Notes under the pieces: generated by a model
Seen by the model: the letters and a program-made list of their open reading frames with translations, nothing else
Database searches by the model: none
What the model was told of the DNA's origin: nothing
Source: an uncultured Latescibacterota bacterium
Lineage (GTDB): Bacteria; Latescibacterota; UBA2968
Assembly (NCBI GenBank): GCA_951812755.1
Contig: OX638329.1
Span: 1,101,339 to 1,165,338, forward strand
Direction of reading: 5' to 3'
Length of the DNA stretch: 64,000 nucleotides
Translations under genes and position numbers: made by a program
Shown: piece after piece, positions 1-64,000 of the stretch
How positions within the stretch are numbered: position 1 is the stretch's first letter
Layout of the letters: each line of letters starts with the position of its first letter

Positions 1-2675
1 CACCGCGCATGGGCGTGCAGAATATCGAGCCATTGATCGGAATGGATTTGCGCGGTAAATGCCCGGGCGATGCGCTGGATTTGATAGGGGTCATCCAGAT
101 GCGCTGCAATCGCAGCGGAAATTGCGTCGTGGCGCAGGCCCTCATCGCGCAAGACTACTTCGAGGCGACGGATGATGTAGTCAAAGGCTTCGTCGAGAGC
201 TTCTCGTTTGACCACAACGGGCAAGTGATTGGCGGCTGCGTTGAGGCCATGGCGCAGTGAAAAATGCATTTTGTAACTGAGGAGATTTGAAAGCAGGCCC
301 AGGGTATCGCGCCTGAGACCGTAGGGGTCGGCATTTGATCGGGGTTTGATGCCCACGCCAAAAAGACCGGCGAGGCTGTCGAGACGGTCGGCTATTGAGA
401 CGGCGAGACCGGGTTGTGTTTGGGGCAGCGAGTCGCCCGGGAAGCGCGGATGGTAATGGTCTTCAATGGCGCGCGCAACGGCTTTCGTTTCACCTGAAGA
501 CAGGGCGTAGTAGCGGCCCATGATGCCTTGCAGAGAGGTCATTTCGACGACCATGCTGGTCGCCAGGTCGGCTTTGCACAATTTGGCTGCACGCAGAGCC
601 GTTTTTTTATTTTTTCCACGAAGATCAAGCGCGGCAGATAAGTCGCCGACGAGTTTTTCAACGCGGCGGGTTTTGTCGCGCATAGAGCCGAGTTTTTCTT
701 GAAAGGTGAGGGTGTCCAGGCGCGTGAGAAAGTCGCCGAGTTTTTTGTTAGTGTCGTCTTCGTAAAAGAATCTGGCATCGGCATATCGGGCGCGAATGAC
801 GTTTTCATTGCCTTTGACGACGAGACCGGGGTTGTCGGGTAGGCCGTTGCACACGGTGATGAAGTTGGGTTTGAGGTCGCCGTTTTTGTCGAGCACAGGG
901 AAATATCGCTGGTGTTTTTTCATGACGGCGATGAGCATTTCGCGGGGTAGGGAAAGGCGCGCGCTTTCAAAGGTGCCGCAAAGCGCGTGCGGGGCTTCGA
1001 CGAGGTCGGTGACTTCGTCGAGCAAGTCGAGATCGTCGGGTACGTTGCCGTCAATTTTTCGGGCCAGTGCTTCAACTTGCTGTTTGATGGTTTCGCGCCG
1101 TTTGTCGCGGTTGACTGCTATGCCGTGTTTTTGCATTTGTGCGCGATAGTCGGAAGCAGAAGCGATTTCGATTTCGGGCGAGGCATTGGGGCGCAGCCCA
1201 CGGCTCGTGCGACCTGCTGTTGCGCGCGCATAGGTAAATGGTATGATTTGATCGCCAAAGAGGGCGACGATCCAGCGGAGGGGGCGCGGATATGCGATGC
1301 CTTCGGAATCCCAGCGCATGGTTTTGCCAAAGCTGAGTTTGGCGATGAGTTCGGGCAGCAGTTCAGAGAGGATTTCCTGGGTTTTGCGCCCGTAAATGGT
1401 GATGCCCGCCCAGACGTAGTCGTCGCGCTGTTCCACGGCTGATGGATCAATGCCCTGTCCGCGGGCGAATCCCTGAAGTGCTCGGGTGGGGTTGCCGTCA
1501 TTGTCGTAGGCGATGCGGATGGCTGGCCCGCGCGCTTGTTTGTTTTCATCGGGTTGCCGCCCCTGCAGATTTTTGACGATGGCGTATTGCCTGCGCGGTG
1601 TGCCGCTGACTTCGATGCTGTCGTAAGAGAGATTTGCTTCGCCGAGGTGTTCGGGTAGCAGTTTTTCGAGTTGTGCTATCGCGCTGACCACATCGGCAGG
1701 TGGCAGTTCTTCAGAGCCGATTTCGAGCAGGAGATCGGCGGTATCTAATTCGGGCAGGTCTTCGGCTTCGGATACCAGTGGGGGCTTGTCCCTTGATGGT
1801 TCTGCAAGGGGATGTCCCTGGTCTTCGCGCTGTTTGAGATATGTTTCGGCTATTTGGCGCGAGAGATCGCGCATTTGGGCAAAAAAACGGGCGCGTTCGG
1901 TTACGCCAATTGCGCCGCGCGTGTCGAGCAGGTTAAAGGTGTGCGAGCAGCGAATGACGTAGTCGTGTGCGGGTATGACGAGATCGCGGTCGAGGGCTGC
2001 CTGGGCTTCGGCTACAAAGATGTCGTACATGGATTTGAGGCGGTTGACGTCGGCCCAGTAGAATTCGTAGTTGCAGTATTCTATTTCTTGTTTTTTGAGG
2101 ATGTCGCCATAAGTTACCGTGTCATTCCACTGTAGTTTCCAGACTTCATCCACGCCTTGAAGATACATGGCAATGCGTTCGAGACCGTAGGTGATTTCAA
2201 CGGCAACGGGATCGAGTTGCATGCCGCCGGCTTGCTGGAAATAGGTAAATTGCGTGATTTCCATGCCGTCTAACCACACTTCCCATCCCAGGCCCCATGC
2301 ACCCAGGGCGGGCGATTCCCAGTTGTCTTCGACAAAGCGGATGTCGTGTGCTTTGCAATCGAGTCCCAGGGCTTCGAGGCTTTTGAGGTACAGTTCCTGT
2401 GGGTTGCCGGGGTCGGGTTTGAGGATGACCTGATACTGGGTGTGCATTTGCATGCGGTTGGGGTTTTCACCAAAGCGCCCATCGTCGGGGCGATAGGAGG
2501 GTTCAGTGTATGCCACGTTCCAGGGTTCGGGTCCGAGTACGCGCAATACAGTGGCGGCGTTCATGGTGCCTGCGCCTACTTTTTCGCTGTAGGGTTGCCA
2601 TATTATACAGTCGTTGTCGGCCCAGAAGCGCTCGAGGCGCATGATCAGGTCTTGAAAATTCAGGTGGTTGCTCAC
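1..2675 (-). CDS. glyQS: Glycyl-tRNA synthetase, single-chain alpha-beta fusion (C-terminus outside window)
   Basis: Charges tRNA-Gly with glycine in the cytoplasm using ATP. A GTG start at 2675, with GAGGA about seven bases upstream, opens one uninterrupted frame of 891 codons that runs off the window at base 1. Residues 1 to about 290 match the catalytic alpha chain GlyQ ([41 protein letters not shown]). A charged, proline-containing linker of about 20 residues leads into the beta chain GlyS, which opens with [15 protein letters not shown]. Roughly 100 C-terminal residues of the tRNA-binding end are missing. Most bacteria encode the chains separately, but fused forms are known (for example in chlamydiae). 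An ATG at codon 12 is a poorer start because it removes the conserved FQDL segment. Confidence 0.95.
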
Positions 2676-2705
2676 GGTTGGTTCCTCAGTTGGTGGATCG
2701 ATCTT

Positions 2706-2729
2706 AGGGGACGGTCCCTGTGCCGTCCC
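2706..2729. repeat. Dispersed GGGACGG/CCGTCCC inverted repeat
   Basis: Arms GGGACGG (2708-2714) and CCGTCCC (2723-2729) enclose an eight-base spacer. A near copy, with arm CCGTTCC, lies at 5891-5913 inside another repeat cluster, so this is a dispersed genomic repeat and not specific to the glyQS-pyrB gap. Confidence 0.6.
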
Positions 2730-2805
2730 AGCGGTCAGAGGTCAAATGATACTCTGATTTTTCGTTTGTGTCAACTTGCGGTCGGTTTTCACACGTTTTT
2801 TCCTC

Positions 2806-2834
2806 TTGCAAAAGTCAATGTTCTCGCCTATATT
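2806..2834 (+). promoter_or_regulatory. Sigma70-type promoter of pyrB
   Basis: TTGCAA at 2806-2811 and TATATT at 2829-2834 are separated by 17 bases, close to the sigma-70 consensus. Transcription would start near 2841, leaving a leader of about 70 bases before pyrB. Identified by inspection only. Confidence 0.6.
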
Positions 2835-2866
2835 TTAAGCAGATGACGACTGGCAAAATTAAATAC

Positions 2867-2897
2867 AAACGCTCCCTCAATGGGGGCGTTTTTTTTT
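2867..2897 (+). terminator. Intrinsic-terminator-like hairpin in the pyrB leader (possible attenuator)
   Basis: A ten-base-pair stem (AAACGCTCCC at 2867-2876 with GGGGGCGTTT at 2882-2891, one G-T pair) has a five-base loop and ends in an uninterrupted T tract to 2897. The Shine-Dalgarno sequence GAGGAGG follows at once (2900-2906). The hairpin lies downstream of the likely pyrB promoter, so it could terminate the leader transcript conditionally. It could instead end transcription entering from upstream, although the upstream gene runs the other way. Confidence 0.65.
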
Positions 2898-2912
2898 GCG
2901 AGGAGGTAAGAG

Positions 2913-3839
2913 ATGGATAGTCTGTTTCACGTAATTGAGGCGCAGCAATTTAGTCGAGATATCATGGATGAGATTTTTGGCGTGACGCGAGAGATGGAGA
3001 ATGTGGTCAGTCGCTACGGTTCGAATATTTTGAATCGGCGAATTATGGCGACTTTGTTTTACGAACCGAGCACGCGCACGCGGTTGTCTTTTGAAGCGGC
3101 GATGTATCGCCTGGGCGGCGAGGTGATTACTACAGAGAGCGCGCGGGAGTTTTCTTCGGCGGCAAAGGGTGAGACGCTCGAGGATACGATCCGGATTGTA
3201 GAGGGGTATGCCGATGTGATTGTGTTGCGTCACTACGAGAGCGGCTCTGCGCGGCGGGCAGCAGAGGTGTCGAGGGTTCCCATTCTCAATGCGGGTGATG
3301 GTCCGGGGCAGCATCCCACGCAGGCGCTTTTGGATGTGTACACGATTCAGAAAGAGATCGGCAGGTTAGATGGTATTCACGTGGCATTGGTCGGCGATCT
3401 GGCCAATGGTCGCACGGCGCGGTCGCTGGCTTATTTGTTGACGAAGTACGAAGGTGTGAAGTTGTATTTTGTCGCGCCAGAGATGGTGCGTATGAGAGAT
3501 GATATCAAGGCGTACCTGACAGAACACGGGGTGGCGTTTGAGGAAGAAGACGACTTGATGAGCGTGATGTCGAAGGTAGATGTGGTGTATCAGACGCGGA
3601 TTCAGCGCGAGCGGTTTGGCGATCGGATACAAGATTATGAGAGGGCGCGAGGAAAATATATTATCGATGTGGAGACGATGTCGACGCTTTCGGAGAATGC
3701 GATTGTGATGCATCCTTTGCCCCGGGTGGATGAGATTGATCCGGCTGTTGATACAGATCCCCGCGCTGCGTATTTTCGCCAGGCACACAATGGTGTCTTT
3801 ATTCGTATGGCACTTTTGCAGATGGTGTTGGAAGCGTGA
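2913..3839 (+). CDS. pyrB: Aspartate carbamoyltransferase catalytic chain
   Basis: Catalyses carbamoyl phosphate plus L-aspartate to N-carbamoyl-L-aspartate, the committed step of pyrimidine synthesis, in the cytoplasm. The 308-residue length is normal for the family. Visible signatures are the carbamoyl-phosphate loop STRTR (residues 53-57, within FYEPSTRTRLSFE), the SSAAKGE loop with its lysine near residue 85, HPTQALLDVYT from residue 134, GDLANGRTARSL in the aspartate domain and HPLPRVDEI near the end. The ATG follows a strong GAGGAGG ribosome-binding site. No pyrI or pyrC lies beside it. The leader carries a terminator-like hairpin, so pyrimidine-dependent attenuation is plausible but unproven. 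Confidence 0.96.
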   Translation: MDSLFHVIEAQQFSRDIMDEIFGVTREMENVVSRYGSNILNRRIMATLFYEPSTRTRLSFEAAMYRLGGEVITTESAREFSSAAKGETLEDTIRIVEGYADVIVLRHYESGSARRAAEVSRVPILNAGDGPGQHPTQALLDVYTIQKEIGRLDGIHVALVGDLANGRTARSLAYLLTKYEGVKLYFVAPEMVRMRDDIKAYLTEHGVAFEEEDDLMSVMSKVDVVYQTRIQRERFGDRIQDYERARGKYIIDVETMSTLSENAIVMHPLPRVDEIDPAVDTDPRAAYFRQAHNGVFIRMALLQMVLEA

Positions 3840-3848
3840 GTGAGGGAT

Positions 3849-4274
3849 TTAAGATAGGTTCCCAGTTTCTCTTTCAAATATCATGAGGACAATAGATCCG
3901 GAGAGCGATTCCGTCACGGCAATCCGACTTTGTTTGTCGTAGAAAAAACCCGAAAAATTTCTTCCTGTGGTGGAAAACGTAATTTCAAGTTTTGAATTTA
4001 CAGCGTATTTCCCATTTGTCTCCCAAACACTTTGTTCTGGACTGCCAAAGCTCGCATATAAGCGGTAGGTTCTGTCGGGGTTTAATTCGATAAATCCAGT
4101 AGGCGGATTTTCTTCCGCCTCATGATTCAGATAGACCTGGGCACGTCCGCTACCCGAATCAATTGTCACCGCCTGCAATGTGTAAATTCCCGCCACGGCC
4201 TGTGGCGATATGGGCGATTCTGCGCCACAGGTGCTCAAGAGTAATCCCAAAAATATAATTGCGATTCGTTTCAT
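3849..4274 (-). CDS. Putative lipoprotein of unknown function
   Basis: A 141-residue protein beginning MKRIAIIFLGLLLSTCGAES: two basic residues, a hydrophobic core and a lipobox LSTC with the lipidated cysteine at residue 16. It should therefore be exported and anchored in an envelope membrane. I chose the ATG at 4274 because an in-frame upstream start would put 14 hydrophilic residues before the signal peptide. The mature part looks beta-rich (GIYTLQAVTID, GKYAVNSKLEITFS), like small lipocalin-style lipoproteins, but no family is recognised. It is convergent with pyrB, nine bases apart. Confidence 0.7.
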   Translation of the reverse strand: MKRIAIIFLGLLLSTCGAESPISPQAVAGIYTLQAVTIDSGSGRAQVYLNHEAEENPPTGFIELNPDRTYRLYASFGSPEQSVWETNGKYAVNSKLEITFSTTGRNFSGFFYDKQSRIAVTESLSGSIVLMIFERETGNLS

Positions 4275-4312
4275 GAGAGCCAGTCCCCAGGTGCCTTTTT
4301 TCCTGGATGCGT

Positions 4313-4370
4313 ACAATTTTTAGCTAATTTTTGTTGAAATCATGACAATTTTTAGCTAAATTTTGTTAAA
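4313..4370. repeat. Two tandem copies of an AT-rich 26-base motif upstream of the DUF4143 ATPase
   Basis: ACAATTTTTAGCTAATTTTT begins at 4313 and ACAATTTTTAGCTAAATTTT at about 4345; both continue with GTT-AAA. The 32-base spacing is about three helical turns, which suits a regulator binding both copies on one DNA face. The pair lies between the divergent lipoprotein and ATPase genes. Confidence 0.6.
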
Positions 4371-4405
4371 GAGAGAAGATCTATCCCTTTAAAAAGCGGT
4401 TGAGC

Positions 4406-5734
4406 ATGATAAAAAGAAATCTGGAAAAACGGCTGATAGCACATCTGACCCATCGCGTTGAGCATCCGAATGTTGCCCTGTTGGAGGGCGCGCGGCAGGT
4501 TGGGAAGACCACGCTTGTAGAATCTATCAGACCGAAACTCGACCGCGAGATTCTCTATTTGAATCTGGAGGAGAACAGCCGCGCAGTTCACGATCTCAAT
4601 TCTTGCAGGGATTTTGCAGATTTTGAGATGTATCTTGCGACTGTGTATCAGTTCAAAGGCGATGGGCAGCGCGTTCTGTGTATTGATGAGGCGCAAGAGA
4701 GTTCTGTGCTGGGTGGGTTTGTGCGGTTTATGAAAGAGAAATGGCAGCACACACCGGTTATTCTCACGGGCAGTTCTATGACGCGTATCTTTGGATCAGA
4801 GACGCGCTTTCCCGTTGGAAGGGTCACGCGCTTTTTGCTGCAACCCTTCAGTTTTAGAGAGTTTCTTCGCTGTGGCAAAGAGGAAGAATTGCTCGCTTTT
4901 GAAGATCTCTTTCAGATACCCCTGTTCTTACACGAACGCCTTCTCAAATACGTGCAGTCGTATCTCGATGTGGGAGGGCTACCGGCGGTTGTCTCGTCAT
5001 TTTTTGACGAATTGGATTGGCGGCAGTTGCGTCGGGATTTGTATCTCGACTATCGCAGTGATTTTGCCAGAATTTTTTCGGCAACCGAAGCCTCTTTATT
5101 CGATCAGTGTTTGCGCGGTGTGGCATCAAATCTCGGCAGTCCGAGCAAGTACGCGCAGATGGTTCGGACGACGTCGGCTCTTTACAGGAGAGTACCGGAT
5201 TTTCTGGCGTTGCTCGAGTCGTGGAAACTGATTTACAAGTCCAATATCCAGGGCACACGCCCAGAGCAGCAGGGTTTTTCGCCCAAACGCTATCTTTACG
5301 ATCCGGGATTGGCCAATGATCTGCGACTGACTGCGCTGCCGCGTATTGATATTCTCTCAAGTCTCGATGCCGCCCATCGCGCGCCCCTTGGGGGTATTAT
5401 CGAGAATATGCTGGCGACAGAACTCGTGGCATTGGGACAGGATTTAACGGGTTGGAAAAAAGGTGTCAATAGTTCCGAGGTCGATTTTATCTTTCGCACG
5501 GTATTGGGCGATACCATACCCATCGAGTGCAAAGCGTCGCTTGTCACAAGGTCGCGGGATACAGGTGGTCTGTCAGAATACGCCGCGCGGCATGGGAGCA
5601 AATTAGGCGTTCTCGTCAATCTCGATATGCCCGGGAAACTCACGACATCTACAGGACTAAACACGATCCACATACCGGTTTATATGATTGATCGGCTTGC
5701 TAAAATAATAGAAGGTGAGATGGAGAGTTCTTAA
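4406..5734 (+). CDS. AAA ATPase with C-terminal DUF4143 domain
   Basis: A 442-residue protein of the AAA_14/DUF4143 family. Numbering from the ATG at 4406, the P-loop GARQVGKTT spans residues 28-36 and Walker B LCIDEAQE residues 91-98; a sensor-like ILTGSS follows. The C-terminal third carries SSEVDFIF and IPIECKAS, the D-ExK pattern of a PD-(D/E)XK nuclease-like fold that is typical of DUF4143. Members are widespread in genomes rich in mobile DNA and their role is poorly understood; DNA or nucleic-acid handling is an inference. A TTG two codons upstream is also possible. Tandem repeats upstream may regulate it, and a repeat cluster follows directly. Confidence 0.85.
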   Translation: MIKRNLEKRLIAHLTHRVEHPNVALLEGARQVGKTTLVESIRPKLDREILYLNLEENSRAVHDLNSCRDFADFEMYLATVYQFKGDGQRVLCIDEAQESSVLGGFVRFMKEKWQHTPVILTGSSMTRIFGSETRFPVGRVTRFLLQPFSFREFLRCGKEEELLAFEDLFQIPLFLHERLLKYVQSYLDVGGLPAVVSSFFDELDWRQLRRDLYLDYRSDFARIFSATEASLFDQCLRGVASNLGSPSKYAQMVRTTSALYRRVPDFLALLESWKLIYKSNIQGTRPEQQGFSPKRYLYDPGLANDLRLTALPRIDILSSLDAAHRAPLGGIIENMLATELVALGQDLTGWKKGVNSSEVDFIFRTVLGDTIPIECKASLVTRSRDTGGLSEYAARHGSKLGVLVNLDMPGKLTTSTGLNTIHIPVYMIDRLAKIIEGEMESS

Positions 5735-5804
5735 TTCCATCCACATCAATCAGCCCTATCAGCAAAGCCGTCATTACACATCAATCAGGCCCATCAACAG
5801 AGCC

Positions 5805-6068
5805 GTCATTGCGGCATGATTTTAGCCGCCACGCCGCACGCGAAGCATGGCGTAAGCCCACGCACAACGCCAGTAATCCAGAGGTTTTGTAGGGGACGGT
5901 CCCCGTGCCGTTCCGTGTGTCATCGCGGCATGGTTTAAGCCACGATCCAGAAGGTTTTGGTTGTCATTGCGGCATGATTTTAGCCGCAATCCAGAGGTTT
6001 TGGGTGTCATCGCAGTATGGTCCCCGCTTAAATCATGCAGGGGCATGCTTGAGCCACGATCCAGAAGT
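5805..6068. repeat. Cluster of four copies of a palindromic dispersed repeat
   Basis: The unit GTCATTGCGGCATGATTTTA continues AGCCGCAATCCAGAGGTTTTG. Copies lie at about 5805-5889 (interrupted between AGCCGC and ATCCAGAGG), 5919-5960, 5963-6004 and 6006-6068. GCGGC and GCCGC are self-complementary arms around ATGATTTTA, so each unit can form a small hairpin. A fifth copy lies inverted at 27544-27583. The stretch 5735-6079 holds no gene I can support; this cluster and a GGGACGG repeat at 5891-5913 fill most of it. Confidence 0.75.
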
Positions 6069-6079
6069 GTCCAGAACGA

Positions 6080-6778
6080 TCATGACAAATCTTTCCATTC
6101 GTCAATGGTCGGTGCATTGATGTCTTCGCGATAGATGACTTTGCCCTGAATGGCACCGAGTACTTCTTCAGCCGGTATAGGTATGGCACCGAGTTCTATA
6201 AGGTGGGCGTTGTCGGGTGAGTCCAGGGCAAACACCGGCTTGCCTTGAGCCAGCGCGTTCTTGCATAGCGTCTCTGTTTTGCCACCTGGTTCCGCATGGG
6301 CGATGAGGATGCGGTCGGCGAGTGTGGCGATGTACGCGTTGCGCCGGGCTGCTATGGTTGCGGTTGGGCGGTGGATGTTGCCGTTGAAAAAGGAAAGGAT
6401 TAGCATGCGTCCTTCGGCGAGCGGGTCCTTCCAGCTTTTTGGCGTTCGCATGCGATTGAGTCCTCGCGCCGGGCAGAGGACGACGGGTGCCGTGCCCCGC
6501 AACAACAGGTCCAGGCACTCCTTTTCCATTGGCGACTGAAAACCGCCGATGATCGTCGCGTCTGTGTCTCGTAGTGTCCGCGCAAGGTCGTAGGTTTTGA
6601 GGATTGTGTCGCCAGGAGAGCGAACCGAGCAGAAGAAGCCGAGCAATGTGCTGTCGAGTACATTGAGGTTGCCCTGCGCTGTGATCGTCAATAGCTGCCC
6701 ATCATCGGAACAACGCTTTAATGCCGCTGGATAGTCAGGGGTATCGGGCGTTAAAAGTATTCTGTTCTCAGGATTCAT
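6080..6778 (-). CDS. DprA/Smf-like Rossmann-fold protein
   Basis: A protein of about 232 residues resembling the nucleotide/ssDNA-binding core of DprA (DNA processing protein A), a SLOG-like Rossmann fold. Diagnostic stretches are GGFQSPMEKECLDLLLRG, CPARGLNRMRTPKSW, RRNAYIATLADRILIAHA, then PGGKTETLCKNALAQGKPVFALD split across a loop, the expected order for DprA. Classical DprA is longer, with a helical N-terminal domain and a C-terminal winged helix; both are absent here. DprA loads RecA on incoming DNA, while short SLOG proteins also occur in defence and conflict systems. The ATG at 6778 was preferred over a TTG six codons upstream. Confidence 0.75.
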   Translation of the reverse strand: MNPENRILLTPDTPDYPAALKRCSDDGQLLTITAQGNLNVLDSTLLGFFCSVRSPGDTILKTYDLARTLRDTDATIIGGFQSPMEKECLDLLLRGTAPVVLCPARGLNRMRTPKSWKDPLAEGRMLILSFFNGNIHRPTATIAARRNAYIATLADRILIAHAEPGGKTETLCKNALAQGKPVFALDSPDNAHLIELGAIPIPAEEVLGAIQGKVIYREDINAPTIDEWKDLS

Positions 6779-6823
6779 AGCAAATTTATGACTCAACGGA
6801 TTTCACCGAGTGCGATATGTAAT

Positions 6824-6859
6824 AAAAATCCCGCGCTGGAATGTCCAGACGGGATTTTT
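6824..6859 (-). terminator. Bidirectional intrinsic terminator
   Basis: AAAAATCCCG and CGGGATTTTT flank an inner CTGGA-ATG-TCCAG hairpin, giving one long stem with A and T tracts on the two sides. It lies just downstream of the small minus-strand gene ending at 6936 and upstream of the DprA-like gene. Confidence 0.75.
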
Positions 6860-6935
6860 GTAATGTACGCCAGTGTTTGGAACAAAAAAACAAATTACGT
6901 CCTGTTTTCGCCACTCGCAAAACACCTGCCATTGT

Positions 6936-7160
6936 TTATCCGAGTTTGACCAGAATCAGCGTTCCAAGCGTGATCAGCGTGGTTAGCTGTGTGCTGATCA
7001 TAATGCCGATAAGCCAGCGAAAGTCTGTTCTGGCTTCTCTCTGACCTTGCTCAATGCGATTTTCAATGCCTGTCAAGCGGTTCTCAATGCTGCTTAAGCG
7101 GTGGTTGACCTGCTCCATAACCGCTTCGAGAACAGCGACACGGCTTTCAATAGTTGGCAT
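6936..7160 (-). CDS. Small coiled-coil protein with a C-terminal membrane segment
   Basis: A 74-residue protein. Residues 5-42 show heptad spacing of hydrophobic residues (VAVLEAVMEQVNHRLSSIEN, then RLTGIENRIEQ), predicting an alpha-helical coiled coil. Residues 48-72 (FRWLIGIMISTQLTTLITLG onward) form one membrane-spanning helix ending in Lys-Leu-Gly. A tail-anchored oligomer is the simplest picture. Such proteins resemble the XhlA/haemolysin-associated type in shape, but I see no specific homology. It has its own terminator downstream. No strong ribosome-binding site is visible, which lowers confidence. Confidence 0.6.
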   Translation of the reverse strand: MPTIESRVAVLEAVMEQVNHRLSSIENRLTGIENRIEQGQREARTDFRWLIGIMISTQLTTLITLGTLILVKLG

Positions 7161-7471
7161 TTGGATAACTCAAATATCCCAGTGAAGGGGTTAAAGATTT
7201 TTGTGGGTATCGCTTGCGGTGTCGGTTGCGTGTTCCATTTTTCACAATTATCATCTCTGAATGATTTAGCCTACTAACAGAGATATGTCAAGAGGTATTT
7301 TTGTTTCACTGTGTTACAATATCGTGATCATTCGGTTCAGTCATTCATAACCTCTTGTATTGCTCACCGCCCCATACGATACTTAATGTCGTATTTCACG
7401 ATAAAATCAGTTTTTGCGTCGGTGAAACCATAGCGTTATTCACTTCTTTGCTTTCGGGAAATGGCACTGTC
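7161..7471. other. Gene-free gap of about 310 bases
   Basis: No supported coding frame. The stretch separates the small membrane-protein gene from the 3-prime end of the defence operon. I see no convincing hairpin terminator, repeat or promoter pair in it. Confidence 0.5.
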
Positions 7472-8482
7472 TCATCCCTCCAATCCAACTCCTCGAGCGA
7501 CATTTCCAATAATGAGATTATTTGGTGCAGGAAACAAATCGTAATTATCGGGTAGGAGCAGTTTACTTCTAAGTTGCTGTTCGTACGACCGCAGTCCATC
7601 GGTTCTGCCCATTTTTCTCAAGTGCTCGACTCTGGCGGGGTTCACATGGATTGAGTAGTCACCTTGGTCCTGGACATACTGGGCATAGAGTAGTCCTGTG
7701 TCGAACGAACGATGATGCAGGGCGCAAAGAGCCAAGCCATTGTTGACTGTATCAAACCCTTTTGGATGGGAATGTGGAATAATGTGAGCCGCATCTATAA
7801 GGTCTAATTGAATCCCGCACATTGCACACCTGTAGGCGTACGCTCTCAATACATCTCGCTTGAACCGCGGGCTCCGAGGATATGCAGTGCGGGTCACCGA
7901 GATTCTCTGTCGTTTAACCACGATTGGTCGCGCAGAGGGTTGTTGTCCTGATTGGGTGTTACTATAGACTTCGGCTACCCTTCGCAATATCCGAGTAGTA
8001 GCTTGGTGAAGTGCCGTCGAGTTCTCCACATACAAACCGAGAAGATCGGGGCGAAACATGATCACATTTTGCTCATTGGTATCAGTATAAGTTGAGAATC
8101 CCTCTACGTTAGCCTTTTGCATGCCCGATAATCGAGTATATATAGAAAACGTCTGAGCTCCCGCATGCCGAGCTAAGAATATATCTGGGTCCCATGCACT
8201 AAAAACTTGTAAGTCTGCGAAAAACCCTAAGACGAGTACTGTGTCCCCCGTATTCCTTGACATGTTCAGCGTCTCCAGTAGACTGCCTTGGCATTGGATC
8301 CGGTATTCATCTTGATTAACACGCTGAGCAGAGTGAATGTTGCGAATGAAAACAGTAACGAATTTGCCTTTGAAGGAGAATCGATACGGGTTCTCTCCAT
8401 CTACAAAATAGACAGAGTCTGTGTGCTGTCGAAAAGCGTCGAACAGTGAATGGAATAAGTCTGTTTTGTTTAGTATGTTCAT
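7472..8482 (-). CDS. HNH endonuclease, probable effector of a restriction-like operon
   Basis: A 336-residue protein with a C-terminal HNH nuclease domain. AYRCAMCGIQLDLIDAAHII (about residues 215-235) contains the zinc-binding Cys219 and Cys222 and the catalytic-type His233; Asn248 in VNNGLALC and His256-His257 in LHHRSFD complete the motif. The N-terminal 190 residues are not recognised and may be a DNA-reading domain. It begins 19 bases after the adenine methyltransferase gene in the same direction, the arrangement of a restriction nuclease with its modification enzyme. DNA cleavage of unmodified targets is the likely role. Both the HNH domain and the operon layout are seen directly; the substrate is inferred. 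Confidence 0.85.
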   Translation of the reverse strand: MNILNKTDLFHSLFDAFRQHTDSVYFVDGENPYRFSFKGKFVTVFIRNIHSAQRVNQDEYRIQCQGSLLETLNMSRNTGDTVLVLGFFADLQVFSAWDPDIFLARHAGAQTFSIYTRLSGMQKANVEGFSTYTDTNEQNVIMFRPDLLGLYVENSTALHQATTRILRRVAEVYSNTQSGQQPSARPIVVKRQRISVTRTAYPRSPRFKRDVLRAYAYRCAMCGIQLDLIDAAHIIPHSHPKGFDTVNNGLALCALHHRSFDTGLLYAQYVQDQGDYSIHVNPARVEHLRKMGRTDGLRSYEQQLRSKLLLPDNYDLFPAPNNLIIGNVARGVGLEG

Positions 8483-8501
8483 TTCAAATTATCCTCAATA
8501 G

Positions 8502-11500
8502 TCACGCTGATGAAATCTCATCAACCAGTCCAGGTTCAATGGAATAAGTCGTTGATATCCACTCGTCAATTTCGTGCAAACGGCAGTCAGTGTAGGAGTC
8601 AATGGGATCCGGTGGCACGAAAAGTTCTTTTACAGACGTGGGTATATTCTTCTCACCTGCGTCCTGATTGATACCGCGCACCATGGAAATGAAGGAGAAT
8701 AATTCCCTCAAATCAGCCCAACTGGCACCCAGTCCTGATAAAAATACGAAGTCGGCTCTTCTCGTTAGTGAGAGCAGTTTTTGATAGTTGAAATTTCCAA
8801 CATATTTGCCCGCGTTTTTCTTAAAAACAAGCGCAGAATATCTGTGCTGATGCAGTAATTCTCCGATGGTAGCCAGCTTGTGTAAATGATCTGCTGGAAA
8901 GGAAGTAATGGGAGCGAGGAGGTCCTTGAGTAACCAGTTTGTAATGTGGAATCCATCTCCTCGTGTTAGCCAATACCAAAAACATGCATCTCCTGCTGTG
9001 ATTGCGAGAGCCGCAAATGCTTTTTCATTAGAAGGCAGAGCCACCCAGCCGCATGTCGAGGGGGCAAGGGCACTTCTATTATCGGCATGCAATACCGGCG
9101 GCGGCTCAATATATGTGGAGATGAAATTTCGCGCTGTTGTTGAAAATCCTAATTTGACCGAATCGCCACTCTTATCGTGGGGCGAGATTAACTTTGAAGA
9201 ACATGACTTAATGTGCAGTGATAGCAGTTTTGCACCGAAACGATTCGACAGGCGGGGAATGCCGAAAGTTTTGGTGGAGATGCCATTAGCCGCCTTGTTG
9301 TAGGTTAAATTATCCAACAGAAAAGCCCGATAAGCAGAGCGCCATCTGAAAAGACGAGTAGCAAAAGAATCACTATCCGTTGAGGAACTGATCCAGATTG
9401 TGCATCGCTGGCTCACTCCGGAAAAGAGTGCTGCAGGAATGTTATCGAAAGAAGAAAACCAATGGGTCCCGCCCTTGGCTAACTTCTCCCGTAGATCAGA
9501 GAATTCAAAGCTAAAGGTCAATGAAAGAGGGACAATGAATCCGCATCGGCCACTTTGACTTGTGATGTGATGTGATCGTAAAACCACGTAGCCATAAATA
9601 TCTGGAAATTTCAGAGAATCGGGAGACTGTACAGCATATCCAAGCGATTTACAGTTGACATACGGCGGATTTCCGATAATTACATCGAATCCGCCTCTAT
9701 TTATAATCCCGTAAAACTCGACAAACCAGTGGAAGGGCTGGTGGCTGTTGCGCCATTGGGTGTACGCTTTTTCGTTTTTTACCTTGACGCCGTAATCATC
9801 AGCCAGGTATTCGTCTAATTCCTCGCGCAGGTCGCCGAGTCGTTCCTTCAGTTCCAATTTTGCGTTGGTGTATTTGTCGGCATCCATGCCGTGGGTGATT
9901 TGCATTTCCCTGAATTTGCGGAATGCGCGGTCGGCGATTTCTGCGCGTTCTTGAATTTGGGGAAGCGACAATTGTTTTATTAAGTCGGTGCTCAATACCT
10001 CTTGCACTTCTTTAAGCGATGTGAAGCCGACGAGTGTGTTGCCTGCGCGGATGTTGAAGTCGATGTCAGGTAGTGGTTCAATCTGGTCATAGCTTTCCAG
10101 TTGTGCGACGAGTTTCAGGAATAGGCGCAGTTTGCAGATTTCTACGGCTTCGTCCATGATGTCAACGCCATAGAGGTTGTCAATGATGATGGATTTGAGG
10201 ATGAAGTAGCGTTCGCTGGCGTGTTCAGAGACCTGTTTTAATACATTGGTGAAGTCGCTCAGTTTATTTGGACTATGCTGGCGTGTTGAACGTTTCAGGT
10301 CGTCGAGGAATCCTCCCATGGCCTCCAGACAGGCTGTGTATATAGGCTCCAGGATGTTGAGTGCGGCGAATAGGAATGCGCCGGAACCACAGGTTGGATC
10401 GAGGATAGAGACTTTGGCAATTGCTTTATAGAACGCGCGAATCAGTTCTGGGCCTTCGCTGCCTTCGATTGCGTTCAGGGCAAATTTTTCGATGTCCAGG
10501 TTATAGGTGATGAGGTCGTTGATGGTTGTGACTTCGCCAGCGGCGAGTTTGGCGTGGATTTCTTCGTAGCGTTGGCGGCGGGCAATGTGTTCGCGCCACG
10601 TTTCGGTTGGCAGGGCATAGTCGGATGGTGCGGGTTTGTTCCATTCGCCGCGTTGGGATACATCGTTTAGACCAGCAGCTATTTCAGGCGGTAGTTCGCG
10701 CTTCTCTGCAAGGTCTTCTTTTTGGTGAATGTCGTAAGTGATGCCGTGGCGTACGGCTTCGTAAAAATACCGGTCCGGGTCGTCTGATAACAACCGCCAT
10801 ATTCCACCATTGGGTTTGAATGCGATGGCGCATTCCTTTTTCGCCTGGTCGAATAAGAATGGGATAATGGTGTTGCGGCTGATGTACCCGGTGATGTCTT
10901 CTTTTGTGTAATAGGCTCCCATTTGTTTCTGGTTGATGTACTTTTCGAAGATGTAGCCGAGCACATCGGGATTGATTTCGTTGTCGTTGCGAAGTGGGCG
11001 GTCGTCGAGGTGCCACTGGTAGGCGTCGAAGAAGTCAAAAATTTTCTGGAATGCTTCGTCGGGTATCTGGATTTCTGGATTGTCTCGCTCCAGGTCGTGT
11101 ACGTCGAATAAGCCGCCGTTGAGATATGGAACTTTGCCGAGTAAGGCCGCCAACTCGGGGGAGCGGTCGGCTTCGGGCTGGCCCAATCCCTCGTGAAATA
11201 GCCTCAGCAGGAATAGCCGGTAGAAGCTGTGGAAGTTGCCGCCGCCTTGCTGCTGGCGCACCTTTTCCAAGCGGTCGCGCAGGTAATTGAGGTTGTTGTC
11301 GAGAAAGCCGCGTTTTTGGATGAAGTAAATGAACATCATCCGATTCAACATCAAGGAGGCGTACCATTCGCGGTCTGTAAGGTTTTGGATGCCCGTGATG
11401 AAGTCCAGAAAAGCAGTGTGCTCTTTCTTGAAACGGTCATAGAATTTTTTGGTGACTTTATCGACATCGAAAGCTGCACGTACCCGGCTCGCAACATGGC

Positions 11501-11948
11501 CAATGGTAAGGTCTCCTTCTTCGTCCAGCGCAAAGGCTATTTGTTCCAGCTTTTGTATCAGGGCTTCGCCCGACTGATCCTGGTGATAGATATGCTGACG
11601 AGATCGGTCTGTATGTCCCGGTTCGCGTTTCACCCATTGCCAGTACAGTGTGTTGCTGTCGTGGGAGATATAGATGATGATGTGCTCGCGGACAGTCTTG
11701 GCGACGGCCCTCTCTATTTTTTGACGGGTAGGATGGTCGGGGAATGTATCGTCTGAGGCCGGTATGTACTGGTAGGCAACCATGCCGCGCTTGTGGGCGA
11801 TGGCTTCGAGAGTGTACGTGTTGTCTGCAACCGTGGCTTCGGTATTCGTTCCGCCGTAGTCCCAGCCGAGTTCTTCAATGAAGAGTGTCTGGAGATCGAG
11901 GTTCTGCAGGTGTTGGTTGACTCTTTTTCTGTCGAGAGTTATCGGCAT
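8502..11948 (-). CDS. N6-adenine DNA methyltransferase, Eco57I/type IIG-like
   Basis: An 1148-residue DNA methyltransferase using S-adenosylmethionine. The SAM-binding motif DPTCGSGAF is at residues 517-525 and the catalytic NPPY at 760-763, the order of gamma-class N6-adenine enzymes. A helical region with GAYYTKE (344-350) precedes motif I, as in type I HsdM and type IIG proteins. The 300-residue N-terminus (FIEELGWDYGG, AHKRGMVAYQ) is typical of large Eco57I-like restriction-modification proteins; whether it keeps nuclease activity cannot be judged by eye. The last 380 residues should be the target-recognition part. It lies nine bases after the helicase gene and 19 bases before the HNH gene, so the three are one operon. 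Confidence 0.9.
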   Translation of the reverse strand: MPITLDRKRVNQHLQNLDLQTLFIEELGWDYGGTNTEATVADNTYTLEAIAHKRGMVAYQYIPASDDTFPDHPTRQKIERAVAKTVREHIIIYISHDSNTLYWQWVKREPGHTDRSRQHIYHQDQSGEALIQKLEQIAFALDEEGDLTIGHVASRVRAAFDVDKVTKKFYDRFKKEHTAFLDFITGIQNLTDREWYASLMLNRMMFIYFIQKRGFLDNNLNYLRDRLEKVRQQQGGGNFHSFYRLFLLRLFHEGLGQPEADRSPELAALLGKVPYLNGGLFDVHDLERDNPEIQIPDEAFQKIFDFFDAYQWHLDDRPLRNDNEINPDVLGYIFEKYINQKQMGAYYTKEDITGYISRNTIIPFLFDQAKKECAIAFKPNGGIWRLLSDDPDRYFYEAVRHGITYDIHQKEDLAEKRELPPEIAAGLNDVSQRGEWNKPAPSDYALPTETWREHIARRQRYEEIHAKLAAGEVTTINDLITYNLDIEKFALNAIEGSEGPELIRAFYKAIAKVSILDPTCGSGAFLFAALNILEPIYTACLEAMGGFLDDLKRSTRQHSPNKLSDFTNVLKQVSEHASERYFILKSIIIDNLYGVDIMDEAVEICKLRLFLKLVAQLESYDQIEPLPDIDFNIRAGNTLVGFTSLKEVQEVLSTDLIKQLSLPQIQERAEIADRAFRKFREMQITHGMDADKYTNAKLELKERLGDLREELDEYLADDYGVKVKNEKAYTQWRNSHQPFHWFVEFYGIINRGGFDVIIGNPPYVNCKSLGYAVQSPDSLKFPDIYGYVVLRSHHITSQSGRCGFIVPLSLTFSFEFSDLREKLAKGGTHWFSSFDNIPAALFSGVSQRCTIWISSSTDSDSFATRLFRWRSAYRAFLLDNLTYNKAANGISTKTFGIPRLSNRFGAKLLSLHIKSCSSKLISPHDKSGDSVKLGFSTTARNFISTYIEPPPVLHADNRSALAPSTCGWVALPSNEKAFAALAITAGDACFWYWLTRGDGFHITNWLLKDLLAPITSFPADHLHKLATIGELLHQHRYSALVFKKNAGKYVGNFNYQKLLSLTRRADFVFLSGLGASWADLRELFSFISMVRGINQDAGEKNIPTSVKELFVPPDPIDSYTDCRLHEIDEWISTTYSIEPGLVDEISSA

Positions 11949-11957
11949 TTTGTATCC

Positions 11958-14900
11958 TTATTGTCCAATCAAGCCCATTGAACAGATAATCTGGGGTTCC
12001 TGGTGTTCGTCTTCCTGGTTTACAATACAAAGTCGGTCTTCATCTCTGAGGGCGATGACCAGTTGTGCGAGGTCCCCGTCGGCGATGCTGCTACGCAACT
12101 GGCGGTTTAGCGTATCTACCGCGGCTTGACGCAGGGGATAGCGGTATATGTCATCTACTGCTCGACGTAGTAGCTCTGTGTCAAATAGCGTGCCTTTGAC
12201 GTTTTCGGCATAGTTTTTGAGCCGTTCGTAAGTTTTGAATCGGGCACCCGATGGGCGTCCGAGTTGGCCACCGACCTGCCCTTCCTCGCGGGCGATGTGT
12301 TCTGCGGCTTTGTACACCAATTCATGGTGGGTGTCGTGGCGCGGTAGGGCTGGCTCGTCTGGTAAGCAGGCTGCGGTGCGCAGGATGTCGAACTGGCTCT
12401 CGGTTACGCTATTGCCGTTGCGATCCATCCACGCCAGGGCATCGTGTCCCTCTGCTGTACGCATATAGACGAGAGCACCTTCGGGATGTTGCGGCGTTTC
12501 TGCGTAGGCGCGTGAAGAATGGACGACGGATGGCATATCTTCGATTTTCTTTTTAAGTGACGGATCGGTTGTTGTCGCGTTTTTCCAGATCTGGTAGGCA
12601 TAAGAGGAAAGATCGACGTCGGTTTCTTCTTCGCCATCGAGGATGCCTGCTTGCTCGTGGTACAGATTGCGAACAGCGCGCTCGTCTTCGTCCTCAAAAA
12701 AGGCTTCGTCGGTTCCAACGACTTCGGCATTTTGATCGAGGCGGGTTCTAACGCGCGCCCGAAGCCGGATGAGACGTTCAATGCCATCCGCGGGGAGAAA
12801 GGAATAGCACAGAATGTTTTCCGCTTGCTGTCCGATGCGATCAACACGCCCGGCGCGTTGAATCAGGCGGATGATCGCCCACGGGAGATCGTAATTTACG
12901 ACAATGGCGCAGTCCTGAAGATTTTGTCCTTCGCTGAGTACATCGGTGGAGACCATGACTCGAAGTTCATTGTCGCTCGTAATGCGATCCTCTTTCTCGT
13001 TGCTCTTTGGACTGAAACGCCATGCCAGCCTTGTCGGATTGTCCGTGTCTCCGGTTACGGCTTCCATCTGCGATACGCCGCGTGCTTTCAGCTCGTGCCT
13101 CAGATAGCGCACTGTGTCGGCGAATTGTGTAAAGACCAGAACCTTGTGGTCCGGGTGTGTGGTCATGAGCAAATCTTCCAGTGCGCGGAGTTTTGTATCT
13201 TCCTCCGCTTGCCATGTCCCGAATTGAACGAGGAGGTCGCGTAGCGTTTTGGCGTCGTTCATCAGGTCTTTGCGAAGGCTGTCAAGAAAATGATGCGAGG
13301 GCACCCAGCGAAATCGCCTTCTGTATGCAGAGGCATAGCGGTTATAGACTTCAGCGGCTCGTTGGCGGAAATCCTTTTCGGTTCTCAGCACTTTCGCTTC
13401 GCTGAAGTTTTCGTTTGTATTGTCGTGATCTTCCTCAAAGATGTTGCCCGTTGTGCTTTCCACATCTTCGTCATAGGAATGCGAGTCGAGTAGTCCTGCG
13501 TCCGTTGTTCCGATTGGAATCGGCAGGTCATTTTCAATGGCGTGCAAAAAAATGAAGTTCCGCAATATGTGTCTTTCAACCGATAGCAGGAAGGCGTGGC
13601 CGCTGCTTTCGAGCCTTTTGAACAGGTTGGTTCGGCAGAAGCCCATGAGTCGCCTGCCCGCGCGCGATAAGTCCTCGAGGATTTTTTCCTCGGTTGATGT
13701 TGGCGAGGTGTGTGGCGAGGATGTGACATATTTGCCAAGGCCATACCGCGGAAGTTCCAGGCCATTTATGGCACCGACCACTTTTCCCGTGAACAGGCGG
13801 GTGTACTGATCGCCAATGTCGAATTGGATTGTTTTGGGAACCCGGGTGGGAAAATAGGAGCGACTGCCGTCTTCAAATGTCAGGTATTTCTTTTGAGTGG
13901 TCTCGTCGGTGGCGGCATAGTTGTCCCGGATAAAGCTGCGGGTCCTACGCACGAGATACAGACGCATGAGCTCCTGCCAGTCTGCCGCGTGTTCGGATCG
14001 CTCAAACGCGGCCAGTGTCCGCAACCCTGCCTGGTGTTGGCGGATGAATTCTGTCTCGCCCATTTCCCGCAACAGGCGTTCTGGCCGAATCCCCAGGTCT
14101 TCATCTTCGGGTACAAACAGGCGAAGTTGGCTGGACAGGTCCAGATATGTCTTGTTGTAGGGCGTTGCGGATAGCAGGATGCACTTGCTGTCGTTTTCCT
14201 GGATGTATTCCTGGATGGCGCGGTATCGCTTGCCTTCGCGATTTCTCAGATTGTGGCTCTCATCAATTATGATCAGGCGATAACGGCGCATGTCGGGTAA
14301 TGAGTTGATCACGCTGGTGATTGACAATACGTGGGCGTGCATCCGGTACTGATGGCGGTAATCCTCCCACATCGGAACGAGGTTCTTCGGGCATAAGATC
14401 AGCGTTTCAAGGCCGTGATCGTCCTCAAATACGCGCGCCAGGGCAGTTGCCATGAGCGTCTTGCCCAGCCCGACCACATCGCCGATGATGACACCGCCCC
14501 GTCGATTGAGGTGGTGTGCGGCGATCTTCACGGCAGCCGCCTGAAAGTCGAGCAATTTGTTGTCGAAGTCTTTTGGTATGCGAAATTCCGTCAGGCCAGC
14601 CCGTGCTTCTTGCGACAAATGGTACGCCATTTTGATGTAGATCTGGTGGGGCGGGATCAGTTCTTCGCGCGCCCAACTTTCCTCAATAATCTCGCTGAGT
14701 TCTTTTGAGATATCGACGCACCAGCGGTCATTCCACCTGTCTTCGAACCACGTCGCCAGCTTTTGACAGGCATCGTGATCCAAAACATCGATGTTGAGTT
14801 CGCCTTGATAGGAGAGACCCGATAGTGTGAGGTTGCTGCTTCCGAGGTATCCAACTGTGGGGTTGATCGGATCTGGTCGGAACAAAAGATAGAGCTTTGC

Positions 14901-15317
14901 GTGCAACGGATGTCTGAGGAAAAGTTTGACGACGAGTTTCTTTGCCTTAATCTGCGCCGCCAACCTCCGCAGACCCGCCTCGTCCTCGTTGGTTGGGGCA
15001 CCCAGGATCAGTTGTTCCCGAAATTCTTCTGCCAGCCTTTTTTTCAGCCGAAAAGCGGTCTGTTGGTCGAGTCCCCCCTGGTCGGCTGCAAAACTCCTGG
15101 CAAGCCGCAAATCTTCGTGTGGCAACTGTTGCATGCCAACGAGCAGACGGCAACATTGACCATCTCCACCCGCCCACTTTTCGACATATTCGTCAATGGA
15201 ACGCCAGCCCCGAAGATTAAAATAGCCGACACAGAAATCCGCACGTTCTGAGACTTCCATAGTCTCGGCCAATGCGGAATGAAGATGCTGTTCGATGTTG
15301 TCGAAAATCCGGGGCAT
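11958..15317 (-). CDS. PLD-nuclease / SNF2-family helicase fusion
   Basis: A 1119-residue protein, first gene of the defence operon. Residues 1-200 form a phospholipase-D-type nuclease domain with an HxK motif (His139, Lys141 in HAKLYLLF) and the following GSSNLT (159-164). A superfamily-2 helicase follows: Walker A GDVVGLGKT (279-287), DESH box (352-355), LLSATPYNK (381-389), and motifs V-VI STDVLSEGQNLQ and QRAGRVDRIGQ (820-830), the SNF2/HepA-like pattern. It should translocate on DNA and present it to the nuclease. The ATG at 15317 has AGGA upstream and a promoter 17-44 bases before it. Similar helicase plus methylase partners occur in known defence systems, but I cannot assign a named type. 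Confidence 0.9.
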   Translation of the reverse strand: MPRIFDNIEQHLHSALAETMEVSERADFCVGYFNLRGWRSIDEYVEKWAGGDGQCCRLLVGMQQLPHEDLRLARSFAADQGGLDQQTAFRLKKRLAEEFREQLILGAPTNEDEAGLRRLAAQIKAKKLVVKLFLRHPLHAKLYLLFRPDPINPTVGYLGSSNLTLSGLSYQGELNIDVLDHDACQKLATWFEDRWNDRWCVDISKELSEIIEESWAREELIPPHQIYIKMAYHLSQEARAGLTEFRIPKDFDNKLLDFQAAAVKIAAHHLNRRGGVIIGDVVGLGKTLMATALARVFEDDHGLETLILCPKNLVPMWEDYRHQYRMHAHVLSITSVINSLPDMRRYRLIIIDESHNLRNREGKRYRAIQEYIQENDSKCILLSATPYNKTYLDLSSQLRLFVPEDEDLGIRPERLLREMGETEFIRQHQAGLRTLAAFERSEHAADWQELMRLYLVRRTRSFIRDNYAATDETTQKKYLTFEDGSRSYFPTRVPKTIQFDIGDQYTRLFTGKVVGAINGLELPRYGLGKYVTSSPHTSPTSTEEKILEDLSRAGRRLMGFCRTNLFKRLESSGHAFLLSVERHILRNFIFLHAIENDLPIPIGTTDAGLLDSHSYDEDVESTTGNIFEEDHDNTNENFSEAKVLRTEKDFRQRAAEVYNRYASAYRRRFRWVPSHHFLDSLRKDLMNDAKTLRDLLVQFGTWQAEEDTKLRALEDLLMTTHPDHKVLVFTQFADTVRYLRHELKARGVSQMEAVTGDTDNPTRLAWRFSPKSNEKEDRITSDNELRVMVSTDVLSEGQNLQDCAIVVNYDLPWAIIRLIQRAGRVDRIGQQAENILCYSFLPADGIERLIRLRARVRTRLDQNAEVVGTDEAFFEDEDERAVRNLYHEQAGILDGEEETDVDLSSYAYQIWKNATTTDPSLKKKIEDMPSVVHSSRAYAETPQHPEGALVYMRTAEGHDALAWMDRNGNSVTESQFDILRTAACLPDEPALPRHDTHHELVYKAAEHIAREEGQVGGQLGRPSGARFKTYERLKNYAENVKGTLFDTELLRRAVDDIYRYPLRQAAVDTLNRQLRSSIADGDLAQLVIALRDEDRLCIVNQEDEHQEPQIICSMGLIGQ

Positions 15318-15333
15318 ATTGCGATCCTGGGTT

Positions 15334-15361
15334 TATATATAAATTGAGGGGAATAAATCAA
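15334..15361 (-). promoter_or_regulatory. Probable promoter of the defence operon
   Basis: Reading the minus strand, TTGATT (15361-15356) and TATATA (15339-15334) are 16 bases apart and lie immediately upstream of the helicase start. The first transcribed base would be close to the start codon, so the leader would be very short. Confidence 0.45.
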
Positions 15362-15371
15362 AAATTACCTA

Positions 15372-15562
15372 AGAAGCTGTTTTAAAACTCATTCTGCCCC
15401 TCCCCGTCTATGCTCTATTGCCCTGTCATTCTGAGCGGAGCGTAGCGTAGCGGAGTCGAAGAATCTCTTACCAACTCAGGTGGAAAAGATGCTTCGGCTA
15501 CGCTCAGCATGACAAAACGCCGGACATGCGTAACATCAGGTATTAATTTTAAAACAGCTTCT
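15372..15562. mobile_element. MITE-like element of 191 bp with 16-bp perfect terminal inverted repeats
   Basis: The ends are AGAAGCTGTTTTAAAA (15372-15387) and its exact complement TTTTAAAACAGCTTCT (15547-15562). Inside, TGTCATTCTGAGCGGAGCGT (about 15424) pairs with GGCTACGCTCAGCATGACA (about 15496-15514), so the element is a nested palindrome. It contains no reading frame for a transposase. The inner TGTCATTCTGAGCG-type sequence is a familiar dispersed repeat of many environmental bacteria. No clear target-site duplication was found. Confidence 0.65.
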
Positions 15563-16045
15563 AACAAAATGGTCCATCAGCCAAAACCATCACGCACAGC
15601 GCGCGAGTCCGTCTCGCAGCGGACATTTTTATGCCATTCCCATTGTGCAGGTCATTGTATGGTGTATTACCACAAAAACGGTTGAACTGGCCTGAGAGGC
15701 GGCCAGTTGTACCCCGCTCGCGCTGTGCTTAGCCCCTCGGCGTTTGAGAGCGGCATTTTTTGCTTACTTTTTTTTGCTGCTGAAAAAAAGTAAGTCGCCG
15801 CACGCCGTAGGCATGGCGTAGCCACACGCATGAAAAACAATATAATAAAAAAGCTATATAGGTCGTTTCACCACAACAAATGAATTATGCACACTCTTCA
15901 TGATAAACAATCTCATTCGTCCATGGTCTTTATAACCGCCGTCAGAGTCTATTTAAAAATCTCCTTACTGTCAAGGGTCGGGCATTTGATCTTGTAAAGA
16001 CAAAGACCTATCTTTCGAATGATGCAGATACAGCGCATATCGGGT
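15563..16045. other. Gene-free stretch with a 12-bp inverted repeat
   Basis: No supported gene. CTTACTTTTTTT (15763-15774) and AAAAAAAGTAAG (15783-15794) form a perfect 12-bp inverted repeat around a short loop. Just after it, CGCCGCACGCCGTAGGCATG followed by GCGTAGCCACACGCA resembles sequence near 5828-5863, another dispersed repeat. Confidence 0.5.
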
Positions 16046-16074
16046 TTGCGTTCTCTTATGTGTTGGGTTATACT
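16046..16074 (+). promoter_or_regulatory. Promoter of the amidohydrolase-Rieske-M81 operon
   Basis: TTGCGT (16046-16051) and TATACT (16069-16074) are 17 bases apart. The leader would be about 40 bases to the ATG at 16122. This is the only good promoter pair before the five-gene run that follows. Confidence 0.6.
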
Positions 16075-16121
16075 CTGTACGTATGTGGTTGAACAGCATC
16101 TTGAATTCAAGGAGGCATGAC

Positions 16122-17213
16122 ATGGCAGATACACTGATTGCCGAGGCGGGTATAGAAAGGCGCGAAAAGACAGCCGTGATTGATTGCGATGTTCATGTGA
16201 CTATGAAATCGGGGGATATGTGGTTTCAATATCTGGCGGAGGAATGGCACGAGTATCACCGAACCATTGGTGGGCGCGGACGCATCGGGTCGGCGTATCC
16301 CCGCGCTGTGCCAAATGCCGCGCGTCACGATGCATGGCCGCCTTCGGGACCGCCGGGATCCGATTTGGAATTTTTGCGCGCGCAATTGCTGGATGAGTGG
16401 GACATGGATTACGGTATTTTAACGCCGTTGATCGGCGTGGGTGGGCAGCAAAATTTGCGTTATGCAGAGGCGATGGGACAGGCTGTGAATGATTGGCAAG
16501 CCGATGCGTGGCTCGGGCGCGAACCCCGGTTGCGCGGGTCTGTGATTGTGCCTTATGAAAATGGCGAGTTGGCTGCGGCAGAGATTGACCGCATGGGCGA
16601 TGATTCCAGATTTGTGCAGGTGCTTCTCATCGTGCGGACAATGGAACCCCTGGGCAGTCGCAAGTATTGGAAGGTGTATGAGGCTGCGGTGAGAAATGGT
16701 TTTCCGATTGCGATTCATTTTGGCGGTACAGGCGCAGGCCCGATTACGGGCGCGGGCAAACCGTCGCATTATATTGAGGATCACTGTGGCATGCCCACGG
16801 CATTTCAGGCGCAGGTGACGAGTTTGGTGTATGAAGGCGTGTTTGAGCAGTTTCCCGATTTGAAAGTGGTGTTGATTGAAGGGGGATTTGCGTGGATGCC
16901 CGCATTGATGTGGCGGCTGGATAGTTGTTATCAGAAGTTGAAGGTGGAGTTGCCGCATTTGAAGCGATTGCCGTCGGAGTATATCCGAGATCATTTCTGG
17001 ATCAGTACGCAGCCTATGGACGAACCCCCACAACGCGAGTACTTTTTTGAGATGATGGATCATATGGCTATGAATGATAGGTTGATGTTTGCCACGGATT
17101 ATCCCCACTGGGATTTTGATGCGCCCGATGTGGCTCTGCCTTCGGGTATGGATAAGGATGTGCGACGCAATATTCTGGCGGAGAATGCGCGGGCGTTGTA
17201 TCAGTTGGCATGA
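16122..17213 (+). CDS. Amidohydrolase-2 family metal-dependent hydrolase/decarboxylase
   Basis: A 363-residue TIM-barrel protein of the amidohydrolase_2 family. VIDCDVHVTM near the N-terminus holds an Asp-x-His variant of the usual metal pair; IAIHFGG (mid-protein), FPDLKVVLIEGGFAWMPAL and FATDYPHWDFDAP are the other conserved blocks of the 2-amino-3-carboxymuconate-semialdehyde-decarboxylase-like subgroup. Members hydrolyse or decarboxylate cyclic and aromatic-type acids. I start it at 16122 because AAGGAGG lies six bases upstream; an in-frame ATG at 16083 lacks such a site. It heads an operon and is followed nine bases later by a Rieske protein, a pairing that suits oxidative catabolism. 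Confidence 0.85.
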   Translation: MADTLIAEAGIERREKTAVIDCDVHVTMKSGDMWFQYLAEEWHEYHRTIGGRGRIGSAYPRAVPNAARHDAWPPSGPPGSDLEFLRAQLLDEWDMDYGILTPLIGVGGQQNLRYAEAMGQAVNDWQADAWLGREPRLRGSVIVPYENGELAAAEIDRMGDDSRFVQVLLIVRTMEPLGSRKYWKVYEAAVRNGFPIAIHFGGTGAGPITGAGKPSHYIEDHCGMPTAFQAQVTSLVYEGVFEQFPDLKVVLIEGGFAWMPALMWRLDSCYQKLKVELPHLKRLPSEYIRDHFWISTQPMDEPPQREYFFEMMDHMAMNDRLMFATDYPHWDFDAPDVALPSGMDKDVRRNILAENARALYQLA

Positions 17214-17222
17214 GTACGAGTT

Positions 17223-17663
17223 ATGGCAAAACACATTATTGGAACTGTTGATGAAATTCCGCCGGGCGAGCGGAAGCTGGTGAAGATTGAGGGGCGGGAG
17301 ATTGGGGTGTTTAATGTCCACGGGGAATTTTATGCCCTGAGGAATCGATGCCCTCATCAGGGAGGCGCATTGTGCAAGGGGCGGGTGTCGGGGTTTGTGA
17401 CGGCACGAGTGCCCGGAGAATACGAGTACACGCGCAAGGGGGAAATTTTGCGGTGTCCATGGCACGGATGGGAATACGATATTAAGACGGGGCAGTCGTG
17501 GGTCGATCCTTCCAGTGTGCGCGTGCGAAGCTATGAGGTGGAAATTGCACAGGGCGCAGAGATAGAGGGCGAGGGAGATATGGCGGGACTGGTGAAAGGA
17601 CCCTATGTGGCGGAGACTTATGAGGTGACGGTGGAGGAGACGTATATCGTTGTGGAAATATGA
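17223..17663 (+). CDS. Rieske [2Fe-2S] ferredoxin-like protein
   Basis: A 146-residue single-domain Rieske protein. The cluster ligands are in CPHQGG (about residues 43-48) and CPWHGWEYD (about 79-87), giving two cysteines and two histidines. No signal peptide or membrane helix is present, so it is probably a soluble electron carrier for an oxygenase or a small oxidoreductase component. The insert between the two ligand pairs (residues 49-78, including VPGEYEYTRKGE) is somewhat longer than in minimal Rieske ferredoxins. It lies between the amidohydrolase and M81 genes. No oxygenase catalytic subunit is visible nearby, so its partner is unknown. Confidence 0.88.
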   Translation: MAKHIIGTVDEIPPGERKLVKIEGREIGVFNVHGEFYALRNRCPHQGGALCKGRVSGFVTARVPGEYEYTRKGEILRCPWHGWEYDIKTGQSWVDPSSVRVRSYEVEIAQGAEIEGEGDMAGLVKGPYVAETYEVTVEETYIVVEI

Positions 17664-17677
17664 GAGGAGTATTCCCG

Positions 17678-19156
17678 ATGCGCGTGGGTATTATTGCGCT
17701 TTTGCACGAGTCGAATACGTTTATCAGCACGCCAACGACGATGGGTTCTTTCCGACAGGATGGGATTTTTACGGGTCGGGCGATGTATGATCATTATTCG
17801 GGCGGACATCACGAGGTCAGTGGATTTTTAGAAGGATTGGAGTCGGCAGGCATAGATGCACTGCCGATTTTTCATGCGGCTACAACGCCTTCTGGACGGA
17901 TTACCAGAGAGACGTGTCGAGAATTGATGCAGTTGATGTTTGAGCAGGTGAAGGATGTGGGTGATGTGGATGGGTATCTCGTGGCACCTCACGGGGCAAA
18001 TTCTGGTGAGGGCGATGAGTATCGCGATCTGGATGGGCACTGGCTGTCGCGTTTGCGCGAGGTGGTTGGGTCCGAAAAGCCGATTATTTGCACGATTGAT
18101 CCACATGCCAATTTGTCGCCGCAGATGGTTGCGGCGTGCGATGCGACCATTGCCTATCGCTCGAATCCCCATCTCGATCAGAAACAGCGCGGGTTGGAAG
18201 CTGCGGCGTTGATGGTGCGAACGCTGAAAGGGGAAGTGAAGCCGACGCAAGCGGGTGCTTTTCCCCGTATTGGGATTAATATCGAGCGTCAATCGACTTT
18301 TGCGCCACCGTGTTTGCCGATGTATGAGTTGGCGGATGAGATGTTAAAAGAAACAGGTGTTTTGTCGAATAGTATTGTGCTGGGTTTTCCGTATGCCGAT
18401 GTAGAGGAGATGGGGTCGGCATTTGTGGTGGTGACAGATGGTGATATGGATCGGGCACAGGTGCTGGCGAATCGTCTATCGGATTATTTGTATGCGCATC
18501 GCGCGGAATTTGTGGGGGAGTATATCGCTGTTCCCGATGCTGTGGATATGGCGGTGGGACAAGAGGGACCTGTTTGTTTGCTCGATATGGGGGATAATGT
18601 GGGTGGGGGATCTGCTGGTGATGGTACGGAGATTTTGCACGAGTTGCACAGGCGGGGGAATACCACGGGTTTTGTGTGTATTTTTGATCCGGAATCACAG
18701 CAGCGAGCGCGGGATGTGGGGGTTGGAAATCGCGTGGTGCTGGATATCGGTGGCAAGACGGATGATTTACACGGTGCATCTCTGAATGCAGAGGTGCGGG
18801 TGCGCAGTTTGCACGAGGGGAAGTTTAGAGAATCTGAGGTGCGACACGGCGGGCGAACGTCTTTTGATATGGGTTCCACGGCGATTGTGGAGACGGATAC
18901 GGGTATTACAATTAGTTTGACTTCGCGGCGCGCGGTGCCCGTGAGTTTGGGTTTGATGACGAGTTGCGATCTCGATCCTGCTGCGTTTCAGGTGGTGGTC
19001 GCCAAGGGTGTACACGCGCCTGTTGCGGCATACCAGCCGGTGTGTACGGCTTTGATTCGCGTGGACACACCCGGCGCAACAGCGGCGGATATGCGAGGTT
19101 TTGAATACGAGTTTCGCCGCGAGCCGATGTATCCTTTTGAGGAGATTGGGGTGTGA
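17678..19156 (+). CDS. M81-family metallopeptidase (MlrC/microcystinase-like)
   Basis: A 492-residue protein of the M81 family. It opens with RVGIIALLHESNTF, whose His-Glu-Ser-Asn-Thr-Phe segment is the family signature. APHGANSGEGDEYRDLDGHW and TIDPHANLSPQM supply further metal-site histidines and acids. GFPYADVEEMGSAFVV and DNVGGGSAGDGTEIL mark the C-terminal domain. The best-known member, MlrC, finishes the breakdown of microcystin-derived peptides; most homologues have unknown substrates. I chose the ATG at 17678, which has GAGAGGAG upstream, over one at 17660 that overlaps the Rieske gene. The operon context points to catabolism of a small amide or peptide-like compound. Confidence 0.88.
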   Translation: MRVGIIALLHESNTFISTPTTMGSFRQDGIFTGRAMYDHYSGGHHEVSGFLEGLESAGIDALPIFHAATTPSGRITRETCRELMQLMFEQVKDVGDVDGYLVAPHGANSGEGDEYRDLDGHWLSRLREVVGSEKPIICTIDPHANLSPQMVAACDATIAYRSNPHLDQKQRGLEAAALMVRTLKGEVKPTQAGAFPRIGINIERQSTFAPPCLPMYELADEMLKETGVLSNSIVLGFPYADVEEMGSAFVVVTDGDMDRAQVLANRLSDYLYAHRAEFVGEYIAVPDAVDMAVGQEGPVCLLDMGDNVGGGSAGDGTEILHELHRRGNTTGFVCIFDPESQQRARDVGVGNRVVLDIGGKTDDLHGASLNAEVRVRSLHEGKFRESEVRHGGRTSFDMGSTAIVETDTGITISLTSRRAVPVSLGLMTSCDLDPAAFQVVVAKGVHAPVAAYQPVCTALIRVDTPGATAADMRGFEYEFRREPMYPFEEIGV

Positions 19157-19159
19157 TTT

Positions 19160-19921
19160 TTGAAAATTTTATTGACCAATGACGATAGTTTGGATTCTCC
19201 TTTGTTTTTGTTTGCCGTGGATTATTTTCAGGTGATGGGAGATGTGAAAGCCGTGGTGCCTGCCGAAGAGCAGAGTTGGAAAGGCAAGGCGATGACGCGG
19301 TTTGGCACACGTCATGTCGAGCCGTTGGATGGATTTGCGTGTGAGACTTATGCTTTTTCGGGGACGCCAGCGGATTGCGCGAATTTTGGCATTTATCATT
19401 TGTTTGATGGCGATAAACCCGATCTGGTGATTTCGGGTGTTAATATGGGCAGCAATTCGGGGTTGAGCTTTACGCTTTCTTCGGGGACGGTTGGGGCTGC
19501 TCTGGAAGCCAATATCGCGGGGTTGCCGGCTGTGGCATTGTCACAGGTTTTGCCCAGACAGGTGTTTCGACAGTGGGTTGAGGATCGCGCGATGCAACCC
19601 GATGTGCTGGAACTGCTGTTGGAAGATTGTCGCGCGATGTTGCAGCGGGTATTTGCATTTTTGAACGGTCAGACAGATTTTCTGTCTGATCCCGTGACGT
19701 GGAATGTGAATATGCCGGCTGAACCATCTGATGACTGGCGCGTTATACAAACGGTGCTCGGGCATACGTTTTACACTTCGTGTTTTGAGGCATCAGAAGA
19801 CGGTTATTATCACAATATCGATCAGCCAGAGGTAGAAGATCGCGTGGGTACAGATGGTATGGTTTTGCGCGAAGGACATGTGAGTGTTACGCGATTGGAT
19901 ATTCGCACGCTGGGGCAATGA
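19160..19921 (+). CDS. surE: SurE-family 5'/3'-nucleotidase
   Basis: A 253-residue SurE phosphatase. The metal ligands are in place: Asp8 and Asp9 (LLTNDDS), Ser39 (EQSWKGK) and Asn95 (ISGVNMGSNS). SurE removes phosphate from nucleoside monophosphates and related compounds. The start is a TTG at 19160, only three bases after the M81 stop; no in-frame ATG would retain the essential N-terminal Asp pair. The usual NDDG is NDDS here, so substrate preference may differ. Its place in a catabolic operon, away from pcm or rpoS, suggests a role in substrate dephosphorylation and not stationary-phase survival. Confidence 0.9.
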   Translation: MKILLTNDDSLDSPLFLFAVDYFQVMGDVKAVVPAEEQSWKGKAMTRFGTRHVEPLDGFACETYAFSGTPADCANFGIYHLFDGDKPDLVISGVNMGSNSGLSFTLSSGTVGAALEANIAGLPAVALSQVLPRQVFRQWVEDRAMQPDVLELLLEDCRAMLQRVFAFLNGQTDFLSDPVTWNVNMPAEPSDDWRVIQTVLGHTFYTSCFEASEDGYYHNIDQPEVEDRVGTDGMVLREGHVSVTRLDIRTLGQ

Positions 19922-19935
19922 CACAGGAGATTAAA

Positions 19936-20811
19936 ATGGGAGATTTTGAAGGTGTAGTTCCTGCTATTGCAACGCCTATGGGACAGGACGGGCGGTTTAA
20001 TGAAGCGGTGTTTCGCAAAATTGTAGAATTTAATATCGATGCCGGTGTACACGGTTTTTGGGTCGCAGGAGGTACTGGCGAGAGTGTGTTGTTGGACGAT
20101 GATGAAAATATGCAGATTGCATCGGCGATTGTGGATCAATCGAATGGGCGTGCAAAAGTTATTATGCATGTGGGCGCGCCAACCACAGATCGCGCAGCGC
20201 GATTGGCCGAGCACGCAGCGCGCGTGGGTGCAGATGCGCTGTGTTGTGTGCCGCCGTTTTTTTATCGGCGCGATGACGACGATATTGCCGAGCATTATCG
20301 GATTGTGGCAGGTGCTGCTGATCTGCCGCTCTTTGTGTACAATTTGCCGGGGGCAACAGGTGTGGAAATTACGCCGGGAATGATGGCAAAAATTCAAGAC
20401 CGAGTGCCGCAATTACAGGGGTTAAAGCATTCGGCACAGACGTTTGCAAATGTACGGACGTTTACGGGAATGGGATTGTCGTGTTTTATTGGCAATCATC
20501 GGTTGATGTTGCCGGCTATGACAATTGGTGCGTGTGGGTGTGTGGATGGGCCGCTGAATGTGTTTCCCGAATTGTGGGTGGCGATTTGGAAAGCGTATCG
20601 GGCAGGTGATTTGAAGGCGGCAGAAGTAGCACAGGATAAAGCGTCGCGTGCTTATGAGGCGTTGAGTGCCGGCGGTGGCTTTCATTCGGTGATCAAGGTG
20701 GCGTTGAGTGCGCGATTGGGGGTTGATTGTGGAGATCCGAGGTCTCCGGGACGACCGGCGAGCGATGCACAACGCGCACAGATTGAGGAAATCGTGAAGG
20801 GTCTGGTGTAA
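19936..20811 (+). CDS. Dihydrodipicolinate synthase / N-acetylneuraminate lyase family aldolase
   Basis: A class I aldolase of about 291 residues in the DHDPS/NAL superfamily, forming a Schiff base with a 2-keto acid such as pyruvate. Visible motifs are GGTGES (pyruvate-carboxylate binding), the catalytic Tyr in FVYNLPG and the Schiff-base Lys in QGLKHS. The ATG at 19936 has AGGAG seven bases upstream; an alternative ATG at 19918 overlaps the surE stop as ATGA. Biosynthetic DapA usually sits with lysine genes; here the partners are catabolic, so cleavage or synthesis of a keto-acid sugar is more likely. The exact substrate cannot be read from the sequence. Confidence 0.88.
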   Translation: MGDFEGVVPAIATPMGQDGRFNEAVFRKIVEFNIDAGVHGFWVAGGTGESVLLDDDENMQIASAIVDQSNGRAKVIMHVGAPTTDRAARLAEHAARVGADALCCVPPFFYRRDDDDIAEHYRIVAGAADLPLFVYNLPGATGVEITPGMMAKIQDRVPQLQGLKHSAQTFANVRTFTGMGLSCFIGNHRLMLPAMTIGACGCVDGPLNVFPELWVAIWKAYRAGDLKAAEVAQDKASRAYEALSAGGGFHSVIKVALSARLGVDCGDPRSPGRPASDAQRAQIEEIVKGLV

Positions 20812-20846
20812 GTGAGCAGGTAAATCCAAAATCAGAGATAAATCCC

Positions 20847-21554
20847 ATGGCCGATCAGACGATTTTGCTGGTTGAAGACGATAGGGAATTGGCGGAATTG
20901 ACGCGAAATTTTTTGCAGAATGAGGGGTTCGTGGTCTGGTACGAGGCCGAGGGCCAGGCTGCGCGAGACCGCATTTTGGCTGCTCCGCCCGATCTGGTCA
21001 TTTTGGATATTATGTTGCCGGGTATGAACGGATATACCGTATGCCGGGAAGTGCGTCCAGAATACAATGGGCCAATTTTATTTTTGACGGCTCGAGATGA
21101 AGAATTAGATGAAATTTTGGGTTTGGAGATGGGCGGTGATGATTATGTGACCAAACCCGTGCGGCCCCAATTGCTGGTGGCAAGGGTGCGCGCGTTGCTG
21201 CGCAGGGCTGTTGGTTCGCGGAAATCTATGCCTTCAGATCGGGTGAGAGTGGGAGATCTGATAGTGGATGCAAATCGGCGGGAGGTCAGGGTGGGAGCGC
21301 ATGTCGTTGATATTACGACTTATGAGTTCGATTTGCTCTATTATCTGGCCTATCGAGCTGGTGAAGTGGTGAGCCGGCAGGATATTTATCAGGCGTTGTT
21401 TAACTACGATTACGATGGATTGGATCGCAGCGTGGATGTGTACATTTCGCGCCTCCGCCAAAAACTCTGCGGAGATAATTCGACATCTGTTTCGATCAAG
21501 ACCGTGCGCGGTGTGGGTTATCTTCTGTCAGTGCCAGCGCAGGGTGAAGTGTGA
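20847..21554 (+). CDS. OmpR/PhoB-family response regulator
   Basis: A 235-residue DNA-binding regulator. The receiver domain (about 1-120) has Asp11-Asp12, the phospho-acceptor Asp54 in LVILDIMLPG, Thr81 and Lys103. The C-terminal winged-helix domain (about 130-230) shows TTYEFDLLYYLA, RSVDVYISRLRQKL and SIKTVRGVGYLL. The layout matches RstA/CpxR-like regulators. It is followed 12 bases later by its sensor kinase and then by a secreted LTxxQ-repeat protein, so envelope-stress control is the likely theme. It starts 35 bases after the aldolase gene and may be cotranscribed with it. Confidence 0.93.
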   Translation: MADQTILLVEDDRELAELTRNFLQNEGFVVWYEAEGQAARDRILAAPPDLVILDIMLPGMNGYTVCREVRPEYNGPILFLTARDEELDEILGLEMGGDDYVTKPVRPQLLVARVRALLRRAVGSRKSMPSDRVRVGDLIVDANRREVRVGAHVVDITTYEFDLLYYLAYRAGEVVSRQDIYQALFNYDYDGLDRSVDVYISRLRQKLCGDNSTSVSIKTVRGVGYLLSVPAQGEV

Positions 21555-21566
21555 AGCGAGTGACCG

Positions 21567-22913
21567 ATGAGAAGACAATTTATCCGTATTTATGCGGGAA
21601 TTGCCATTGTTTTGCTTTTGAGTGTGTTTGGACTTTTGGCAATGTCAAAGCAATGGGTCGCCTCTGTTCGGCAGGCTGATTTTGAGGACAAGACCCAGGC
21701 GCTTATCGCAATGGTTCGCGAGGAGCTTGAGGTTGTGGATGTAGATCCGGTGGCGCAGTTGCTGGTGCTCAATATGTTCAGTCTGACACACCGCATGCCC
21801 ATTACGCTGGAGCCGTTGTTTGTTTTGCCGCTTTCTTCGGCAGAGAAAGGCCGTTTGAAAGCCGGAGAGGTTGTGACTATTTCCATAGAGGAAAGATTGC
21901 AGACATACCAGATGGCACCCAATGGCGATGTTATTGTGTTGGGACCATACCTGCTCGAGGAGATGATTCGATGGCAGGATAATCTGATTGAAGAAGGAGA
22001 TGGTGAGGGAGATGGCGGCAATTTCTTTTTTCAGATCGATGTTTTATTTTTTGGCATTTTGGTCGCGATTTTGTTGGGTATAGGTGTGGCGATTTATTTT
22101 TTGATTCACCCTTTTGAACGTCGAATTTACGCATTGTCGGATGCTGCCGAGCGATTTGGGAGGGGTGATTTGAGTAGCCGGTCTCCGGTTGGGAAGGGTC
22201 AGGCTGTGGCGGATTTGGCGCGCAGTTTCAATGGTATGGCCGATCGCATTGAGGGGATGGTGGATGGGCAGCGAGAGCTTTTGAGGGTGGTGTCGCACGA
22301 ACTGAGAACGCCTCTGGCACGTATTTTTTTTCTTCTCAATCAGTTGAAAAGTGATCGCGTATCGGGAGGGGAGCAAACAGATATTCAGCGCATTGAACGT
22401 TCGGTGTATGAACTCAATGATCTGGTTGAGGAGTTGATGGATTTTGCGCGATTGGACCGGGATATTTCACATCGCACGGAAATTGATGTTTATGCACAAA
22501 TGCGAGAACTGCGCGAAATGGTAGCAGAATTGCGCCGAGATATTTCTGTGGATATTGATAGTGAACATCTAATGGTCTGGGCAAATGAGACGCATTTCAA
22601 ACGCGCGCTTACCAATCTGGTTACCAATGCCGTGCGACATGCCAGGCACCATATCTGGATTAAGGGAAAAAAAGTGGATGAAATGGTTCATATCAGTGTA
22701 GAAGACGATGGTTGTGGTATTCCCGAACATTTGAGAGAGAAAGTATTTGAGCCTTTTTATCGGATAGATGAAAATTCCAATAGCAATAGTACGGGTTTGG
22801 GGTTGGCGATTGTGAAGCGCATTGTGATGCAAAACGAAGGGCAGGTATGGGTGGAGAACAGGACACAGGGCGGGGCGAGGTTTACGTTGATGTTTCCGTT
22901 TGTAAAAAAATAA
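21567..22913 (+). CDS. Membrane sensor histidine kinase (RstB/CpxA-like)
   Basis: A 448-residue inner-membrane kinase. The first helix spans residues 7-26 and the second about 157-181, enclosing a periplasmic sensor loop of about 130 residues. A HAMP linker follows (about 182-235). His244 in VVSHELRTPLARI is the phosphorylation site. The ATPase domain has NLVTNAVRHA (N box), DDGCGIPEHLREKVFEPFYR (G1 and F boxes) and STGLGLAIVKRI (G2). The periplasmic loop ends in an acidic glycine-rich segment EEGDGEGDGG, which resembles a divalent-cation site. The cognate regulator lies directly upstream. The signal is probably perceived in the periplasm, where the product of the next gene also acts. Confidence 0.93.
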   Translation: MRRQFIRIYAGIAIVLLLSVFGLLAMSKQWVASVRQADFEDKTQALIAMVREELEVVDVDPVAQLLVLNMFSLTHRMPITLEPLFVLPLSSAEKGRLKAGEVVTISIEERLQTYQMAPNGDVIVLGPYLLEEMIRWQDNLIEEGDGEGDGGNFFFQIDVLFFGILVAILLGIGVAIYFLIHPFERRIYALSDAAERFGRGDLSSRSPVGKGQAVADLARSFNGMADRIEGMVDGQRELLRVVSHELRTPLARIFFLLNQLKSDRVSGGEQTDIQRIERSVYELNDLVEELMDFARLDRDISHRTEIDVYAQMRELREMVAELRRDISVDIDSEHLMVWANETHFKRALTNLVTNAVRHARHHIWIKGKKVDEMVHISVEDDGCGIPEHLREKVFEPFYRIDENSNSNSTGLGLAIVKRIVMQNEGQVWVENRTQGGARFTLMFPFVKK

Positions 22914-23021
22914 AGACGGACAGGGTAGAACAGGTGTCGGGATGAGCGTTACAAGATGGGTAACGAGTTAGTCAAAATAGATGTTAGCCCATAACTATGG
23001 ATTTTACAGGAAATGACAGAT

Positions 23022-23750
23022 ATGAAACGATATTTAATCGCAATACTTTTGATGACTGCAATGCTATGGTGCGATTTAGTTGCTCAGGCGCAAGAAAAAC
23101 AGGAGGAGTCGCCGCCGGCTTTTGTCGATGAGGATGGCGATGGTATCGATGATCGCGTGACCTTCCGCCATCGTCTAAGTCAGCGGTCTCGGGGAAGTGC
23201 GCTGTTGTGGGTGCTTTCGGCGCCATTGACGGAAGCGCAGCGCATGGCTCTGCAGGCGAAGATCAATGAATTACTCGAGGGAGGGGCAGAACTCCGTGAG
23301 ATTAGAAGGGCTATTTTTGTCGAACTCGAGGATTTTGGCGTAGATTTAACAGAAACATTTTTGACGCGATTAAGTGCGGTGTTGACAGAAGATCAGATGG
23401 CTGCACTTCGCAAAAAGGCCGAGGTTCTAAAAGCGAATGGCGCAACCTATCAAAGGATTTACAGAGAGATACGCGACGAGTTGGCTGTTATGGGGATTAA
23501 TTGGGAGGGGCAGAGACCCGATTACTCCAGTTCTCAGTTGACAGAAGACCAGATGTCTGATCTCCAAAAAAAAATCGACAAACTAATTGCCGATGGTGCA
23601 TCTCGTGTTGAAATTCAAAAAGCCATTCATGCAGAGTTGGAAGAGATAACGCGGCGCAATAGACGCAGGAGTCGCGCTGCGGGTGACCGCGGTGGTCAGC
23701 CTATGTCATCTGAGCGAAAAAAACAAAGAAGCGGGAAGCAGGGAAACTGA
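23022..23750 (+). CDS. Secreted protein with three LTxxQ repeats (Spy/CpxP-like)
   Basis: About 242 residues with a signal peptide ending near AQAQ (residues 20-24). An acidic DEDGDGIDDR segment, like a calcium-binding loop, follows. Three helical repeats of 45-60 residues begin LTEAQRMAL, LTEDQMAAL and LTEDQMSDL and each continue with a KKxxxL helix and an IRDEL-like helix. LTxxQ is the hallmark of the periplasmic chaperones Spy and CpxP, which adjust Cpx-type two-component systems. The protein sits just after such a system. The C-terminus is very basic (RRNRRRSRAA). Function by analogy: periplasmic chaperone or modulator of the adjacent kinase. Three repeats in one chain is unusual. Confidence 0.7.
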   Translation: MKRYLIAILLMTAMLWCDLVAQAQEKQEESPPAFVDEDGDGIDDRVTFRHRLSQRSRGSALLWVLSAPLTEAQRMALQAKINELLEGGAELREIRRAIFVELEDFGVDLTETFLTRLSAVLTEDQMAALRKKAEVLKANGATYQRIYREIRDELAVMGINWEGQRPDYSSSQLTEDQMSDLQKKIDKLIADGASRVEIQKAIHAELEEITRRNRRRSRAAGDRGGQPMSSERKKQRSGKQGN

Positions 23751-23751
23751 A

Positions 23752-26127
23752 TCAATCCGAGAAGGGAAAAAGCGTTTCAAATATTTTGTCCGTTCGGTTT
23801 CGCCAACTCGCCCAACCTGCACCATCGTTTACTTCGCCTCCGGCAAAGGCATAATTTCTTTTTTTGAGAAGTTGCGCAAACGATGCCGTGCTCTTGCCCA
23901 GATCATTTCCCTCCATTGGGCTTCGCAAGTCGTATTTTCCCCAGTCCAGATAAATATCTATGGGCATTTGTTTTGTTGCCTGAAAGATCAGGTCTGCATC
24001 TTTGGCTTCTGCGGTCTGATCCCAGGATAGGGATTGTATGCCCAGTTTGCCAAATATGTCGGGATGTGTAAAGGTGGCGTAAAATGCCATAAATCCACCG
24101 TAAATTGTCCCGATATTTGCCCGGTTTTCGCGGTTTTTGATCGTGCGATATGTCCGGTCGATGTAGGGCACGATCTCTTCTGTAAAGATCTGATTGTACG
24201 CATCGCGGTTTGCCCCCACGTACTCTGCGTATCCACCTCTGAAGAGAGATGGGACAAATACCGCGATTACGGGGCGCACGCGTTCGCCGATGATATTGTC
24301 CAGCGAGATGTTCATCTTTCCCAGTGACCACTGCCGGCGCGCAGCGTGAACATAAGCAACGGGGTATTGTTCATCGTTTTTATCGTAACCCGCTGGGAGG
24401 TAGATTTCCAATTTTCGCTGTCCTTCAATTTTCTCACTTTCAAAATGTATGGTATCAATTTTGCCGTGAATACCATCTCGTCGCGCTTTGAGATGGTCGG
24501 GAGCACGCCAGCGCGGCATGCCGAAATAGGATGCGCGGCCAAAGAAGAGGGTTCGAATCTGTCGCGGGTTGAGCGGGTCGGGGATGGATCGCTGTAAGTC
24601 CAGTGTGTAGCGATAGGTGATGCGGGCGTCGGGTTCGAGTTGTGCAGTGGAATAGAAGAAGTCCGTTCCCTCAACTCGGTGCATGGGGTGGTCATATCGC
24701 CGCCCTACGTGATCGCCGGTTATGGTTACGTCTTCCGCTTTGCCGCGATATACAAAATGCACGAGATTCTCGCCTTCGAGGATTGGAAAGGTTTTTTGTT
24801 TTGCCATGAATTGATCAATCCGCGTTTTCTTGTCTGCGGATTGTTTCACTTCTTCGACAAATTGTGCAAAGTGCGAGTTTGGTGCGATGTCATCTGTGTC
24901 TGATTCTGCCACTTGGGTTTCTGGTACGACTTCGATACAGGCGATTTCCGACATGCTGCGCGCATAAAACCTGCTATTGGCCAGGGTGGCGTGTGACCAA
25001 ACAATGTCGTTGAAGAGTTTCAAACGGGCTGTTTCGCGGTATCCCTCACCCGAGGCCTGCGCGACGGCGAGGTTGCCTTCTTTGGTGATGATGACGAGGT
25101 GGTTATCTATGATGATGGGGAAGCCATCTCCCGGCTCGCGCGATCGCCATAAGCGTTCACCGGTGTTTGCATCGATGCAGGTGAGGATGCGACCGTTATA
25201 ACCGAACAGAAGTCCTGCGTTAAAAACCGCATAGCTGTACGTCCCCCGAATGTGGCGCGTCCGCCAGATTTCCTCTGCGGCAAAGGTTTCGCTATCGGCT
25301 CTCAAGCCGACCAGCATGCCGCCGTTTTTCACAAAATATCGCCCTTCACCAATCTCGACGGGATGCCCGCTGGTATGCCCCGCGCCGGTCTGCCCGCGAT
25401 GTGCAAATTGCCACAGGATTTCACCGGTTTCGGGCGATAAGCCTGCGAGATATTTGTTGCCGAAGAAGACGAGGTGTTTGCGGTTGTCAAAGGCGAATAG
25501 GCCCGGGGATTGATAGTTGACCGAGTCGCTAAATGCCGACCAGATCAAATCGCCGGATGCGGGATTATAAGCGGAGACCGCATGTGTTCCCCCCGTTTGG
25601 ACGATCAGGCGATTGTCGTGTAAAATTGGGGATGATGTAAAGCCCCAAAATGGTACGGTGGCACGATGGGCTGCGACGAGATCTATGGTCCAGAGTTCTT
25701 TTCCTGTATTCGCATCGAGCGCGAACAATTTTCCCCGGGGACCTAATGCGATGACTTTGTCCTGTGTCAATATCGGCGTTGATAGGGGACCGCTCTGCGA
25801 GCCGTAGTGACCGAGATATGCAGCGCCGATTTTGTATTTCCATCGTTCTGATCCATCCTGGGCATTGAGGCCGATTACATAGTCAAAGGTCTCGTCGGAA
25901 TACATGGTCACAGCGAGGTCGCCGAGAACCGAGATGGGTGAGTAGCCGGGGCCGAGGGGCTTTTTCCAGACGATTTTCAGCGCGTAGGGTTGGTCAGAGG
26001 GGAAGATGCCCGCGTCGTTGACTCTGAAGTCTCTATTGGGTCCGCCCCAGTTCGTCCAGTCCGTTTTCGCGTCTGCTGGTTGGCAGAAGAGGAAAATTAG
26101 AAGAAGTATTTTTGCGCGACTGTTCAT
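23752..26127 (-). CDS. Secreted PQQ-like beta-propeller fused to an inactive esterase-D domain
   Basis: A 791-residue exported protein with a signal peptide (residues 1-20). Residues 22-420 contain PQQ/pyrrolo-quinoline-type propeller blades (GLNAQDGSERWKYKI, ALDANTGKELWTIDL, IDANTGERLWRS). Residues 430-540 look like the immunoglobulin-like domain that precedes ferric-enterobactin-type esterases. Residues 560-790 match esterase D (KLEIYLPAGYD, FGKLGIQSLSW, YLDWGKYD). The nucleophile motif expected as G-x-S-x-G-G reads GTIYGG, and the catalytic-His motif expected near GHxW reads GAGW. Serine and histidine are therefore both replaced, so hydrolysis is unlikely. It is probably a binding or scaffold protein. 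It ends two bases from the end of the LTxxQ gene, convergently. Confidence 0.85.
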   Translation of the reverse strand: MNSRAKILLLIFLFCQPADAKTDWTNWGGPNRDFRVNDAGIFPSDQPYALKIVWKKPLGPGYSPISVLGDLAVTMYSDETFDYVIGLNAQDGSERWKYKIGAAYLGHYGSQSGPLSTPILTQDKVIALGPRGKLFALDANTGKELWTIDLVAAHRATVPFWGFTSSPILHDNRLIVQTGGTHAVSAYNPASGDLIWSAFSDSVNYQSPGLFAFDNRKHLVFFGNKYLAGLSPETGEILWQFAHRGQTGAGHTSGHPVEIGEGRYFVKNGGMLVGLRADSETFAAEEIWRTRHIRGTYSYAVFNAGLLFGYNGRILTCIDANTGERLWRSREPGDGFPIIIDNHLVIITKEGNLAVAQASGEGYRETARLKLFNDIVWSHATLANSRFYARSMSEIACIEVVPETQVAESDTDDIAPNSHFAQFVEEVKQSADKKTRIDQFMAKQKTFPILEGENLVHFVYRGKAEDVTITGDHVGRRYDHPMHRVEGTDFFYSTAQLEPDARITYRYTLDLQRSIPDPLNPRQIRTLFFGRASYFGMPRWRAPDHLKARRDGIHGKIDTIHFESEKIEGQRKLEIYLPAGYDKNDEQYPVAYVHAARRQWSLGKMNISLDNIIGERVRPVIAVFVPSLFRGGYAEYVGANRDAYNQIFTEEIVPYIDRTYRTIKNRENRANIGTIYGGFMAFYATFTHPDIFGKLGIQSLSWDQTAEAKDADLIFQATKQMPIDIYLDWGKYDLRSPMEGNDLGKSTASFAQLLKKRNYAFAGGEVNDGAGWASWRNRTDKIFETLFPFSD

Positions 26128-26170
26128 AATATTTCCTTCTGATTTACAAGTTGACGGTTATCACCTCGGA

Positions 26171-26617
26171 TTAGAGGTTCTGTAAATCATCTAAATCTTT
26201 ATGTTTTCCACTGGCCTGCTTGTTCTTTTTTAAGTGTTCCAAACTGATAATATGAACTTCCACATCATCTATCATATCAATAATCCGTTCTGAATAACAG
26301 TTTTCAAAACGAACACCCGATATTGTTGTCAAAAGCTCAATTCTCAGGGGGGGAACACCCATTCGGACAATTTGCTCCGCTTTCAAAAAGAGATTGACTG
26401 ATAATTGTGGTACGTTAAAGCCAAATTCCCTCAAGACGGCAACCAGCTTTTCGGCGTTATTTTGATGGACTGCCACCCATAAATCCATATCAGCGGTTGC
26501 ACGCGGATACCCATGATACCCAACGGCATAGCCACCGACAAGTAGATATTCAACGCGATGTGAGTTGAGTAACTTCAAGAACTCTTTGAAGTCGTGAGGT
26601 ATTTGGATCGTAGCCAT
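26171..26617 (-). CDS. MNT/AbiEii-type nucleotidyltransferase
   Basis: A 148-residue protein with a nucleotidyltransferase fold. YLLVGGYAVGYHGYPRATAD followed by MDLWV gives the GG pattern and the two metal-binding acids (D-x-D). Small stand-alone nucleotidyltransferases of this kind are often the toxin or antitoxin of a two-gene module that adds nucleotides to tRNA or to a partner. Its start overlaps the upstream small gene by 68 bases in another frame, showing translational coupling. Toxin activity is inference. It lies between the pseudo-esterase gene and the small partner genes. Confidence 0.8.
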   Translation of the reverse strand: MATIQIPHDFKEFLKLLNSHRVEYLLVGGYAVGYHGYPRATADMDLWVAVHQNNAEKLVAVLREFGFNVPQLSVNLFLKAEQIVRMGVPPLRIELLTTISGVRFENCYSERIIDMIDDVEVHIISLEHLKKNKQASGKHKDLDDLQNL

Positions 26618-26762
26618 AATTAATCTGCCGCATCAACTCAACGGCCTCCAGGCGTTCATGTGGCGTTTTGGTCTGCCAATATGCCTTTTCATCTGATTCT
26701 TCAGAAAGGGATGTCACTGAAAGGACGCTCTTGTCCATTTTGAAGGTCTCTATGGCATTCAT
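26550..26762 (-). CDS. Small protein, probable partner of the nucleotidyltransferase
   Basis: A 70-residue protein beginning MNAIETFKMDKSVLSV. The C-terminal half, KTPHERLEAVELMRQINYGY then DPNTSRLQRVLEV, is the conserved part in proteins regularly found just upstream of nucleotidyltransferases. The ATG at 26762 has CAGGAG nine bases upstream, so I prefer it to an ATG 12 codons earlier. It overlaps the nucleotidyltransferase gene by 68 bases. An antitoxin-like role fits the pairing, but no biochemical function is known to me. Confidence 0.7.
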   Translation of the reverse strand: MNAIETFKMDKSVLSVTSLSEESDEKAYWQTKTPHERLEAVELMRQINYGYDPNTSRLQRVLEVTQLTSR

Positions 26763-26775
26763 GTGTTTCTCCTGA

Positions 26776-27009
26776 TCAAAGTTGCGATGTGCCATCATGA
26801 CTTCTTCTCAAATTAGACCCGGCATCTCTTGCCTCTGTTTTGTCGAGTTCGATAAAACGGGCATCAGCAACTTGCACAAGTGCTTCATCTGTTAAAGGTG
26901 GAAAATCTCGTTTGGCTGTCCATCTTATGATCTCAGAAGCAAACTCGTGCTTTTCCATTTCTGGAAGTTGACTGAATAAATCCAATATGTTTTGTGTGGC
27001 TGTACTCAT
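26776..27009 (-). CDS. Antitoxin-like small protein without its usual toxin
   Basis: A 77-residue protein: MSTATQNILDLFSQLPEMEK, then HEFASEIIRWTAKRDFPPLT and DEALVQVADARFIELDKTEA. Proteins with this LPEMEKHEFASEIIR-like start and LTDEALVQVADxxFIELD end usually precede a MazF/PemK-type toxin. No such toxin follows here; the nucleotidyltransferase pair does, 13 bases later. It has a strong AAGGAGG ribosome-binding site and should lead a three-gene transcript. The assignment as an antitoxin rests on general resemblance. Confidence 0.65.
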   Translation of the reverse strand: MSTATQNILDLFSQLPEMEKHEFASEIIRWTAKRDFPPLTDEALVQVADARFIELDKTEARDAGSNLRRSHDGTSQL

Positions 27010-27266
27010 AGTAATCCTCCTTGTAGATTATTCTGCCCTTGGAGAGTGGCTGGATGCGTTTGTTAGCCCTAAAAATAAAATATACCAGCTAATAAGACAT
27101 ACAACAGACCAAAGCACACCGGTACCCACTTTTCTACATGAGTTAAGTGGGCGATAGAGTTTTCTATCCTTCCCTTCACCGAGTGCCGCCCGATGCAGTT
27201 GCTTGTTAAGTATGCTATTTACTCTTTTGGCTTTGCGAAGGCTTTGCAGGGGACTTCGCAGACGGT

Positions 27267-27443
27267 TTAGGCCGTTGCTGACCTGATTTGTTCGGGCTTG
27301 TATTTGTGCTCATTGACCAATCTTTTTTCGATGGTCTGACGGACATATTCTTCGGGCGTGTCCCTTCGGAATTTACCGTCAATATAATCACAGATTTTGC
27401 CATCTGGCACTTTTATGATTTTTCTTTCTGGCTTTGTAATCAT
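27267..27443 (-). pseudogene. N-terminal fragment of a type I restriction (HsdR-like) protein
   Basis: A 58-codon frame encoding MITKPERKIIKVPDGKICDY, then IDGKFRRDTPEEYVRQTIEK and RLVNEHKYKPEQI, before a stop. This is the opening of the HsdR N-terminal domain (PF13588-like); full domains are about 150 residues and add the catalytic core. I find no continuation in any frame after 27267, so it is a truncated remnant and not a frameshifted whole gene. The preceding gap 27010-27266 holds no other gene I can support. Confidence 0.6.
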
Positions 27444-27543
27444 TTATTGTCTCACTTATTTCGTGTGTTATCAAACGCACTAATGCATCGTGGCGTAAGT
27501 CTTGCGGCATATAGATTGCCGTCACTCATGCACACTGACGGTT

Positions 27544-27583
27544 TAAAACCTTCTGGATTGCGGCTAAAACCATGCCGCAATGA
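27544..27583 (-). repeat. Inverted copy of the 5.8-kb palindromic repeat
   Basis: Read on the minus strand, GTCATTGCGGCATGGTTTTA then GCCGCAATCCAGAAGGTTTT, nearly identical to the units at 5919-6004. The separation of over 21 kb and the opposite orientation show that the unit is dispersed. Confidence 0.75.
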
Positions 27584-27645
27584 CAATCGCAAGTAAGATT
27601 GATATGGATAGTCACTTTTGCCACTATGCACTAAGGAAATATGCC

Positions 27646-27783
27646 TTTCATCTGCGGCGATACTCGTTTCGCTGTGTTGCATCTCCTCTTGCTTTTGATT
27701 TTTCATCTGCGTCTATCTGCGTCCATCTGCGGATACCTGTGCCTTTCATCCGCATCCATCCGCGTCATCTGATTCATCTGCGT
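27646..27783. repeat. Degenerate ATCTGCG-type repeat tract
   Basis: CATCTGCG, TCTATCTGCG, TCCATCTGCGG, CATCCGC and CATCTGCGT recur in an irregular array reaching the moaB stop codon. No open frame is credible. Similar ATCTGCGTC-rich tracts are dispersed repeats in many environmental genomes. Confidence 0.55.
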
Positions 27784-28293
27784 TCATTTTTGTCGCCAGA
27801 TTTCCCATACGAGGTGCGATAATTCGGGTACGATGAGTTTTTCCATGGCGAGTTGCACGGCGCCAGATGATCCCGGCATGCAGAAGATCATGGTGTCTTT
27901 GTACACGCCTGCTACGGCGCGCGAGAGCATGGCGCCCGAGCCGATGTCTTCCCAGGAGAGAAAGCGAAATACTTCGCCAAATCCGTCGAGGCGTTTGTCG
28001 AGGAGGCTTGTGACGGCTTCATAGGTGGTGTCGCGCGCGGCAATGCCGGTGCCGCCATTGGTGAGGATGACGTGGCATTCGCCTTTTGAGGCGATTTGTT
28101 TGATGAGCGCGCGTATCTGGTCGGCTTCGTCTTTGACTACGCGGTAAAACGCGATGCTGTGACCGGCGGCTTCGACCAGTTCTTTTATGATTTTGCCGCT
28201 TTTGTCGTCGGCTTCGGTGCGCGTGTCGCTGATGGTGAGTACAGCGCAGGTGACGGGGTCTTTGGCCTGCGCTATGTGATCTGTGTAAGGCAT
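27784..28293 (-). CDS. moaB: Molybdenum cofactor biosynthesis protein MoaB
   Basis: A 169-residue MoaB/MogA-family protein that binds molybdopterin and, in well-studied members, adenylates it before molybdenum insertion. AVLTISDTRTEADDKSG is the N-terminal family block. ILTNGGTGIAARDTTYEAV is the signature loop binding the pterin phosphate, and FCMPGSSGAVQLAMEKLI closes the domain. The ATG at 28293 has GGAG nine bases upstream. No other moa genes are close, so the rest of the pathway must lie elsewhere. It precedes a repeat tract and follows an isomerase gene in the same direction. Confidence 0.93.
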   Translation of the reverse strand: MPYTDHIAQAKDPVTCAVLTISDTRTEADDKSGKIIKELVEAAGHSIAFYRVVKDEADQIRALIKQIASKGECHVILTNGGTGIAARDTTYEAVTSLLDKRLDGFGEVFRFLSWEDIGSGAMLSRAVAGVYKDTMIFCMPGSSGAVQLAMEKLIVPELSHLVWEIWRQK

Positions 28294-28316
28294 GGGGTAC
28301 TCCGGGATGAAAAGGG

Positions 28317-29090
28317 TTACGATAGACCCATGGCGCGGAGGTTGTCGTAGCTGATTTTGAGGCTGTCAAAGGGGTCGCGGTCATAGCAGCGGTCTTGTTC
28401 GACGATGTACCAGCGCGTGCCGGATTCGCGCCCGGCTTCAAAGATGGCGGGCCAGTTGAGGTTGCCTTCGCCGACTTCGGCAAAGCGCGTTTCGCGGCCT
28501 TCAATGGCCATGTCTTTGACGTGGATGAGGTCTATGCGGGTGTTGGCTTTGCGGATCCATTCGGCGGGGTCGGCTCCGCCTGCCTGGACCCAATATACGT
28601 CGATTTCGAGTTGTACCGCTTTGGGGTCTGTTTCTTGCAGGATGATTTCAAGGGCGGTGCGGTTGCCGAATTTTTGAAATTCAAAGTTGTGGTTGTGATA
28701 CGCAAAGGTCAGGCCAGCGTCGGCGAGTTTGTGACCGACTTCGGAGGCGTCTTTGGCAAAGCGGATATAACCGGCTTCGCCGTCTTCCCGATAAGACGGG
28801 GGCAGGCTGCCAATAGCGGGGTATTTGCAGTTCCAGAGGAGGTGTTCGTCTATGACGGCCTGGGTGTCGTCGCGCATGCGGTCAAAGCCGGTGTGTGTGG
28901 CGCAGATTTCAATGTCGTTGTCGTCGGCGATTTGTTTGAGTTCTGCGGGATCAATGGGACCAAAGCCGGAGACTTGCATGGCGTCGTAACCAATGGCTTT
29001 TACTTTTTTGACAGATTCGGTGATGTCTGAGATGGTTTTGGTGAAGTCGCGCACGGTGTACATTTGCGCGGCAATCGTGGTGTGTGGCAT
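28317..29090 (-). CDS. Sugar phosphate isomerase/epimerase family TIM barrel
   Basis: A 257-residue protein of the AP-endonuclease-2/xylose-isomerase-like superfamily. Typical blocks are IGYDAMQVSGFGPID, LTFAYHNHNFEFQKF (metal-binding His and Glu), VQLEIDVYWVQAGG and IDLIHVKDMAIEGRE, then a C-terminal Glu in YIVEQD. Members isomerise or epimerise sugars, inositols and related polyols using a divalent metal; the substrate cannot be told from sequence alone. AAGGAG precedes the start. It lies 23 bases upstream of moaB, so the two may share a transcript. Two other members of this superfamily occur at 40.7 and 62.5 kb. Confidence 0.88.
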   Translation of the reverse strand: MPHTTIAAQMYTVRDFTKTISDITESVKKVKAIGYDAMQVSGFGPIDPAELKQIADDNDIEICATHTGFDRMRDDTQAVIDEHLLWNCKYPAIGSLPPSYREDGEAGYIRFAKDASEVGHKLADAGLTFAYHNHNFEFQKFGNRTALEIILQETDPKAVQLEIDVYWVQAGGADPAEWIRKANTRIDLIHVKDMAIEGRETRFAEVGEGNLNWPAIFEAGRESGTRWYIVEQDRCYDRDPFDSLKISYDNLRAMGLS

Positions 29091-29108
29091 GGAAGGCTCC
29101 TTGGATGG

Positions 29109-29139
29109 AAGTGTAAAGTGTGAAGTGTGAAGTGTGAAA
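29109..29139. repeat. AGTGTGAA short tandem repeat
   Basis: AAGTGTAAAGTGTGAAGTGTG with one further unit, an 8-base tandem repeat of about 3.5 copies, lies 18 bases upstream of the isomerase ATG. Copy-number change here could shift the distance between the promoter and the ribosome-binding site. Confidence 0.55.
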
Positions 29140-29266
29140 CATAATATAGACTGGGCATGGATGCCAGAATTTTGTGTATGGGATTTTTCTGGATTGTTGT
29201 GGGGTGAACGTTTATTTTAGAATTGTTCCGTATGAAGATCTGTTTATCACTGGCTGGGGAGAGATT

Positions 29267-31507
29267 ATGTCGAATATGAAGGCGTTGGCAGAGAAGCAGG
29301 GAGAGCGCAATGATGCGCTGTTGAAGAATACGCAATTTCTCGGGGATGAGATTGCGTCCGATGTGTTGGGGCTGCATATTGATATTGCGGCGACTGAGGG
29401 ACTTGGTGAGGCGGAAGACAGGGCGTTGACGGCGTTGCAAATTGAGGGTGCGCGCACGGCGATTCGGTCGCTGGCGTCGTTGGCCGAGATTGGAGAGTTG
29501 GATCATCTGGGTGGGGGGTTGGAATTGATCCCGGGGTTGTTGATGACGCTGTCTGTGGCGGATTACGATACGCGTACTTATACGATTGAGCACGCGCATA
29601 CGAGTGTCGGGTATTATTCGGCACTGGCGGCGTTTGGGTTTGTGGAGGCAGAGGGCGTTGTCGAGAGGTTTCGGCGCGGGTTGGATTTTCCCGGGCATGT
29701 GGCATGGTTGCCGGGGGGGACACAGCTAAATGGTGGGCGTTTGGGGGTGATGATTCCGGTGGCTGTGGGGCTGGCATTGGGGAAGAAGGCGTTGTGTGAC
29801 GATGCGTGGGTGATTGCCCATTGTGGGGATGCGGGGTGGATTTCGGGTCAGGGGCTGAATGGTTTTAATGGCGCGAGTGTACACGGTGCGCCGATTACTT
29901 ATGTGATGCACCGCAATGGCATTCAGTTGTCGGATAGTACGGCAAATATTATGGATGTGGATCCGCGAAGTGTTATTTCTGCGATGGGTGTGGAGGTGCT
30001 GGAGATTGCGTCGCTCCACGATAATGTCGCGCTTTATAAGGCTTACCGAGAGGGGTATGGTCTCGCGCAGCAGGGCGTGCCGAGTCTGATTTATCCCACG
30101 GGGTTTGTGGGTGAAGATGTGACGCTGAGGAGTTTTGGCGAGCGCTATGGGGTGACTGAGGCTGTGGAGGCGTTTGCCGCGCAACACGATGTGCCGATGG
30201 ATAAGCAGGTGTGGGTTCCGGGGTCGCTGATGAGTTTCCGGGATACGGTGCCGATGATAGAGTGTTTGTTTTTGGTGAATGATTTGCCGGGTGGAGAGAA
30301 TCATCACGATGGGAGTATGCAGGGGCGCGTTGAGGCAGAGGTGCTCGGTGGGCCGATGTTTGAGGCGACGGCTGAACAGGCCGAGGTGCTTGCAACGCTG
30401 CGGCAGAATGGATCGCGCACGGTTGTTACGAGGGCGCGGCCAGCGCCCGGTAGTGCGAATTTGGAGATTCCCGCGGGGAGAGCAGCGGCGGCTGATTTGC
30501 CGACTGAGAAGGCGAGTCCGCGCGATGGTGCTGCCGCGGCTTATGCACTGGTGGCAGAGGCGCATCCCGATCGCGTGTTTGTGGTGAGTTGCGATTTGGA
30601 TCCTTCGACGAAGTTAGCGGCTGCTCGGGCACATTTGTCGGATGATCACCAGTTTGAGATGAGTATTGAAGAGCAAGCGGCAACGCTTATTGCCAATGGT
30701 CTGGCGATGAGTTCGCACGAGCCACAGCTCAATGTGGTATCGACTTTTGCCGCGTTTTTTGAGGGGATTGCGCGCGAGGGGTTTGATATGTGGCAGTATC
30801 AGCGCAATTTGAATGGGGTGAATGAGGGTATTAATGTGGTGTTTCATCTCTCTCATGTGGGTGCGTGTACAGGGCGCGATCACTTTTCGGGTTGGGGGCT
30901 TGATTGGATTAATGTGGGGCTGACGTATTTGCCCTATTTGCACAGGTTTTACGCACCGGCAGATGCGCGTGTGGCATTTTTGGCGGTGAAGGATATGGCG
31001 GCGCATTACGGCGGGCATATTATTGGGGTGCCGCGCGATTCGGGTTTGCCCGTTTTGCAAAAACAGGATGGGTCGGGTTCTTTGTGGAATCCGGGGGAGG
31101 CGTGGGAGCCGATTACGATGTATCGCAAATACGATGGGGCAAGGCATGCGATTTTGGCTTTTGGCGCGCCGGCTTTTTTGGGTGCGGAGGCTGCCGAGGT
31201 TTTGCTGGCGCAAGGGAATCCGACGGATGTGTATGTGGTGAATGGGTTGCCACTACCCGATGGGGCGTTGAATGATGTGCTGAGGAATTACGAGGGTGTG
31301 GCGACGATTGAAGATGGAAAAATTGGGACGCCACAGACGGGTTTGCGCGGGTTTGCGGGTCTGGTGGGTTCGTCGTGCAGTATTGCCCACGCGCATGTGG
31401 GGATTACAGATCCGAGGATTGCGCCGTCGGAAGGCCTCGAAGCGACCTGGGCACATTTTGGGATTACGGCAGAGGCACTTGTTGAGGCGGTGGAGTCGTT
31501 GTCGTAG
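29267..31507 (+). CDS. Transketolase-like thiamine-diphosphate enzyme
   Basis: A 746-residue protein with three transketolase-type domains. Residues 1-330 hold the TPP-binding part: AWLPGGTQLNGGRLGVMIPV, HCGDAGWISGQGLNGFNGAS and THVMHRN-like VMHRNGIQLS. Residues 430-620 form the pyrimidine-binding domain (ATLIANGLAMSSHEPQLN), and the last 130 residues the C-terminal domain. The usual GDG of the thiamine motif is GDA here. True transketolases shuttle two-carbon units in the pentose phosphate pathway; a close relative such as a pyruvate-dehydrogenase E1 or a sulfosugar transketolase is possible. The ATG at 29267 has GGGGAGAG upstream; an earlier in-frame ATG at 29174 has none. Confidence 0.85.
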   Translation: MSNMKALAEKQGERNDALLKNTQFLGDEIASDVLGLHIDIAATEGLGEAEDRALTALQIEGARTAIRSLASLAEIGELDHLGGGLELIPGLLMTLSVADYDTRTYTIEHAHTSVGYYSALAAFGFVEAEGVVERFRRGLDFPGHVAWLPGGTQLNGGRLGVMIPVAVGLALGKKALCDDAWVIAHCGDAGWISGQGLNGFNGASVHGAPITYVMHRNGIQLSDSTANIMDVDPRSVISAMGVEVLEIASLHDNVALYKAYREGYGLAQQGVPSLIYPTGFVGEDVTLRSFGERYGVTEAVEAFAAQHDVPMDKQVWVPGSLMSFRDTVPMIECLFLVNDLPGGENHHDGSMQGRVEAEVLGGPMFEATAEQAEVLATLRQNGSRTVVTRARPAPGSANLEIPAGRAAAADLPTEKASPRDGAAAAYALVAEAHPDRVFVVSCDLDPSTKLAAARAHLSDDHQFEMSIEEQAATLIANGLAMSSHEPQLNVVSTFAAFFEGIAREGFDMWQYQRNLNGVNEGINVVFHLSHVGACTGRDHFSGWGLDWINVGLTYLPYLHRFYAPADARVAFLAVKDMAAHYGGHIIGVPRDSGLPVLQKQDGSGSLWNPGEAWEPITMYRKYDGARHAILAFGAPAFLGAEAAEVLLAQGNPTDVYVVNGLPLPDGALNDVLRNYEGVATIEDGKIGTPQTGLRGFAGLVGSSCSIAHAHVGITDPRIAPSEGLEATWAHFGITAEALVEAVESLS

Positions 31508-31522
31508 GTATAGGAGGAACTG

Positions 31523-31591
31523 ATGCGTAAACAGATTCTGTTTGTTCTGGGTATCAAAAATACTGCTAATTATTTCGCATTCTATCCTTGA
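31523..31591 (+). pseudogene. 5-prime stub of a fifth leucine-rich-repeat gene
   Basis: Sixteen bases after the transketolase stop, GGAGGAACTG and ATGCGTAAACAGATTCTGTT match the ribosome-binding site and first codons (MRKQILF) of the leucine-rich-repeat genes at 34887, 36428 and 39178. The frame then breaks from the family after about nine codons, at the point where the 36-bp repeat begins, and stops at 31591. It encodes 22 residues and is a truncated remnant. Confidence 0.65.
31545..31580 (+). repeat. Left copy of a 36-bp direct repeat with a TGCTAATTATTTCGCA box
   Basis: TTCTGGGTATCAAAAATACT then GCTAATTATTTCGCAT. It matches 39084-39119 at 33 of 36 positions in the same orientation. The inner 16-base box (31564-31579) is an imperfect dyad (TGCxAAxTAxTTxGCA) just upstream of a -35 element, a typical place for a regulator to bind. 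Confidence 0.65.
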
Positions 31592-31616
31592 CAACGAGTT
31601 TTTAATTGGCTATTTT
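31588..31616 (+). promoter_or_regulatory. Promoter of the TlpA/leucine-rich-repeat locus
   Basis: TTGACA (31588-31593) and TATTTT (31611-31616) are 17 bases apart, with a consensus -35. It lies between two TGCTAATTAT-type boxes (31564-31579 and 31631-31646). Confidence 0.65.
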
Positions 31617-31630
31617 TTTTGAAATTTATA

Positions 31631-31646
31631 TGCTAATTATATCGCA
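31631..31646 (+). promoter_or_regulatory. Second TGCTAATTAT-type box near the start of transcription
   Basis: TGCTAATTATATCGCA differs at one of 16 positions from the box at 31564-31579 and lies 67 bases downstream of it, just beyond the -10 element. A repressor or a looping regulator could use the pair. Confidence 0.5.
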
Positions 31647-31697
31647 CAACATCATTATATAGAAATGAATATGCTCGCATTTTCTGGAGGTATGCTC

Positions 31698-32384
31698 ATG
31701 TTTAAGTATGTCATGGTATTGATTTTCCTGCTTCTACCTGTATATGTACACGCAGCACCAACCGCAGCAGATTGCGATTTCAATAACAGCGGCAAAGTGG
31801 ATTTTGCCGATTTTATCGCATTTTCGCAGGGATATGGGACAACCCAGACCCAGTTTGACTTGAATGGGGATGGCGCAGTCAATTTTCGGGACTTTGTCAT
31901 TTTTGCCCAGTTCTACGGGCAGACAATCACAACTCCTCCGCCAACCACCGACGCTCCCGTTGGCATTCAAGTTGGGATGCAAGCCCCTGATTTTACGCTG
32001 AGAACCCTCGCTGGCGAATCGTTCAATCTCTATGAACAACGCGGCAAACCCGTGTTCCTCAACTTCTGGGGAACCTGGTGTCCCCCCTGTGTTGCCGAAA
32101 TGCCCGCCATACAAAGGTTGCAAGATACCATGGGTGACTCTATCCAGATTGTCGGCATTGGCGTACGAGACACGCGCATCCAGGAACTGCGTTTTATCAC
32201 GAGATATGGCTATACCTGGACTTTTGTTCTCGACTCGACGGGAGAAGCGCGCAATGCGTATGAGGTCTCGTCCTATCCCACCTCGCTGTTCCTGGACGCC
32301 AAAGGTGTGATTGTCCGCGTATTGCGTAGTGGTCGGAATTACGAAACGTTCCTGGAAGCGGCACGACAGGCGATTAACAATTAA
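31698..32384 (+). CDS. Secreted TlpA-type thioredoxin with an N-terminal dockerin-like domain
   Basis: A 228-residue exported protein. The signal peptide (MFKYVMVLIFLLLPVYVHA) is followed by two calcium-loop repeats, DFNNSGKVDFADFIAF and DLNGDGAVNFRDFVIF (about residues 25-75), the pattern of a dockerin type I domain. A TTPPPTTDAP linker leads to a TlpA/ResA thioredoxin domain with the active site WCPPC in NFWGTWCPPCVAEMP and the cis-Pro loop SSYPTSLFLD. It should reduce or oxidise extracytoplasmic disulfides. The ATG at 31698 follows GGAGG; three in-frame upstream ATGs lack this spacing. It leads the leucine-rich-repeat cluster, whose members share the calcium-loop domain. Confidence 0.88.
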   Translation: MFKYVMVLIFLLLPVYVHAAPTAADCDFNNSGKVDFADFIAFSQGYGTTQTQFDLNGDGAVNFRDFVIFAQFYGQTITTPPPTTDAPVGIQVGMQAPDFTLRTLAGESFNLYEQRGKPVFLNFWGTWCPPCVAEMPAIQRLQDTMGDSIQIVGIGVRDTRIQELRFITRYGYTWTFVLDSTGEARNAYEVSSYPTSLFLDAKGVIVRVLRSGRNYETFLEAARQAINN

Positions 32385-32424
32385 AGGCGATCAGCTTTAA
32401 AATTTGTAACTCAGGGAGAACCCG

Positions 32425-34887
32425 ATGCGGAATATAGTTCTGTCAATTTTATCAATACTCGCGCTTCTGATGTACCCCCTGTCTCTTTGGGCACAAAATA
32501 GCTTTTCTCTCTCGCTGGATGTGGATGGTGCGGCGGGCGATCAAGCAGTCAGGTCCCTGAATATGTCCGCTGATCAGGTTGTTGCTATCCAGATATTTGG
32601 CACGGGTATTCAGAATGCGAACGGCCTTGCTGCGCGTTTTGAATACGATGCCGCGCAGGTTGTGTATGAGGGCTTTGATACCGGCGATGTGTTGCCCAAT
32701 GCTCAGGCACTCCCGGAGCACGGTACAGGTTTTGTCGAAATTGGCATTGCATCTCTGGGTGGTCAAGCAACTGCCAATAGCGGTCTGGTGGGTACAGTTC
32801 GCTTTCGCACAACGGCTGCGTTTTTGGGCACGGCAATTCGGTTGGTGCGTGCAGAACTCAGTCGGAGTGGGCAATTTGAAAGCGTAACTATGGATGTGCG
32901 CGTTGAATTAAATTTACAAGACCTTACCTCAGACTTTGATGGGGATGGTCAGGTTGATTTTTCGGACTTTTTGGCGTTTGCAGGTCAGTTTGGGACCCGT
33001 CAGGGCGATGGGCGATATGAAGCGAAGTACGATCTGGACAGCGATGGCGCGATTGGCTTTGGCGATTTTCTGATCTTTAGCAGCAGCTTTGGCAAAGAAG
33101 AGACAGGTGGCGGTGGACCGGAAACGCAGGTTACCATTCCGGATGCGAACCTGCGCGCAGCAATCGAGACAGCACTGCGTAAGGCGAGTGGTGCGTCGAT
33201 CAGCAGGGCAGAGATGGCGAGTTTGACACGCCTTGAGGCATCGGACTCGGATATTCGCGATTTAACCGGACTCGAATTTGCAACTGGTCTGACATCGCTG
33301 ATTCTTTCCGATAATGTCATCTCGGACCTCACACCTCTGTCGGGCTTAATCAACCTGTCAGTGCTGAATCTTCCCGATAATAGTATCTCGGACCTCACAC
33401 CTCTGTCGGGCTTAACCAACCTGTCAGTACTGATTCTTTACGATAATATCATCTCGGACCTCACACCTCTGTTGGGCTTAACCAACCTGACATCGCTGAT
33501 TCTTTCCGGCAATTTATTCTCAGATATTTCGCCGTTGTCGAGCTTAACCAACCTGACATCGCTGAATCTTTCCTATAATAGTATCTCGGATATCTCGCCA
33601 TTGTCGAGCTTAACCAACCTGTCAGTGCTGATTCTTTACGACGACACCCTGATCAGGGACAGGTCAGTACTGTCGCGTCTGTCCAACCTATCAGAAGCAG
33701 ATATCCCGGATGCCAACTTGCGTGCGGCGATTAAGATCGCTATGGGCAAGGCATCAGATGATCCGCTCACCGATTTTGAGATGGCATTCTTCCCAGAACT
33801 TGAAGTTCCGAACTCGAACATCAGAGACTTGACCGGGCTTGAGTTGGCAACCAGTCTAACGAGTTTGGACCTCGGCACAGAGTTAGTGTCTGGTGTGGGT
33901 TATGTTAATAGTAACCATATTTCCGATTTCTCGCCCCTATCCGGCTTGACCAACCTGACAAGGCTGGATCTTGGCGGCAACTCAATCTCGGACCTTTCTG
34001 TGCTATCTGGTATTATATCGAGATTGACCAATCTGGAACGGCTATATCTTGACAACAACAGCATCTCGGATGTGTCCACACTGTCAGGCTTAACCAATCT
34101 GGGATTGCTGAATCTTGACAACAACAACATCTCGGATATATCTGCCCTGTCAGGCTTGACCAATCTGATATCGCTGTATCTTCGCAACAACAACATCTCG
34201 GATGTGTCCACCCTGTCGGGCTTGACCAATCTGCTACAGCTGTTTCTGCGCGGCAACAACATTTCGGATATATCAGCCCTGTCAGACTTGACCCGGCTGA
34301 TATCGCTGTATCTTCGCAACAACAGCATCTCGGATATTACGCCCCTATCGGGTTTGACCCGTATGAGAACGCTGTATCTTGACAACAACAGGATCTCGAA
34401 CATCACGCCGTTGTCGGGCTTGACCCGTATGACAAGGCTGGATCTTGACAACAACAGCATTTCCGACCTCTCTCCACTGTCAGGCTTGACCAATCTGGAG
34501 GGACTGGGGCTTTCCGACAATAGCATCTCGGATGTGTCCGCCCTGTCAGGCTTGACCAATCTGGAGGGACTGGGGCTTTCCGACAATAGCATCTCGGATG
34601 TATCCGCCCTGTCGGGCTTGACCAGTCTGATAGGGCTGGGGCTTTCCAGCAACAGCATCTCGGATCTTTCGCCCCTGGTTGCAAATACGGGATTGGGTAC
34701 TGGAGATGTGGTTGATATACGGAATAATCCGTTGAGTGATACATCAATCAATACGCATATCCCAGCCCTTCAGAGCAGAAGAGTTGAGGTGCGCTTTGGC
34801 GCGTTGAAGCCCGCGGTGGAGAAGATAGAACAAGACATTTTCCGTGAGATGACGGAATTGTTGGAGGGTGGGGAAAGGAGAAACTGA
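32425..34887 (+). CDS. Secreted cohesin-like / dockerin-like / leucine-rich-repeat protein (paralogue 1)
   Basis: An 820-residue exported protein, the longest of four paralogues. After a signal peptide (1-23), residues 28-165 resemble a cohesin-type beta sandwich (ARFEYDAAQVVYEGF, GLVGTVRFRTTA). Residues 168-225 hold two calcium loops, DFDGDGQVDFSDFLAF and DLDSDGAIGFGDFLIF. From about 240 to 800 there are about 20 leucine-rich repeats of 22 residues (NxISDLTPLSGLTNL), internalin/SDS22-like, interrupted near 420-480 by a repeat of the IPDANLRAAI capping segment. Such proteins bind other proteins outside the cell. Exact 59-base identity at 66-base offset (34477-34535 with 34543-34601) shows recent repeat expansion. 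Confidence 0.88.
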   Translation: MRNIVLSILSILALLMYPLSLWAQNSFSLSLDVDGAAGDQAVRSLNMSADQVVAIQIFGTGIQNANGLAARFEYDAAQVVYEGFDTGDVLPNAQALPEHGTGFVEIGIASLGGQATANSGLVGTVRFRTTAAFLGTAIRLVRAELSRSGQFESVTMDVRVELNLQDLTSDFDGDGQVDFSDFLAFAGQFGTRQGDGRYEAKYDLDSDGAIGFGDFLIFSSSFGKEETGGGGPETQVTIPDANLRAAIETALRKASGASISRAEMASLTRLEASDSDIRDLTGLEFATGLTSLILSDNVISDLTPLSGLINLSVLNLPDNSISDLTPLSGLTNLSVLILYDNIISDLTPLLGLTNLTSLILSGNLFSDISPLSSLTNLTSLNLSYNSISDISPLSSLTNLSVLILYDDTLIRDRSVLSRLSNLSEADIPDANLRAAIKIAMGKASDDPLTDFEMAFFPELEVPNSNIRDLTGLELATSLTSLDLGTELVSGVGYVNSNHISDFSPLSGLTNLTRLDLGGNSISDLSVLSGIISRLTNLERLYLDNNSISDVSTLSGLTNLGLLNLDNNNISDISALSGLTNLISLYLRNNNISDVSTLSGLTNLLQLFLRGNNISDISALSDLTRLISLYLRNNSISDITPLSGLTRMRTLYLDNNRISNITPLSGLTRMTRLDLDNNSISDLSPLSGLTNLEGLGLSDNSISDVSALSGLTNLEGLGLSDNSISDVSALSGLTSLIGLGLSSNSISDLSPLVANTGLGTGDVVDIRNNPLSDTSINTHIPALQSRRVEVRFGALKPAVEKIEQDIFREMTELLEGGERRN

Positions 34888-36428
34888 TGCGCAAACAGAT
34901 TCTGTTTATCTTATCAACATTCGCGTTTTTGATGTATCCGCTGCCTCTTTCGGCACAGGATAGTACGGCGGGCGATCAAGCCCTTACCCCGGACTTTGAT
35001 GGGGATGGTCAGGTTGGCTTCCCCGACTTTTTGGCGTTTGCAGGTCAGTTTGGGGCGCGTCAGGGAGATGAGCGTTATGATGCCAGATACGATCTGGATG
35101 GCGATGGCGAAATTGGATTTTCCGATTTTCTGATTTTTAGCAGCAGTTTTGGCAAAAGTGGTGACGAGGCGGTGCCTGTTGACATTCCAGATGCGAAGCT
35201 GCGCGCTGTTATTGAGGATAGTCTCGGCAAGGCGAGCGGTGCGCCGATCACGCGGGCAGAGATGGCGACTTTGACGCGCCTTAGAGCACGGAATGCGAAT
35301 ATCAGGGATTTGACCGGGCTTGAGTTTGCCACCCGTTTGACATTCATGGATTTTGGTGATGAGATAGTGGAAGGACGTTATGCCAACAGCAATAGTATCT
35401 CGGATATTACGCCCTTATCAGACTTAACCAACCTGATGTATCTGAATCTTTCCGGCAACAGAATCTCGGACCTCACGCCTTTATCGGGTTTGACCAATCT
35501 GATATATCTGAGTCTTTCCCGCAATAGGCTCACGGATCTCACGCCCCTATCGGGTTTGACCGGCCTGGAATGGCTGTTTCTTACCGACAACAACATCCTG
35601 GATATCACGCCCTTATCGGGCTTGACCAATCTGGGAGTGCTGTATCTTTACAACAACAGTATCTCGGATGTTACGCCTCTATCGGACATGACCAGTCTGG
35701 AGAGGCTATATCTTTTCTCCAACAACATCTCGGACGTCACGCCCTTATCGGGTTTGACCAGCCTGAAATGGCTGTATCTTCACAACAACAGTATCTCGGA
35801 TGTTACGCCTCTATCGGGTTTGACCAGTCTGGAGAGGCTGTATCTTTACAGCAACAGGATCTCAGATATCACGCCTTTATCGGGCTTGACAAACCTGACA
35901 GGGCTGAGGCTTCACTATAACTACATCACGGACGTCACGCCCTTATCGGGTTTGACCAATCTGACATATCTGCGGCTTTCCTTCAACCCAAACATCTCAG
36001 ATGTCACGCCCTTATCGGGTTTGACCAATCTCACAGAGCTGTATCTTACCCGCACCAATATCTCAGATGCCAGGCCCCTATCGGGCTTGACAAACTTGAC
36101 ACGACTGTCTCTTGCCCGCACCAGTATCTCAGACGCCACGCCCTTATCGGGTTTGACCCGTCTGGAATGGCTGATTCTTTATCGCAACAGTGGTATCTCG
36201 GACCTCACGCCCTTATCGGGTTTGACCCGTCTGAGAGGGCTGGTTCTTTACGCCAATAGCATCTCGGACCTTTCGCCTCTTGTGGCAAATACGGGATTGG
36301 ACACTGGAGATTTGGTTGATCTGAGGGGTAATCCGTTGAGTACCATATCATACAGGACGCATATCCCAGTCCTTCAGGACAGAGGGGTTGTTGTGCGTTC
36401 TGAGAGCACATGGAGGCCGGACAACTGA
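34887..36428 (+). CDS. Secreted dockerin-like / leucine-rich-repeat protein (paralogue 2)
   Basis: A 513-residue exported protein. MRKQILFILSTFAFLMYPLP is the signal peptide. DFDGDGQVGFPDFLAF and DLDGDGEIGFSDFLIF (about residues 32-88) form the calcium-loop pair; the cohesin-like part of paralogue 1 is missing. A cap (IPDAKLRAVIEDSLGKASGA) leads to about 14 leucine-rich repeats of 22 residues and a C-terminal PLVANTGLDTGDLVDLRGNP cap. The ATG at 34887 overlaps the stop of paralogue 1 by one base and has AAAGGAG upstream, so translation is coupled. Extracellular protein binding is the likely role; the ligand is unknown. Confidence 0.88.
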   Translation: MRKQILFILSTFAFLMYPLPLSAQDSTAGDQALTPDFDGDGQVGFPDFLAFAGQFGARQGDERYDARYDLDGDGEIGFSDFLIFSSSFGKSGDEAVPVDIPDAKLRAVIEDSLGKASGAPITRAEMATLTRLRARNANIRDLTGLEFATRLTFMDFGDEIVEGRYANSNSISDITPLSDLTNLMYLNLSGNRISDLTPLSGLTNLIYLSLSRNRLTDLTPLSGLTGLEWLFLTDNNILDITPLSGLTNLGVLYLYNNSISDVTPLSDMTSLERLYLFSNNISDVTPLSGLTSLKWLYLHNNSISDVTPLSGLTSLERLYLYSNRISDITPLSGLTNLTGLRLHYNYITDVTPLSGLTNLTYLRLSFNPNISDVTPLSGLTNLTELYLTRTNISDARPLSGLTNLTRLSLARTSISDATPLSGLTRLEWLILYRNSGISDLTPLSGLTRLRGLVLYANSISDLSPLVANTGLDTGDLVDLRGNPLSTISYRTHIPVLQDRGVVVRSESTWRPDN

Positions 36429-37888
36429 TGCGTAAACAGATTCTGTTTATTTTATCGACATTCGCGCTTTTGATGTATCTGCTGCCTCTTTCGGCACAGA
36501 ATAGCACGGCGAGTGATCAAGCCCTTACTCCAGATTTTGATGGGGATGGTCAGGTTGGTTTCCCTGACTTTTTGGCGTTTGCAGGTCAGTTTGGAGCACG
36601 TCAGGGTGATGGGCGTTATGATGCCAGATACGATCTGGATGGCGATGGCGAAATTGGATTTTCCGATTTTCTGATTTTTAGTAGCAGTTTTGGCAAGGGC
36701 GGCGACGCGGTGGCGCTTGTTGTCATTCCGGATGAGAATCTGCGCGCTGCTATCGAGGATATTCTCGGCAAGGCGAGTGGCGCGCCGATCACGCGGGTTG
36801 AGATGGCGCGCGTGATACGTATTGAAGCAAGGAATGCGAATATCAGGGATTTGACCGGGCTTGAGTTTGCCCCCCGTTTGACATTCATGGATTTTGATGA
36901 TGAGATAGTGGAAGGGCAGTTTGTCAATAGCAACAGCATCTCGGATCTTACGCCCCTATCAGGCTTAACCAACCTGACGCATTTGTATCTTACCGACAAT
37001 GACATTTCGGATCTCGCGCCCTTATCGGACTTGACCAGTCTGGAGAGGCTGTATCTTACCGAAAACAGCATCTCGGATCTTACGCCCCTATCGGGCTTAA
37101 CCAATCTGACATCACTGAGGCTTTCCAGCAACATCATCACGGACCTCACGCCTCTATCGGATTTGACCGGTCTGATATCGCTGTTTCTTTCCAACAACAG
37201 TATCTCGGATCTCACATCCCTATCGAGCTTGACCAGTCTGGATCTACTGATTCTTAACTTCAATAGTATCACGGACCTCACGCCTCTATCGGGTTTGACC
37301 AGTCTGAGATACCTGTCTCTTTTCAGCAACAGTATCTCGGACGTCATGCCCTTATTGGGTTTGACCAGCCTGAAAACACTGGTTCTTTCCAGCAACAGGT
37401 TCACGGACCTCACGTCCCTATCGGGTTTGACCAGTCTGAACAGGCTGTATCTTAACGACAACAACATCACAGACGTCACGTCTCTATCGGGTTTGACTAA
37501 TCTGAGATTGCTGTCTCTTTCCGTCAATAGCATCTCGGACATTACACCCCTATCGGGTTTGGCCAACCTGACAGATTTGTCTCTTGATCGCAACGGGCTC
37601 ACGGACCTTACGCCCCTATCGAGCATGACCCGTTTGGAGAGGCTGATTCTTTTTTCCAACAGTATCTCGGACCTGTCGCCTCTGGTTGCAAACACGGGAT
37701 TGGGTACTGGAGATTTGGTTGATGTGGAGCGTAATCCGTTGAGTGCCATGTCATACCAAACGCATATTCCAATCCTTCAGGATAGAGGCGTTATTGTGCT
37801 TATTGGCGCGTCGAAATCCGCAGTGGAGAAGAAGGAATTGTTGGAGATTGAGGAATGGGAAAGAAAGGACGTGATCAGGTCAAGATGA
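36428..37888 (+). CDS. Secreted dockerin-like / leucine-rich-repeat protein (paralogue 3)
   Basis: A 486-residue exported protein with the same plan: signal peptide MRKQILFILSTFALLMYLLP, calcium-loop pair near residues 33-88, a cap IPDENLRAAIEDILGKASGA, about 14 leucine-rich repeats and a C-terminal cap. It ends in a basic, charged tail (KKELLEIEEWERKDVIRSR) that paralogue 2 lacks. The ATG at 36428 overlaps the paralogue 2 stop by one base. The gene has exactly the length of paralogue 4, 2750 bases further on, with near-identical ends but diverged middle repeats, as expected of a duplicated gene whose binding face is changing. Confidence 0.88.
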   Translation: MRKQILFILSTFALLMYLLPLSAQNSTASDQALTPDFDGDGQVGFPDFLAFAGQFGARQGDGRYDARYDLDGDGEIGFSDFLIFSSSFGKGGDAVALVVIPDENLRAAIEDILGKASGAPITRVEMARVIRIEARNANIRDLTGLEFAPRLTFMDFDDEIVEGQFVNSNSISDLTPLSGLTNLTHLYLTDNDISDLAPLSDLTSLERLYLTENSISDLTPLSGLTNLTSLRLSSNIITDLTPLSDLTGLISLFLSNNSISDLTSLSSLTSLDLLILNFNSITDLTPLSGLTSLRYLSLFSNSISDVMPLLGLTSLKTLVLSSNRFTDLTSLSGLTSLNRLYLNDNNITDVTSLSGLTNLRLLSLSVNSISDITPLSGLANLTDLSLDRNGLTDLTPLSSMTRLERLILFSNSISDLSPLVANTGLGTGDLVDVERNPLSAMSYQTHIPILQDRGVIVLIGASKSAVEKKELLEIEEWERKDVIRSR

Positions 37889-37917
37889 GTGTCTGTCTGA
37901 ATGAAGACGCTGTAATG

Positions 37918-37953
37918 AAAAAGAGCGAGTCTAAAAAGGCTCGCTCTTTTTTT
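37918..37953 (+). terminator. Bidirectional terminator after paralogue 3
   Basis: AAAAAGAGCGAG and CTCGCTCTTTTTTT form a long stem with flanking A and T tracts. It is identical to the terminator at 40668-40703. Confidence 0.85.
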
Positions 37954-37968
37954 GATAAATCGACGCGA

Positions 37969-38075
37969 TTATCCTGCCAATGCGCGCATGGTTTCGACAC
38001 ATCGGGTCAGGGCGGGTACGGGGTTTTCGGCGTCGGCTTCGTATTCGATGACGGCCATGCCGTCAAAGCCGCCTT
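37969..38075 (-). pseudogene. C-terminal fragment of the 40.7-kb isomerase gene
   Basis: Thirty-five codons on the minus strand, ending NPVPALTRCVETMRALAG and a stop, match the 3-prime end of the intact isomerase at 40719-40825. The reading frame is preserved and one difference near the stop is synonymous. The fragment has no start and is a by-product of the tandem duplication. Confidence 0.85.
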
Positions 38076-38083
38076 ACGGTCTG

Positions 38084-38112
38084 TTGACACCCTTTTGGAT
38101 TTGGGCTATATT
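38084..38112 (+). promoter_or_regulatory. Promoter of the HNH nuclease cassette
   Basis: TTGACA (38084-38089) and TATATT (38107-38112) are 17 bases apart, starting nine bases after the duplication breakpoint. A leader of about 115 AT-rich bases separates it from the first gene. Confidence 0.65.
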
Positions 38113-38233
38113 GCTTGAAAGAGCACTCTAAAATTTTTTGGCATACGACATTATAACACACAGATACAACAAACGCCACAGTTTGTAAAAATATAAAAAA
38201 TAATAACTTAAAAATCTATCCTGGAGTTCAATC

Positions 38234-38614
38234 ATGGCGACATTTACTGTTGATGAATTAGTCAAAGCTGCTGAGCAATTGCCTCAAATGGATTTGGAAA
38301 ATTTGACGGCGCAGGTACTCACACTCAAGGCAAGACGCACAGCACCAGAATTGTCAAAAAATGAAGCCGAGGTACTCCGGAATATCAATCGGGGAATGTC
38401 CGATGCGTTACAGAATCGATATCGAGAACTCATTGCTGGCAGACGGGCAGAAACACTGACCGAATCCGAACATGCCGAATTGCTTCACCTGACAAATCAG
38501 GTAGAAAAATATGATGCAGAACGGCTGAAATATCTTACCGAACTTGCCGGTATTCGAAAAATTTCTCTAACAGAACTTTTGGATGAACTCGGCATTGAAC
38601 CAGCCTATACATAA
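38234..38614 (+). CDS. Small helical protein paired with an HNH nuclease
   Basis: A 126-residue, mainly helical protein: FTVDELVKAAEQLPQMDLEN, then a central helix NRYRELIAGRRAETLTESEH and LLHLTNQVEKYDAERLKYLT at the end. Proteins with this LPQMDLENL start and ELIAGRRAETLTESEHAELL core are regularly encoded directly before a small HNH nuclease, suggesting an antitoxin or specificity partner. It starts at an ATG after TGGAG, has its own promoter and ends three bases before the HNH gene. Function is inferred from the pairing only. Confidence 0.75.
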   Translation: MATFTVDELVKAAEQLPQMDLENLTAQVLTLKARRTAPELSKNEAEVLRNINRGMSDALQNRYRELIAGRRAETLTESEHAELLHLTNQVEKYDAERLKYLTELAGIRKISLTELLDELGIEPAYT

Positions 38615-38617
38615 GCT

Positions 38618-39046
38618 GTGAACGAGAGACTGAAACAAGCTGTTATTCATCGTGCCCAAGGATGCTGTGAATACTGTCAGAGCCAGGCTCGTTTTGCAAC
38701 CCACCCATTCTCTATTGAGCATATTCATCCACTTAGTCGCGGAGGTGAAGATACGCTCAATAATTTGGCTTTGGCTTGCCAGGGATGTAATAACTACAAA
38801 TACACCAAAGTCGAAGCACCTGATCCCGTCAATGGTCAGCCTGTTCCACTCTTTCATCCAAGACAGCAACTTTGGATAGATCATTTTAGATGGGCGGATG
38901 GCTTCACCCACATTGTCGGTATTACGCCAACAGGTCGCGCGACTGTAGAGGCTTTACAATTGAATCGTAGAGGTCTAGTAAACTTGCGCCGAATCTTATT
39001 TTCCGCAGGTGCACACCCACCATTAAGTCCTGATCATAGTAGATAA
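38618..39046 (+). CDS. Small HNH endonuclease
   Basis: A 142-residue HNH nuclease starting at GTG 38618. CCEYCQSQARFATH gives the first Cys pair, SIEHIHPLSRGGEDTLNNLA the catalytic His and the Asn, and CQGCNNYK the second Cys pair. The C-terminus GITPTGRATVEALQLNRRGL is characteristic of a stand-alone HNH family common in cyanobacteria and other genomes with many mobile genes. DNA nicking or cutting is likely. It lies between the two copies of a duplicated leucine-rich-repeat gene, together with its small partner, as a self-contained cassette. Confidence 0.88.
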   Translation: MNERLKQAVIHRAQGCCEYCQSQARFATHPFSIEHIHPLSRGGEDTLNNLALACQGCNNYKYTKVEAPDPVNGQPVPLFHPRQQLWIDHFRWADGFTHIVGITPTGRATVEALQLNRRGLVNLRRILFSAGAHPPLSPDHSR

Positions 39047-39083
39047 ATTCCCATAAAAATTCCTCATCAATAAAGTACATTCA

Positions 39084-39119
39084 TTCTGGGCATAAAAAAT
39101 TCTGCTAATTATTTCGCAT
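39084..39119 (+). repeat. Right copy of the 36-bp direct repeat
   Basis: TTCTGGGCATAAAAAATTCT then GCTAATTATTTCGCAT, matching 31545-31580 at 33 of 36 positions. The 16-base box TGCTAATTATTTCGCA (39103-39118) is identical in both and lies about 60 bases upstream of paralogue 4. Confidence 0.7.
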
Positions 39120-39177
39120 AACTTTGCTGAAGTGATCAACTTTAATTGCGAGGAATGTGTAACAAAAGGAGAAACCG

Positions 39178-40638
39178 ATGCGCAAACAGAGTCTATTTAT
39201 TCTATCAACACTCGCGCTTTTGATGTATCCGCTGTCTCTTTCAGCACAGAATAGTACGTCGGACGGTCAAGCCCTTACCCCGGATTTTGATGGGGATGGT
39301 CAGGTTGGCTTCTCTGACTTTTTGGCGTTTGCAGGTCAGTTTGGAGCACGTCAGGGTGATGGGCGTTATGATGCCAGATACGATCTGGACAGCGATGGCG
39401 AAATTGGATTTTCCGATTTTCTGATTTTTAGCAGTAGCTTTGGCAAAAGCGGCGATGAAGTGGCGCTTGTTGTTATTCCGGATGTAAATCTGCGCGCTGT
39501 TATCGAGGATATTCTCGGCAAGGCGAGTGGTGTGCCGATCACGCGGGTTGAGATGGCGCGCGTGATGCGTATTGAGGCGAGGAATGCGAATATCAGGGAT
39601 TTGACCGGGCTTGAGTTTGCCCCCCATTTGACATTCCTGGATTTTGGTGATGAGATAGTGGAAAGGCAATCTGTCAATAGCAATAGCATCTCAGATCTTA
39701 CGTCTCTATCGGGTTTGACCGACCTGTCAGTGCTGAATCTTTCCGATAATGTCATCTCGGACATCACGCCGTTGTTGGGCTTGACCAATCTGACATTTCT
39801 GGATCTTCACGACAACAGCATCTCTGATCTTACGCCCCTATCAGGTTTGACCAGTGTGAGATGGCTGGATCTTTCCAGCAACAACATCACGGACCTCTCG
39901 GCCCTGTCGGGCTTGACCAATCTGGTACGATTGTGGCTTTACAACAACAGCATCTCGGATGTGTCCGCACTATCGAGATTGCCCGGGCTGAGATGGCTGT
40001 ATCTTTACAACAACAGCATCTCGGATATCACACCTTTGTCGGGCTTGGCCAACCTGAGAGATCTGTATCTTTCCTACAACGGTATCTCGGACCTTACGCC
40101 TCTATCTGGCTTGACCCGTCTGGATAGGCTGATTCTTTTTACCAACAGGATCTCGGACCTCACGCCTTTATCGGGTTTGACCAGTCTGAGATTGCTGTCT
40201 CTTTCCGACAACAGGATCTCGGACCTCACACCTTTATCGGGCTTGACCAATCTGACAACATTGTATCTTTCCATCAACAGGATCTCGGACCTCACACCTC
40301 TATCGGGCTTGACCAATCTGACAGATCTGACTCTTGATCGCAACAATATCTCGGATATTATGCCCCTATCGGGTTTGACCCGTCTGGATAGGCTGGTTCT
40401 TTTTACCAACAGTATCTCGGACCTGTCGCCTCTGGTTGCAAACACGGGATTGGGTACTGGAGATTTGGTTGATGTGGAGCGTAATCCGTTGAGTGCCATG
40501 TCATACCAAACGCATATTCCAGCTCTTCAGGATAGAGGCGTTATTGTGCTTATTGGTGCGCCGAAATCCGCAGTGGAGAAGAAGGAATTGTTGGAGATTG
40601 AGGAATGGGAAAGAAAGGACGTGATCAGGTCAAGATGA
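39178..40638 (+). CDS. Secreted dockerin-like / leucine-rich-repeat protein (paralogue 4)
   Basis: A 486-residue exported protein, duplicate of paralogue 3. Signal peptide MRKQSLFILSTLALLMYPLS, calcium-loop pair DFDGDGQVGFSDFLAF and DLDSDGEIGFSDFLIF, cap IPDVNLRAVIEDILGKASGV, about 14 leucine-rich repeats of 22 residues and the tail EIEEWERKDVIRSR. The N- and C-terminal parts are almost the same as paralogue 3, while several central repeats differ at exposed positions. It has its own AAAGGAG and a TGCTAATTATTTCGCA box upstream, so it may be regulated with the TlpA gene. A terminator follows. Confidence 0.88.
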   Translation: MRKQSLFILSTLALLMYPLSLSAQNSTSDGQALTPDFDGDGQVGFSDFLAFAGQFGARQGDGRYDARYDLDSDGEIGFSDFLIFSSSFGKSGDEVALVVIPDVNLRAVIEDILGKASGVPITRVEMARVMRIEARNANIRDLTGLEFAPHLTFLDFGDEIVERQSVNSNSISDLTSLSGLTDLSVLNLSDNVISDITPLLGLTNLTFLDLHDNSISDLTPLSGLTSVRWLDLSSNNITDLSALSGLTNLVRLWLYNNSISDVSALSRLPGLRWLYLYNNSISDITPLSGLANLRDLYLSYNGISDLTPLSGLTRLDRLILFTNRISDLTPLSGLTSLRLLSLSDNRISDLTPLSGLTNLTTLYLSINRISDLTPLSGLTNLTDLTLDRNNISDIMPLSGLTRLDRLVLFTNSISDLSPLVANTGLGTGDLVDVERNPLSAMSYQTHIPALQDRGVIVLIGAPKSAVEKKELLEIEEWERKDVIRSR

Positions 40639-40667
40639 GTGTCTGTCTGAATGAAGACGCTGTAATG

Positions 40668-40703
40668 AAAAAGAGCGAGTCTAAAAAGGCTCGCTCTTTT
40701 TTT
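40668..40703 (+). terminator. Bidirectional terminator between paralogue 4 and the isomerase
   Basis: Same AAAAAGAGCGAG / CTCGCTCTTTTTTT stem as at 37918-37953; it serves two convergent genes. Confidence 0.85.
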
Positions 40704-40718
40704 GATAAATTGACGCGA

Positions 40719-41468
40719 TTAGCCCGCCAATGCGCGCATGGTTTCGACGCATCGGGTCAGGGCGGGTACGGGGTTTTCGACGTCGGCTTCGTATTCGATG
40801 ACGGCCATGCCGTCAAAGCCGCCTTTTTCGAGGCCGGCGACAAAGGCCGGGAGGTCGAGCGTGCCTTCGCCGACGACGGTGTCGTGCCATTGGCCGTTGG
40901 GGTCAAAGACGAAGTCTTTGTAGTGGATGCCGTAGATTTGTCCGGCGAAGTCTTCTGTCCATTTGACGGGGTTGCCCTGACGGGGACCGATTTGCAAGGC
41001 CCAGGCTGTGTCGATGCACAGGCCAACTTCGGGCGCGCCGAGGCCGATGAGGTGTTTGAGTACGCCGGGTTGTCCGCCAAAGTGATATCCGCCGTGACAG
41101 TGAATGCCCACGCGTATGCCGTATTCTCGACACCATGCGCGTACTTGTGTGATGGCTTTGGGGTAGGATTCGAGCTGGAAATGGCAGGAGATGTGTTTGG
41201 CGCCGGCAATGGCGGCGCATTCAAAGAAGGATTTTTCAGCGGGGTTGCCCGTGAAGGTTTGTACGCCGATGGAGATGACGGATACACCTGCGTCGTTGTA
41301 GGTTTTGACGATGTCTTTCCATGCGTCGGGGTTTTGGAAGTCGGCGTGAGCACCACAGACTTCGATTTTGTCGAGGCCGATGTCTTTTACTTTTTGGGCG
41401 ACGTCGGCGTTGTCTTTGAAGTAGCGAAAACAAAAACTTTGGACTCCGTAATCCAGTGCTGCACTCAT
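40719..41468 (-). CDS. Sugar phosphate isomerase/epimerase family TIM barrel
   Basis: A 249-residue member of the xylose-isomerase-like superfamily. MSAALDYGVQSFCFRYFKDN opens the barrel; VGIHCHGGYHFGG, EVGLCIDTAWALQIGP and IYGIHYKDFVFDPNG hold the metal-binding His and Asp residues, and a late Glu lies in MAVIEYEAD. Sugar or inositol isomerisation is likely. The ATG at 41468 has AAGGAG upstream; an earlier in-frame start (41540) would overlap the nucleoside-hydrolase gene. Part of its 3-prime end is duplicated at 37969-38075. It is transcribed after the nucleoside hydrolase with a 34-base gap. Confidence 0.88.
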   Translation of the reverse strand: MSAALDYGVQSFCFRYFKDNADVAQKVKDIGLDKIEVCGAHADFQNPDAWKDIVKTYNDAGVSVISIGVQTFTGNPAEKSFFECAAIAGAKHISCHFQLESYPKAITQVRAWCREYGIRVGIHCHGGYHFGGQPGVLKHLIGLGAPEVGLCIDTAWALQIGPRQGNPVKWTEDFAGQIYGIHYKDFVFDPNGQWHDTVVGEGTLDLPAFVAGLEKGGFDGMAVIEYEADVENPVPALTRCVETMRALAG

Positions 41469-41502
41469 GTAAAACTCCTTGTATTGGGTTGTGTGTGACA
41501 GT

Positions 41503-42417
41503 CTAACCAGCTTTTTCCAGTTTTTTGAATACGTCGGCAAAGATGGCGTTGCGGTTGAGTTGCGTGGCTACGCGCATGAAATGCCGATTGGGGTCATGGC
41601 TCCAGGTTATTTGATCGGTGAGTATGGGGCTGTGTACCAGTTGGGTTGTGACCCAGTTTGGGTTGACGAGATAAGCGGTGGCCGAGAGGTCCCAGATTTC
41701 TTTTGCCCATGCATAGTGGTCTTTGTGGTAGCCGCGGACGGTTTCGGTGAGGAAGTCGCCTATGGCGCTTTTGCCCGCCACATGGGTTTCGAGTTCGGGC
41801 AATGTGGTGAGGAGGTGAGAGGCGACATTGCGGCAGGGGATTTGGACGAGGGGTACGCCGCTGTCAAAGATGATGCGCGCGGCGAGGATGTCTTGTCTCA
41901 GGTTAAATTCGAGGGTGTTGGCCCAGTTGTGTTCGTGTCCGCCCAGCCAGACGACGACGATGCGGTTGATGATTTCGGGTTCGAGTAGGATGGCGGAGGC
42001 TACGTTGGTTATGGCGCCGATGGCTGCGACGTAGAGCGGGGCATTGGATGCCATGGCTTTGTCGATGAGGTCGCGCACGGCGTCGTTGTCTTGCGGTGTG
42101 TCTGGTTCTGTGAGGTAGTTTGTGGAGCCGCGAAATACGAGGTTGTCGTTGGGGATGTTGAGGCGGTTGAGGAGGCGGATGATTTCTTCATAGCTTCGTT
42201 CCATGCCGTCGCCCGGTCCGCTGGAACGCTGGTTGTGAAACGGCGCGGCATAGAGGGCTTCAACCGAGATTTTCTCGGGCGATAAGAGCGCGTGTGCTAC
42301 GGCGAATTGATCATCGACTTCGTTATAAGTATCCGTGTCGAGCACCACGCGCACTTTGCCTGATGGCAGTGCTAATCTGTCGATGCGCTGAGCGTGTGTG
42401 AGGGTAGGGAAGTTCAT
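41503..42417 (-). CDS. Inosine-uridine-preferring nucleoside hydrolase family protein
   Basis: A 304-residue protein that should cut the N-glycosidic bond of nucleosides to give ribose and base. VVLDTDTYNEVDDQFAVAHA contains the aspartate cluster that binds calcium, normally written D-T-D-x-G-x-D-D; here the glycine is replaced (DTDTYNEVDD). VAAIGAITNVASAIL and VWLGGHEHNW supply further active-site residues. It has weak ribosome-binding signals. It precedes the isomerase in the same direction; the two could handle a nucleoside-derived pentose, which is inference. Confidence 0.88.
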   Translation of the reverse strand: MNFPTLTHAQRIDRLALPSGKVRVVLDTDTYNEVDDQFAVAHALLSPEKISVEALYAAPFHNQRSSGPGDGMERSYEEIIRLLNRLNIPNDNLVFRGSTNYLTEPDTPQDNDAVRDLIDKAMASNAPLYVAAIGAITNVASAILLEPEIINRIVVVWLGGHEHNWANTLEFNLRQDILAARIIFDSGVPLVQIPCRNVASHLLTTLPELETHVAGKSAIGDFLTETVRGYHKDHYAWAKEIWDLSATAYLVNPNWVTTQLVHSPILTDQITWSHDPNRHFMRVATQLNRNAIFADVFKKLEKAG

Positions 42418-42444
42418 GGATATTTTATTTTTTAAGTGGTTCAG

Positions 42445-42816
42445 CTAAGGTGTTGGTTGAATAGCGACATGGCCACCATCCATAACTTGAATGTGCAGGT
42501 CATAACCGTCGAGTAAAGCCATTCCCACAAGCGGTGTTGTATCTACCGAGCCTGTCTCAATATATCTTGGCTGGCCATCCCACAGCACTGTGACTCCATA
42601 GATATCGAAGATGTCTTCAGTGCCATTGGCTAATATTGCTCGACCGCGACTTAGGCGAGTCAGTCCCAGTGCCGTGATGAGAACAGGTGGCAACGTGAGG
42701 AAACCGTTGAAACCCGTGTCAATGACGGCGTTAATCTCGCGCTCCTGTCCTGCTGGGCCTTGTACCAAAAGATGAATAACTGCTTCGTAGTCGGGATTGA
42801 CAATGCCCGTGATCAT
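42445..42816 (-). CDS. Clan AA (retropepsin-like) aspartic protease
   Basis: A 123-residue protein with the aspartic-protease signature AVIDTGFNGFLTLP (D-T-G followed by a hydrophobic stretch) and a later LVGMALLDGYDLHIQVMDGG, which corresponds to the hydrophobic-G-x pattern of single-domain retropepsins. It would act as a homodimer. The ATG at 42816 overlaps the upstream gene as ATGA and has GAGG before it; an in-frame start 21 codons earlier has none. Bacterial stand-alone proteases of this type are often paired with a small unknown protein, as here. Substrate unknown. Confidence 0.82.
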   Translation of the reverse strand: MITGIVNPDYEAVIHLLVQGPAGQEREINAVIDTGFNGFLTLPPVLITALGLTRLSRGRAILANGTEDIFDIYGVTVLWDGQPRYIETGSVDTTPLVGMALLDGYDLHIQVMDGGHVAIQPTP

Positions 42817-43088
42817 GGAACCCTCTTCAGGGGGCGTCCGCCAATCCGGTGCAGTCCCCGATGGCCAACGCGCACGCACCAGATTTCAGCTTTGGGGTAT
42901 TGCTTAAGAAGACGCTCTGATGCAGCAAGGGCATTATCGGCAATGATATAGCTCTCAGTGTCAATGTCAATGGCAACGACTTTCCCATAGTGTGTTGTTT
43001 CCACATTGGGACGGATAGCTCGTTCGTATATTTGATCGCCACGCCGCGCTGTTTCCTCGGCTGAATAGCGGGATTGATCAGTAGGCAT
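42813..43088 (-). CDS. Small conserved protein paired with the aspartic protease
   Basis: A 91-residue protein: RGDQIYERAIRPNVE, then GKVVAIDIDTESYIIADNAL and AEIWCVRVGHRGLHRIGGRP. The core GKVVAIDIDTxxYxIxDN followed by a CVRVGHRGxHRxGG tail recurs in proteins encoded next to clan AA proteases. The stop overlaps the protease start by four bases, so translation is coupled. The ATG follows AGGAG. An antitoxin- or substrate-like role is possible but unsupported by sequence. Confidence 0.78.
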   Translation of the reverse strand: MPTDQSRYSAEETARRGDQIYERAIRPNVETTHYGKVVAIDIDTESYIIADNALAASERLLKQYPKAEIWCVRVGHRGLHRIGGRPLKRVP

Positions 43089-43132
43089 GGTAGTTCTCCT
43101 GGAAAAAATTTACTGTTTCGGAATAACTATCG

Positions 43133-43945
43133 TTACACAAGTACAGCTACACTCTCGACATATTCCTCGAAAAGTGCGATGTCTTCTTGCATCATGTCGG
43201 GGTTGTCTTTAAGGAAGAAGCCGACGAGGGCCACGTCGTTTTCGCGCATGGCTTTGCCCATGGTTTCAAAGGCTTCGAGGATGGGTTTGTTGCCGCCTGC
43301 GAAGACTTTGTAGTGTACGACGGGACAGGGGATGGTGGCGATGACGTCGAGCATTTTGGCGCGGTCTTCTTCATACCATTTTTCGCCTTCGTCACTGTGG
43401 TGCGCGCTGCGAGAGCGGTCTGTGGGGTTGTAATAACTGCACATCTGGAAATTGGGTTCGAGGTTGTCGCGCACCCATTCGTGTGCTGCGGGTTGATGGG
43501 CTGCAAATCCAGATGCGACGCCTGCATTGGACATTGTGTCGAGAGCTTCGTAAAAATTGTCCCACTGTTCTGTGGCATACCAGTTATCGACCACGCCGCC
43601 GTGGATATAGGTGCCGCTTGCGCCCAGTTCGATGGATGCTCTGAGCCATTTGCGCCAGGCGTCGGGGTTGCCGCGTTCGATGCATACTTGTGCAAACCAC
43701 TGGATGCTGCCGCCTTCATCCCAGTATTCTTCGAGGAGTCCCATGATGTGATCGTCGGTGCGCCCAAAGAAGGTGTTGATGCCGAGTTCTTCTGCCTGTC
43801 GCCAGGTGTCTTTGATGCGGCTGGGGGTGTAATAATCGGTCATTTCTTTGCTGCGTTCTCTGGTCTGGTGCGAAAACCCGCTGAATGGGTTGCCGCCAAT
43901 ACAAATGCCCGAGACGCTGACGCCGCCTATGTTTGCGTATCGCAT
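43133..43945 (-). CDS. Aldo/keto-reductase-like TIM barrel protein
   Basis: A 270-residue protein. The opening MRYANIGGVSVSGICIGGNP resembles the first strand of aldo/keto reductases, and FSGFSHQ, GINTFFGRTDDH and VGFFLKDNPDMMQEDIALFE fit a related barrel. I cannot locate the usual catalytic Asp-Tyr-Lys-His set, so the reductase reaction is doubtful. The protein is conserved-looking and has GAGGAG upstream. It lies 11 bases downstream of the fumarase gene in the same direction. It may be a carbohydrate-binding or isomerase-type relative. Confidence 0.7.
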   Translation of the reverse strand: MRYANIGGVSVSGICIGGNPFSGFSHQTRERSKEMTDYYTPSRIKDTWRQAEELGINTFFGRTDDHIMGLLEEYWDEGGSIQWFAQVCIERGNPDAWRKWLRASIELGASGTYIHGGVVDNWYATEQWDNFYEALDTMSNAGVASGFAAHQPAAHEWVRDNLEPNFQMCSYYNPTDRSRSAHHSDEGEKWYEEDRAKMLDVIATIPCPVVHYKVFAGGNKPILEAFETMGKAMRENDVALVGFFLKDNPDMMQEDIALFEEYVESVAVLV

Positions 43946-43956
43946 GTTTTGCTCCT

Positions 43957-45576
43957 CTATGGACGCATAAAGCCCGAGAAAAAGTCGTTGCCTTTGTCAT
44001 CAACGACGATGAATGCGGGAAAGTTTTCGACTTCAATGCGCCATATAGCTTCCATGCCGAGTTCGGGATATTCCTGGCATTCGACTTTGCGAATGGCGTC
44101 TTTGGCGAGGCGTGCGGCGGGTCCGCCGATGGAGCCGAGGTAAAATCCGCCGTGTTTTTTGCACGCTTCTGTCACTTGCCGCGAGCGATTGCCTTTGGCG
44201 AGCATGATCATGCTGCCACCCTCTGCCTGGAATGAATCGACATAGCTGTCCATGCGCCCTGCGGTTGTGGGACCAAATGAGCCGGAGGCGTATCCTTCGG
44301 GTGTTTTGGCGGGTCCTGCGTAATAGACGCACAGGTCTTTGAAATATTGCGGGAGCCTCTCGCCGCTGTCTATGCGCTCCTGGAGTTTGGCGTGGGCAAT
44401 ATCGCGTGCGACGATCATGGGTCCAGAGAGGGATAAGCGCGTGCTGACCGGATATTTGCTGAGGGTTTCGCGCACTTTGTCCATGGGCTGGTTGAGGTCG
44501 ATTTGTACGACCTCGCCGCCGAGAGCTTCTTCATCGACTTCGGGGAGGTATTTTGCCGGATCGCTTTCCAATTCTTCGAGGAAGATGCCGTCGCGCGTTA
44601 TTTTTCCCAGGATTTGTCGGTCGGCAGAGCAGGACACGGCAATGCCGACGGGGCAGGATGCGCCGTGGCGGGGCAGGCGAATAACGCGCACGTCGTGGCA
44701 GAAGTATTTGCCGCCAAATTGCGCGCCAATGCCGAGTTCGTGACTCATTTCCAGGACCTGTTTTTCCATTTCGAGATCGCGGAATGCCTGGCCGTATTCA
44801 TTGCCCTGTGTGGGCAGGGTGTCGAGATATTTGGCACTGGCGAGTTTGGCGGTTTTGAGGGTGTATTCTGCGGATGTGCCGCCAATGACGAGGGCGAGGT
44901 GATAGGGCGGGCAGGCGGCTGTGCCGAGTTCTCGCAGGCGCTGGTCGATAAAGTCGCGCAGACGTTCGGGATTGAGCAGTGCTCTGGTTTCTTGATAGAG
45001 CAGGCTTTTGTTGGCGGACCCACCGCCTTTGGCCATGAACATGAATTTGTACGCATCCCCTTGTTCGGAATAGATCTCGATTTGGGCGGGGAGGTTGGTT
45101 TTTGTATTTGCCTCCTGGAACATGTCGAGTGGTGCCAGTTGGCTGTAGCGCAAGTTCGTTTCCAGAAAGGCTCTGGTAATGCCCTGTGCGAGCGCGGCTT
45201 CGTCGCTGCCATCGGTCCATACGCGGTTGCCCTTTTTGCCCATAATAATGGCTGTGCCCGTGTCCTGACACATGGGGAGGACACCGCCTGCGGCGATGTT
45301 GGCATTTTTGAGCATTTCAATGGCGACAAAGCGGTCGTTGTCCGAGGCTTCGGGGTCGTCGAGAATTTTGGTTAGTTGTTTTAAGTGTGCGGGGCGGAGC
45401 AGGTGCGCGCTGTCTCGAATGGCGCGGTCCGCCAGCAGGGTCAGGCCTTCGGTTTCGACTTTGAGGATTTCCTGGCCTTCAAATTGACTCATTGAAATAT
45501 AATCAGTTGTCAACAACTGGTAGGGGGTTTCGTCTTCTCCGAGGGGTATCATTTCGCGGTGTTCGTAGGTGTCCAT
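43957..45576 (-). CDS. fumA: Class I fumarate hydratase (iron-sulfur)
   Basis: A 539-residue cytoplasmic enzyme interconverting fumarate and L-malate in the citric acid cycle. Its oxygen-sensitive [4Fe-4S] cluster should be held by Cys103 (LPMCQDTGT), Cys222 ([11 protein letters not shown]) and Cys316 (AVSCSADR), which match the ligands of E. coli FumA in spacing. The N-terminal alpha and C-terminal beta domains are in one chain (the latter with [20 protein letters not shown] and [12 protein letters not shown]), as in FumA/FumB. The length is normal. AAGGGA precedes the ATG. The enzyme follows the sialidase gene 15 bases downstream. Confidence 0.95.
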
Positions 45577-45591
45577 TTTTCCCTTTCTTTT

Positions 45592-46680
45592 TTATTTTTC
45601 CAGCCATTCGAGGTCAAAGCGGGCGACTGTGACATATCGCGTGTCGTTCTGTCGCGTGAAGATCTGGTTTTCATAGATGCAGCATATTGTGCCATCGGCT
45701 GTTTGCGCGAGATCGGAATAACTCGATGGTCCCGGTTCGAGGATTTTGGAGACGGGCCAGGTCTGGCAGTCGTCGGTGCTCAATTTGACTGTGAGGCGTT
45801 TGCGGTCACAAGAGACGCGGCCCGGTCTGGTAAATTCGCGTTCGAGGTTGTCGGGGTTGGCAAAAACGATGCTGCCGTTTTGGAGCTTGAGGATACTGCC
45901 CATGCACACGGGTTCAAGCAGGGCGTCGTCAAATTTTAGCTCTGACCAGTTGGTCGCGCCATCGGGGCTGGTGGTGATGAGGCGGCGGTGGCGTTTGGAT
46001 TCTGTGCGGATGTTGAATAAGACGCGCCCGTCGTTGAGTTCAACGGGGAGTGTTTCGCTGGGGTTGATGTATTCGCCTTCTGTGCGCACGATAATGTCAC
46101 TGCGCTGCCATGTTTGCGCGTGGTCGTCGCTGTAGATGCCCGCGACTGTGGAGGGGCGATGCCCGAGTTTGCCCGAGCCGAATTCCGTGCCGCTGCCGTC
46201 CGACATCCAGATGGGTACGATGAGGCGACCGTTTTGAAGTTGTATGCCGTGCCCGGGTCCAGTGGCAATGACGCGCCAGGGATATTGTTCGCGGAAGGGT
46301 GTGAGGGCATCTGTGATTTCAGTGGGGTCAGACCAGGTGGCACCGTCGTCTTTGCTTTGCATGTAAAAGACGCGGGCGTAGTTGTGGCAATAGAGGACGT
46401 GAACTGCGCCGTCTTTGCGGTCGGAGATCATGACGAAGTTGCTGATGGGACCTTCGCCGTATGTGTCGTAACGGGCGACGACGGTGAGCGGTTCCCAGGT
46501 TTGACCATTGTCCGCACTTCGCCTCATGACCACGTCATTGCCATCCCAATCGCCGCCTCTGCCGCGTCGGGCCTCCGCTGTGGCGAGGAGGATGTTGTTT
46601 TGCGTACAGAGAATGCCCGGTACGCGGTAGATGTGGTATCCGTTTGTGCGACCTTCAAAGAGGTGGGTTTTGTCTATCAT
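45592..46680 (-). CDS. Sialidase-family (BNR/Asp-box) glycosidase
   Basis: A 362-residue six-bladed propeller protein. YRVPGILCT holds the sialidase FRIP-type arginine, and four Asp boxes are visible: SADNGQTWEP, SKDDGATWSD, SDDHAQTWQR and STDDCQTWPV. ETLPVELNDGRVLFNIRTES carries the Glu and second Arg of the active site, and PSSYSDLAQTADG the late tyrosine. Members release sialic acid or related nonulosonic acids from glycans. No signal peptide is visible, so it may act in the cytoplasm on imported sugars. It starts the minus-strand run that includes fumarase. Confidence 0.85.
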   Translation of the reverse strand: MIDKTHLFEGRTNGYHIYRVPGILCTQNNILLATAEARRGRGGDWDGNDVVMRRSADNGQTWEPLTVVARYDTYGEGPISNFVMISDRKDGAVHVLYCHNYARVFYMQSKDDGATWSDPTEITDALTPFREQYPWRVIATGPGHGIQLQNGRLIVPIWMSDGSGTEFGSGKLGHRPSTVAGIYSDDHAQTWQRSDIIVRTEGEYINPSETLPVELNDGRVLFNIRTESKRHRRLITTSPDGATNWSELKFDDALLEPVCMGSILKLQNGSIVFANPDNLEREFTRPGRVSCDRKRLTVKLSTDDCQTWPVSKILEPGPSSYSDLAQTADGTICCIYENQIFTRQNDTRYVTVARFDLEWLEK

Positions 46681-46799
46681 ATGATGCTCCGTTTATGTTG
46701 GAGAGTTTTATCGGGATATAATTATACTATAAAAGATAAAGAACAAGCCAAAAAATTGCGAATGGGTTGAAGAGATGAACCACATAGAACATATTCCGC

Positions 46800-46827
46800 T
46801 TGTAGAAAGCAGTACAGACCTTATATT
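46800..46827 (+). promoter_or_regulatory. Promoter of the PhyH-aldolase-deacetylase operon
   Basis: TTGTAG (46800-46805) and TATATT (46822-46827) are 16 bases apart, about 30 bases upstream of the ATG at 46857. A strong AGGAGG site (46847-46852) follows. Confidence 0.55.
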
Positions 46828-46856
46828 GTCTCCTCGAAAACCGCACAGGAGGCAAT

Positions 46857-47696
46857 ATGTCTGCTCCACGTATCGATGACCGCGACTGGTCCGCCCTGAC
46901 TTCGGGCGAGCGCATTCGCCAGATTGAGGTCGAGGGCTACCTTCTGATCCCCGATCTATTGATGCCCGAGCATCTGGCCCGGCTCAAGGCGATAACCGAC
47001 TGCTTGGAAACTACCCCGGTGGATTACAGCATCCACCAGCGGGGACGGAGTGACATCCAGTTCCTCGGCGGCGAAATCACCGACCTCATCGCCCATCCCC
47101 CAACGGTCGCCTTCCTGAAGGAACTCCTGGGGGAGGACATCATCCTGTCGCACTACGGCTATGCCCGCTCAGAGCCAGGGCACCCCGGCATCAGCCTCCA
47201 TACGGACGGTCAGCCCTACGGTTCGCGCATCTTTGGTTATCTGGGCAGCGTACCGGTCATGGTCCGGGTGCTGTATTATCTGGACGACCTGACCCGGAAG
47301 GTCTCCCCATTCCGCGTCATTCCCCGATCGCACCTTTCCATGCACGCAGACGGCAATCCCTACCAGCGCTTCGAGTCCCATCCAGAGGAGGTCATGGTCA
47401 CTGCAAAAGCCGGTTCTGCCATGTTCATCAACCACAAGGTCTTCCACGGCAACTTCCCCAATGTCGGTGACCGACCCCGCTCGATGCTGGCTATTGCTTA
47501 CCGCCCAGCCTGGGCTGGTCCTGTCCAGAAAGTTGAAGGGTGGGATCCGCAGGCCGTCGCCGCGTTGCCCGATGCAGTGAAGCCCTTCTTCGGTGACCGC
47601 AACACCCGCCACTGGATCTTCGAGGGGGGCAACAAACCGCCCAACATGACCAGTCACGCCCCTGGTATCAATCCCAGCCGATGGGAACGCAAGTGA
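46857..47696 (+). CDS. Phytanoyl-CoA dioxygenase family protein
   Basis: A 279-residue iron(II)/2-oxoglutarate-dependent oxygenase of the PhyH family. SLHTDGQPYG gives the His-x-Asp iron ligands; FINHKVFHGNFPN supplies the distal His, and DRPRSMLAIAYRP the Arg that binds 2-oxoglutarate. Bacterial PhyH homologues hydroxylate diverse small molecules; the substrate is unknown. It leads a three-gene operon with a good promoter and AGGAGG site. The gene uses many C-ending codons, unlike the genes just to the left, marking a composition change near 46.8 kb. Confidence 0.9.
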   Translation: MSAPRIDDRDWSALTSGERIRQIEVEGYLLIPDLLMPEHLARLKAITDCLETTPVDYSIHQRGRSDIQFLGGEITDLIAHPPTVAFLKELLGEDIILSHYGYARSEPGHPGISLHTDGQPYGSRIFGYLGSVPVMVRVLYYLDDLTRKVSPFRVIPRSHLSMHADGNPYQRFESHPEEVMVTAKAGSAMFINHKVFHGNFPNVGDRPRSMLAIAYRPAWAGPVQKVEGWDPQAVAALPDAVKPFFGDRNTRHWIFEGGNKPPNMTSHAPGINPSRWERK

Positions 47697-47705
47697 GGAG
47701 AATAA

Positions 47706-48488
47706 ATGTATCCCAACCCCCTTAAACAGAAACTCAGAAAGGGCGATATCGTGCTGGGGACCTCCCTGCCGGTCCCCTCATCCCTCGTCCTTGGAACCAT
47801 CATGCAGGCCCGACCAGACTTTGTCTGGATCGATACCGAACACGCCCCATTCGCCACCGAATCCCTGGACGCCATCCCCGTCCTTGCCAGGCAGAGCGGC
47901 GTGGCGCCGATGATCCGCGTGGCCTGGAACGACCCGGCGCTGATCAAGAAGGCCTACGATGTCGGTGCTGTGGCCGTGATGGTGCCCCAGGTCAATACCG
48001 CCGAAGAAGCCGCCCGGGCAGTGCAATATGCCCGTTACCCCCCTGAGGGACAGCGCGGGCTTTCCCCGATGTGGGCCCGCATAGCCGGCGAAGATTGGAA
48101 CCACGTCATTAAAACCGCAAATGCAGAAACCGTATTGATCCTCCAGGTCGAGAGCCAGGAAGCCTACGACAACATCGATGAAATCAAACAGGTCGCGGGC
48201 ATTGACGTCCTGCTCGTAGGGCCGCTTGACCTGTCCGCATCGGTCGGGAAGATTACCGAAACCAGCGCCGGGGAAGTCCAGGAGATTATGCGGGATGTTC
48301 CCGGTCAGCTGGAAGGGTCCGGCATTGTCGCCGGCACCACGCTTGTGGATCTCTCCGAGATCCAGGAGAAACTCCGCTGGGGCTACCGCTTTATGAACGT
48401 CGGCAATATTCTCGCTTATGGCACGCAGGTCCTGACCCAAAATCTCGAAACTTTACGCGCCAATCCAGGTGGGGGGACTGAAGGATGA
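47706..48488 (+). CDS. HpcH/HpaI-type class II aldolase
   Basis: A 260-residue pyruvate-dependent aldolase of the HpcH/HpaI family (4-hydroxy-2-oxo-acid aldolases such as GarL and RhmA). RPDFVWIDTEHAPFATESLD carries the catalytic His and metal-side acid; PMIRVAWNDPALIKKAYDVG and VAVMVPQVNTAEEA are family blocks, and VLLVGPLDLSASVG marks the C-terminal barrel. It should cleave a hydroxy-keto acid to pyruvate and an aldehyde. TGAGGAG precedes the ATG. It lies nine bases after the dioxygenase, and its stop overlaps the next start. Confidence 0.9.
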   Translation: MYPNPLKQKLRKGDIVLGTSLPVPSSLVLGTIMQARPDFVWIDTEHAPFATESLDAIPVLARQSGVAPMIRVAWNDPALIKKAYDVGAVAVMVPQVNTAEEAARAVQYARYPPEGQRGLSPMWARIAGEDWNHVIKTANAETVLILQVESQEAYDNIDEIKQVAGIDVLLVGPLDLSASVGKITETSAGEVQEIMRDVPGQLEGSGIVAGTTLVDLSEIQEKLRWGYRFMNVGNILAYGTQVLTQNLETLRANPGGGTEG

Positions 48489-49348
48489 CAGAATCACTAC
48501 GCCTGCTCTCCATCGGGGCGCATCCGGCCGATATCTTCGACCAATCGGGCGGCACCATGGCCCATCACGTCAGCCGCGGCGACGATGTGCGGTGTGCGGT
48601 GCTGACCCACGGCGCACGGGTACACGATGCCGTGATCAGCGACGCGATGTTCCACCGTGAGGAAGTGCCGGACGGGACCGAGCTTCTGAAGCTGATGCAG
48701 GAACGCTCCGACGTCAAAGCGGCGGAGGTTCGCGCGGCCTGTGCGATTCTGGGTGTAGAAGAGATCTACTTTTTCGGAGCCGATGATTCAGTTCTGCTCG
48801 TCAAGGACGAGATAGTGAGGCGCCTGGCAAGGCTGCTGCGGGAGCTCCGTCCCGATATCGTCCTGACCCACTTCCCCAAAGAAGGTGACGGCCTGACCAA
48901 CGCGCACGCCACCGCCGGGCAGATCGTGATGCACGCTATCGGGCTGGCCAACAGCGTTGATCCCGGTGACCGGAATTCCCCTCACAGGGTCGCGCAGGTC
49001 TTTTATTTTGGGGGAGGCGGTGCGGGGATTCCCCGGCAGGTCTGGGGCTCCGAGGGGGGCTACTACAACGATGTCTTCATCGACATCACCGATGTTGTGG
49101 AGAAAAAGCTGGCAGCGCTGGACTGTCTGGTGAGCCAGGGATACGGCGGTGCCTATGCCCGGAAACGGATCGAGACCAACGACGGCGCGTTTGGCAGCGC
49201 GGGGCGCTGCGCGTACGCAGAAGGCTTCATTTCCCTGCACGCCGAAACCCATTCCTTCCTTCCGCTGACCGAGCACGCGCTCAGGGTTGCCCGTTCATCC
49301 GACCACGAGAATATCAGTCGCAGTTCCTACCGCATTCCGGTGGATTGA
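48485..49348 (+). CDS. PIG-L/LmbE-family deacetylase
   Basis: A 287-residue protein of the PIG-L family, zinc-dependent N-deacetylases acting on N-acetyl sugars and related conjugates. The N-terminal zinc motif, usually AHPDDE, reads AHPADIFDQSG here, and the second motif reads VLTHFPKEGDGLTNAHATAG with the distal His. Loss of the first Asp may alter or abolish activity; related sequences with AHPAD plus a later Asp may use another acid. The ATG overlaps the aldolase stop (ATGA), so translation is coupled. It completes the three-gene operon. Confidence 0.85.
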   Translation: MTESLRLLSIGAHPADIFDQSGGTMAHHVSRGDDVRCAVLTHGARVHDAVISDAMFHREEVPDGTELLKLMQERSDVKAAEVRAACAILGVEEIYFFGADDSVLLVKDEIVRRLARLLRELRPDIVLTHFPKEGDGLTNAHATAGQIVMHAIGLANSVDPGDRNSPHRVAQVFYFGGGGAGIPRQVWGSEGGYYNDVFIDITDVVEKKLAALDCLVSQGYGGAYARKRIETNDGAFGSAGRCAYAEGFISLHAETHSFLPLTEHALRVARSSDHENISRSSYRIPVD

Positions 49349-49403
49349 GAAGCTCTGCGATTCTGCGTGGACTGCTCGCGGATTGAAGGCCGGTCAAATT
49401 GTG

Positions 49404-50600
49404 TTAGATCTTAATCACACGTAGCGTGTCTCGCGCGATCATCAGTTCTTCGTCGGTGGGGATGACGAGGACGGATACTGGGGCGGTCTCATGGTGAATT
49501 GCTTTGTTCATGGGGTTGCCCTCATTTTTTACCTGGTCGAGATGTACGCCCAAGAATCCGAGTTTTTCACAGATGCGCGCCCGTATGAGCGGCGCGTTTT
49601 CCCCTATTCCGGCGGTGAATACAAGCGCGTCTATTCCGTCGAGTACCGCCGCGTATTTTCCAATGTATTGGCGGATGCGGTAGCAGAAGATGTCGATTGC
49701 AAGTGCCGCACGCCGATTTTTCCCATAGACGGCGATTAGATCTCTGAGGTCTGATCCGATTCCAGATACGCCGATGAGACCGCTTTGGTGGTTGAGCATC
49801 TGGTCGATTTGATCGGGCGTCATCTGGTGTTCTCTGATCAGGTAGAGGATGATCGCCGGGTCGATGTCCCCGCTGCGCGTTCCCATTACGAGTCCCTGAA
49901 GGGGTGTAAAACCCATGCTGGTGTCGATTGATTTTCCATTTTCGATAGCGGTGATGCTACAGCCGTTGCCCAGATGGCAGGTGATTAATTTTAGTGTTTT
50001 CAAAGGTGAATTGAGAATTTCCGCTACACGCATGGCGACATATTGATGTGATATGCCGTGGAAACCGTATTGTCGAATTTGGTACTGTTCGGAAATCGCG
50101 TGGGGCAGGGCGTACGTGTGGGCGTAGTCCGGGATGGTCTGGTGGAATGCGGTGTCGAATACCGCGACGTGTGGGATGTCGGGTAGTATGGTCTGGCAGG
50201 CGCGAATCCCTCGCAGATTGAAGGGGTTGTGCAGTGGGGCGAGGGGGGCGCACTGTTCGATTGTTTTTTCGACTTCGGGTGTGATCCGGGTCGATGCCGC
50301 GAAGTGGCTGCCGCCGTGTACAACGCGATGTCCGACTGCGTGAATTTCATCGGGTGTGCAGAGGATTCCCCTGTCCGGGTGGAGAAGGATTTCAAAGATG
50401 TGTTGAAATACTGTCTCGTGAGCGGTTTGAGGCACGGGGACACGGTGGGTGACGCCATCCCGCCGCGTGTAAAACAATTCTGCGGATGAAGAGAGCAGTC
50501 GTTCGACGTGTCCTTTTGCGAGGCATTCTTCGGTGTCCATGTCGAAGCACTGGTATTTAATCGAGGAACTGCCGGCGTTGATGGTGAGTATTACAGGCAT
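49404..50600 (-). CDS. ackA: Acetate kinase
   Basis: A 398-residue enzyme interconverting acetate plus ATP and acetyl phosphate plus ADP. LTINAGSSSIKYQCFD is the N-terminal ATP/Mg signature, VAVFDTAFHQTIPDYAHTYA the acetate-site block, GNGCSITAIENGKSIDTSMG the second phosphate loop, and VFTAGIGENAPLIRARI the C-terminal motif. The ATG at 50600 starts at the usual distance before INAGSSS; an ATG 13 codons earlier lies inside the upstream PhyH gene. No phosphotransacetylase is visible nearby. It is separated from the upstream gene by 10 bases. Confidence 0.95.
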   Translation of the reverse strand: MPVILTINAGSSSIKYQCFDMDTEECLAKGHVERLLSSSAELFYTRRDGVTHRVPVPQTAHETVFQHIFEILLHPDRGILCTPDEIHAVGHRVVHGGSHFAASTRITPEVEKTIEQCAPLAPLHNPFNLRGIRACQTILPDIPHVAVFDTAFHQTIPDYAHTYALPHAISEQYQIRQYGFHGISHQYVAMRVAEILNSPLKTLKLITCHLGNGCSITAIENGKSIDTSMGFTPLQGLVMGTRSGDIDPAIILYLIREHQMTPDQIDQMLNHQSGLIGVSGIGSDLRDLIAVYGKNRRAALAIDIFCYRIRQYIGKYAAVLDGIDALVFTAGIGENAPLIRARICEKLGFLGVHLDQVKNEGNPMNKAIHHETAPVSVLVIPTDEELMIARDTLRVIKI

Positions 50601-50610
50601 GGTCGGTCCG

Positions 50611-51465
50611 CTATCTGTGGCTCCACGTAAAGGATTCATCGCTGTTCGCCTTTAGCCAGGTACGCAGAGGTACGTCCTCTTCTGAAGGCAGATAGTAGCC
50701 AGCCTGTTTGGTTGTCGCCCCGAGGAGTTGTTGGCGAATCGGGTCCAGATGCTCGAAGAGATGGTCAACTTCCATTATGCACTTGGGCCGGATCCAGCGA
50801 TATGCATAGCCGTAGAATAGGACTTTTCTCGGTCTATTTAAATAGTTGGGACTCGAGGCGTGCCACAGTCGTCGGTCGAACAGGACGGCCGATCCGGCAC
50901 TGACCCGTATGGGCATGCCATTGATGGGCATTTCGTCATCGGAATAGGTGAGTTGCTTGTTTGCCTGCTGCCCTGGTGCAATATAGAAGTTGGCCACGCC
51001 GACATCGGTGGTATGGGTCAGGAAGAAGGCTACCTTCAGCGACAACATAGGATTCACTGGAAGTCCCTCCATATCGAGGTCGCCATTGGATCGATTCTGG
51101 TCCTGATGCCAGCCTAATTTTTGACTGGTAGGCGGTGATTTGCTCGTTGGCGGCGTAGTAACCATCTGCGTGTGGAATAGATATATATTCCATCCCATGA
51201 GGCCCCAGACCTTTGGGAAGGTGGTGGGATAGTCTATGAGATCCAGGAGCGATGCGTCCTTGCCAATGCAGTCGTGTGCGTTTACCCGCTGCGCCGGATT
51301 CATGCCCTCCTCTTGCCGAATGCGTGCGTCAATGCGATCGACTGCGGCTATAGCTGTCTCGAGCATCTCTTCATCGAGTGCGTTTTCTATGACGAAATAG
51401 CCGTCGCGCTGAAACTGCTGACGTTCCTCGTCTGTGAGTCTGTGGTCCAGGCAAGATCTATCCAT
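50611..51465 (-). CDS. Phytanoyl-CoA dioxygenase family protein
   Basis: A 284-residue iron/2-oxoglutarate oxygenase. GWHQDQNRS gives His-x-Asp, RRLWHASSPNYLNRPRKVLF gives the distal His and the Arg. QFQRDGYFVIENALDEEML is the N-terminal PhyH block. It is not a close copy of the member at 46857. AGGAG precedes the ATG. It lies between the RraA-like and acetate kinase genes, at the end of a long minus-strand cluster of sulfatase and sugar-acid genes, so hydroxylation or demethylation of a sugar-derived substrate is a fair guess. Confidence 0.88.
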   Translation of the reverse strand: MDRSCLDHRLTDEERQQFQRDGYFVIENALDEEMLETAIAAVDRIDARIRQEEGMNPAQRVNAHDCIGKDASLLDLIDYPTTFPKVWGLMGWNIYLFHTQMVTTPPTSKSPPTSQKLGWHQDQNRSNGDLDMEGLPVNPMLSLKVAFFLTHTTDVGVANFYIAPGQQANKQLTYSDDEMPINGMPIRVSAGSAVLFDRRLWHASSPNYLNRPRKVLFYGYAYRWIRPKCIMEVDHLFEHLDPIRQQLLGATTKQAGYYLPSEEDVPLRTWLKANSDESFTWSHR

Positions 51466-51516
51466 TCGTCAATCTCCTGTAATGTCTTAGATGTCTTCTA
51501 TCAGTCCCTCATCTCT

Positions 51517-52266
51517 CTATACTTCCTCCGATTTTTTTAACTGCTTAAGCCACTCGGCATATTCTTGTTTCGCTTCTTCGTTCATCGGGTGGTATTTCGC
51601 CACATTTCCCGTTTCCTGGATCTTCATCTTCTCAAATATCTCCCGGTCTTCTTTGGGCTGACACCATTCGATGACTTTCTCAGCCATCTTCGGCGGCACC
51701 ACTACGGCTCCATCATCGTCGGCTACAATAATGTCGCCGGGAAACACCAGTACGCCGCCACAACCGATGGGCAGGTTGTAATCCCAGGGATACATCTCGA
51801 AGAATCCGGCATTGGCCGGTGTTCCTCCCCGGGCGAACAGAGGCAATCCCAGATCGAGCGCGCTGGGCAAATCCCGCAGGCATCCATCTACTACGATCCC
51901 TTTTCCCCCGCGTGCCTGCACTCCCGTCATCAGCATTTCTCCCAAACAGCCCGTTTGCATGTGTCCCCGGGCGTCAATTACCAGCACATCGCCCTGTTCG
52001 ATCGACATAATTGACGCCCATAATGCCGATGTTTTTTCTGTTTGTTCCTCACCCAGGCCCTCGATAATATCTTCCCGTTTGGGCAAGAATTGCAGGGTCA
52101 CTGCCGTACCCACGGCTTTCATCCCGGGTGTCAGGGCTTTTGGTCCCAGCATCGCATGCCTCAATATTCCCCGACTTCGCAAAAACGTCGAGATGCTGGC
52201 TACGCTGATATCCCAAAAAGGATCTACCAGTTCGCGGGAAGGGCGGATTTTTTCTCTGTTATTCAT
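51517..52266 (-). CDS. RraA/HMG-aldolase family protein
   Basis: A 249-residue protein of the RraA-like superfamily (4-hydroxy-4-methyl-2-oxoglutarate/oxaloacetate aldolases and the RNase E inhibitor RraA). GDVLVIDARGHMQTGCLGEM and GGKGIVVDGCLRDLPSAL carry the conserved Asp/Arg-Asp pocket (D-G-x-x-R-D), and GDIIVADDDGAVVVPPK closes the fold. The extended C-terminus and catabolic context favour a metal-dependent keto-acid aldolase over an RNase E regulator. AGAGGGG precedes the ATG. It lies 12 bases downstream of the sulfatase gene. Confidence 0.88.
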   Translation of the reverse strand: MNNREKIRPSRELVDPFWDISVASISTFLRSRGILRHAMLGPKALTPGMKAVGTAVTLQFLPKREDIIEGLGEEQTEKTSALWASIMSIEQGDVLVIDARGHMQTGCLGEMLMTGVQARGGKGIVVDGCLRDLPSALDLGLPLFARGGTPANAGFFEMYPWDYNLPIGCGGVLVFPGDIIVADDDGAVVVPPKMAEKVIEWCQPKEDREIFEKMKIQETGNVAKYHPMNEEAKQEYAEWLKQLKKSEEV

Positions 52267-52278
52267 GGGGATTCCCCT

Positions 52279-53640
52279 CTAAGGTAGCACACGCACGCGT
52301 TGCAGCCGCTGTTCCTCTTTGATATGTGTGTACTGCGTCTGTTGAATCCGGTGTGTCAGCAGGCGTTGCACAAGATCCAATGTTACATGTTCGTAACCAG
52401 CTACGCCTGCCAGATTCTGCTGTTCCAGCGGATCCACTGCCAGGTTATACAGGTGCTGTACGCCACCCTGTTCCGGATCGAATACCAGTTTCCAGTTTCC
52501 GGTGCGCACCATCGCACATGTAGCCAGTTCGGCAAATACCGCGTTTCTCCCAATGTGCGGTTCCCCCCGGACCATGGCCGGGATATCCAGCCCGGGCCGG
52601 CGACGGTCGAACGCGAGCTTAGCCCCCGCAATCCGAAGTATCGTCGGATACAGGTCGAGGTGAGACACCAGCGCCTTGCTCACCCGCGGCCCATTCATCC
52701 TTTCTTCTTTTGGGATTTCCGGACCGCACATCAAAAACGGCACGCCTGCACTGTTCTCGTAGAAATACCTCTTGTCCCATATCCCATAATCGCCCAGGCA
52801 ATCTCCGTGGTCCGAAGTGAAAATGATTACCGTATTATCGTATATTCCCTTCGCTTTCAGCGTCTCCACCAGTTGGCCCACATAAGCATCGATTAGCGCG
52901 CATTTGTCCATATAGTGTGCCCGCCTCAGTCGCACCGACGCTTCGTCCGGTGCTCCCAGGGGTGGCGACATTGCCTCGGGGTCGTGTTGCAATTCGCCCG
53001 GATGCCACATCGGCGGATGCGGCCCGATAAATGACAGATTCAGATAAAAAGGCCGGTCCTCTATATAGTCCTCCACGAATCGGATCCCTTTTGTCCCGAT
53101 AAACCCGTCGGCCGTCTCGTCTGGGTCGTCGAATACGTGCCGAAATCCCCCTTTGCGAAGTGCTTCCCGGAACGTCTCTAGCTTTCCTTGTTTTTTCAGG
53201 TAATTCGTGTACTTATCGTCATTGTGTCCGTTTTCTCCGTCGTCCTGAACCTGGAATATATAGTCGAATCCATAACGTCTCAGTTCTTCGTCGTTTTCCG
53301 TTACATCAATGCAGTACCCGTAGCTGTCAATATAATGGTGCTTGCCAATCATTGCCGTATAATATCCCGCCTGCTGGAGGTGATGCATAAACGTATCGTC
53401 CCGAAGCTCTGGGTGAATCACATCGGCCTGGTTCCCGCATACTCCCGTTTGCGATGGGTACATCCCGGTGATGATCGATATCCGCGATGGCCCGCACAGC
53501 GGCGTGGCGCAATACGCGTTGGTAAACTGCGTTCCTGCTGCGGCTAAAGCCATCAAATTGGGCGTGCTCTTTCCCAGCGCATCGCGCCGGAAATGGTCGG
53601 TAAGAATGAGAATAATATTAGGGTGTTTGGCAGTGGACAT
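52279..53640 (-). CDS. Type I sulfatase
   Basis: A 453-residue arylsulfatase-like enzyme. The formylglycine site is CGPSR within ATPLCGPSRISIITG, so Cys must be oxidised by a sulfatase-maturing enzyme encoded elsewhere. LILTDHFRRDALG at the N-terminus supplies metal-binding Asp residues, MIGKHHY a catalytic Lys and His, and FTSDHGDCLGDYG the second metal site. No signal peptide is visible, so it may desulfate imported material in the cytoplasm. I use the ATG at 53640, which has GAGGAG upstream, over a GTG three codons earlier. The neighbours suggest sulfated-sugar catabolism. Confidence 0.92.
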   Translation of the reverse strand: MSTAKHPNIILILTDHFRRDALGKSTPNLMALAAAGTQFTNAYCATPLCGPSRISIITGMYPSQTGVCGNQADVIHPELRDDTFMHHLQQAGYYTAMIGKHHYIDSYGYCIDVTENDEELRRYGFDYIFQVQDDGENGHNDDKYTNYLKKQGKLETFREALRKGGFRHVFDDPDETADGFIGTKGIRFVEDYIEDRPFYLNLSFIGPHPPMWHPGELQHDPEAMSPPLGAPDEASVRLRRAHYMDKCALIDAYVGQLVETLKAKGIYDNTVIIFTSDHGDCLGDYGIWDKRYFYENSAGVPFLMCGPEIPKEERMNGPRVSKALVSHLDLYPTILRIAGAKLAFDRRRPGLDIPAMVRGEPHIGRNAVFAELATCAMVRTGNWKLVFDPEQGGVQHLYNLAVDPLEQQNLAGVAGYEHVTLDLVQRLLTHRIQQTQYTHIKEEQRLQRVRVLP

Positions 53641-53689
53641 ACAACGCACTCCTCTTGTGTTTGTTTCCTGGGAAATGGGTTGTTCAATC

Positions 53690-55966
53690 TCAATCAGACT
53701 TTAACTCCAGATCCAGAAACGCCTGTTTCTCTTCTCCCGAGTGCAGGTCTTTCACCCGCATATTCAGCCGGAAATCCCCCTTCCCGGCATTGCTCAGATC
53801 CAGAGCCAGATATTCCGCAGAATCGGGCGTATCTCCCAGATATTCTACTTCTACGGAGGTTGTGGGTTTGTCCTTGCTGCCGAAGATCCTGAGCAAATTC
53901 TCGAGCACTGTATTCGTTTCTTTTTCGATTTTTGCCACCGTATATTCGATCGCAAAAGACGTCGTCCCGAACTCATCGGGTGTCAGATTATAGACCTCGA
54001 AATACACATACATCGGCCGGGCCGGGTCGAACCGCCGCGTCGGATTGGGTACCAGGCGGTGGTCGCGGAAGGCAAATCGGCCGGAATCCGCAGCCGCAAT
54101 TTCATAGGCCGGTACAATGCTGCTCACATCCAGCCGCATCTGCGAGAATGCCGGCACCTCCAGCGTTCCCTTCCACCCCCCGAAGCGTCCTTCCCGGGTC
54201 TGTTGAATAAAAAAGGCATTGTTATAGGTATCGGGCTTCACCCGAAATCGAACCGTGCCGAGTCCCATCCCCTCAAACCAGCGCATATCCCGCCGGATCA
54301 CGCCTTCCCGCTGCTGGACGACCCGGTTCCAGTTTTGATCGTGCAACGTCATGCCATATTCGTAAACCGCAGACGTATCGGCCAGGTTCTCCAGATTTTT
54401 ATTTGACAGTGGAACCCCGTAAAAACACACGGCATCCGTCTTCTCTTTCCCTTTGAAAAATCCGATATATATATGAAAAGGGAGCGGGTCAACATCCAGC
54501 CACGTATGGCGGTCCGTACGCAGCGCCACATCCACCGCTTGCCGACTCTGAAGGGTAATCTCATTTTGGATCTGCATCTGGTAGAGCGGGTCTCGGAACC
54601 GATCCGGATACAAATAGGGCGGCCCCCACATGTCCCGGTCCTCCAGCGTGGGCGGATAGGGTGCCAACCGCCAGTTGTTCCGCGTCCCGTGCCGGTCGAT
54701 ATTAAAATGAAAAATCATCTGGGGCAGAGCGGGCGTCGGGTCGTAGAACCAGGACTCGTTTTGGATCAGATCCTGGTCGATAGTCCGGGCACGGTCGGCC
54801 GGATCCCCGTGGCGAATATAGATCAGCCCTTTGTCGTTCAGCCGGTCGTTGAGCGCAAAAGCAGGCGGAAAATTGAATACGCTCAGTTTGTCGGGATTGT
54901 TGAACCACGCGCGCAGTCCGTCATACCGGTAGTACGTCTCGGCCACCATTAAACGCCTGTAATGTTCTGCCAATCGGGCGTTATGCGACAGGGCCGGTGT
55001 GGGGTCTCTGCGAAGCCAGAAGCGTCGAAAAAAGTCGGCATAGTCCTCCGGTGCGACCAGGGACAGGAACCGTTGCAGTTCCTTATCTGTCACAATATAC
55101 TTCACATCCTCGAAAATCAGTTCGGCATCCAGGCGATTGCGGATATGATCGACCGCTTCAAAGAAAAACCCCTCGGCCGTTTGCGGCGAATTCAAGGCGT
55201 AGTACACCCGGGCAAGAGACAATCTTGCCGGCGCCGGGCTGATGGCCGAATCCGATGCCAACCAGGCCTTCAGCGCCTCGCCAGCCTGCTCCAGATCTCC
55301 GGCCAGCCGTTCGGCTTCCCCCACAAAATAGTCCGCGTGCTCGGTCCCCTGAATCTCCAGCCAGCCTTTCGCCTCCACCGGATCCCCGTGGTCCAGCAGG
55401 TAGCGGTAGAGCCGAAACAGCCCTCGCTGGATGGCCGTCAGATGCGGCTTTGCCGCTGCCTGTCGGTGTCCAAGATAAATCGCCTCTCGGTACTTTCTCC
55501 GGTACCGCTCTAACGTTGCATACTGGTAGAATCCATCCAGGTAGAGCGAATCTGCCACAATGAGCCGCTTAAAGTATTTCTCTGCTTTGTCCCATTCCCG
55601 CTTCCGAAACAGCGTCGCCTTGAACTTTCCCGTTTCGCGGTGGCTAAGAGCCAGGTTGTAAAGTGCCTCCGGGTCCTCTGGAATCGCTTTTAGAACCTTT
55701 TCGTACCACTTCTTCGCCTTGCCCCAGTCCTCCTGGAGAACCCCTACCTTCCCCAGACCCTTTATCGCCGGGATCAGCTTTCGATCCCGTTTCAGGGCAC
55801 GCTCAAACGCATCCTCGGCCTCGCGGAACTGTTTCTGCACAATCAGTGCATGGCCTTCATCCACCAGCCGCCTGGCCTGAGGGGCCCCTGCCTCGTCAGC
55901 CGGTGCCGTGCCGGACGCCAGGATCAAAACGACAAATACGCGAAGCCAGAAGCGCCAGATATCCAT
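53690..55966 (-). CDS. Secreted TPR protein with a GWxTD-type domain
   Basis: A 758-residue exported protein. The signal peptide is residues 1-24 (FWLRVFVVLILASGTAPA). Residues 30-290 contain tetratricopeptide-like repeats (AEDAFERALKRDRKLIPAIK, ALYNLALSHRETGKF, AEKYFKRLIVADSLYLDGFY). Residues 310-450 match the GWxTD domain (FFRRFWLRRDPTPALSHN, RLNDKGLIYIRHGDPADRAR). The rest is beta-rich and unassigned. GWxTD proteins are common in Acidobacteria and FCB-group bacteria and lack a proven function; an outer-membrane or periplasmic scaffold is likely. The ATG at 55966 follows GGAGA. Confidence 0.82.
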   Translation of the reverse strand: MDIWRFWLRVFVVLILASGTAPADEAGAPQARRLVDEGHALIVQKQFREAEDAFERALKRDRKLIPAIKGLGKVGVLQEDWGKAKKWYEKVLKAIPEDPEALYNLALSHRETGKFKATLFRKREWDKAEKYFKRLIVADSLYLDGFYQYATLERYRRKYREAIYLGHRQAAAKPHLTAIQRGLFRLYRYLLDHGDPVEAKGWLEIQGTEHADYFVGEAERLAGDLEQAGEALKAWLASDSAISPAPARLSLARVYYALNSPQTAEGFFFEAVDHIRNRLDAELIFEDVKYIVTDKELQRFLSLVAPEDYADFFRRFWLRRDPTPALSHNARLAEHYRRLMVAETYYRYDGLRAWFNNPDKLSVFNFPPAFALNDRLNDKGLIYIRHGDPADRARTIDQDLIQNESWFYDPTPALPQMIFHFNIDRHGTRNNWRLAPYPPTLEDRDMWGPPYLYPDRFRDPLYQMQIQNEITLQSRQAVDVALRTDRHTWLDVDPLPFHIYIGFFKGKEKTDAVCFYGVPLSNKNLENLADTSAVYEYGMTLHDQNWNRVVQQREGVIRRDMRWFEGMGLGTVRFRVKPDTYNNAFFIQQTREGRFGGWKGTLEVPAFSQMRLDVSSIVPAYEIAAADSGRFAFRDHRLVPNPTRRFDPARPMYVYFEVYNLTPDEFGTTSFAIEYTVAKIEKETNTVLENLLRIFGSKDKPTTSVEVEYLGDTPDSAEYLALDLSNAGKGDFRLNMRVKDLHSGEEKQAFLDLELKSD

Positions 55967-55983
55967 AAATATCTCCAAAGGAG

Positions 55984-56760
55984 TCAACGCGTTTCTGCAA
56001 CCACCGGATTGCGCAAGATTCCGATCCCCGAAATCTCAATCTCGATCGTATCGCCGGGGGCAAACGGCCCCACTCCGGACGGTGTTCCGGTCATGATCAC
56101 GTCGCCCGGCAGGAGGGTCATCGCCTCGCTGATGTAGGAAATTAGCTGCGCAACCGAAAACAGCAGATCGGATGTATTGGCCTGCTGCCTGACCTCACCG
56201 TTCAGCCGGGTGGTCACGTCCAGATGGGTCGGGTCCAGCCCGGTTGCAATCACCGGACCGAGGGGACAGAAGGTATCGAACCCCTTCCCGATGAGCATAC
56301 AGCCCAACGCCATTTCAGCCGCCTGAATCACGCGTTCGCTCACATCGTTGCCGCAGGTATAGCCCAGCACACAGTCCAGGGCTTCAGCATCCGACACTCT
56401 TCGGGCTGTCTTTCCGATGACAACGGCCAGCTCGCATTCGTAATGGATCTCCTTACCTTGATGGGGATAGACGATTGGCTCTTCGGGGCCGATGACTCCG
56501 GTAGAAGGCTTCATAAATAGCATCGGAAACGGGGGCGGATCCTGGCCGCTTTCGCGGGCGTGTTCTGAGTAGTTCAAACCCACCCCGATGACCCTGGGGG
56601 CTTCGACCGGTGCGAGCACACGCAACCGGTCCAGATGTGTAACCACATCGCTGGTATCCAGGCTTTCGAAGGGAGAACCGGTTAGCCTACGAACCGTATC
56701 ATCATCCTCCAGAATGCCGTAATGGATTTCCCCATCGGCGCTATACCGCAGAATCTTCAT
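55984..56760 (-). CDS. Fumarylacetoacetate hydrolase (FAH) family protein
   Basis: A 258-residue member of the FAH superfamily. VIGVGLNYSEHARESG opens the catalytic domain; HYECELAVVIGKTARRVS carries the two metal-binding Glu residues, GYTCGNDVSERVIQ the Asp, and GDVIMTGTPSGVGPFAPGDT the closing loop. Members hydrolyse or decarboxylate 2-keto acids in the breakdown of aromatics and of sugar acids such as 2-keto-3-deoxy-L-fuconate. With an enolase-family dehydratase three genes away, the second role is attractive. AAGGAG precedes the ATG. It begins 15 bases after the PmoA-like gene. Confidence 0.9.
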   Translation of the reverse strand: MKILRYSADGEIHYGILEDDDTVRRLTGSPFESLDTSDVVTHLDRLRVLAPVEAPRVIGVGLNYSEHARESGQDPPPFPMLFMKPSTGVIGPEEPIVYPHQGKEIHYECELAVVIGKTARRVSDAEALDCVLGYTCGNDVSERVIQAAEMALGCMLIGKGFDTFCPLGPVIATGLDPTHLDVTTRLNGEVRQQANTSDLLFSVAQLISYISEAMTLLPGDVIMTGTPSGVGPFAPGDTIEIEISGIGILRNPVVAETR

Positions 56761-56774
56761 TTTTTTCTCTCCTT

Positions 56775-57719
56775 TCAGACGACATTGTCCTGTTCAGGCC
56801 GGTCGGCGCTTTCCACAAAAGACCGGTAGCATGCGTTCACATCTGCTTCCTCTGCATCGCCGTCGTGAACAACAACCCGCACGGCCAGATCCAGGACCTC
56901 ATTCCGGTTGATTGCCACTTGTTTTTTCGCAAATGGATTCAACGATAGGATGCCCCAATCGGAAACGTACCAGGTCTTGCAGGTAGCAGACGGATAGGAA
57001 AACAGGGCCACACCTGCCCGCTTTTTAGCTGCAATCGTTCCCGAACAATCTACCCAATTGGCGCATTCTCCCGAAATCACCTCGCTGCTAGAACGGCCGG
57101 CAGAATCGGTCAACCTCCCCCTACTGGTTGCCCGCAATGCCTCTGCCATGCGGACTCCGAAATAGGCGTGTCGCGTAGGACCAATATGGATATCCCAATC
57201 AGTCGGCCGTAACTGCGAGCGGATGTCGATCTGATTATTTACTTCGCCAGGATAGATATTGATCGTCCTTTTTTCGACGAGCAGGGTGCGCCCCTCAGGA
57301 GCGGCCCACTCGGAGGGCCCCTGCCAGTTGAGCGTCTGAATCAACCGGAGGTGCGCTTGCGAGACTTCTGTGCTTTTGATCGACACGCTCAGAATGCGTC
57401 CGGGGGCGCGTCCCTGGAAGGTTTCGTTGACGTAAAAATTATAGGTAGCCTCTTCATAGGCGCTCGTGGAGAAAGGCAGGTGGCAATGCACATGGTCGGC
57501 GCCGATCCAGAGCGAATTGTGGTGTGGGTGATCCACCGGACTCTCGGTGGTCACGGCAAAGCCGGAAGGCGTGTACACCGGAAAGAGATAAGCGCGGAAT
57601 GCCCCCTGGCCCAGAGACGCAATATCCCGTCCACGCCAGCGCACGTTCAGCCGATGGGACTTGGCCCAGGCTCCTCTGGACAGAGAGATATCGTCTTCTT
57701 CGACAGAGAAGAACGGCAT
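56775..57719 (-). CDS. PmoA-like (DUF6807-type) protein
   Basis: A 314-residue protein resembling the PmoA-family/DUF6807 group. VDHPHHNSLWIGADHVHCHL is the signature, and IHIGPTRHAYFGVRMAEALR and SDWGILSLNPFAKK are further conserved blocks. Despite the name these are not methane mono-oxygenase subunits; they are found in polysaccharide- and sugar-acid-degradation clusters and look like beta-sandwich, galactose-mutarotase-type folds. The His-rich motif suggests a metal or sugar site. The ATG at 57719 follows AAGGGG. It sits between FAH and enolase-family genes. Function unproven. Confidence 0.8.
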   Translation of the reverse strand: MPFFSVEEDDISLSRGAWAKSHRLNVRWRGRDIASLGQGAFRAYLFPVYTPSGFAVTTESPVDHPHHNSLWIGADHVHCHLPFSTSAYEEATYNFYVNETFQGRAPGRILSVSIKSTEVSQAHLRLIQTLNWQGPSEWAAPEGRTLLVEKRTINIYPGEVNNQIDIRSQLRPTDWDIHIGPTRHAYFGVRMAEALRATSRGRLTDSAGRSSSEVISGECANWVDCSGTIAAKKRAGVALFSYPSATCKTWYVSDWGILSLNPFAKKQVAINRNEVLDLAVRVVVHDGDAEEADVNACYRSFVESADRPEQDNVV

Positions 57720-57803
57720 GTTTACCCCTTTCATTAGTCCGCTTTTTCCGATTTAAAAATAATCCCGTAAGGGTCATTTGCACAGATCTTTTCAGGTCTC
57801 TAC

Positions 57804-58955
57804 TCAGAGCACTTCTATTGTCCGTCGCTCCACTTCCTCCCAGTCCAGTTCCACACCCAATCCCGGTCCCTGCGGCACAATCAGGTACCCGTCTTCTATC
57901 TGTATGGGATTCTTCACGAGCGGATCATCAGTCGGTGCTTTGGGATTTACTCCGTTCAGCTCAAAAAACTCGCAATTGCTCATCGCGGCCAGCGCCTGTG
58001 CATGGGCAAAGCAGAACATTGGCCCGCGCTCGTGTACCTCGCACGCCACTCCGAATGCCTCGGCCACATGCGCTACTTTCATCAATCCCGTGATCCCGCC
58101 CGATACGATCGCGTCTCCCCGCACAATATCCGCTGCGCCTTGAGCCAGTAGCGTCGCTACATGGTGAGATCCTCCGAATACCCATTCCGATGCCGCAATT
58201 GGAATATCCAGGGTATCGCACAGTTTTTTGAGCGCTGTAATGTCCCACTCCTGAAGCGGCTCTTCCAGCCACTTGTAGTTCAATTCCTCCAGTGCCCGTC
58301 CCACTTGCACTGCTTCCGGATAGGTGTATATCTGAACGGGATCGTGCATCAAGGTGAACTCGTCGCCCAGTGCTTCTCGTACGTTTCGCGCAACCTGGAT
58401 ATCCGACTCGGGTCCCAATCGGCTGTGCAACTTGTAACCTTTGTACCCCTCTTTTTTTACTTCCAATCCAAATTCCACAAATCGCTCCGGGTCTGGATAA
58501 TTTCCCGAACTCACATACGTCGGTATTCGGTCGCGAAACGCCCCCAGGAGTTTGGCCACGGGTAGCCTGGCATATTTGCCGGCGATATCCCACAGTGCCA
58601 CATCTGCATAGCTCATATTCCACGGGTGTAGCCAGTTGAAGCGGTTGGCGAACCACATTTTTTGAAAGATGTATTCTCTATCGAGGGGATCTGCGCCTAC
58701 CAGTTCGTGCCGGAACGCATCCAGCCAGGTCTCTGCAAAGGCCCGGGCAGGTCCCCATGTATAAAATGCCGTACACCAGCCTTCGATCCCGGCGTCGGTA
58801 ATTACCCGGATAAAACACAATTGGTTCGGCTCCTTACCCGGCGTTGCCCGCCTATCGAATTGAGACCGGAGTTGTCCGGGTATCACGAACATGGTTCTTA
58901 TAGGGCGCTTTCCTTCCATTTCCAGGAGATGGATTTTGACCTCTTTGATTAGCAT
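57804..58955 (-). CDS. Mandelate racemase/muconate lactonizing enzyme family dehydratase
   Basis: A 383-residue enolase-superfamily enzyme. The N-terminal cap starts MLIKEVKIHLLEMEGKRPIR. In the barrel, YKGYKLHSRLG holds the basic Lys-x-His, LMHDPVQIYT the first metal-ligand Asp, WLEEPLQEWD the Glu, and AASEWVFGG a second Glu; RGDAIVSGGITG and ACEVHERGPMF provide the Asp-His dyad. This pattern fits acid-sugar dehydratases such as those for L-fuconate or L-rhamnonate. The ATG at 58955 follows GGAGGG; the long open frame upstream of it is antisense noise. It is in a sulfatase cluster. Confidence 0.9.
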   Translation of the reverse strand: MLIKEVKIHLLEMEGKRPIRTMFVIPGQLRSQFDRRATPGKEPNQLCFIRVITDAGIEGWCTAFYTWGPARAFAETWLDAFRHELVGADPLDREYIFQKMWFANRFNWLHPWNMSYADVALWDIAGKYARLPVAKLLGAFRDRIPTYVSSGNYPDPERFVEFGLEVKKEGYKGYKLHSRLGPESDIQVARNVREALGDEFTLMHDPVQIYTYPEAVQVGRALEELNYKWLEEPLQEWDITALKKLCDTLDIPIAASEWVFGGSHHVATLLAQGAADIVRGDAIVSGGITGLMKVAHVAEAFGVACEVHERGPMFCFAHAQALAAMSNCEFFELNGVNPKAPTDDPLVKNPIQIEDGYLIVPQGPGLGVELDWEEVERRTIEVL

Positions 58956-58977
58956 TGCGGATACCCTCCGTTGGAAA

Positions 58978-60435
58978 TTACTGGTGGACCTGCCGCAAGC
59001 GGTCGCGAATGATGCGTTTTCTGTCTGCGGGGTCTTCTGTTGGGAATTGCATGCCGATGCGGGTGAACAGGGGTTTGTACCCGCGGGCGTGGTTGAGTTG
59101 CGTGTCGGTGAGAAATGTGAGTAGTCTGTTGCGGAGACGCTGGGTTGTGTCTGCATGTGCGGGTGATTGGGCCAGGTTCTGCATTTCATGGGGATCGTTT
59201 TGCATGTCGTACAGGCGTTCATTCTGAGCCTGGATGGACCATTTCCACCAGGTGTCGCGGACCATGTAATAGAACTGGTCCTGGCGGGAGATTTCAGAGA
59301 AGACGGCGTCGTGAACGCGGTCGGTTTTGCCTCTGACGATGGGCAGGAGTGATTCAGCCTGGCAGTAGTCCGGGATTTCTGCGCCCGATAGGTCCAGGAA
59401 GGTGGGGAACAGGTCCAGGAAGGAGACCGGCGAGGCGTTGCGGTGTCCGCTGGCGACGGACGCAGCCGGTCCGCCGATGATTAGGGGTACGCGCGCCGAT
59501 CCTTCCTCGAAGCCAGTTTTGGAGACGAGGCCGTGCTCACCCATGCGGTCACCGTGGTCAGAAGTAAATACGACGACGGTGTTTTCCCAGTTGCCGCGTT
59601 GTTTCAGGGCGGCTACGATTTCTCCCACGCGGTCGTCGAGATGGGTGATTTTACCCATGTACTGGGCGGTTATTTCGGCGGTGGCCTGGCGGCCGTATTT
59701 GCAGCGTTTCTCGTTGTAGTTTTCTGGCAGGACGATATCGGCGGGGTCGTACATATCGGCGTATTTGCCGGGTGCGTCCAGAGGCGTATGGGGTCCGGGA
59801 AAGCTGGCGAAGAGGAATAGGGGTTTATCGGTGGGGGCGCGGTCGAGGTATGCCAGTGTTTGTCGGCAGACGTAGCCGTCTGGCGTCATGTCTGGCGGTA
59901 GCGGTGAGGGCCGGGGGGTGTATTGTCCATCTACGTATCGGTCGCCAATGTCGGCGATGAAGGTGTCGAGGAGTCCCTCTTTTTTTAGCAGGCGGCTGTA
60001 GCCCGTGTTCAGGAAGGGTCCTTGAAATGGTGTCGAGGTTTCTTCTGCCCAGTCCAGGCCGAGCTGGTCGTAATAGTCGCGGTAGTCTTCATAGTCCTGG
60101 CCCCATTCCAGGCTGAAGTAGTGGTATTTCCCGATTTTAGCTGTGGTGTAGCCGGCTTCTTGCAAGCAGCGGAAGAGGGTGACTTGTTCGGGTGGGAATA
60201 GTTTGCCGGTGTAGTTGCAAAAGAATCCGTGCGCGTGTGGATAGAGGCCGCTGGCGAGCGATGCGCGCGCTGGCATGCACACGGGCGATGGCGTGTAGGC
60301 CGTGTCGAAGATACAGCCGCTGGCCGCGAGTGCGTCGAGGTGGGGAGTCTGGACTTGCGGGTGTCCCGCGCATCCCATGTAGCGCGCGTTCCATTGATCG
60401 GAACAGATGAAGATAATGTCGGGTTGGGTATTCAT
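58978..60435 (-). CDS. Type I sulfatase
   Basis: A 485-residue sulfatase. Its formylglycine site is CMPAR within SPVCMPARASLASG. IIFICSDQWNARYMG provides the first metal ligands, IGKYHY the active-site Lys-His, and FTSDHGDRMGEHGL the second Asp-His pair. No signal peptide is visible. It differs clearly from the sulfatase at 52279 (CGPSR), so the two probably act on different sulfate positions. GAGGAG precedes the ATG. It follows the polytopic membrane protein and precedes the dehydratase, the order expected for import, desulfation and dehydration. Confidence 0.93.
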   Translation of the reverse strand: MNTQPDIIFICSDQWNARYMGCAGHPQVQTPHLDALAASGCIFDTAYTPSPVCMPARASLASGLYPHAHGFFCNYTGKLFPPEQVTLFRCLQEAGYTTAKIGKYHYFSLEWGQDYEDYRDYYDQLGLDWAEETSTPFQGPFLNTGYSRLLKKEGLLDTFIADIGDRYVDGQYTPRPSPLPPDMTPDGYVCRQTLAYLDRAPTDKPLFLFASFPGPHTPLDAPGKYADMYDPADIVLPENYNEKRCKYGRQATAEITAQYMGKITHLDDRVGEIVAALKQRGNWENTVVVFTSDHGDRMGEHGLVSKTGFEEGSARVPLIIGGPAASVASGHRNASPVSFLDLFPTFLDLSGAEIPDYCQAESLLPIVRGKTDRVHDAVFSEISRQDQFYYMVRDTWWKWSIQAQNERLYDMQNDPHEMQNLAQSPAHADTTQRLRNRLLTFLTDTQLNHARGYKPLFTRIGMQFPTEDPADRKRIIRDRLRQVHQ

Positions 60436-60490
60436 GGGTGCTCCTCATTTGGCTCTGGTTATTGGGTCATGTTCCTTTTGTTCATTTTGC

Positions 60491-62491
60491 CTACCACGAA
60501 TAGACATGGTGCCCGCGTTCCGGGAACCAGATGACATCTACGAGGCAACTGCACCCCACTGCGAACACGTAGCCCACGATCAGCCCGTAGCAGCAGGGCA
60601 ACACACGCCGGTAAAGCTCAATCCCGCCCAATCTCAGCACCACCAGCTTGGAAACCCACACGAGAAATACGTTCAGCATGTAAAACTGCAAATAAGGCAT
60701 CCCAAAAAGCATCAGTCCCAGCGGATGTGCAGGCCACCACAGCACCCGGGTCTGCAGCACGCCGAACAGCACGACCAGTAGTCCTCCCGTCAACCAGATC
60801 CCCATTTTATAAGGATCGAATACTGTTCGCTCTGTTTCGACTAACATACCTGCGGCGCGGTTATAGACGTTCCGGGCGGCGCCTTCCGTGTTCCAGTAAT
60901 CCAGATTGGCACCTCCGTCCGCGTAACAGAGCCAGATGGTGGAAAGCGCCGAGGTCAACAGCCCTACCAGCAGGCCGATACAGATCAGCCGCACGCTTCC
61001 CTTTGTTTTGCCCCAAATTTTGGCTACCTGGGGCAATGCCGGCGGCACGCGCCAGCCAGCCAGGCTGCGAGGGTGAACCACCTGCAGCCCAACCAGGCTC
61101 GAGTCCGACATTCCGGTTGTGCCCAAAAGCGTCATTGTGTTGGTTTTGGACAGGCCGCTCCAAAAGGGATGCACAAAGGCGTATCCGCTGACCGCCAGAA
61201 GTTTCATGGTCGCAAGCAGCACCATGCAGAAGCTGAGCAGAAAGAACGCGATCACCAGAGGATCACAGCCCACATTGTGCAGCCAGAAAGCCATGTAGAT
61301 CAGGCCACTGGTCAGGACTACTATCGCCATCCTGGGAGAAAGTACCGCTGTCTCTGGTGCCTCGCCTGGAATGGGTGCTGCGATTTGCCGGAATACGCGT
61401 TTTAGATGACCTCGCGCGGCCCAGATCGCCCAGACCACCAGTCCCGCGATTGCGCCGTTTGCAAAGATGGGTGCCGCCCCCCAGTAATCCACCTGTTGTC
61501 CACTCAATCCCACAGCGATCCCGGTTCGGTTCATCCAGTACTGAATGGCGCATCCTACCACGTACGGCGCCCAGATTCCAAAAAGGATATCCAGATTGCA
61601 CAGAAACGTAAATGCGGTCAGGGTGGGCAGAATGCGGTAGGTCAGCGCGTGAATCGAGAGATAGCGGGATAGATGAATTTTTCGCCTTGCGTGATGGTCG
61701 TAAATGGAAATACGGGGAAAACCCGGTACCCAGTATGTCGCGATGTTCCAGAGTACTGGAAAAGCCGAGGCCGCAAATCCCACCCAGAACGCCCGGGTTC
61801 GCACAAATGGCGGCCAACCTCGGCGCCGGTCAAATCCCTCGGTCAGCGATAGGGAGATATTCGCCAGAGGGAATGCCAGGCGTTCGTGCTGCACCCAGTG
61901 TTTTTGAAACAGTGCCGTCAGCCCCAGGCCAATCGCGGTAATCGCCAGTGCTGTGGTGACTGACCAGAAAAGCGGCATTGACCAGGCTCCCCAGGGGACG
62001 CTTCCGCCAGATCCCAGACCCTGGTAAAATCCCTCCAGGACTCTGGGGGCGTTGATCGGGTACATCCACCAGGGTAGGTGGTCGAAAATCAGTTCCTCCC
62101 AGCGGTTCTCGGGCGACGCCAAATACCTCGGTCCGGCCATTTGCCCCACCCATTGGCTCGCCCAATTGTACCCGACGAATAGTCCGCCGATCCAGAGCAC
62201 GCAAAGCAATAATCGAAGTTCCGCAGAGGTCAGCGATAACCGCGGCATGAACCGCTTCAACAGTGTATTGCCCAGGAGCCAGAACACAAATGGCAGCAGC
62301 GCGGTCATCGGCAGGTTGGACACGGCCATTCGCACAGACCGGGTTCTCATTTCCAGGTACATAGACGCTATGCAGCCCAGAGCCAGGGTGACTACCGCAA
62401 TCAGCACCATCCACCACCGCACGCGCTCGGCCTCGGCTACTGCTTCTGCTGCTTGAACTTCGTGGCTCAACGCTCCCGATGGCTGTGCCAT
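60491..62491 (-). CDS. Polytopic membrane protein (DUF6785/OPT-like), candidate transporter
   Basis: A 666-residue integral membrane protein with about 13-14 hydrophobic helices, for example VLIAVVTLALGCIASMYL, LLPFVFWLLGNTLL, AIVVLTSGLIYMAFWL and LLVGLLTSALSTIWLC. The loops include NWASQWVGQMAG and QVDYWGAAPIFANG. Proteins of this DUF6785 type, distantly like oligopeptide transporters, recur beside sulfatases and sugar dehydrogenases in FCB-group bacteria. Substrate import is the simplest role. The ATG at 62491 follows GGAGA; a GTG at 62521 is the alternative. No binding protein is encoded next to it. Confidence 0.82.
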   Translation of the reverse strand: MAQPSGALSHEVQAAEAVAEAERVRWWMVLIAVVTLALGCIASMYLEMRTRSVRMAVSNLPMTALLPFVFWLLGNTLLKRFMPRLSLTSAELRLLLCVLWIGGLFVGYNWASQWVGQMAGPRYLASPENRWEELIFDHLPWWMYPINAPRVLEGFYQGLGSGGSVPWGAWSMPLFWSVTTALAITAIGLGLTALFQKHWVQHERLAFPLANISLSLTEGFDRRRGWPPFVRTRAFWVGFAASAFPVLWNIATYWVPGFPRISIYDHHARRKIHLSRYLSIHALTYRILPTLTAFTFLCNLDILFGIWAPYVVGCAIQYWMNRTGIAVGLSGQQVDYWGAAPIFANGAIAGLVVWAIWAARGHLKRVFRQIAAPIPGEAPETAVLSPRMAIVVLTSGLIYMAFWLHNVGCDPLVIAFFLLSFCMVLLATMKLLAVSGYAFVHPFWSGLSKTNTMTLLGTTGMSDSSLVGLQVVHPRSLAGWRVPPALPQVAKIWGKTKGSVRLICIGLLVGLLTSALSTIWLCYADGGANLDYWNTEGAARNVYNRAAGMLVETERTVFDPYKMGIWLTGGLLVVLFGVLQTRVLWWPAHPLGLMLFGMPYLQFYMLNVFLVWVSKLVVLRLGGIELYRRVLPCCYGLIVGYVFAVGCSCLVDVIWFPERGHHVYSW

Positions 62492-62540
62492 GGCACAATC
62501 TCCGGTGGTAATTCCCGACACGCTATGCCGTCGAACAATG

Positions 62541-63389
62541 CTAATCTCTGGGTACTCCTGCTTCTTTGAAAGCGTTGCTCAGGGCTGTGTAGGAACGGCG
62601 CGCGGTATCCATGGTATCGAATTCCTCCTGTGACCAGATACGGGCGCTGACCTCCAGGGTGATATAATCGTCCCAGCCAGCCTGCGCCATGGCCCGCATA
62701 TAGGCGGTAGAATCGAGTTCGCCGTCACCCAGAACGCGAAAATCAAACGAACCATCCGCATGGCGTTTCGCATCGGTGATGTGGGTGTGGCCGGTGATGG
62801 GGACCAGATCCCTGACGCACGCTTCGATGGAATCTCCGGCAAGGTAAAAGTGAACAATATCAAAATGGAGGCGAAGGTGGGGGCTATCCACTTTCTGAAT
62901 GACCTCCAGTGCCCGCACCGACCGATCAACGGCCGCGCCGCAGTGAGCCTCTCCCGCAATGACAATCCCTTCTTTCTCGCCCAACTCTGCGTAATCCTGG
63001 AGTCGGGCGACGATTCCATTTTTGTCCCTGTCCCAGGCTTCGGTCTTCCCGCCAATGCCAATGGAAATGGCGATGGGTTCGCGGTATCCGAAGTCCCGCG
63101 CCAGCTGCACGGTCTCCCGGGTTGTCTCCAGATTTCGAGCGTGGAGATCCGCATCGGGCTCCCAGGCTTTGGGTCCCACCAGCATCAATGCTGGCACGCC
63201 GAGTTGTTGTGTTTCGAGAATTTTCCGGATATTGCTTCGTCTGGTAGAATTGTAATCGGCGGGAAGTGCATTCTCGTGCTTATCTCCAATGTAGATCTCA
63301 ACACCGTCATACCCAATGGACCGAAGCAGTGGAATGGACTCTTCCAGGGGTATATCGGGCATAGCGTAGGTGCCGTAGGCAATTTTCAT
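62541..63389 (-). CDS. Sugar phosphate isomerase/epimerase family TIM barrel
   Basis: A 282-residue xylose-isomerase-like protein. MKIAYGTYAMPDIPLEESIP opens the barrel; IGYDGVEIYIGD, IVIAGEAHCGAAVDR, LRLHFDIVHFYLAGD and ITGHTHITDAKRHADG provide the Glu, Asp and His metal site, and YITLEVSARIW the last Glu. It overlaps the upstream dehydrogenase by four bases (ATGA) and shares its transcript. Dehydrogenase plus isomerase pairs of this type act on inositols and keto-sugars. Third member of the superfamily in the window. Confidence 0.9.
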   Translation of the reverse strand: MKIAYGTYAMPDIPLEESIPLLRSIGYDGVEIYIGDKHENALPADYNSTRRSNIRKILETQQLGVPALMLVGPKAWEPDADLHARNLETTRETVQLARDFGYREPIAISIGIGGKTEAWDRDKNGIVARLQDYAELGEKEGIVIAGEAHCGAAVDRSVRALEVIQKVDSPHLRLHFDIVHFYLAGDSIEACVRDLVPITGHTHITDAKRHADGSFDFRVLGDGELDSTAYMRAMAQAGWDDYITLEVSARIWSQEEFDTMDTARRSYTALSNAFKEAGVPRD

Positions 63390-64000
63390 GGCGTTCCTTC
63401 AATCGAAGACACTTTCTCCACATTTCCGCTCGCTATGGAAGCTTCGATGGCATGGAGCAGTGCTGTGGTGCGGGCCGCATCTGCAAAATCCGATCGGATT
63501 GCAGAGGACAACGAAGGGTTGCGGATGGCGTTCAAAAATACTTCTATTTCCTCAAAATGTGGGGGGTCGGGTGGATCTTGCGGTCGTCTGTTGGGATGGA
63601 TATCACCGCTTCGCCCCATGGCTGGTCCCTGCGGAAATTGTTCGGAAATACTTCTAACTTTTTCATCCGGTGCTCCGATTGAGCCTTCAATTCGGGGGGG
63701 GATGGAAGAAAGCGAAAGCCGAATATCCCTGCCGAAGAAGGTGAGGTCGTCCCGCCTTTGTGCGCAGGCCCAGGATAGGAGAACACAGCCGATTGCCCCG
63801 GAGGAGAATTGGAGATTGATCGACATGCTGTCTTCGATGGTGAAGCTGTCGCTGATGGGAATTGTCAGGTTGCTGCCAAAAGCGTGTACAGCGTCAATAT
63901 CACCTGCAATATAGCGGATTACATCGAGGGTGTGGATTGTATTGTCGAATAATGATCCGCCTTTTTCTTTGAGGTAAAACCAGTCGGCTCCAAGATTGCG
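63386..64000 (-). CDS. Gfo/Idh/MocA-family oxidoreductase (N-terminus outside window)
   Basis: The C-terminal 204 residues of an NAD(P)-dependent sugar dehydrogenase. The visible part has GGSLFDNTIHTLDVIRYIAG, equivalent to the family motif G-G-x-x-x-D-x-x-x-H with a catalytic His, followed by FTIEDSMSINLQFSSGAIG. The Rossmann NAD-binding domain lies beyond base 64000. Members oxidise or reduce hydroxyl groups of sugars and inositols. It is followed directly, with a four-base overlap, by the isomerase gene. No frame break is seen up to the window edge. Confidence 0.88.
   Translation of the reverse strand, partial: RNLGADWFYLKEKGGSLFDNTIHTLDVIRYIAGDIDAVHAFGSNLTIPISDSFTIEDSMSINLQFSSGAIGCVLLSWACAQRRDDLTFFGRDIRLSLSSIPPRIEGSIGAPDEKVRSISEQFPQGPAMGRSGDIHPNRRPQDPPDPPHFEEIEVFLNAIRNPSLSSAIRSDFADAARTTALLHAIEASIASGNVEKVSSIEGTP

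Follow-up and report, generated by a model that had tools for sequence, protein, structure and literature searches.

The fusion gene and its surroundings

The window, a stretch of 64,000 nucleotides, carries a propeller/pseudo-esterase fusion gene on its minus strand (23752..26127), a strand that the original observation left unstated. The reading frame begins with an ATG at 26127, its stop codon ends at 23752, and there is no internal stop in its 791 codons, so the frame is intact as originally claimed. The hosts are Latescibacterota bacteria, presumably of a sponge type.

The 791-aa product begins with a signal-peptide-like N-terminus (aa 1–21; 26065..26127, minus strand) that was read by eye from the sequence and ends in PADA-K. 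Across all orthologues in the alignment this segment is variable in sequence yet hydrophobic. The protein is probably exported. Residues 22–400 (24928..26064, minus strand) form a BamB/PQQ_2-like β-propeller, as assigned from Pfam, from the strands of the AlphaFold model and from Foldseek matches to BamB. The Pfam match to PQQ_2 (PF13360) is strong (1.9e-30) and spans aa 83–327. An E-set/CBM48-like domain of the enterochelin-esterase N-terminal type occupies aa 451–555 (24463..24777, minus strand). It gave a weak Pfam match to Enterochelin_N (PF11806, aa 456–508) and aligns with the CBM48 portion of the CBM48-CE1 structures. The remaining residues, aa 556–791 (23755..24462, minus strand), make up a PF00756 (CE1/Fes-like) α/β hydrolase domain that appears to be catalytically dead, as identified by Pfam, AlphaFold and Foldseek. 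Its match to the Esterase profile (PF00756; 1.5e-16, aa 564–778) scored 61.4 bits against a curated cut-off of 22, which places the domain in this superfamily by homology.

Directly upstream of the fusion gene, most genus members carry, on the same strand, a gene of the MoaB type and one for a xylose-isomerase-like TIM-barrel protein. In the window, the fusion gene is separated from MoaB by a DUF2204-like nucleotidyltransferase ORF (26171-26617), for which only L013/L040 among the compared genus loci keep a 28-aa match beside the fusion. At L039:2607-3532 the match to the upstream sugar-isomerase-like gene is split into two separate pieces. Outside the genus this MoaB/TIM-barrel arrangement was not found; the context therefore gives little functional information, and a conserved operon was set aside as a clue to function. 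On the other side, a gene (23013-23750) encoding a protein of 245 aa, exported-looking and without a Pfam match, is convergent with the fusion gene and lies one base from it. It comes after a response regulator and a sensor kinase, and is absent from this position in L043, the genus member that diverges most.

Predicted fold and relatives of the two parts

In the full-length AlphaFold model (pLDDT 70.5) the propeller was confident and the C-terminal half weak, and the top PDB matches were BamB structures (Foldseek 1.9e-21). A model of the domain calculated from an alignment that included Ser-bearing relatives reached a pLDDT of 84.5 and a pTM of 0.84. Its best PDB matches were CBM48-CE1 feruloyl esterases (7b6b, 3.3e-27 in Foldseek), and Fes was matched at about 1e-20 with a TM-score of up to 0.74. 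The predicted structure is an intact α/β hydrolase matching both groups, in agreement with the original view that the fold has been kept.

The best sequence and fold matches are the CBM48-CE1 esterases acting as feruloyl or acetyl-xylan esterases (DmCE1B, 7b5v/7b6b; wtsFae1B, 6rzn/8bbp; Bacint_01033/01039). They show the same order of an E-set/CBM48 domain followed by a CE1 hydrolase and are about 22–25% identical to the fusion in the fold alignment. Active CE1 enzymes use a Ser-His-Asp/Glu triad (PMC8040265), and the CBM48-CE1 esterases have no propeller, whereas the fusion has other residues in place of the Ser, the His and the oxyanion Gly. Fes (2b20, 3c87, 3mga) likewise consists of an N-terminal E-set domain and a PF00756 hydrolase, but is an active siderophore esterase; the fusion lacks the Ser and the His and adds the signal-like N-terminus and the propeller. 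Esterase D (S-formylglutathione hydrolase) shares PF00756 and gave a weak profile match (3e4d, 3e-13), but is far more distant than CE1 and Fes. The label of an esterase-D domain was thus correct as to the PF00756 family, but within that family the domain is of the CBM48-CE1/Fes-like type and not a true esterase D.

The propeller has the fold and the PQQ_2 family in common with BamB (YfgL), the outer-membrane assembly lipoprotein, at only about 17% identity. No lipobox was seen in the fusion. A true BamB was rejected because the TIGR03300 equivalog score was 55.5 bits against a cut-off of 285.2, and a PQQ-dependent dehydrogenase because TIGR03075 gave 40.4 bits against a cut-off of 480.

PF00756 loci were retrieved from 64 genomes of the phylum and compared with the propeller profile. 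Within this set all matches fell on Ser-less sequences, and the Ser-bearing loci that were examined gave none. Plasmids searched by tblastn yielded no record that covered 80% of the fusion query. Features annotated under the listed matches were separate esterases or propellers, and the best match, from Haliovirga, has both Ser and His (GASAGA and AHNWSQW). A literature search in which subscription journals were thinly covered found no publication on a propeller–esterase fusion. What is new here is the propeller fusion and the lineage, since non-catalytic members of the superfamily are already known. Pseudo-enzymes are found across many enzyme families (PMC10211241), and α/β hydrolase-fold proteins without catalysis are well known, some such folds serving elsewhere as partner-binding modules (PMC5943944).

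One comparable case is MPT51 (FbpC1), a mycobacterial Ag85 paralogue of the PF00756 superfamily. It is described as non-catalytic (Wilson 2004, as cited in PMC8875947) and, going by that description, resembles the fusion in having lost activity and kept the fold. It differs in belonging to another branch and in having neither a propeller nor a CBM48-like domain.

Propeller-only paralogues occur several times per genome (L002-L008; L023-L026), with tandem sets of up to three in some genomes of family f4. One such paralogue in the same genome as the fusion (L006:1453-2871; contig 272554-273894) has two stops in the matched stretch.

The former catalytic centre and the age of the loss

Alignment with Ser-bearing esterases placed Ile675 (ATT; 24103..24105, minus strand) at the nucleophile position, within an elbow that reads IGTIYGG; the codon starts at 24105 and is read downwards. 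The catalytic His is replaced by Ala770 (GCA; 23818..23820, minus strand) in the C-terminal motif NDGAGWASW. In solved CE1 esterases these columns hold Ser and His (GLSMGG; TGGHTWANW), as they do in Ser-bearing esterases from the same phylum, which bears out the predicted changes of Ser to Ile and His to Ala. The original count of two lost catalytic residues out of three holds for this pair, and to it must be added a change that was not listed: the column of the oxyanion-hole Gly, assigned from PMC8040265, reads Ala595 (24343..24345, minus strand; VHAARR). The triad acid, Asp733 (GAC; 23929..23931, minus strand), is present in all intact fusion relatives; it sits in WGKYD and is invariant across the fusion family. 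The counterparts in DmCE1B are Ser542, His638 and Glu606; its likely oxyanion hole contains Gly450 (PMC8040265). Of the residues expected in an active CE1 or Fes enzyme, all 11 genus members lack the Ser, the His and the oxyanion Gly, and retain the acidic residue. As modelled, the domain keeps the fold and has lost its catalytic residues, and can be classed as a predicted pseudo-enzyme.

Judged from these alignments, the esterase domain is very likely no longer capable of serine-esterase chemistry. We consider it unlikely that the fusion is still an enzyme by means of migrated residues or other chemistry, for example Asp733 together with Glu765, Ser774 or Ser699. The family alignment shows no variation at any of these four residues, and a lineage-specific conserved stretch (WGKYDLRSPMEGND) lies in the loop that follows Asp733. 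Nevertheless, no Ser, Cys, Thr or Asp of the elbow is conserved family-wide in the alignment, and Ser699 lies in a QS stretch that is also present in Ser-bearing relatives. In the intact relatives the only invariant His of the aligned domain is His594 on the oxyanion strand, which is replaced in the copy of genome G012. Inspection of the fusion family's sequences revealed no other Ser-His-Asp set that is conserved.

Beyond the genus the distribution of the fusion is patchy. Gly stands at the nucleophile position in all three distant relatives in which it could be read. The copy of G028 (L020), a class-level relative, retains GHGW at the His motif; that of G025 (L021), also a class-level relative and missing its start at a contig end, has GFGW; and that of G012 (L022) has a GATGW-type sequence. 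For the copies of G013 and G014, the contig ends precede the esterase part. The G012 copy (L075:6289-8648, G012:C4), from a related genus, contains several stops and frameshifts, with intact neighbouring ORFs, and is accepted from its sequence as a decaying orthologue or pseudogene. Together with the patchy distribution, this decay indicates that some lineages can dispense with the role of the fusion.

When the esterase domain was placed in a tree with ten Ser-bearing esterases, the Ser-less sequences fell on one side of a branch (97/95) and these esterases on the other, several of the branches being long. Because Gly is found at the nucleophile in 3/3 distant relatives, the loss of Ser is old, and one recent base change is not supported. 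A single base does separate ATT from AGT, but this carries little information. The simplest reading is that Ser would have been lost once, before the lineages split or before the gene was transferred between them, and that His would have been lost later than Ser and in more than one way. In L020, where the His is retained, there may be weak or different chemistry.

Conservation in the genus and putative function

An intact orthologue was present in 11/11 genus genomes, that of the window included, the others being 75–94% identical; one of the 11 is located on a 5.66-Mb chromosome record. The Ile codon is ATT in all 11, and the Ala770 codon is GCA or GCG. A sequencing error was ruled out, since the Ile codon and the Ala are common to the 11 genomes. 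Selection was estimated by the pairwise Nei–Gojobori method, as the ratio of mean dN to mean dS. With dN/dS of about 0.13–0.18 over the esterase part (0.18 within ten close genomes and 0.13 relative to the divergent G008), the selection analysis suggested alongside the original prediction came out in its favour. The propeller gave 0.12 and 0.10, and the linker 0.21 and 0.26, in the same two comparisons. On these sequence measures the gene is under purifying selection and is not decaying within the genus, and the intact frames together with dN/dS rule out that the genus copies are pseudogenes.

In four loops of the former active site, 58/64 residues are invariant in the genus, compared with 105/172 elsewhere in the domain (Fisher p = 6e-6, a guide rather than a strict or blind test, as the loops were hand-picked from known triad positions and the sequences are related). 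By this count the former active-site loops are the best-conserved part of the esterase domain. This concentration, as opposed to conservation throughout the domain, argues against a structural spacer or dimerization module whose pocket has no role and whose conservation comes from folding only. We regard such a module as improbable, even though a DmCE1B dimer with contacts across the CBM48 and CE1 domains has been proposed (PMC8040265) and α/β hydrolase folds act as partner-binding modules elsewhere (PMC5943944). A decaying esterase passenger behind a propeller that alone matters, as might be suggested by the broken G012 copy among intact neighbours and by the many propeller-only paralogues in the same genomes, is very improbable and largely refuted by the similar dN/dS of the two parts, the frames intact in 11/11 genomes (including one that is only 75% identical) and the conserved pocket loops.

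The favored interpretation, which we consider probable, is that of an exported non-catalytic fusion in which the fold and the old substrate pocket are kept as a putative binding site. An ancestor would have gained an esterase of the CBM48-CE1/Fes-like type, fused to the end of a BamB-like propeller. The nucleophile would have been lost early, leaving the His free to change thereafter. With its lining of highly conserved loops, the pocket probably binds either a ligand resembling an ester, a glycan or a siderophore, or a protein partner, and the propeller may provide a platform for docking within the cell envelope. The binding role, the kind of ligand and the role of the propeller are all inferred, as is the original suggestion that the fold is retained for binding. 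More speculatively, the proteins could be an undescribed family of exported envelope receptors of Latescibacterota, with a dead pocket that captures but does not cleave an ester-linked glycan or a siderophore; this more specific possibility is held only tentatively.

Annotation pipelines would probably label the gene as an active esterase, which is very likely wrong at least in this genus, and such mislabeling bears on what these uncultured bacteria are predicted to degrade. Apart from the fusion, the genus lacks any strong PF00756 member (the remaining matches lie below about 28 bits), so the only such domain kept is the seemingly dead one. The family offers a natural series for the passage from esterase to binding protein, with Ile, Gly, Gly and Gly at the nucleophile and Ala, His, Phe and Thr at the position of the catalytic His.
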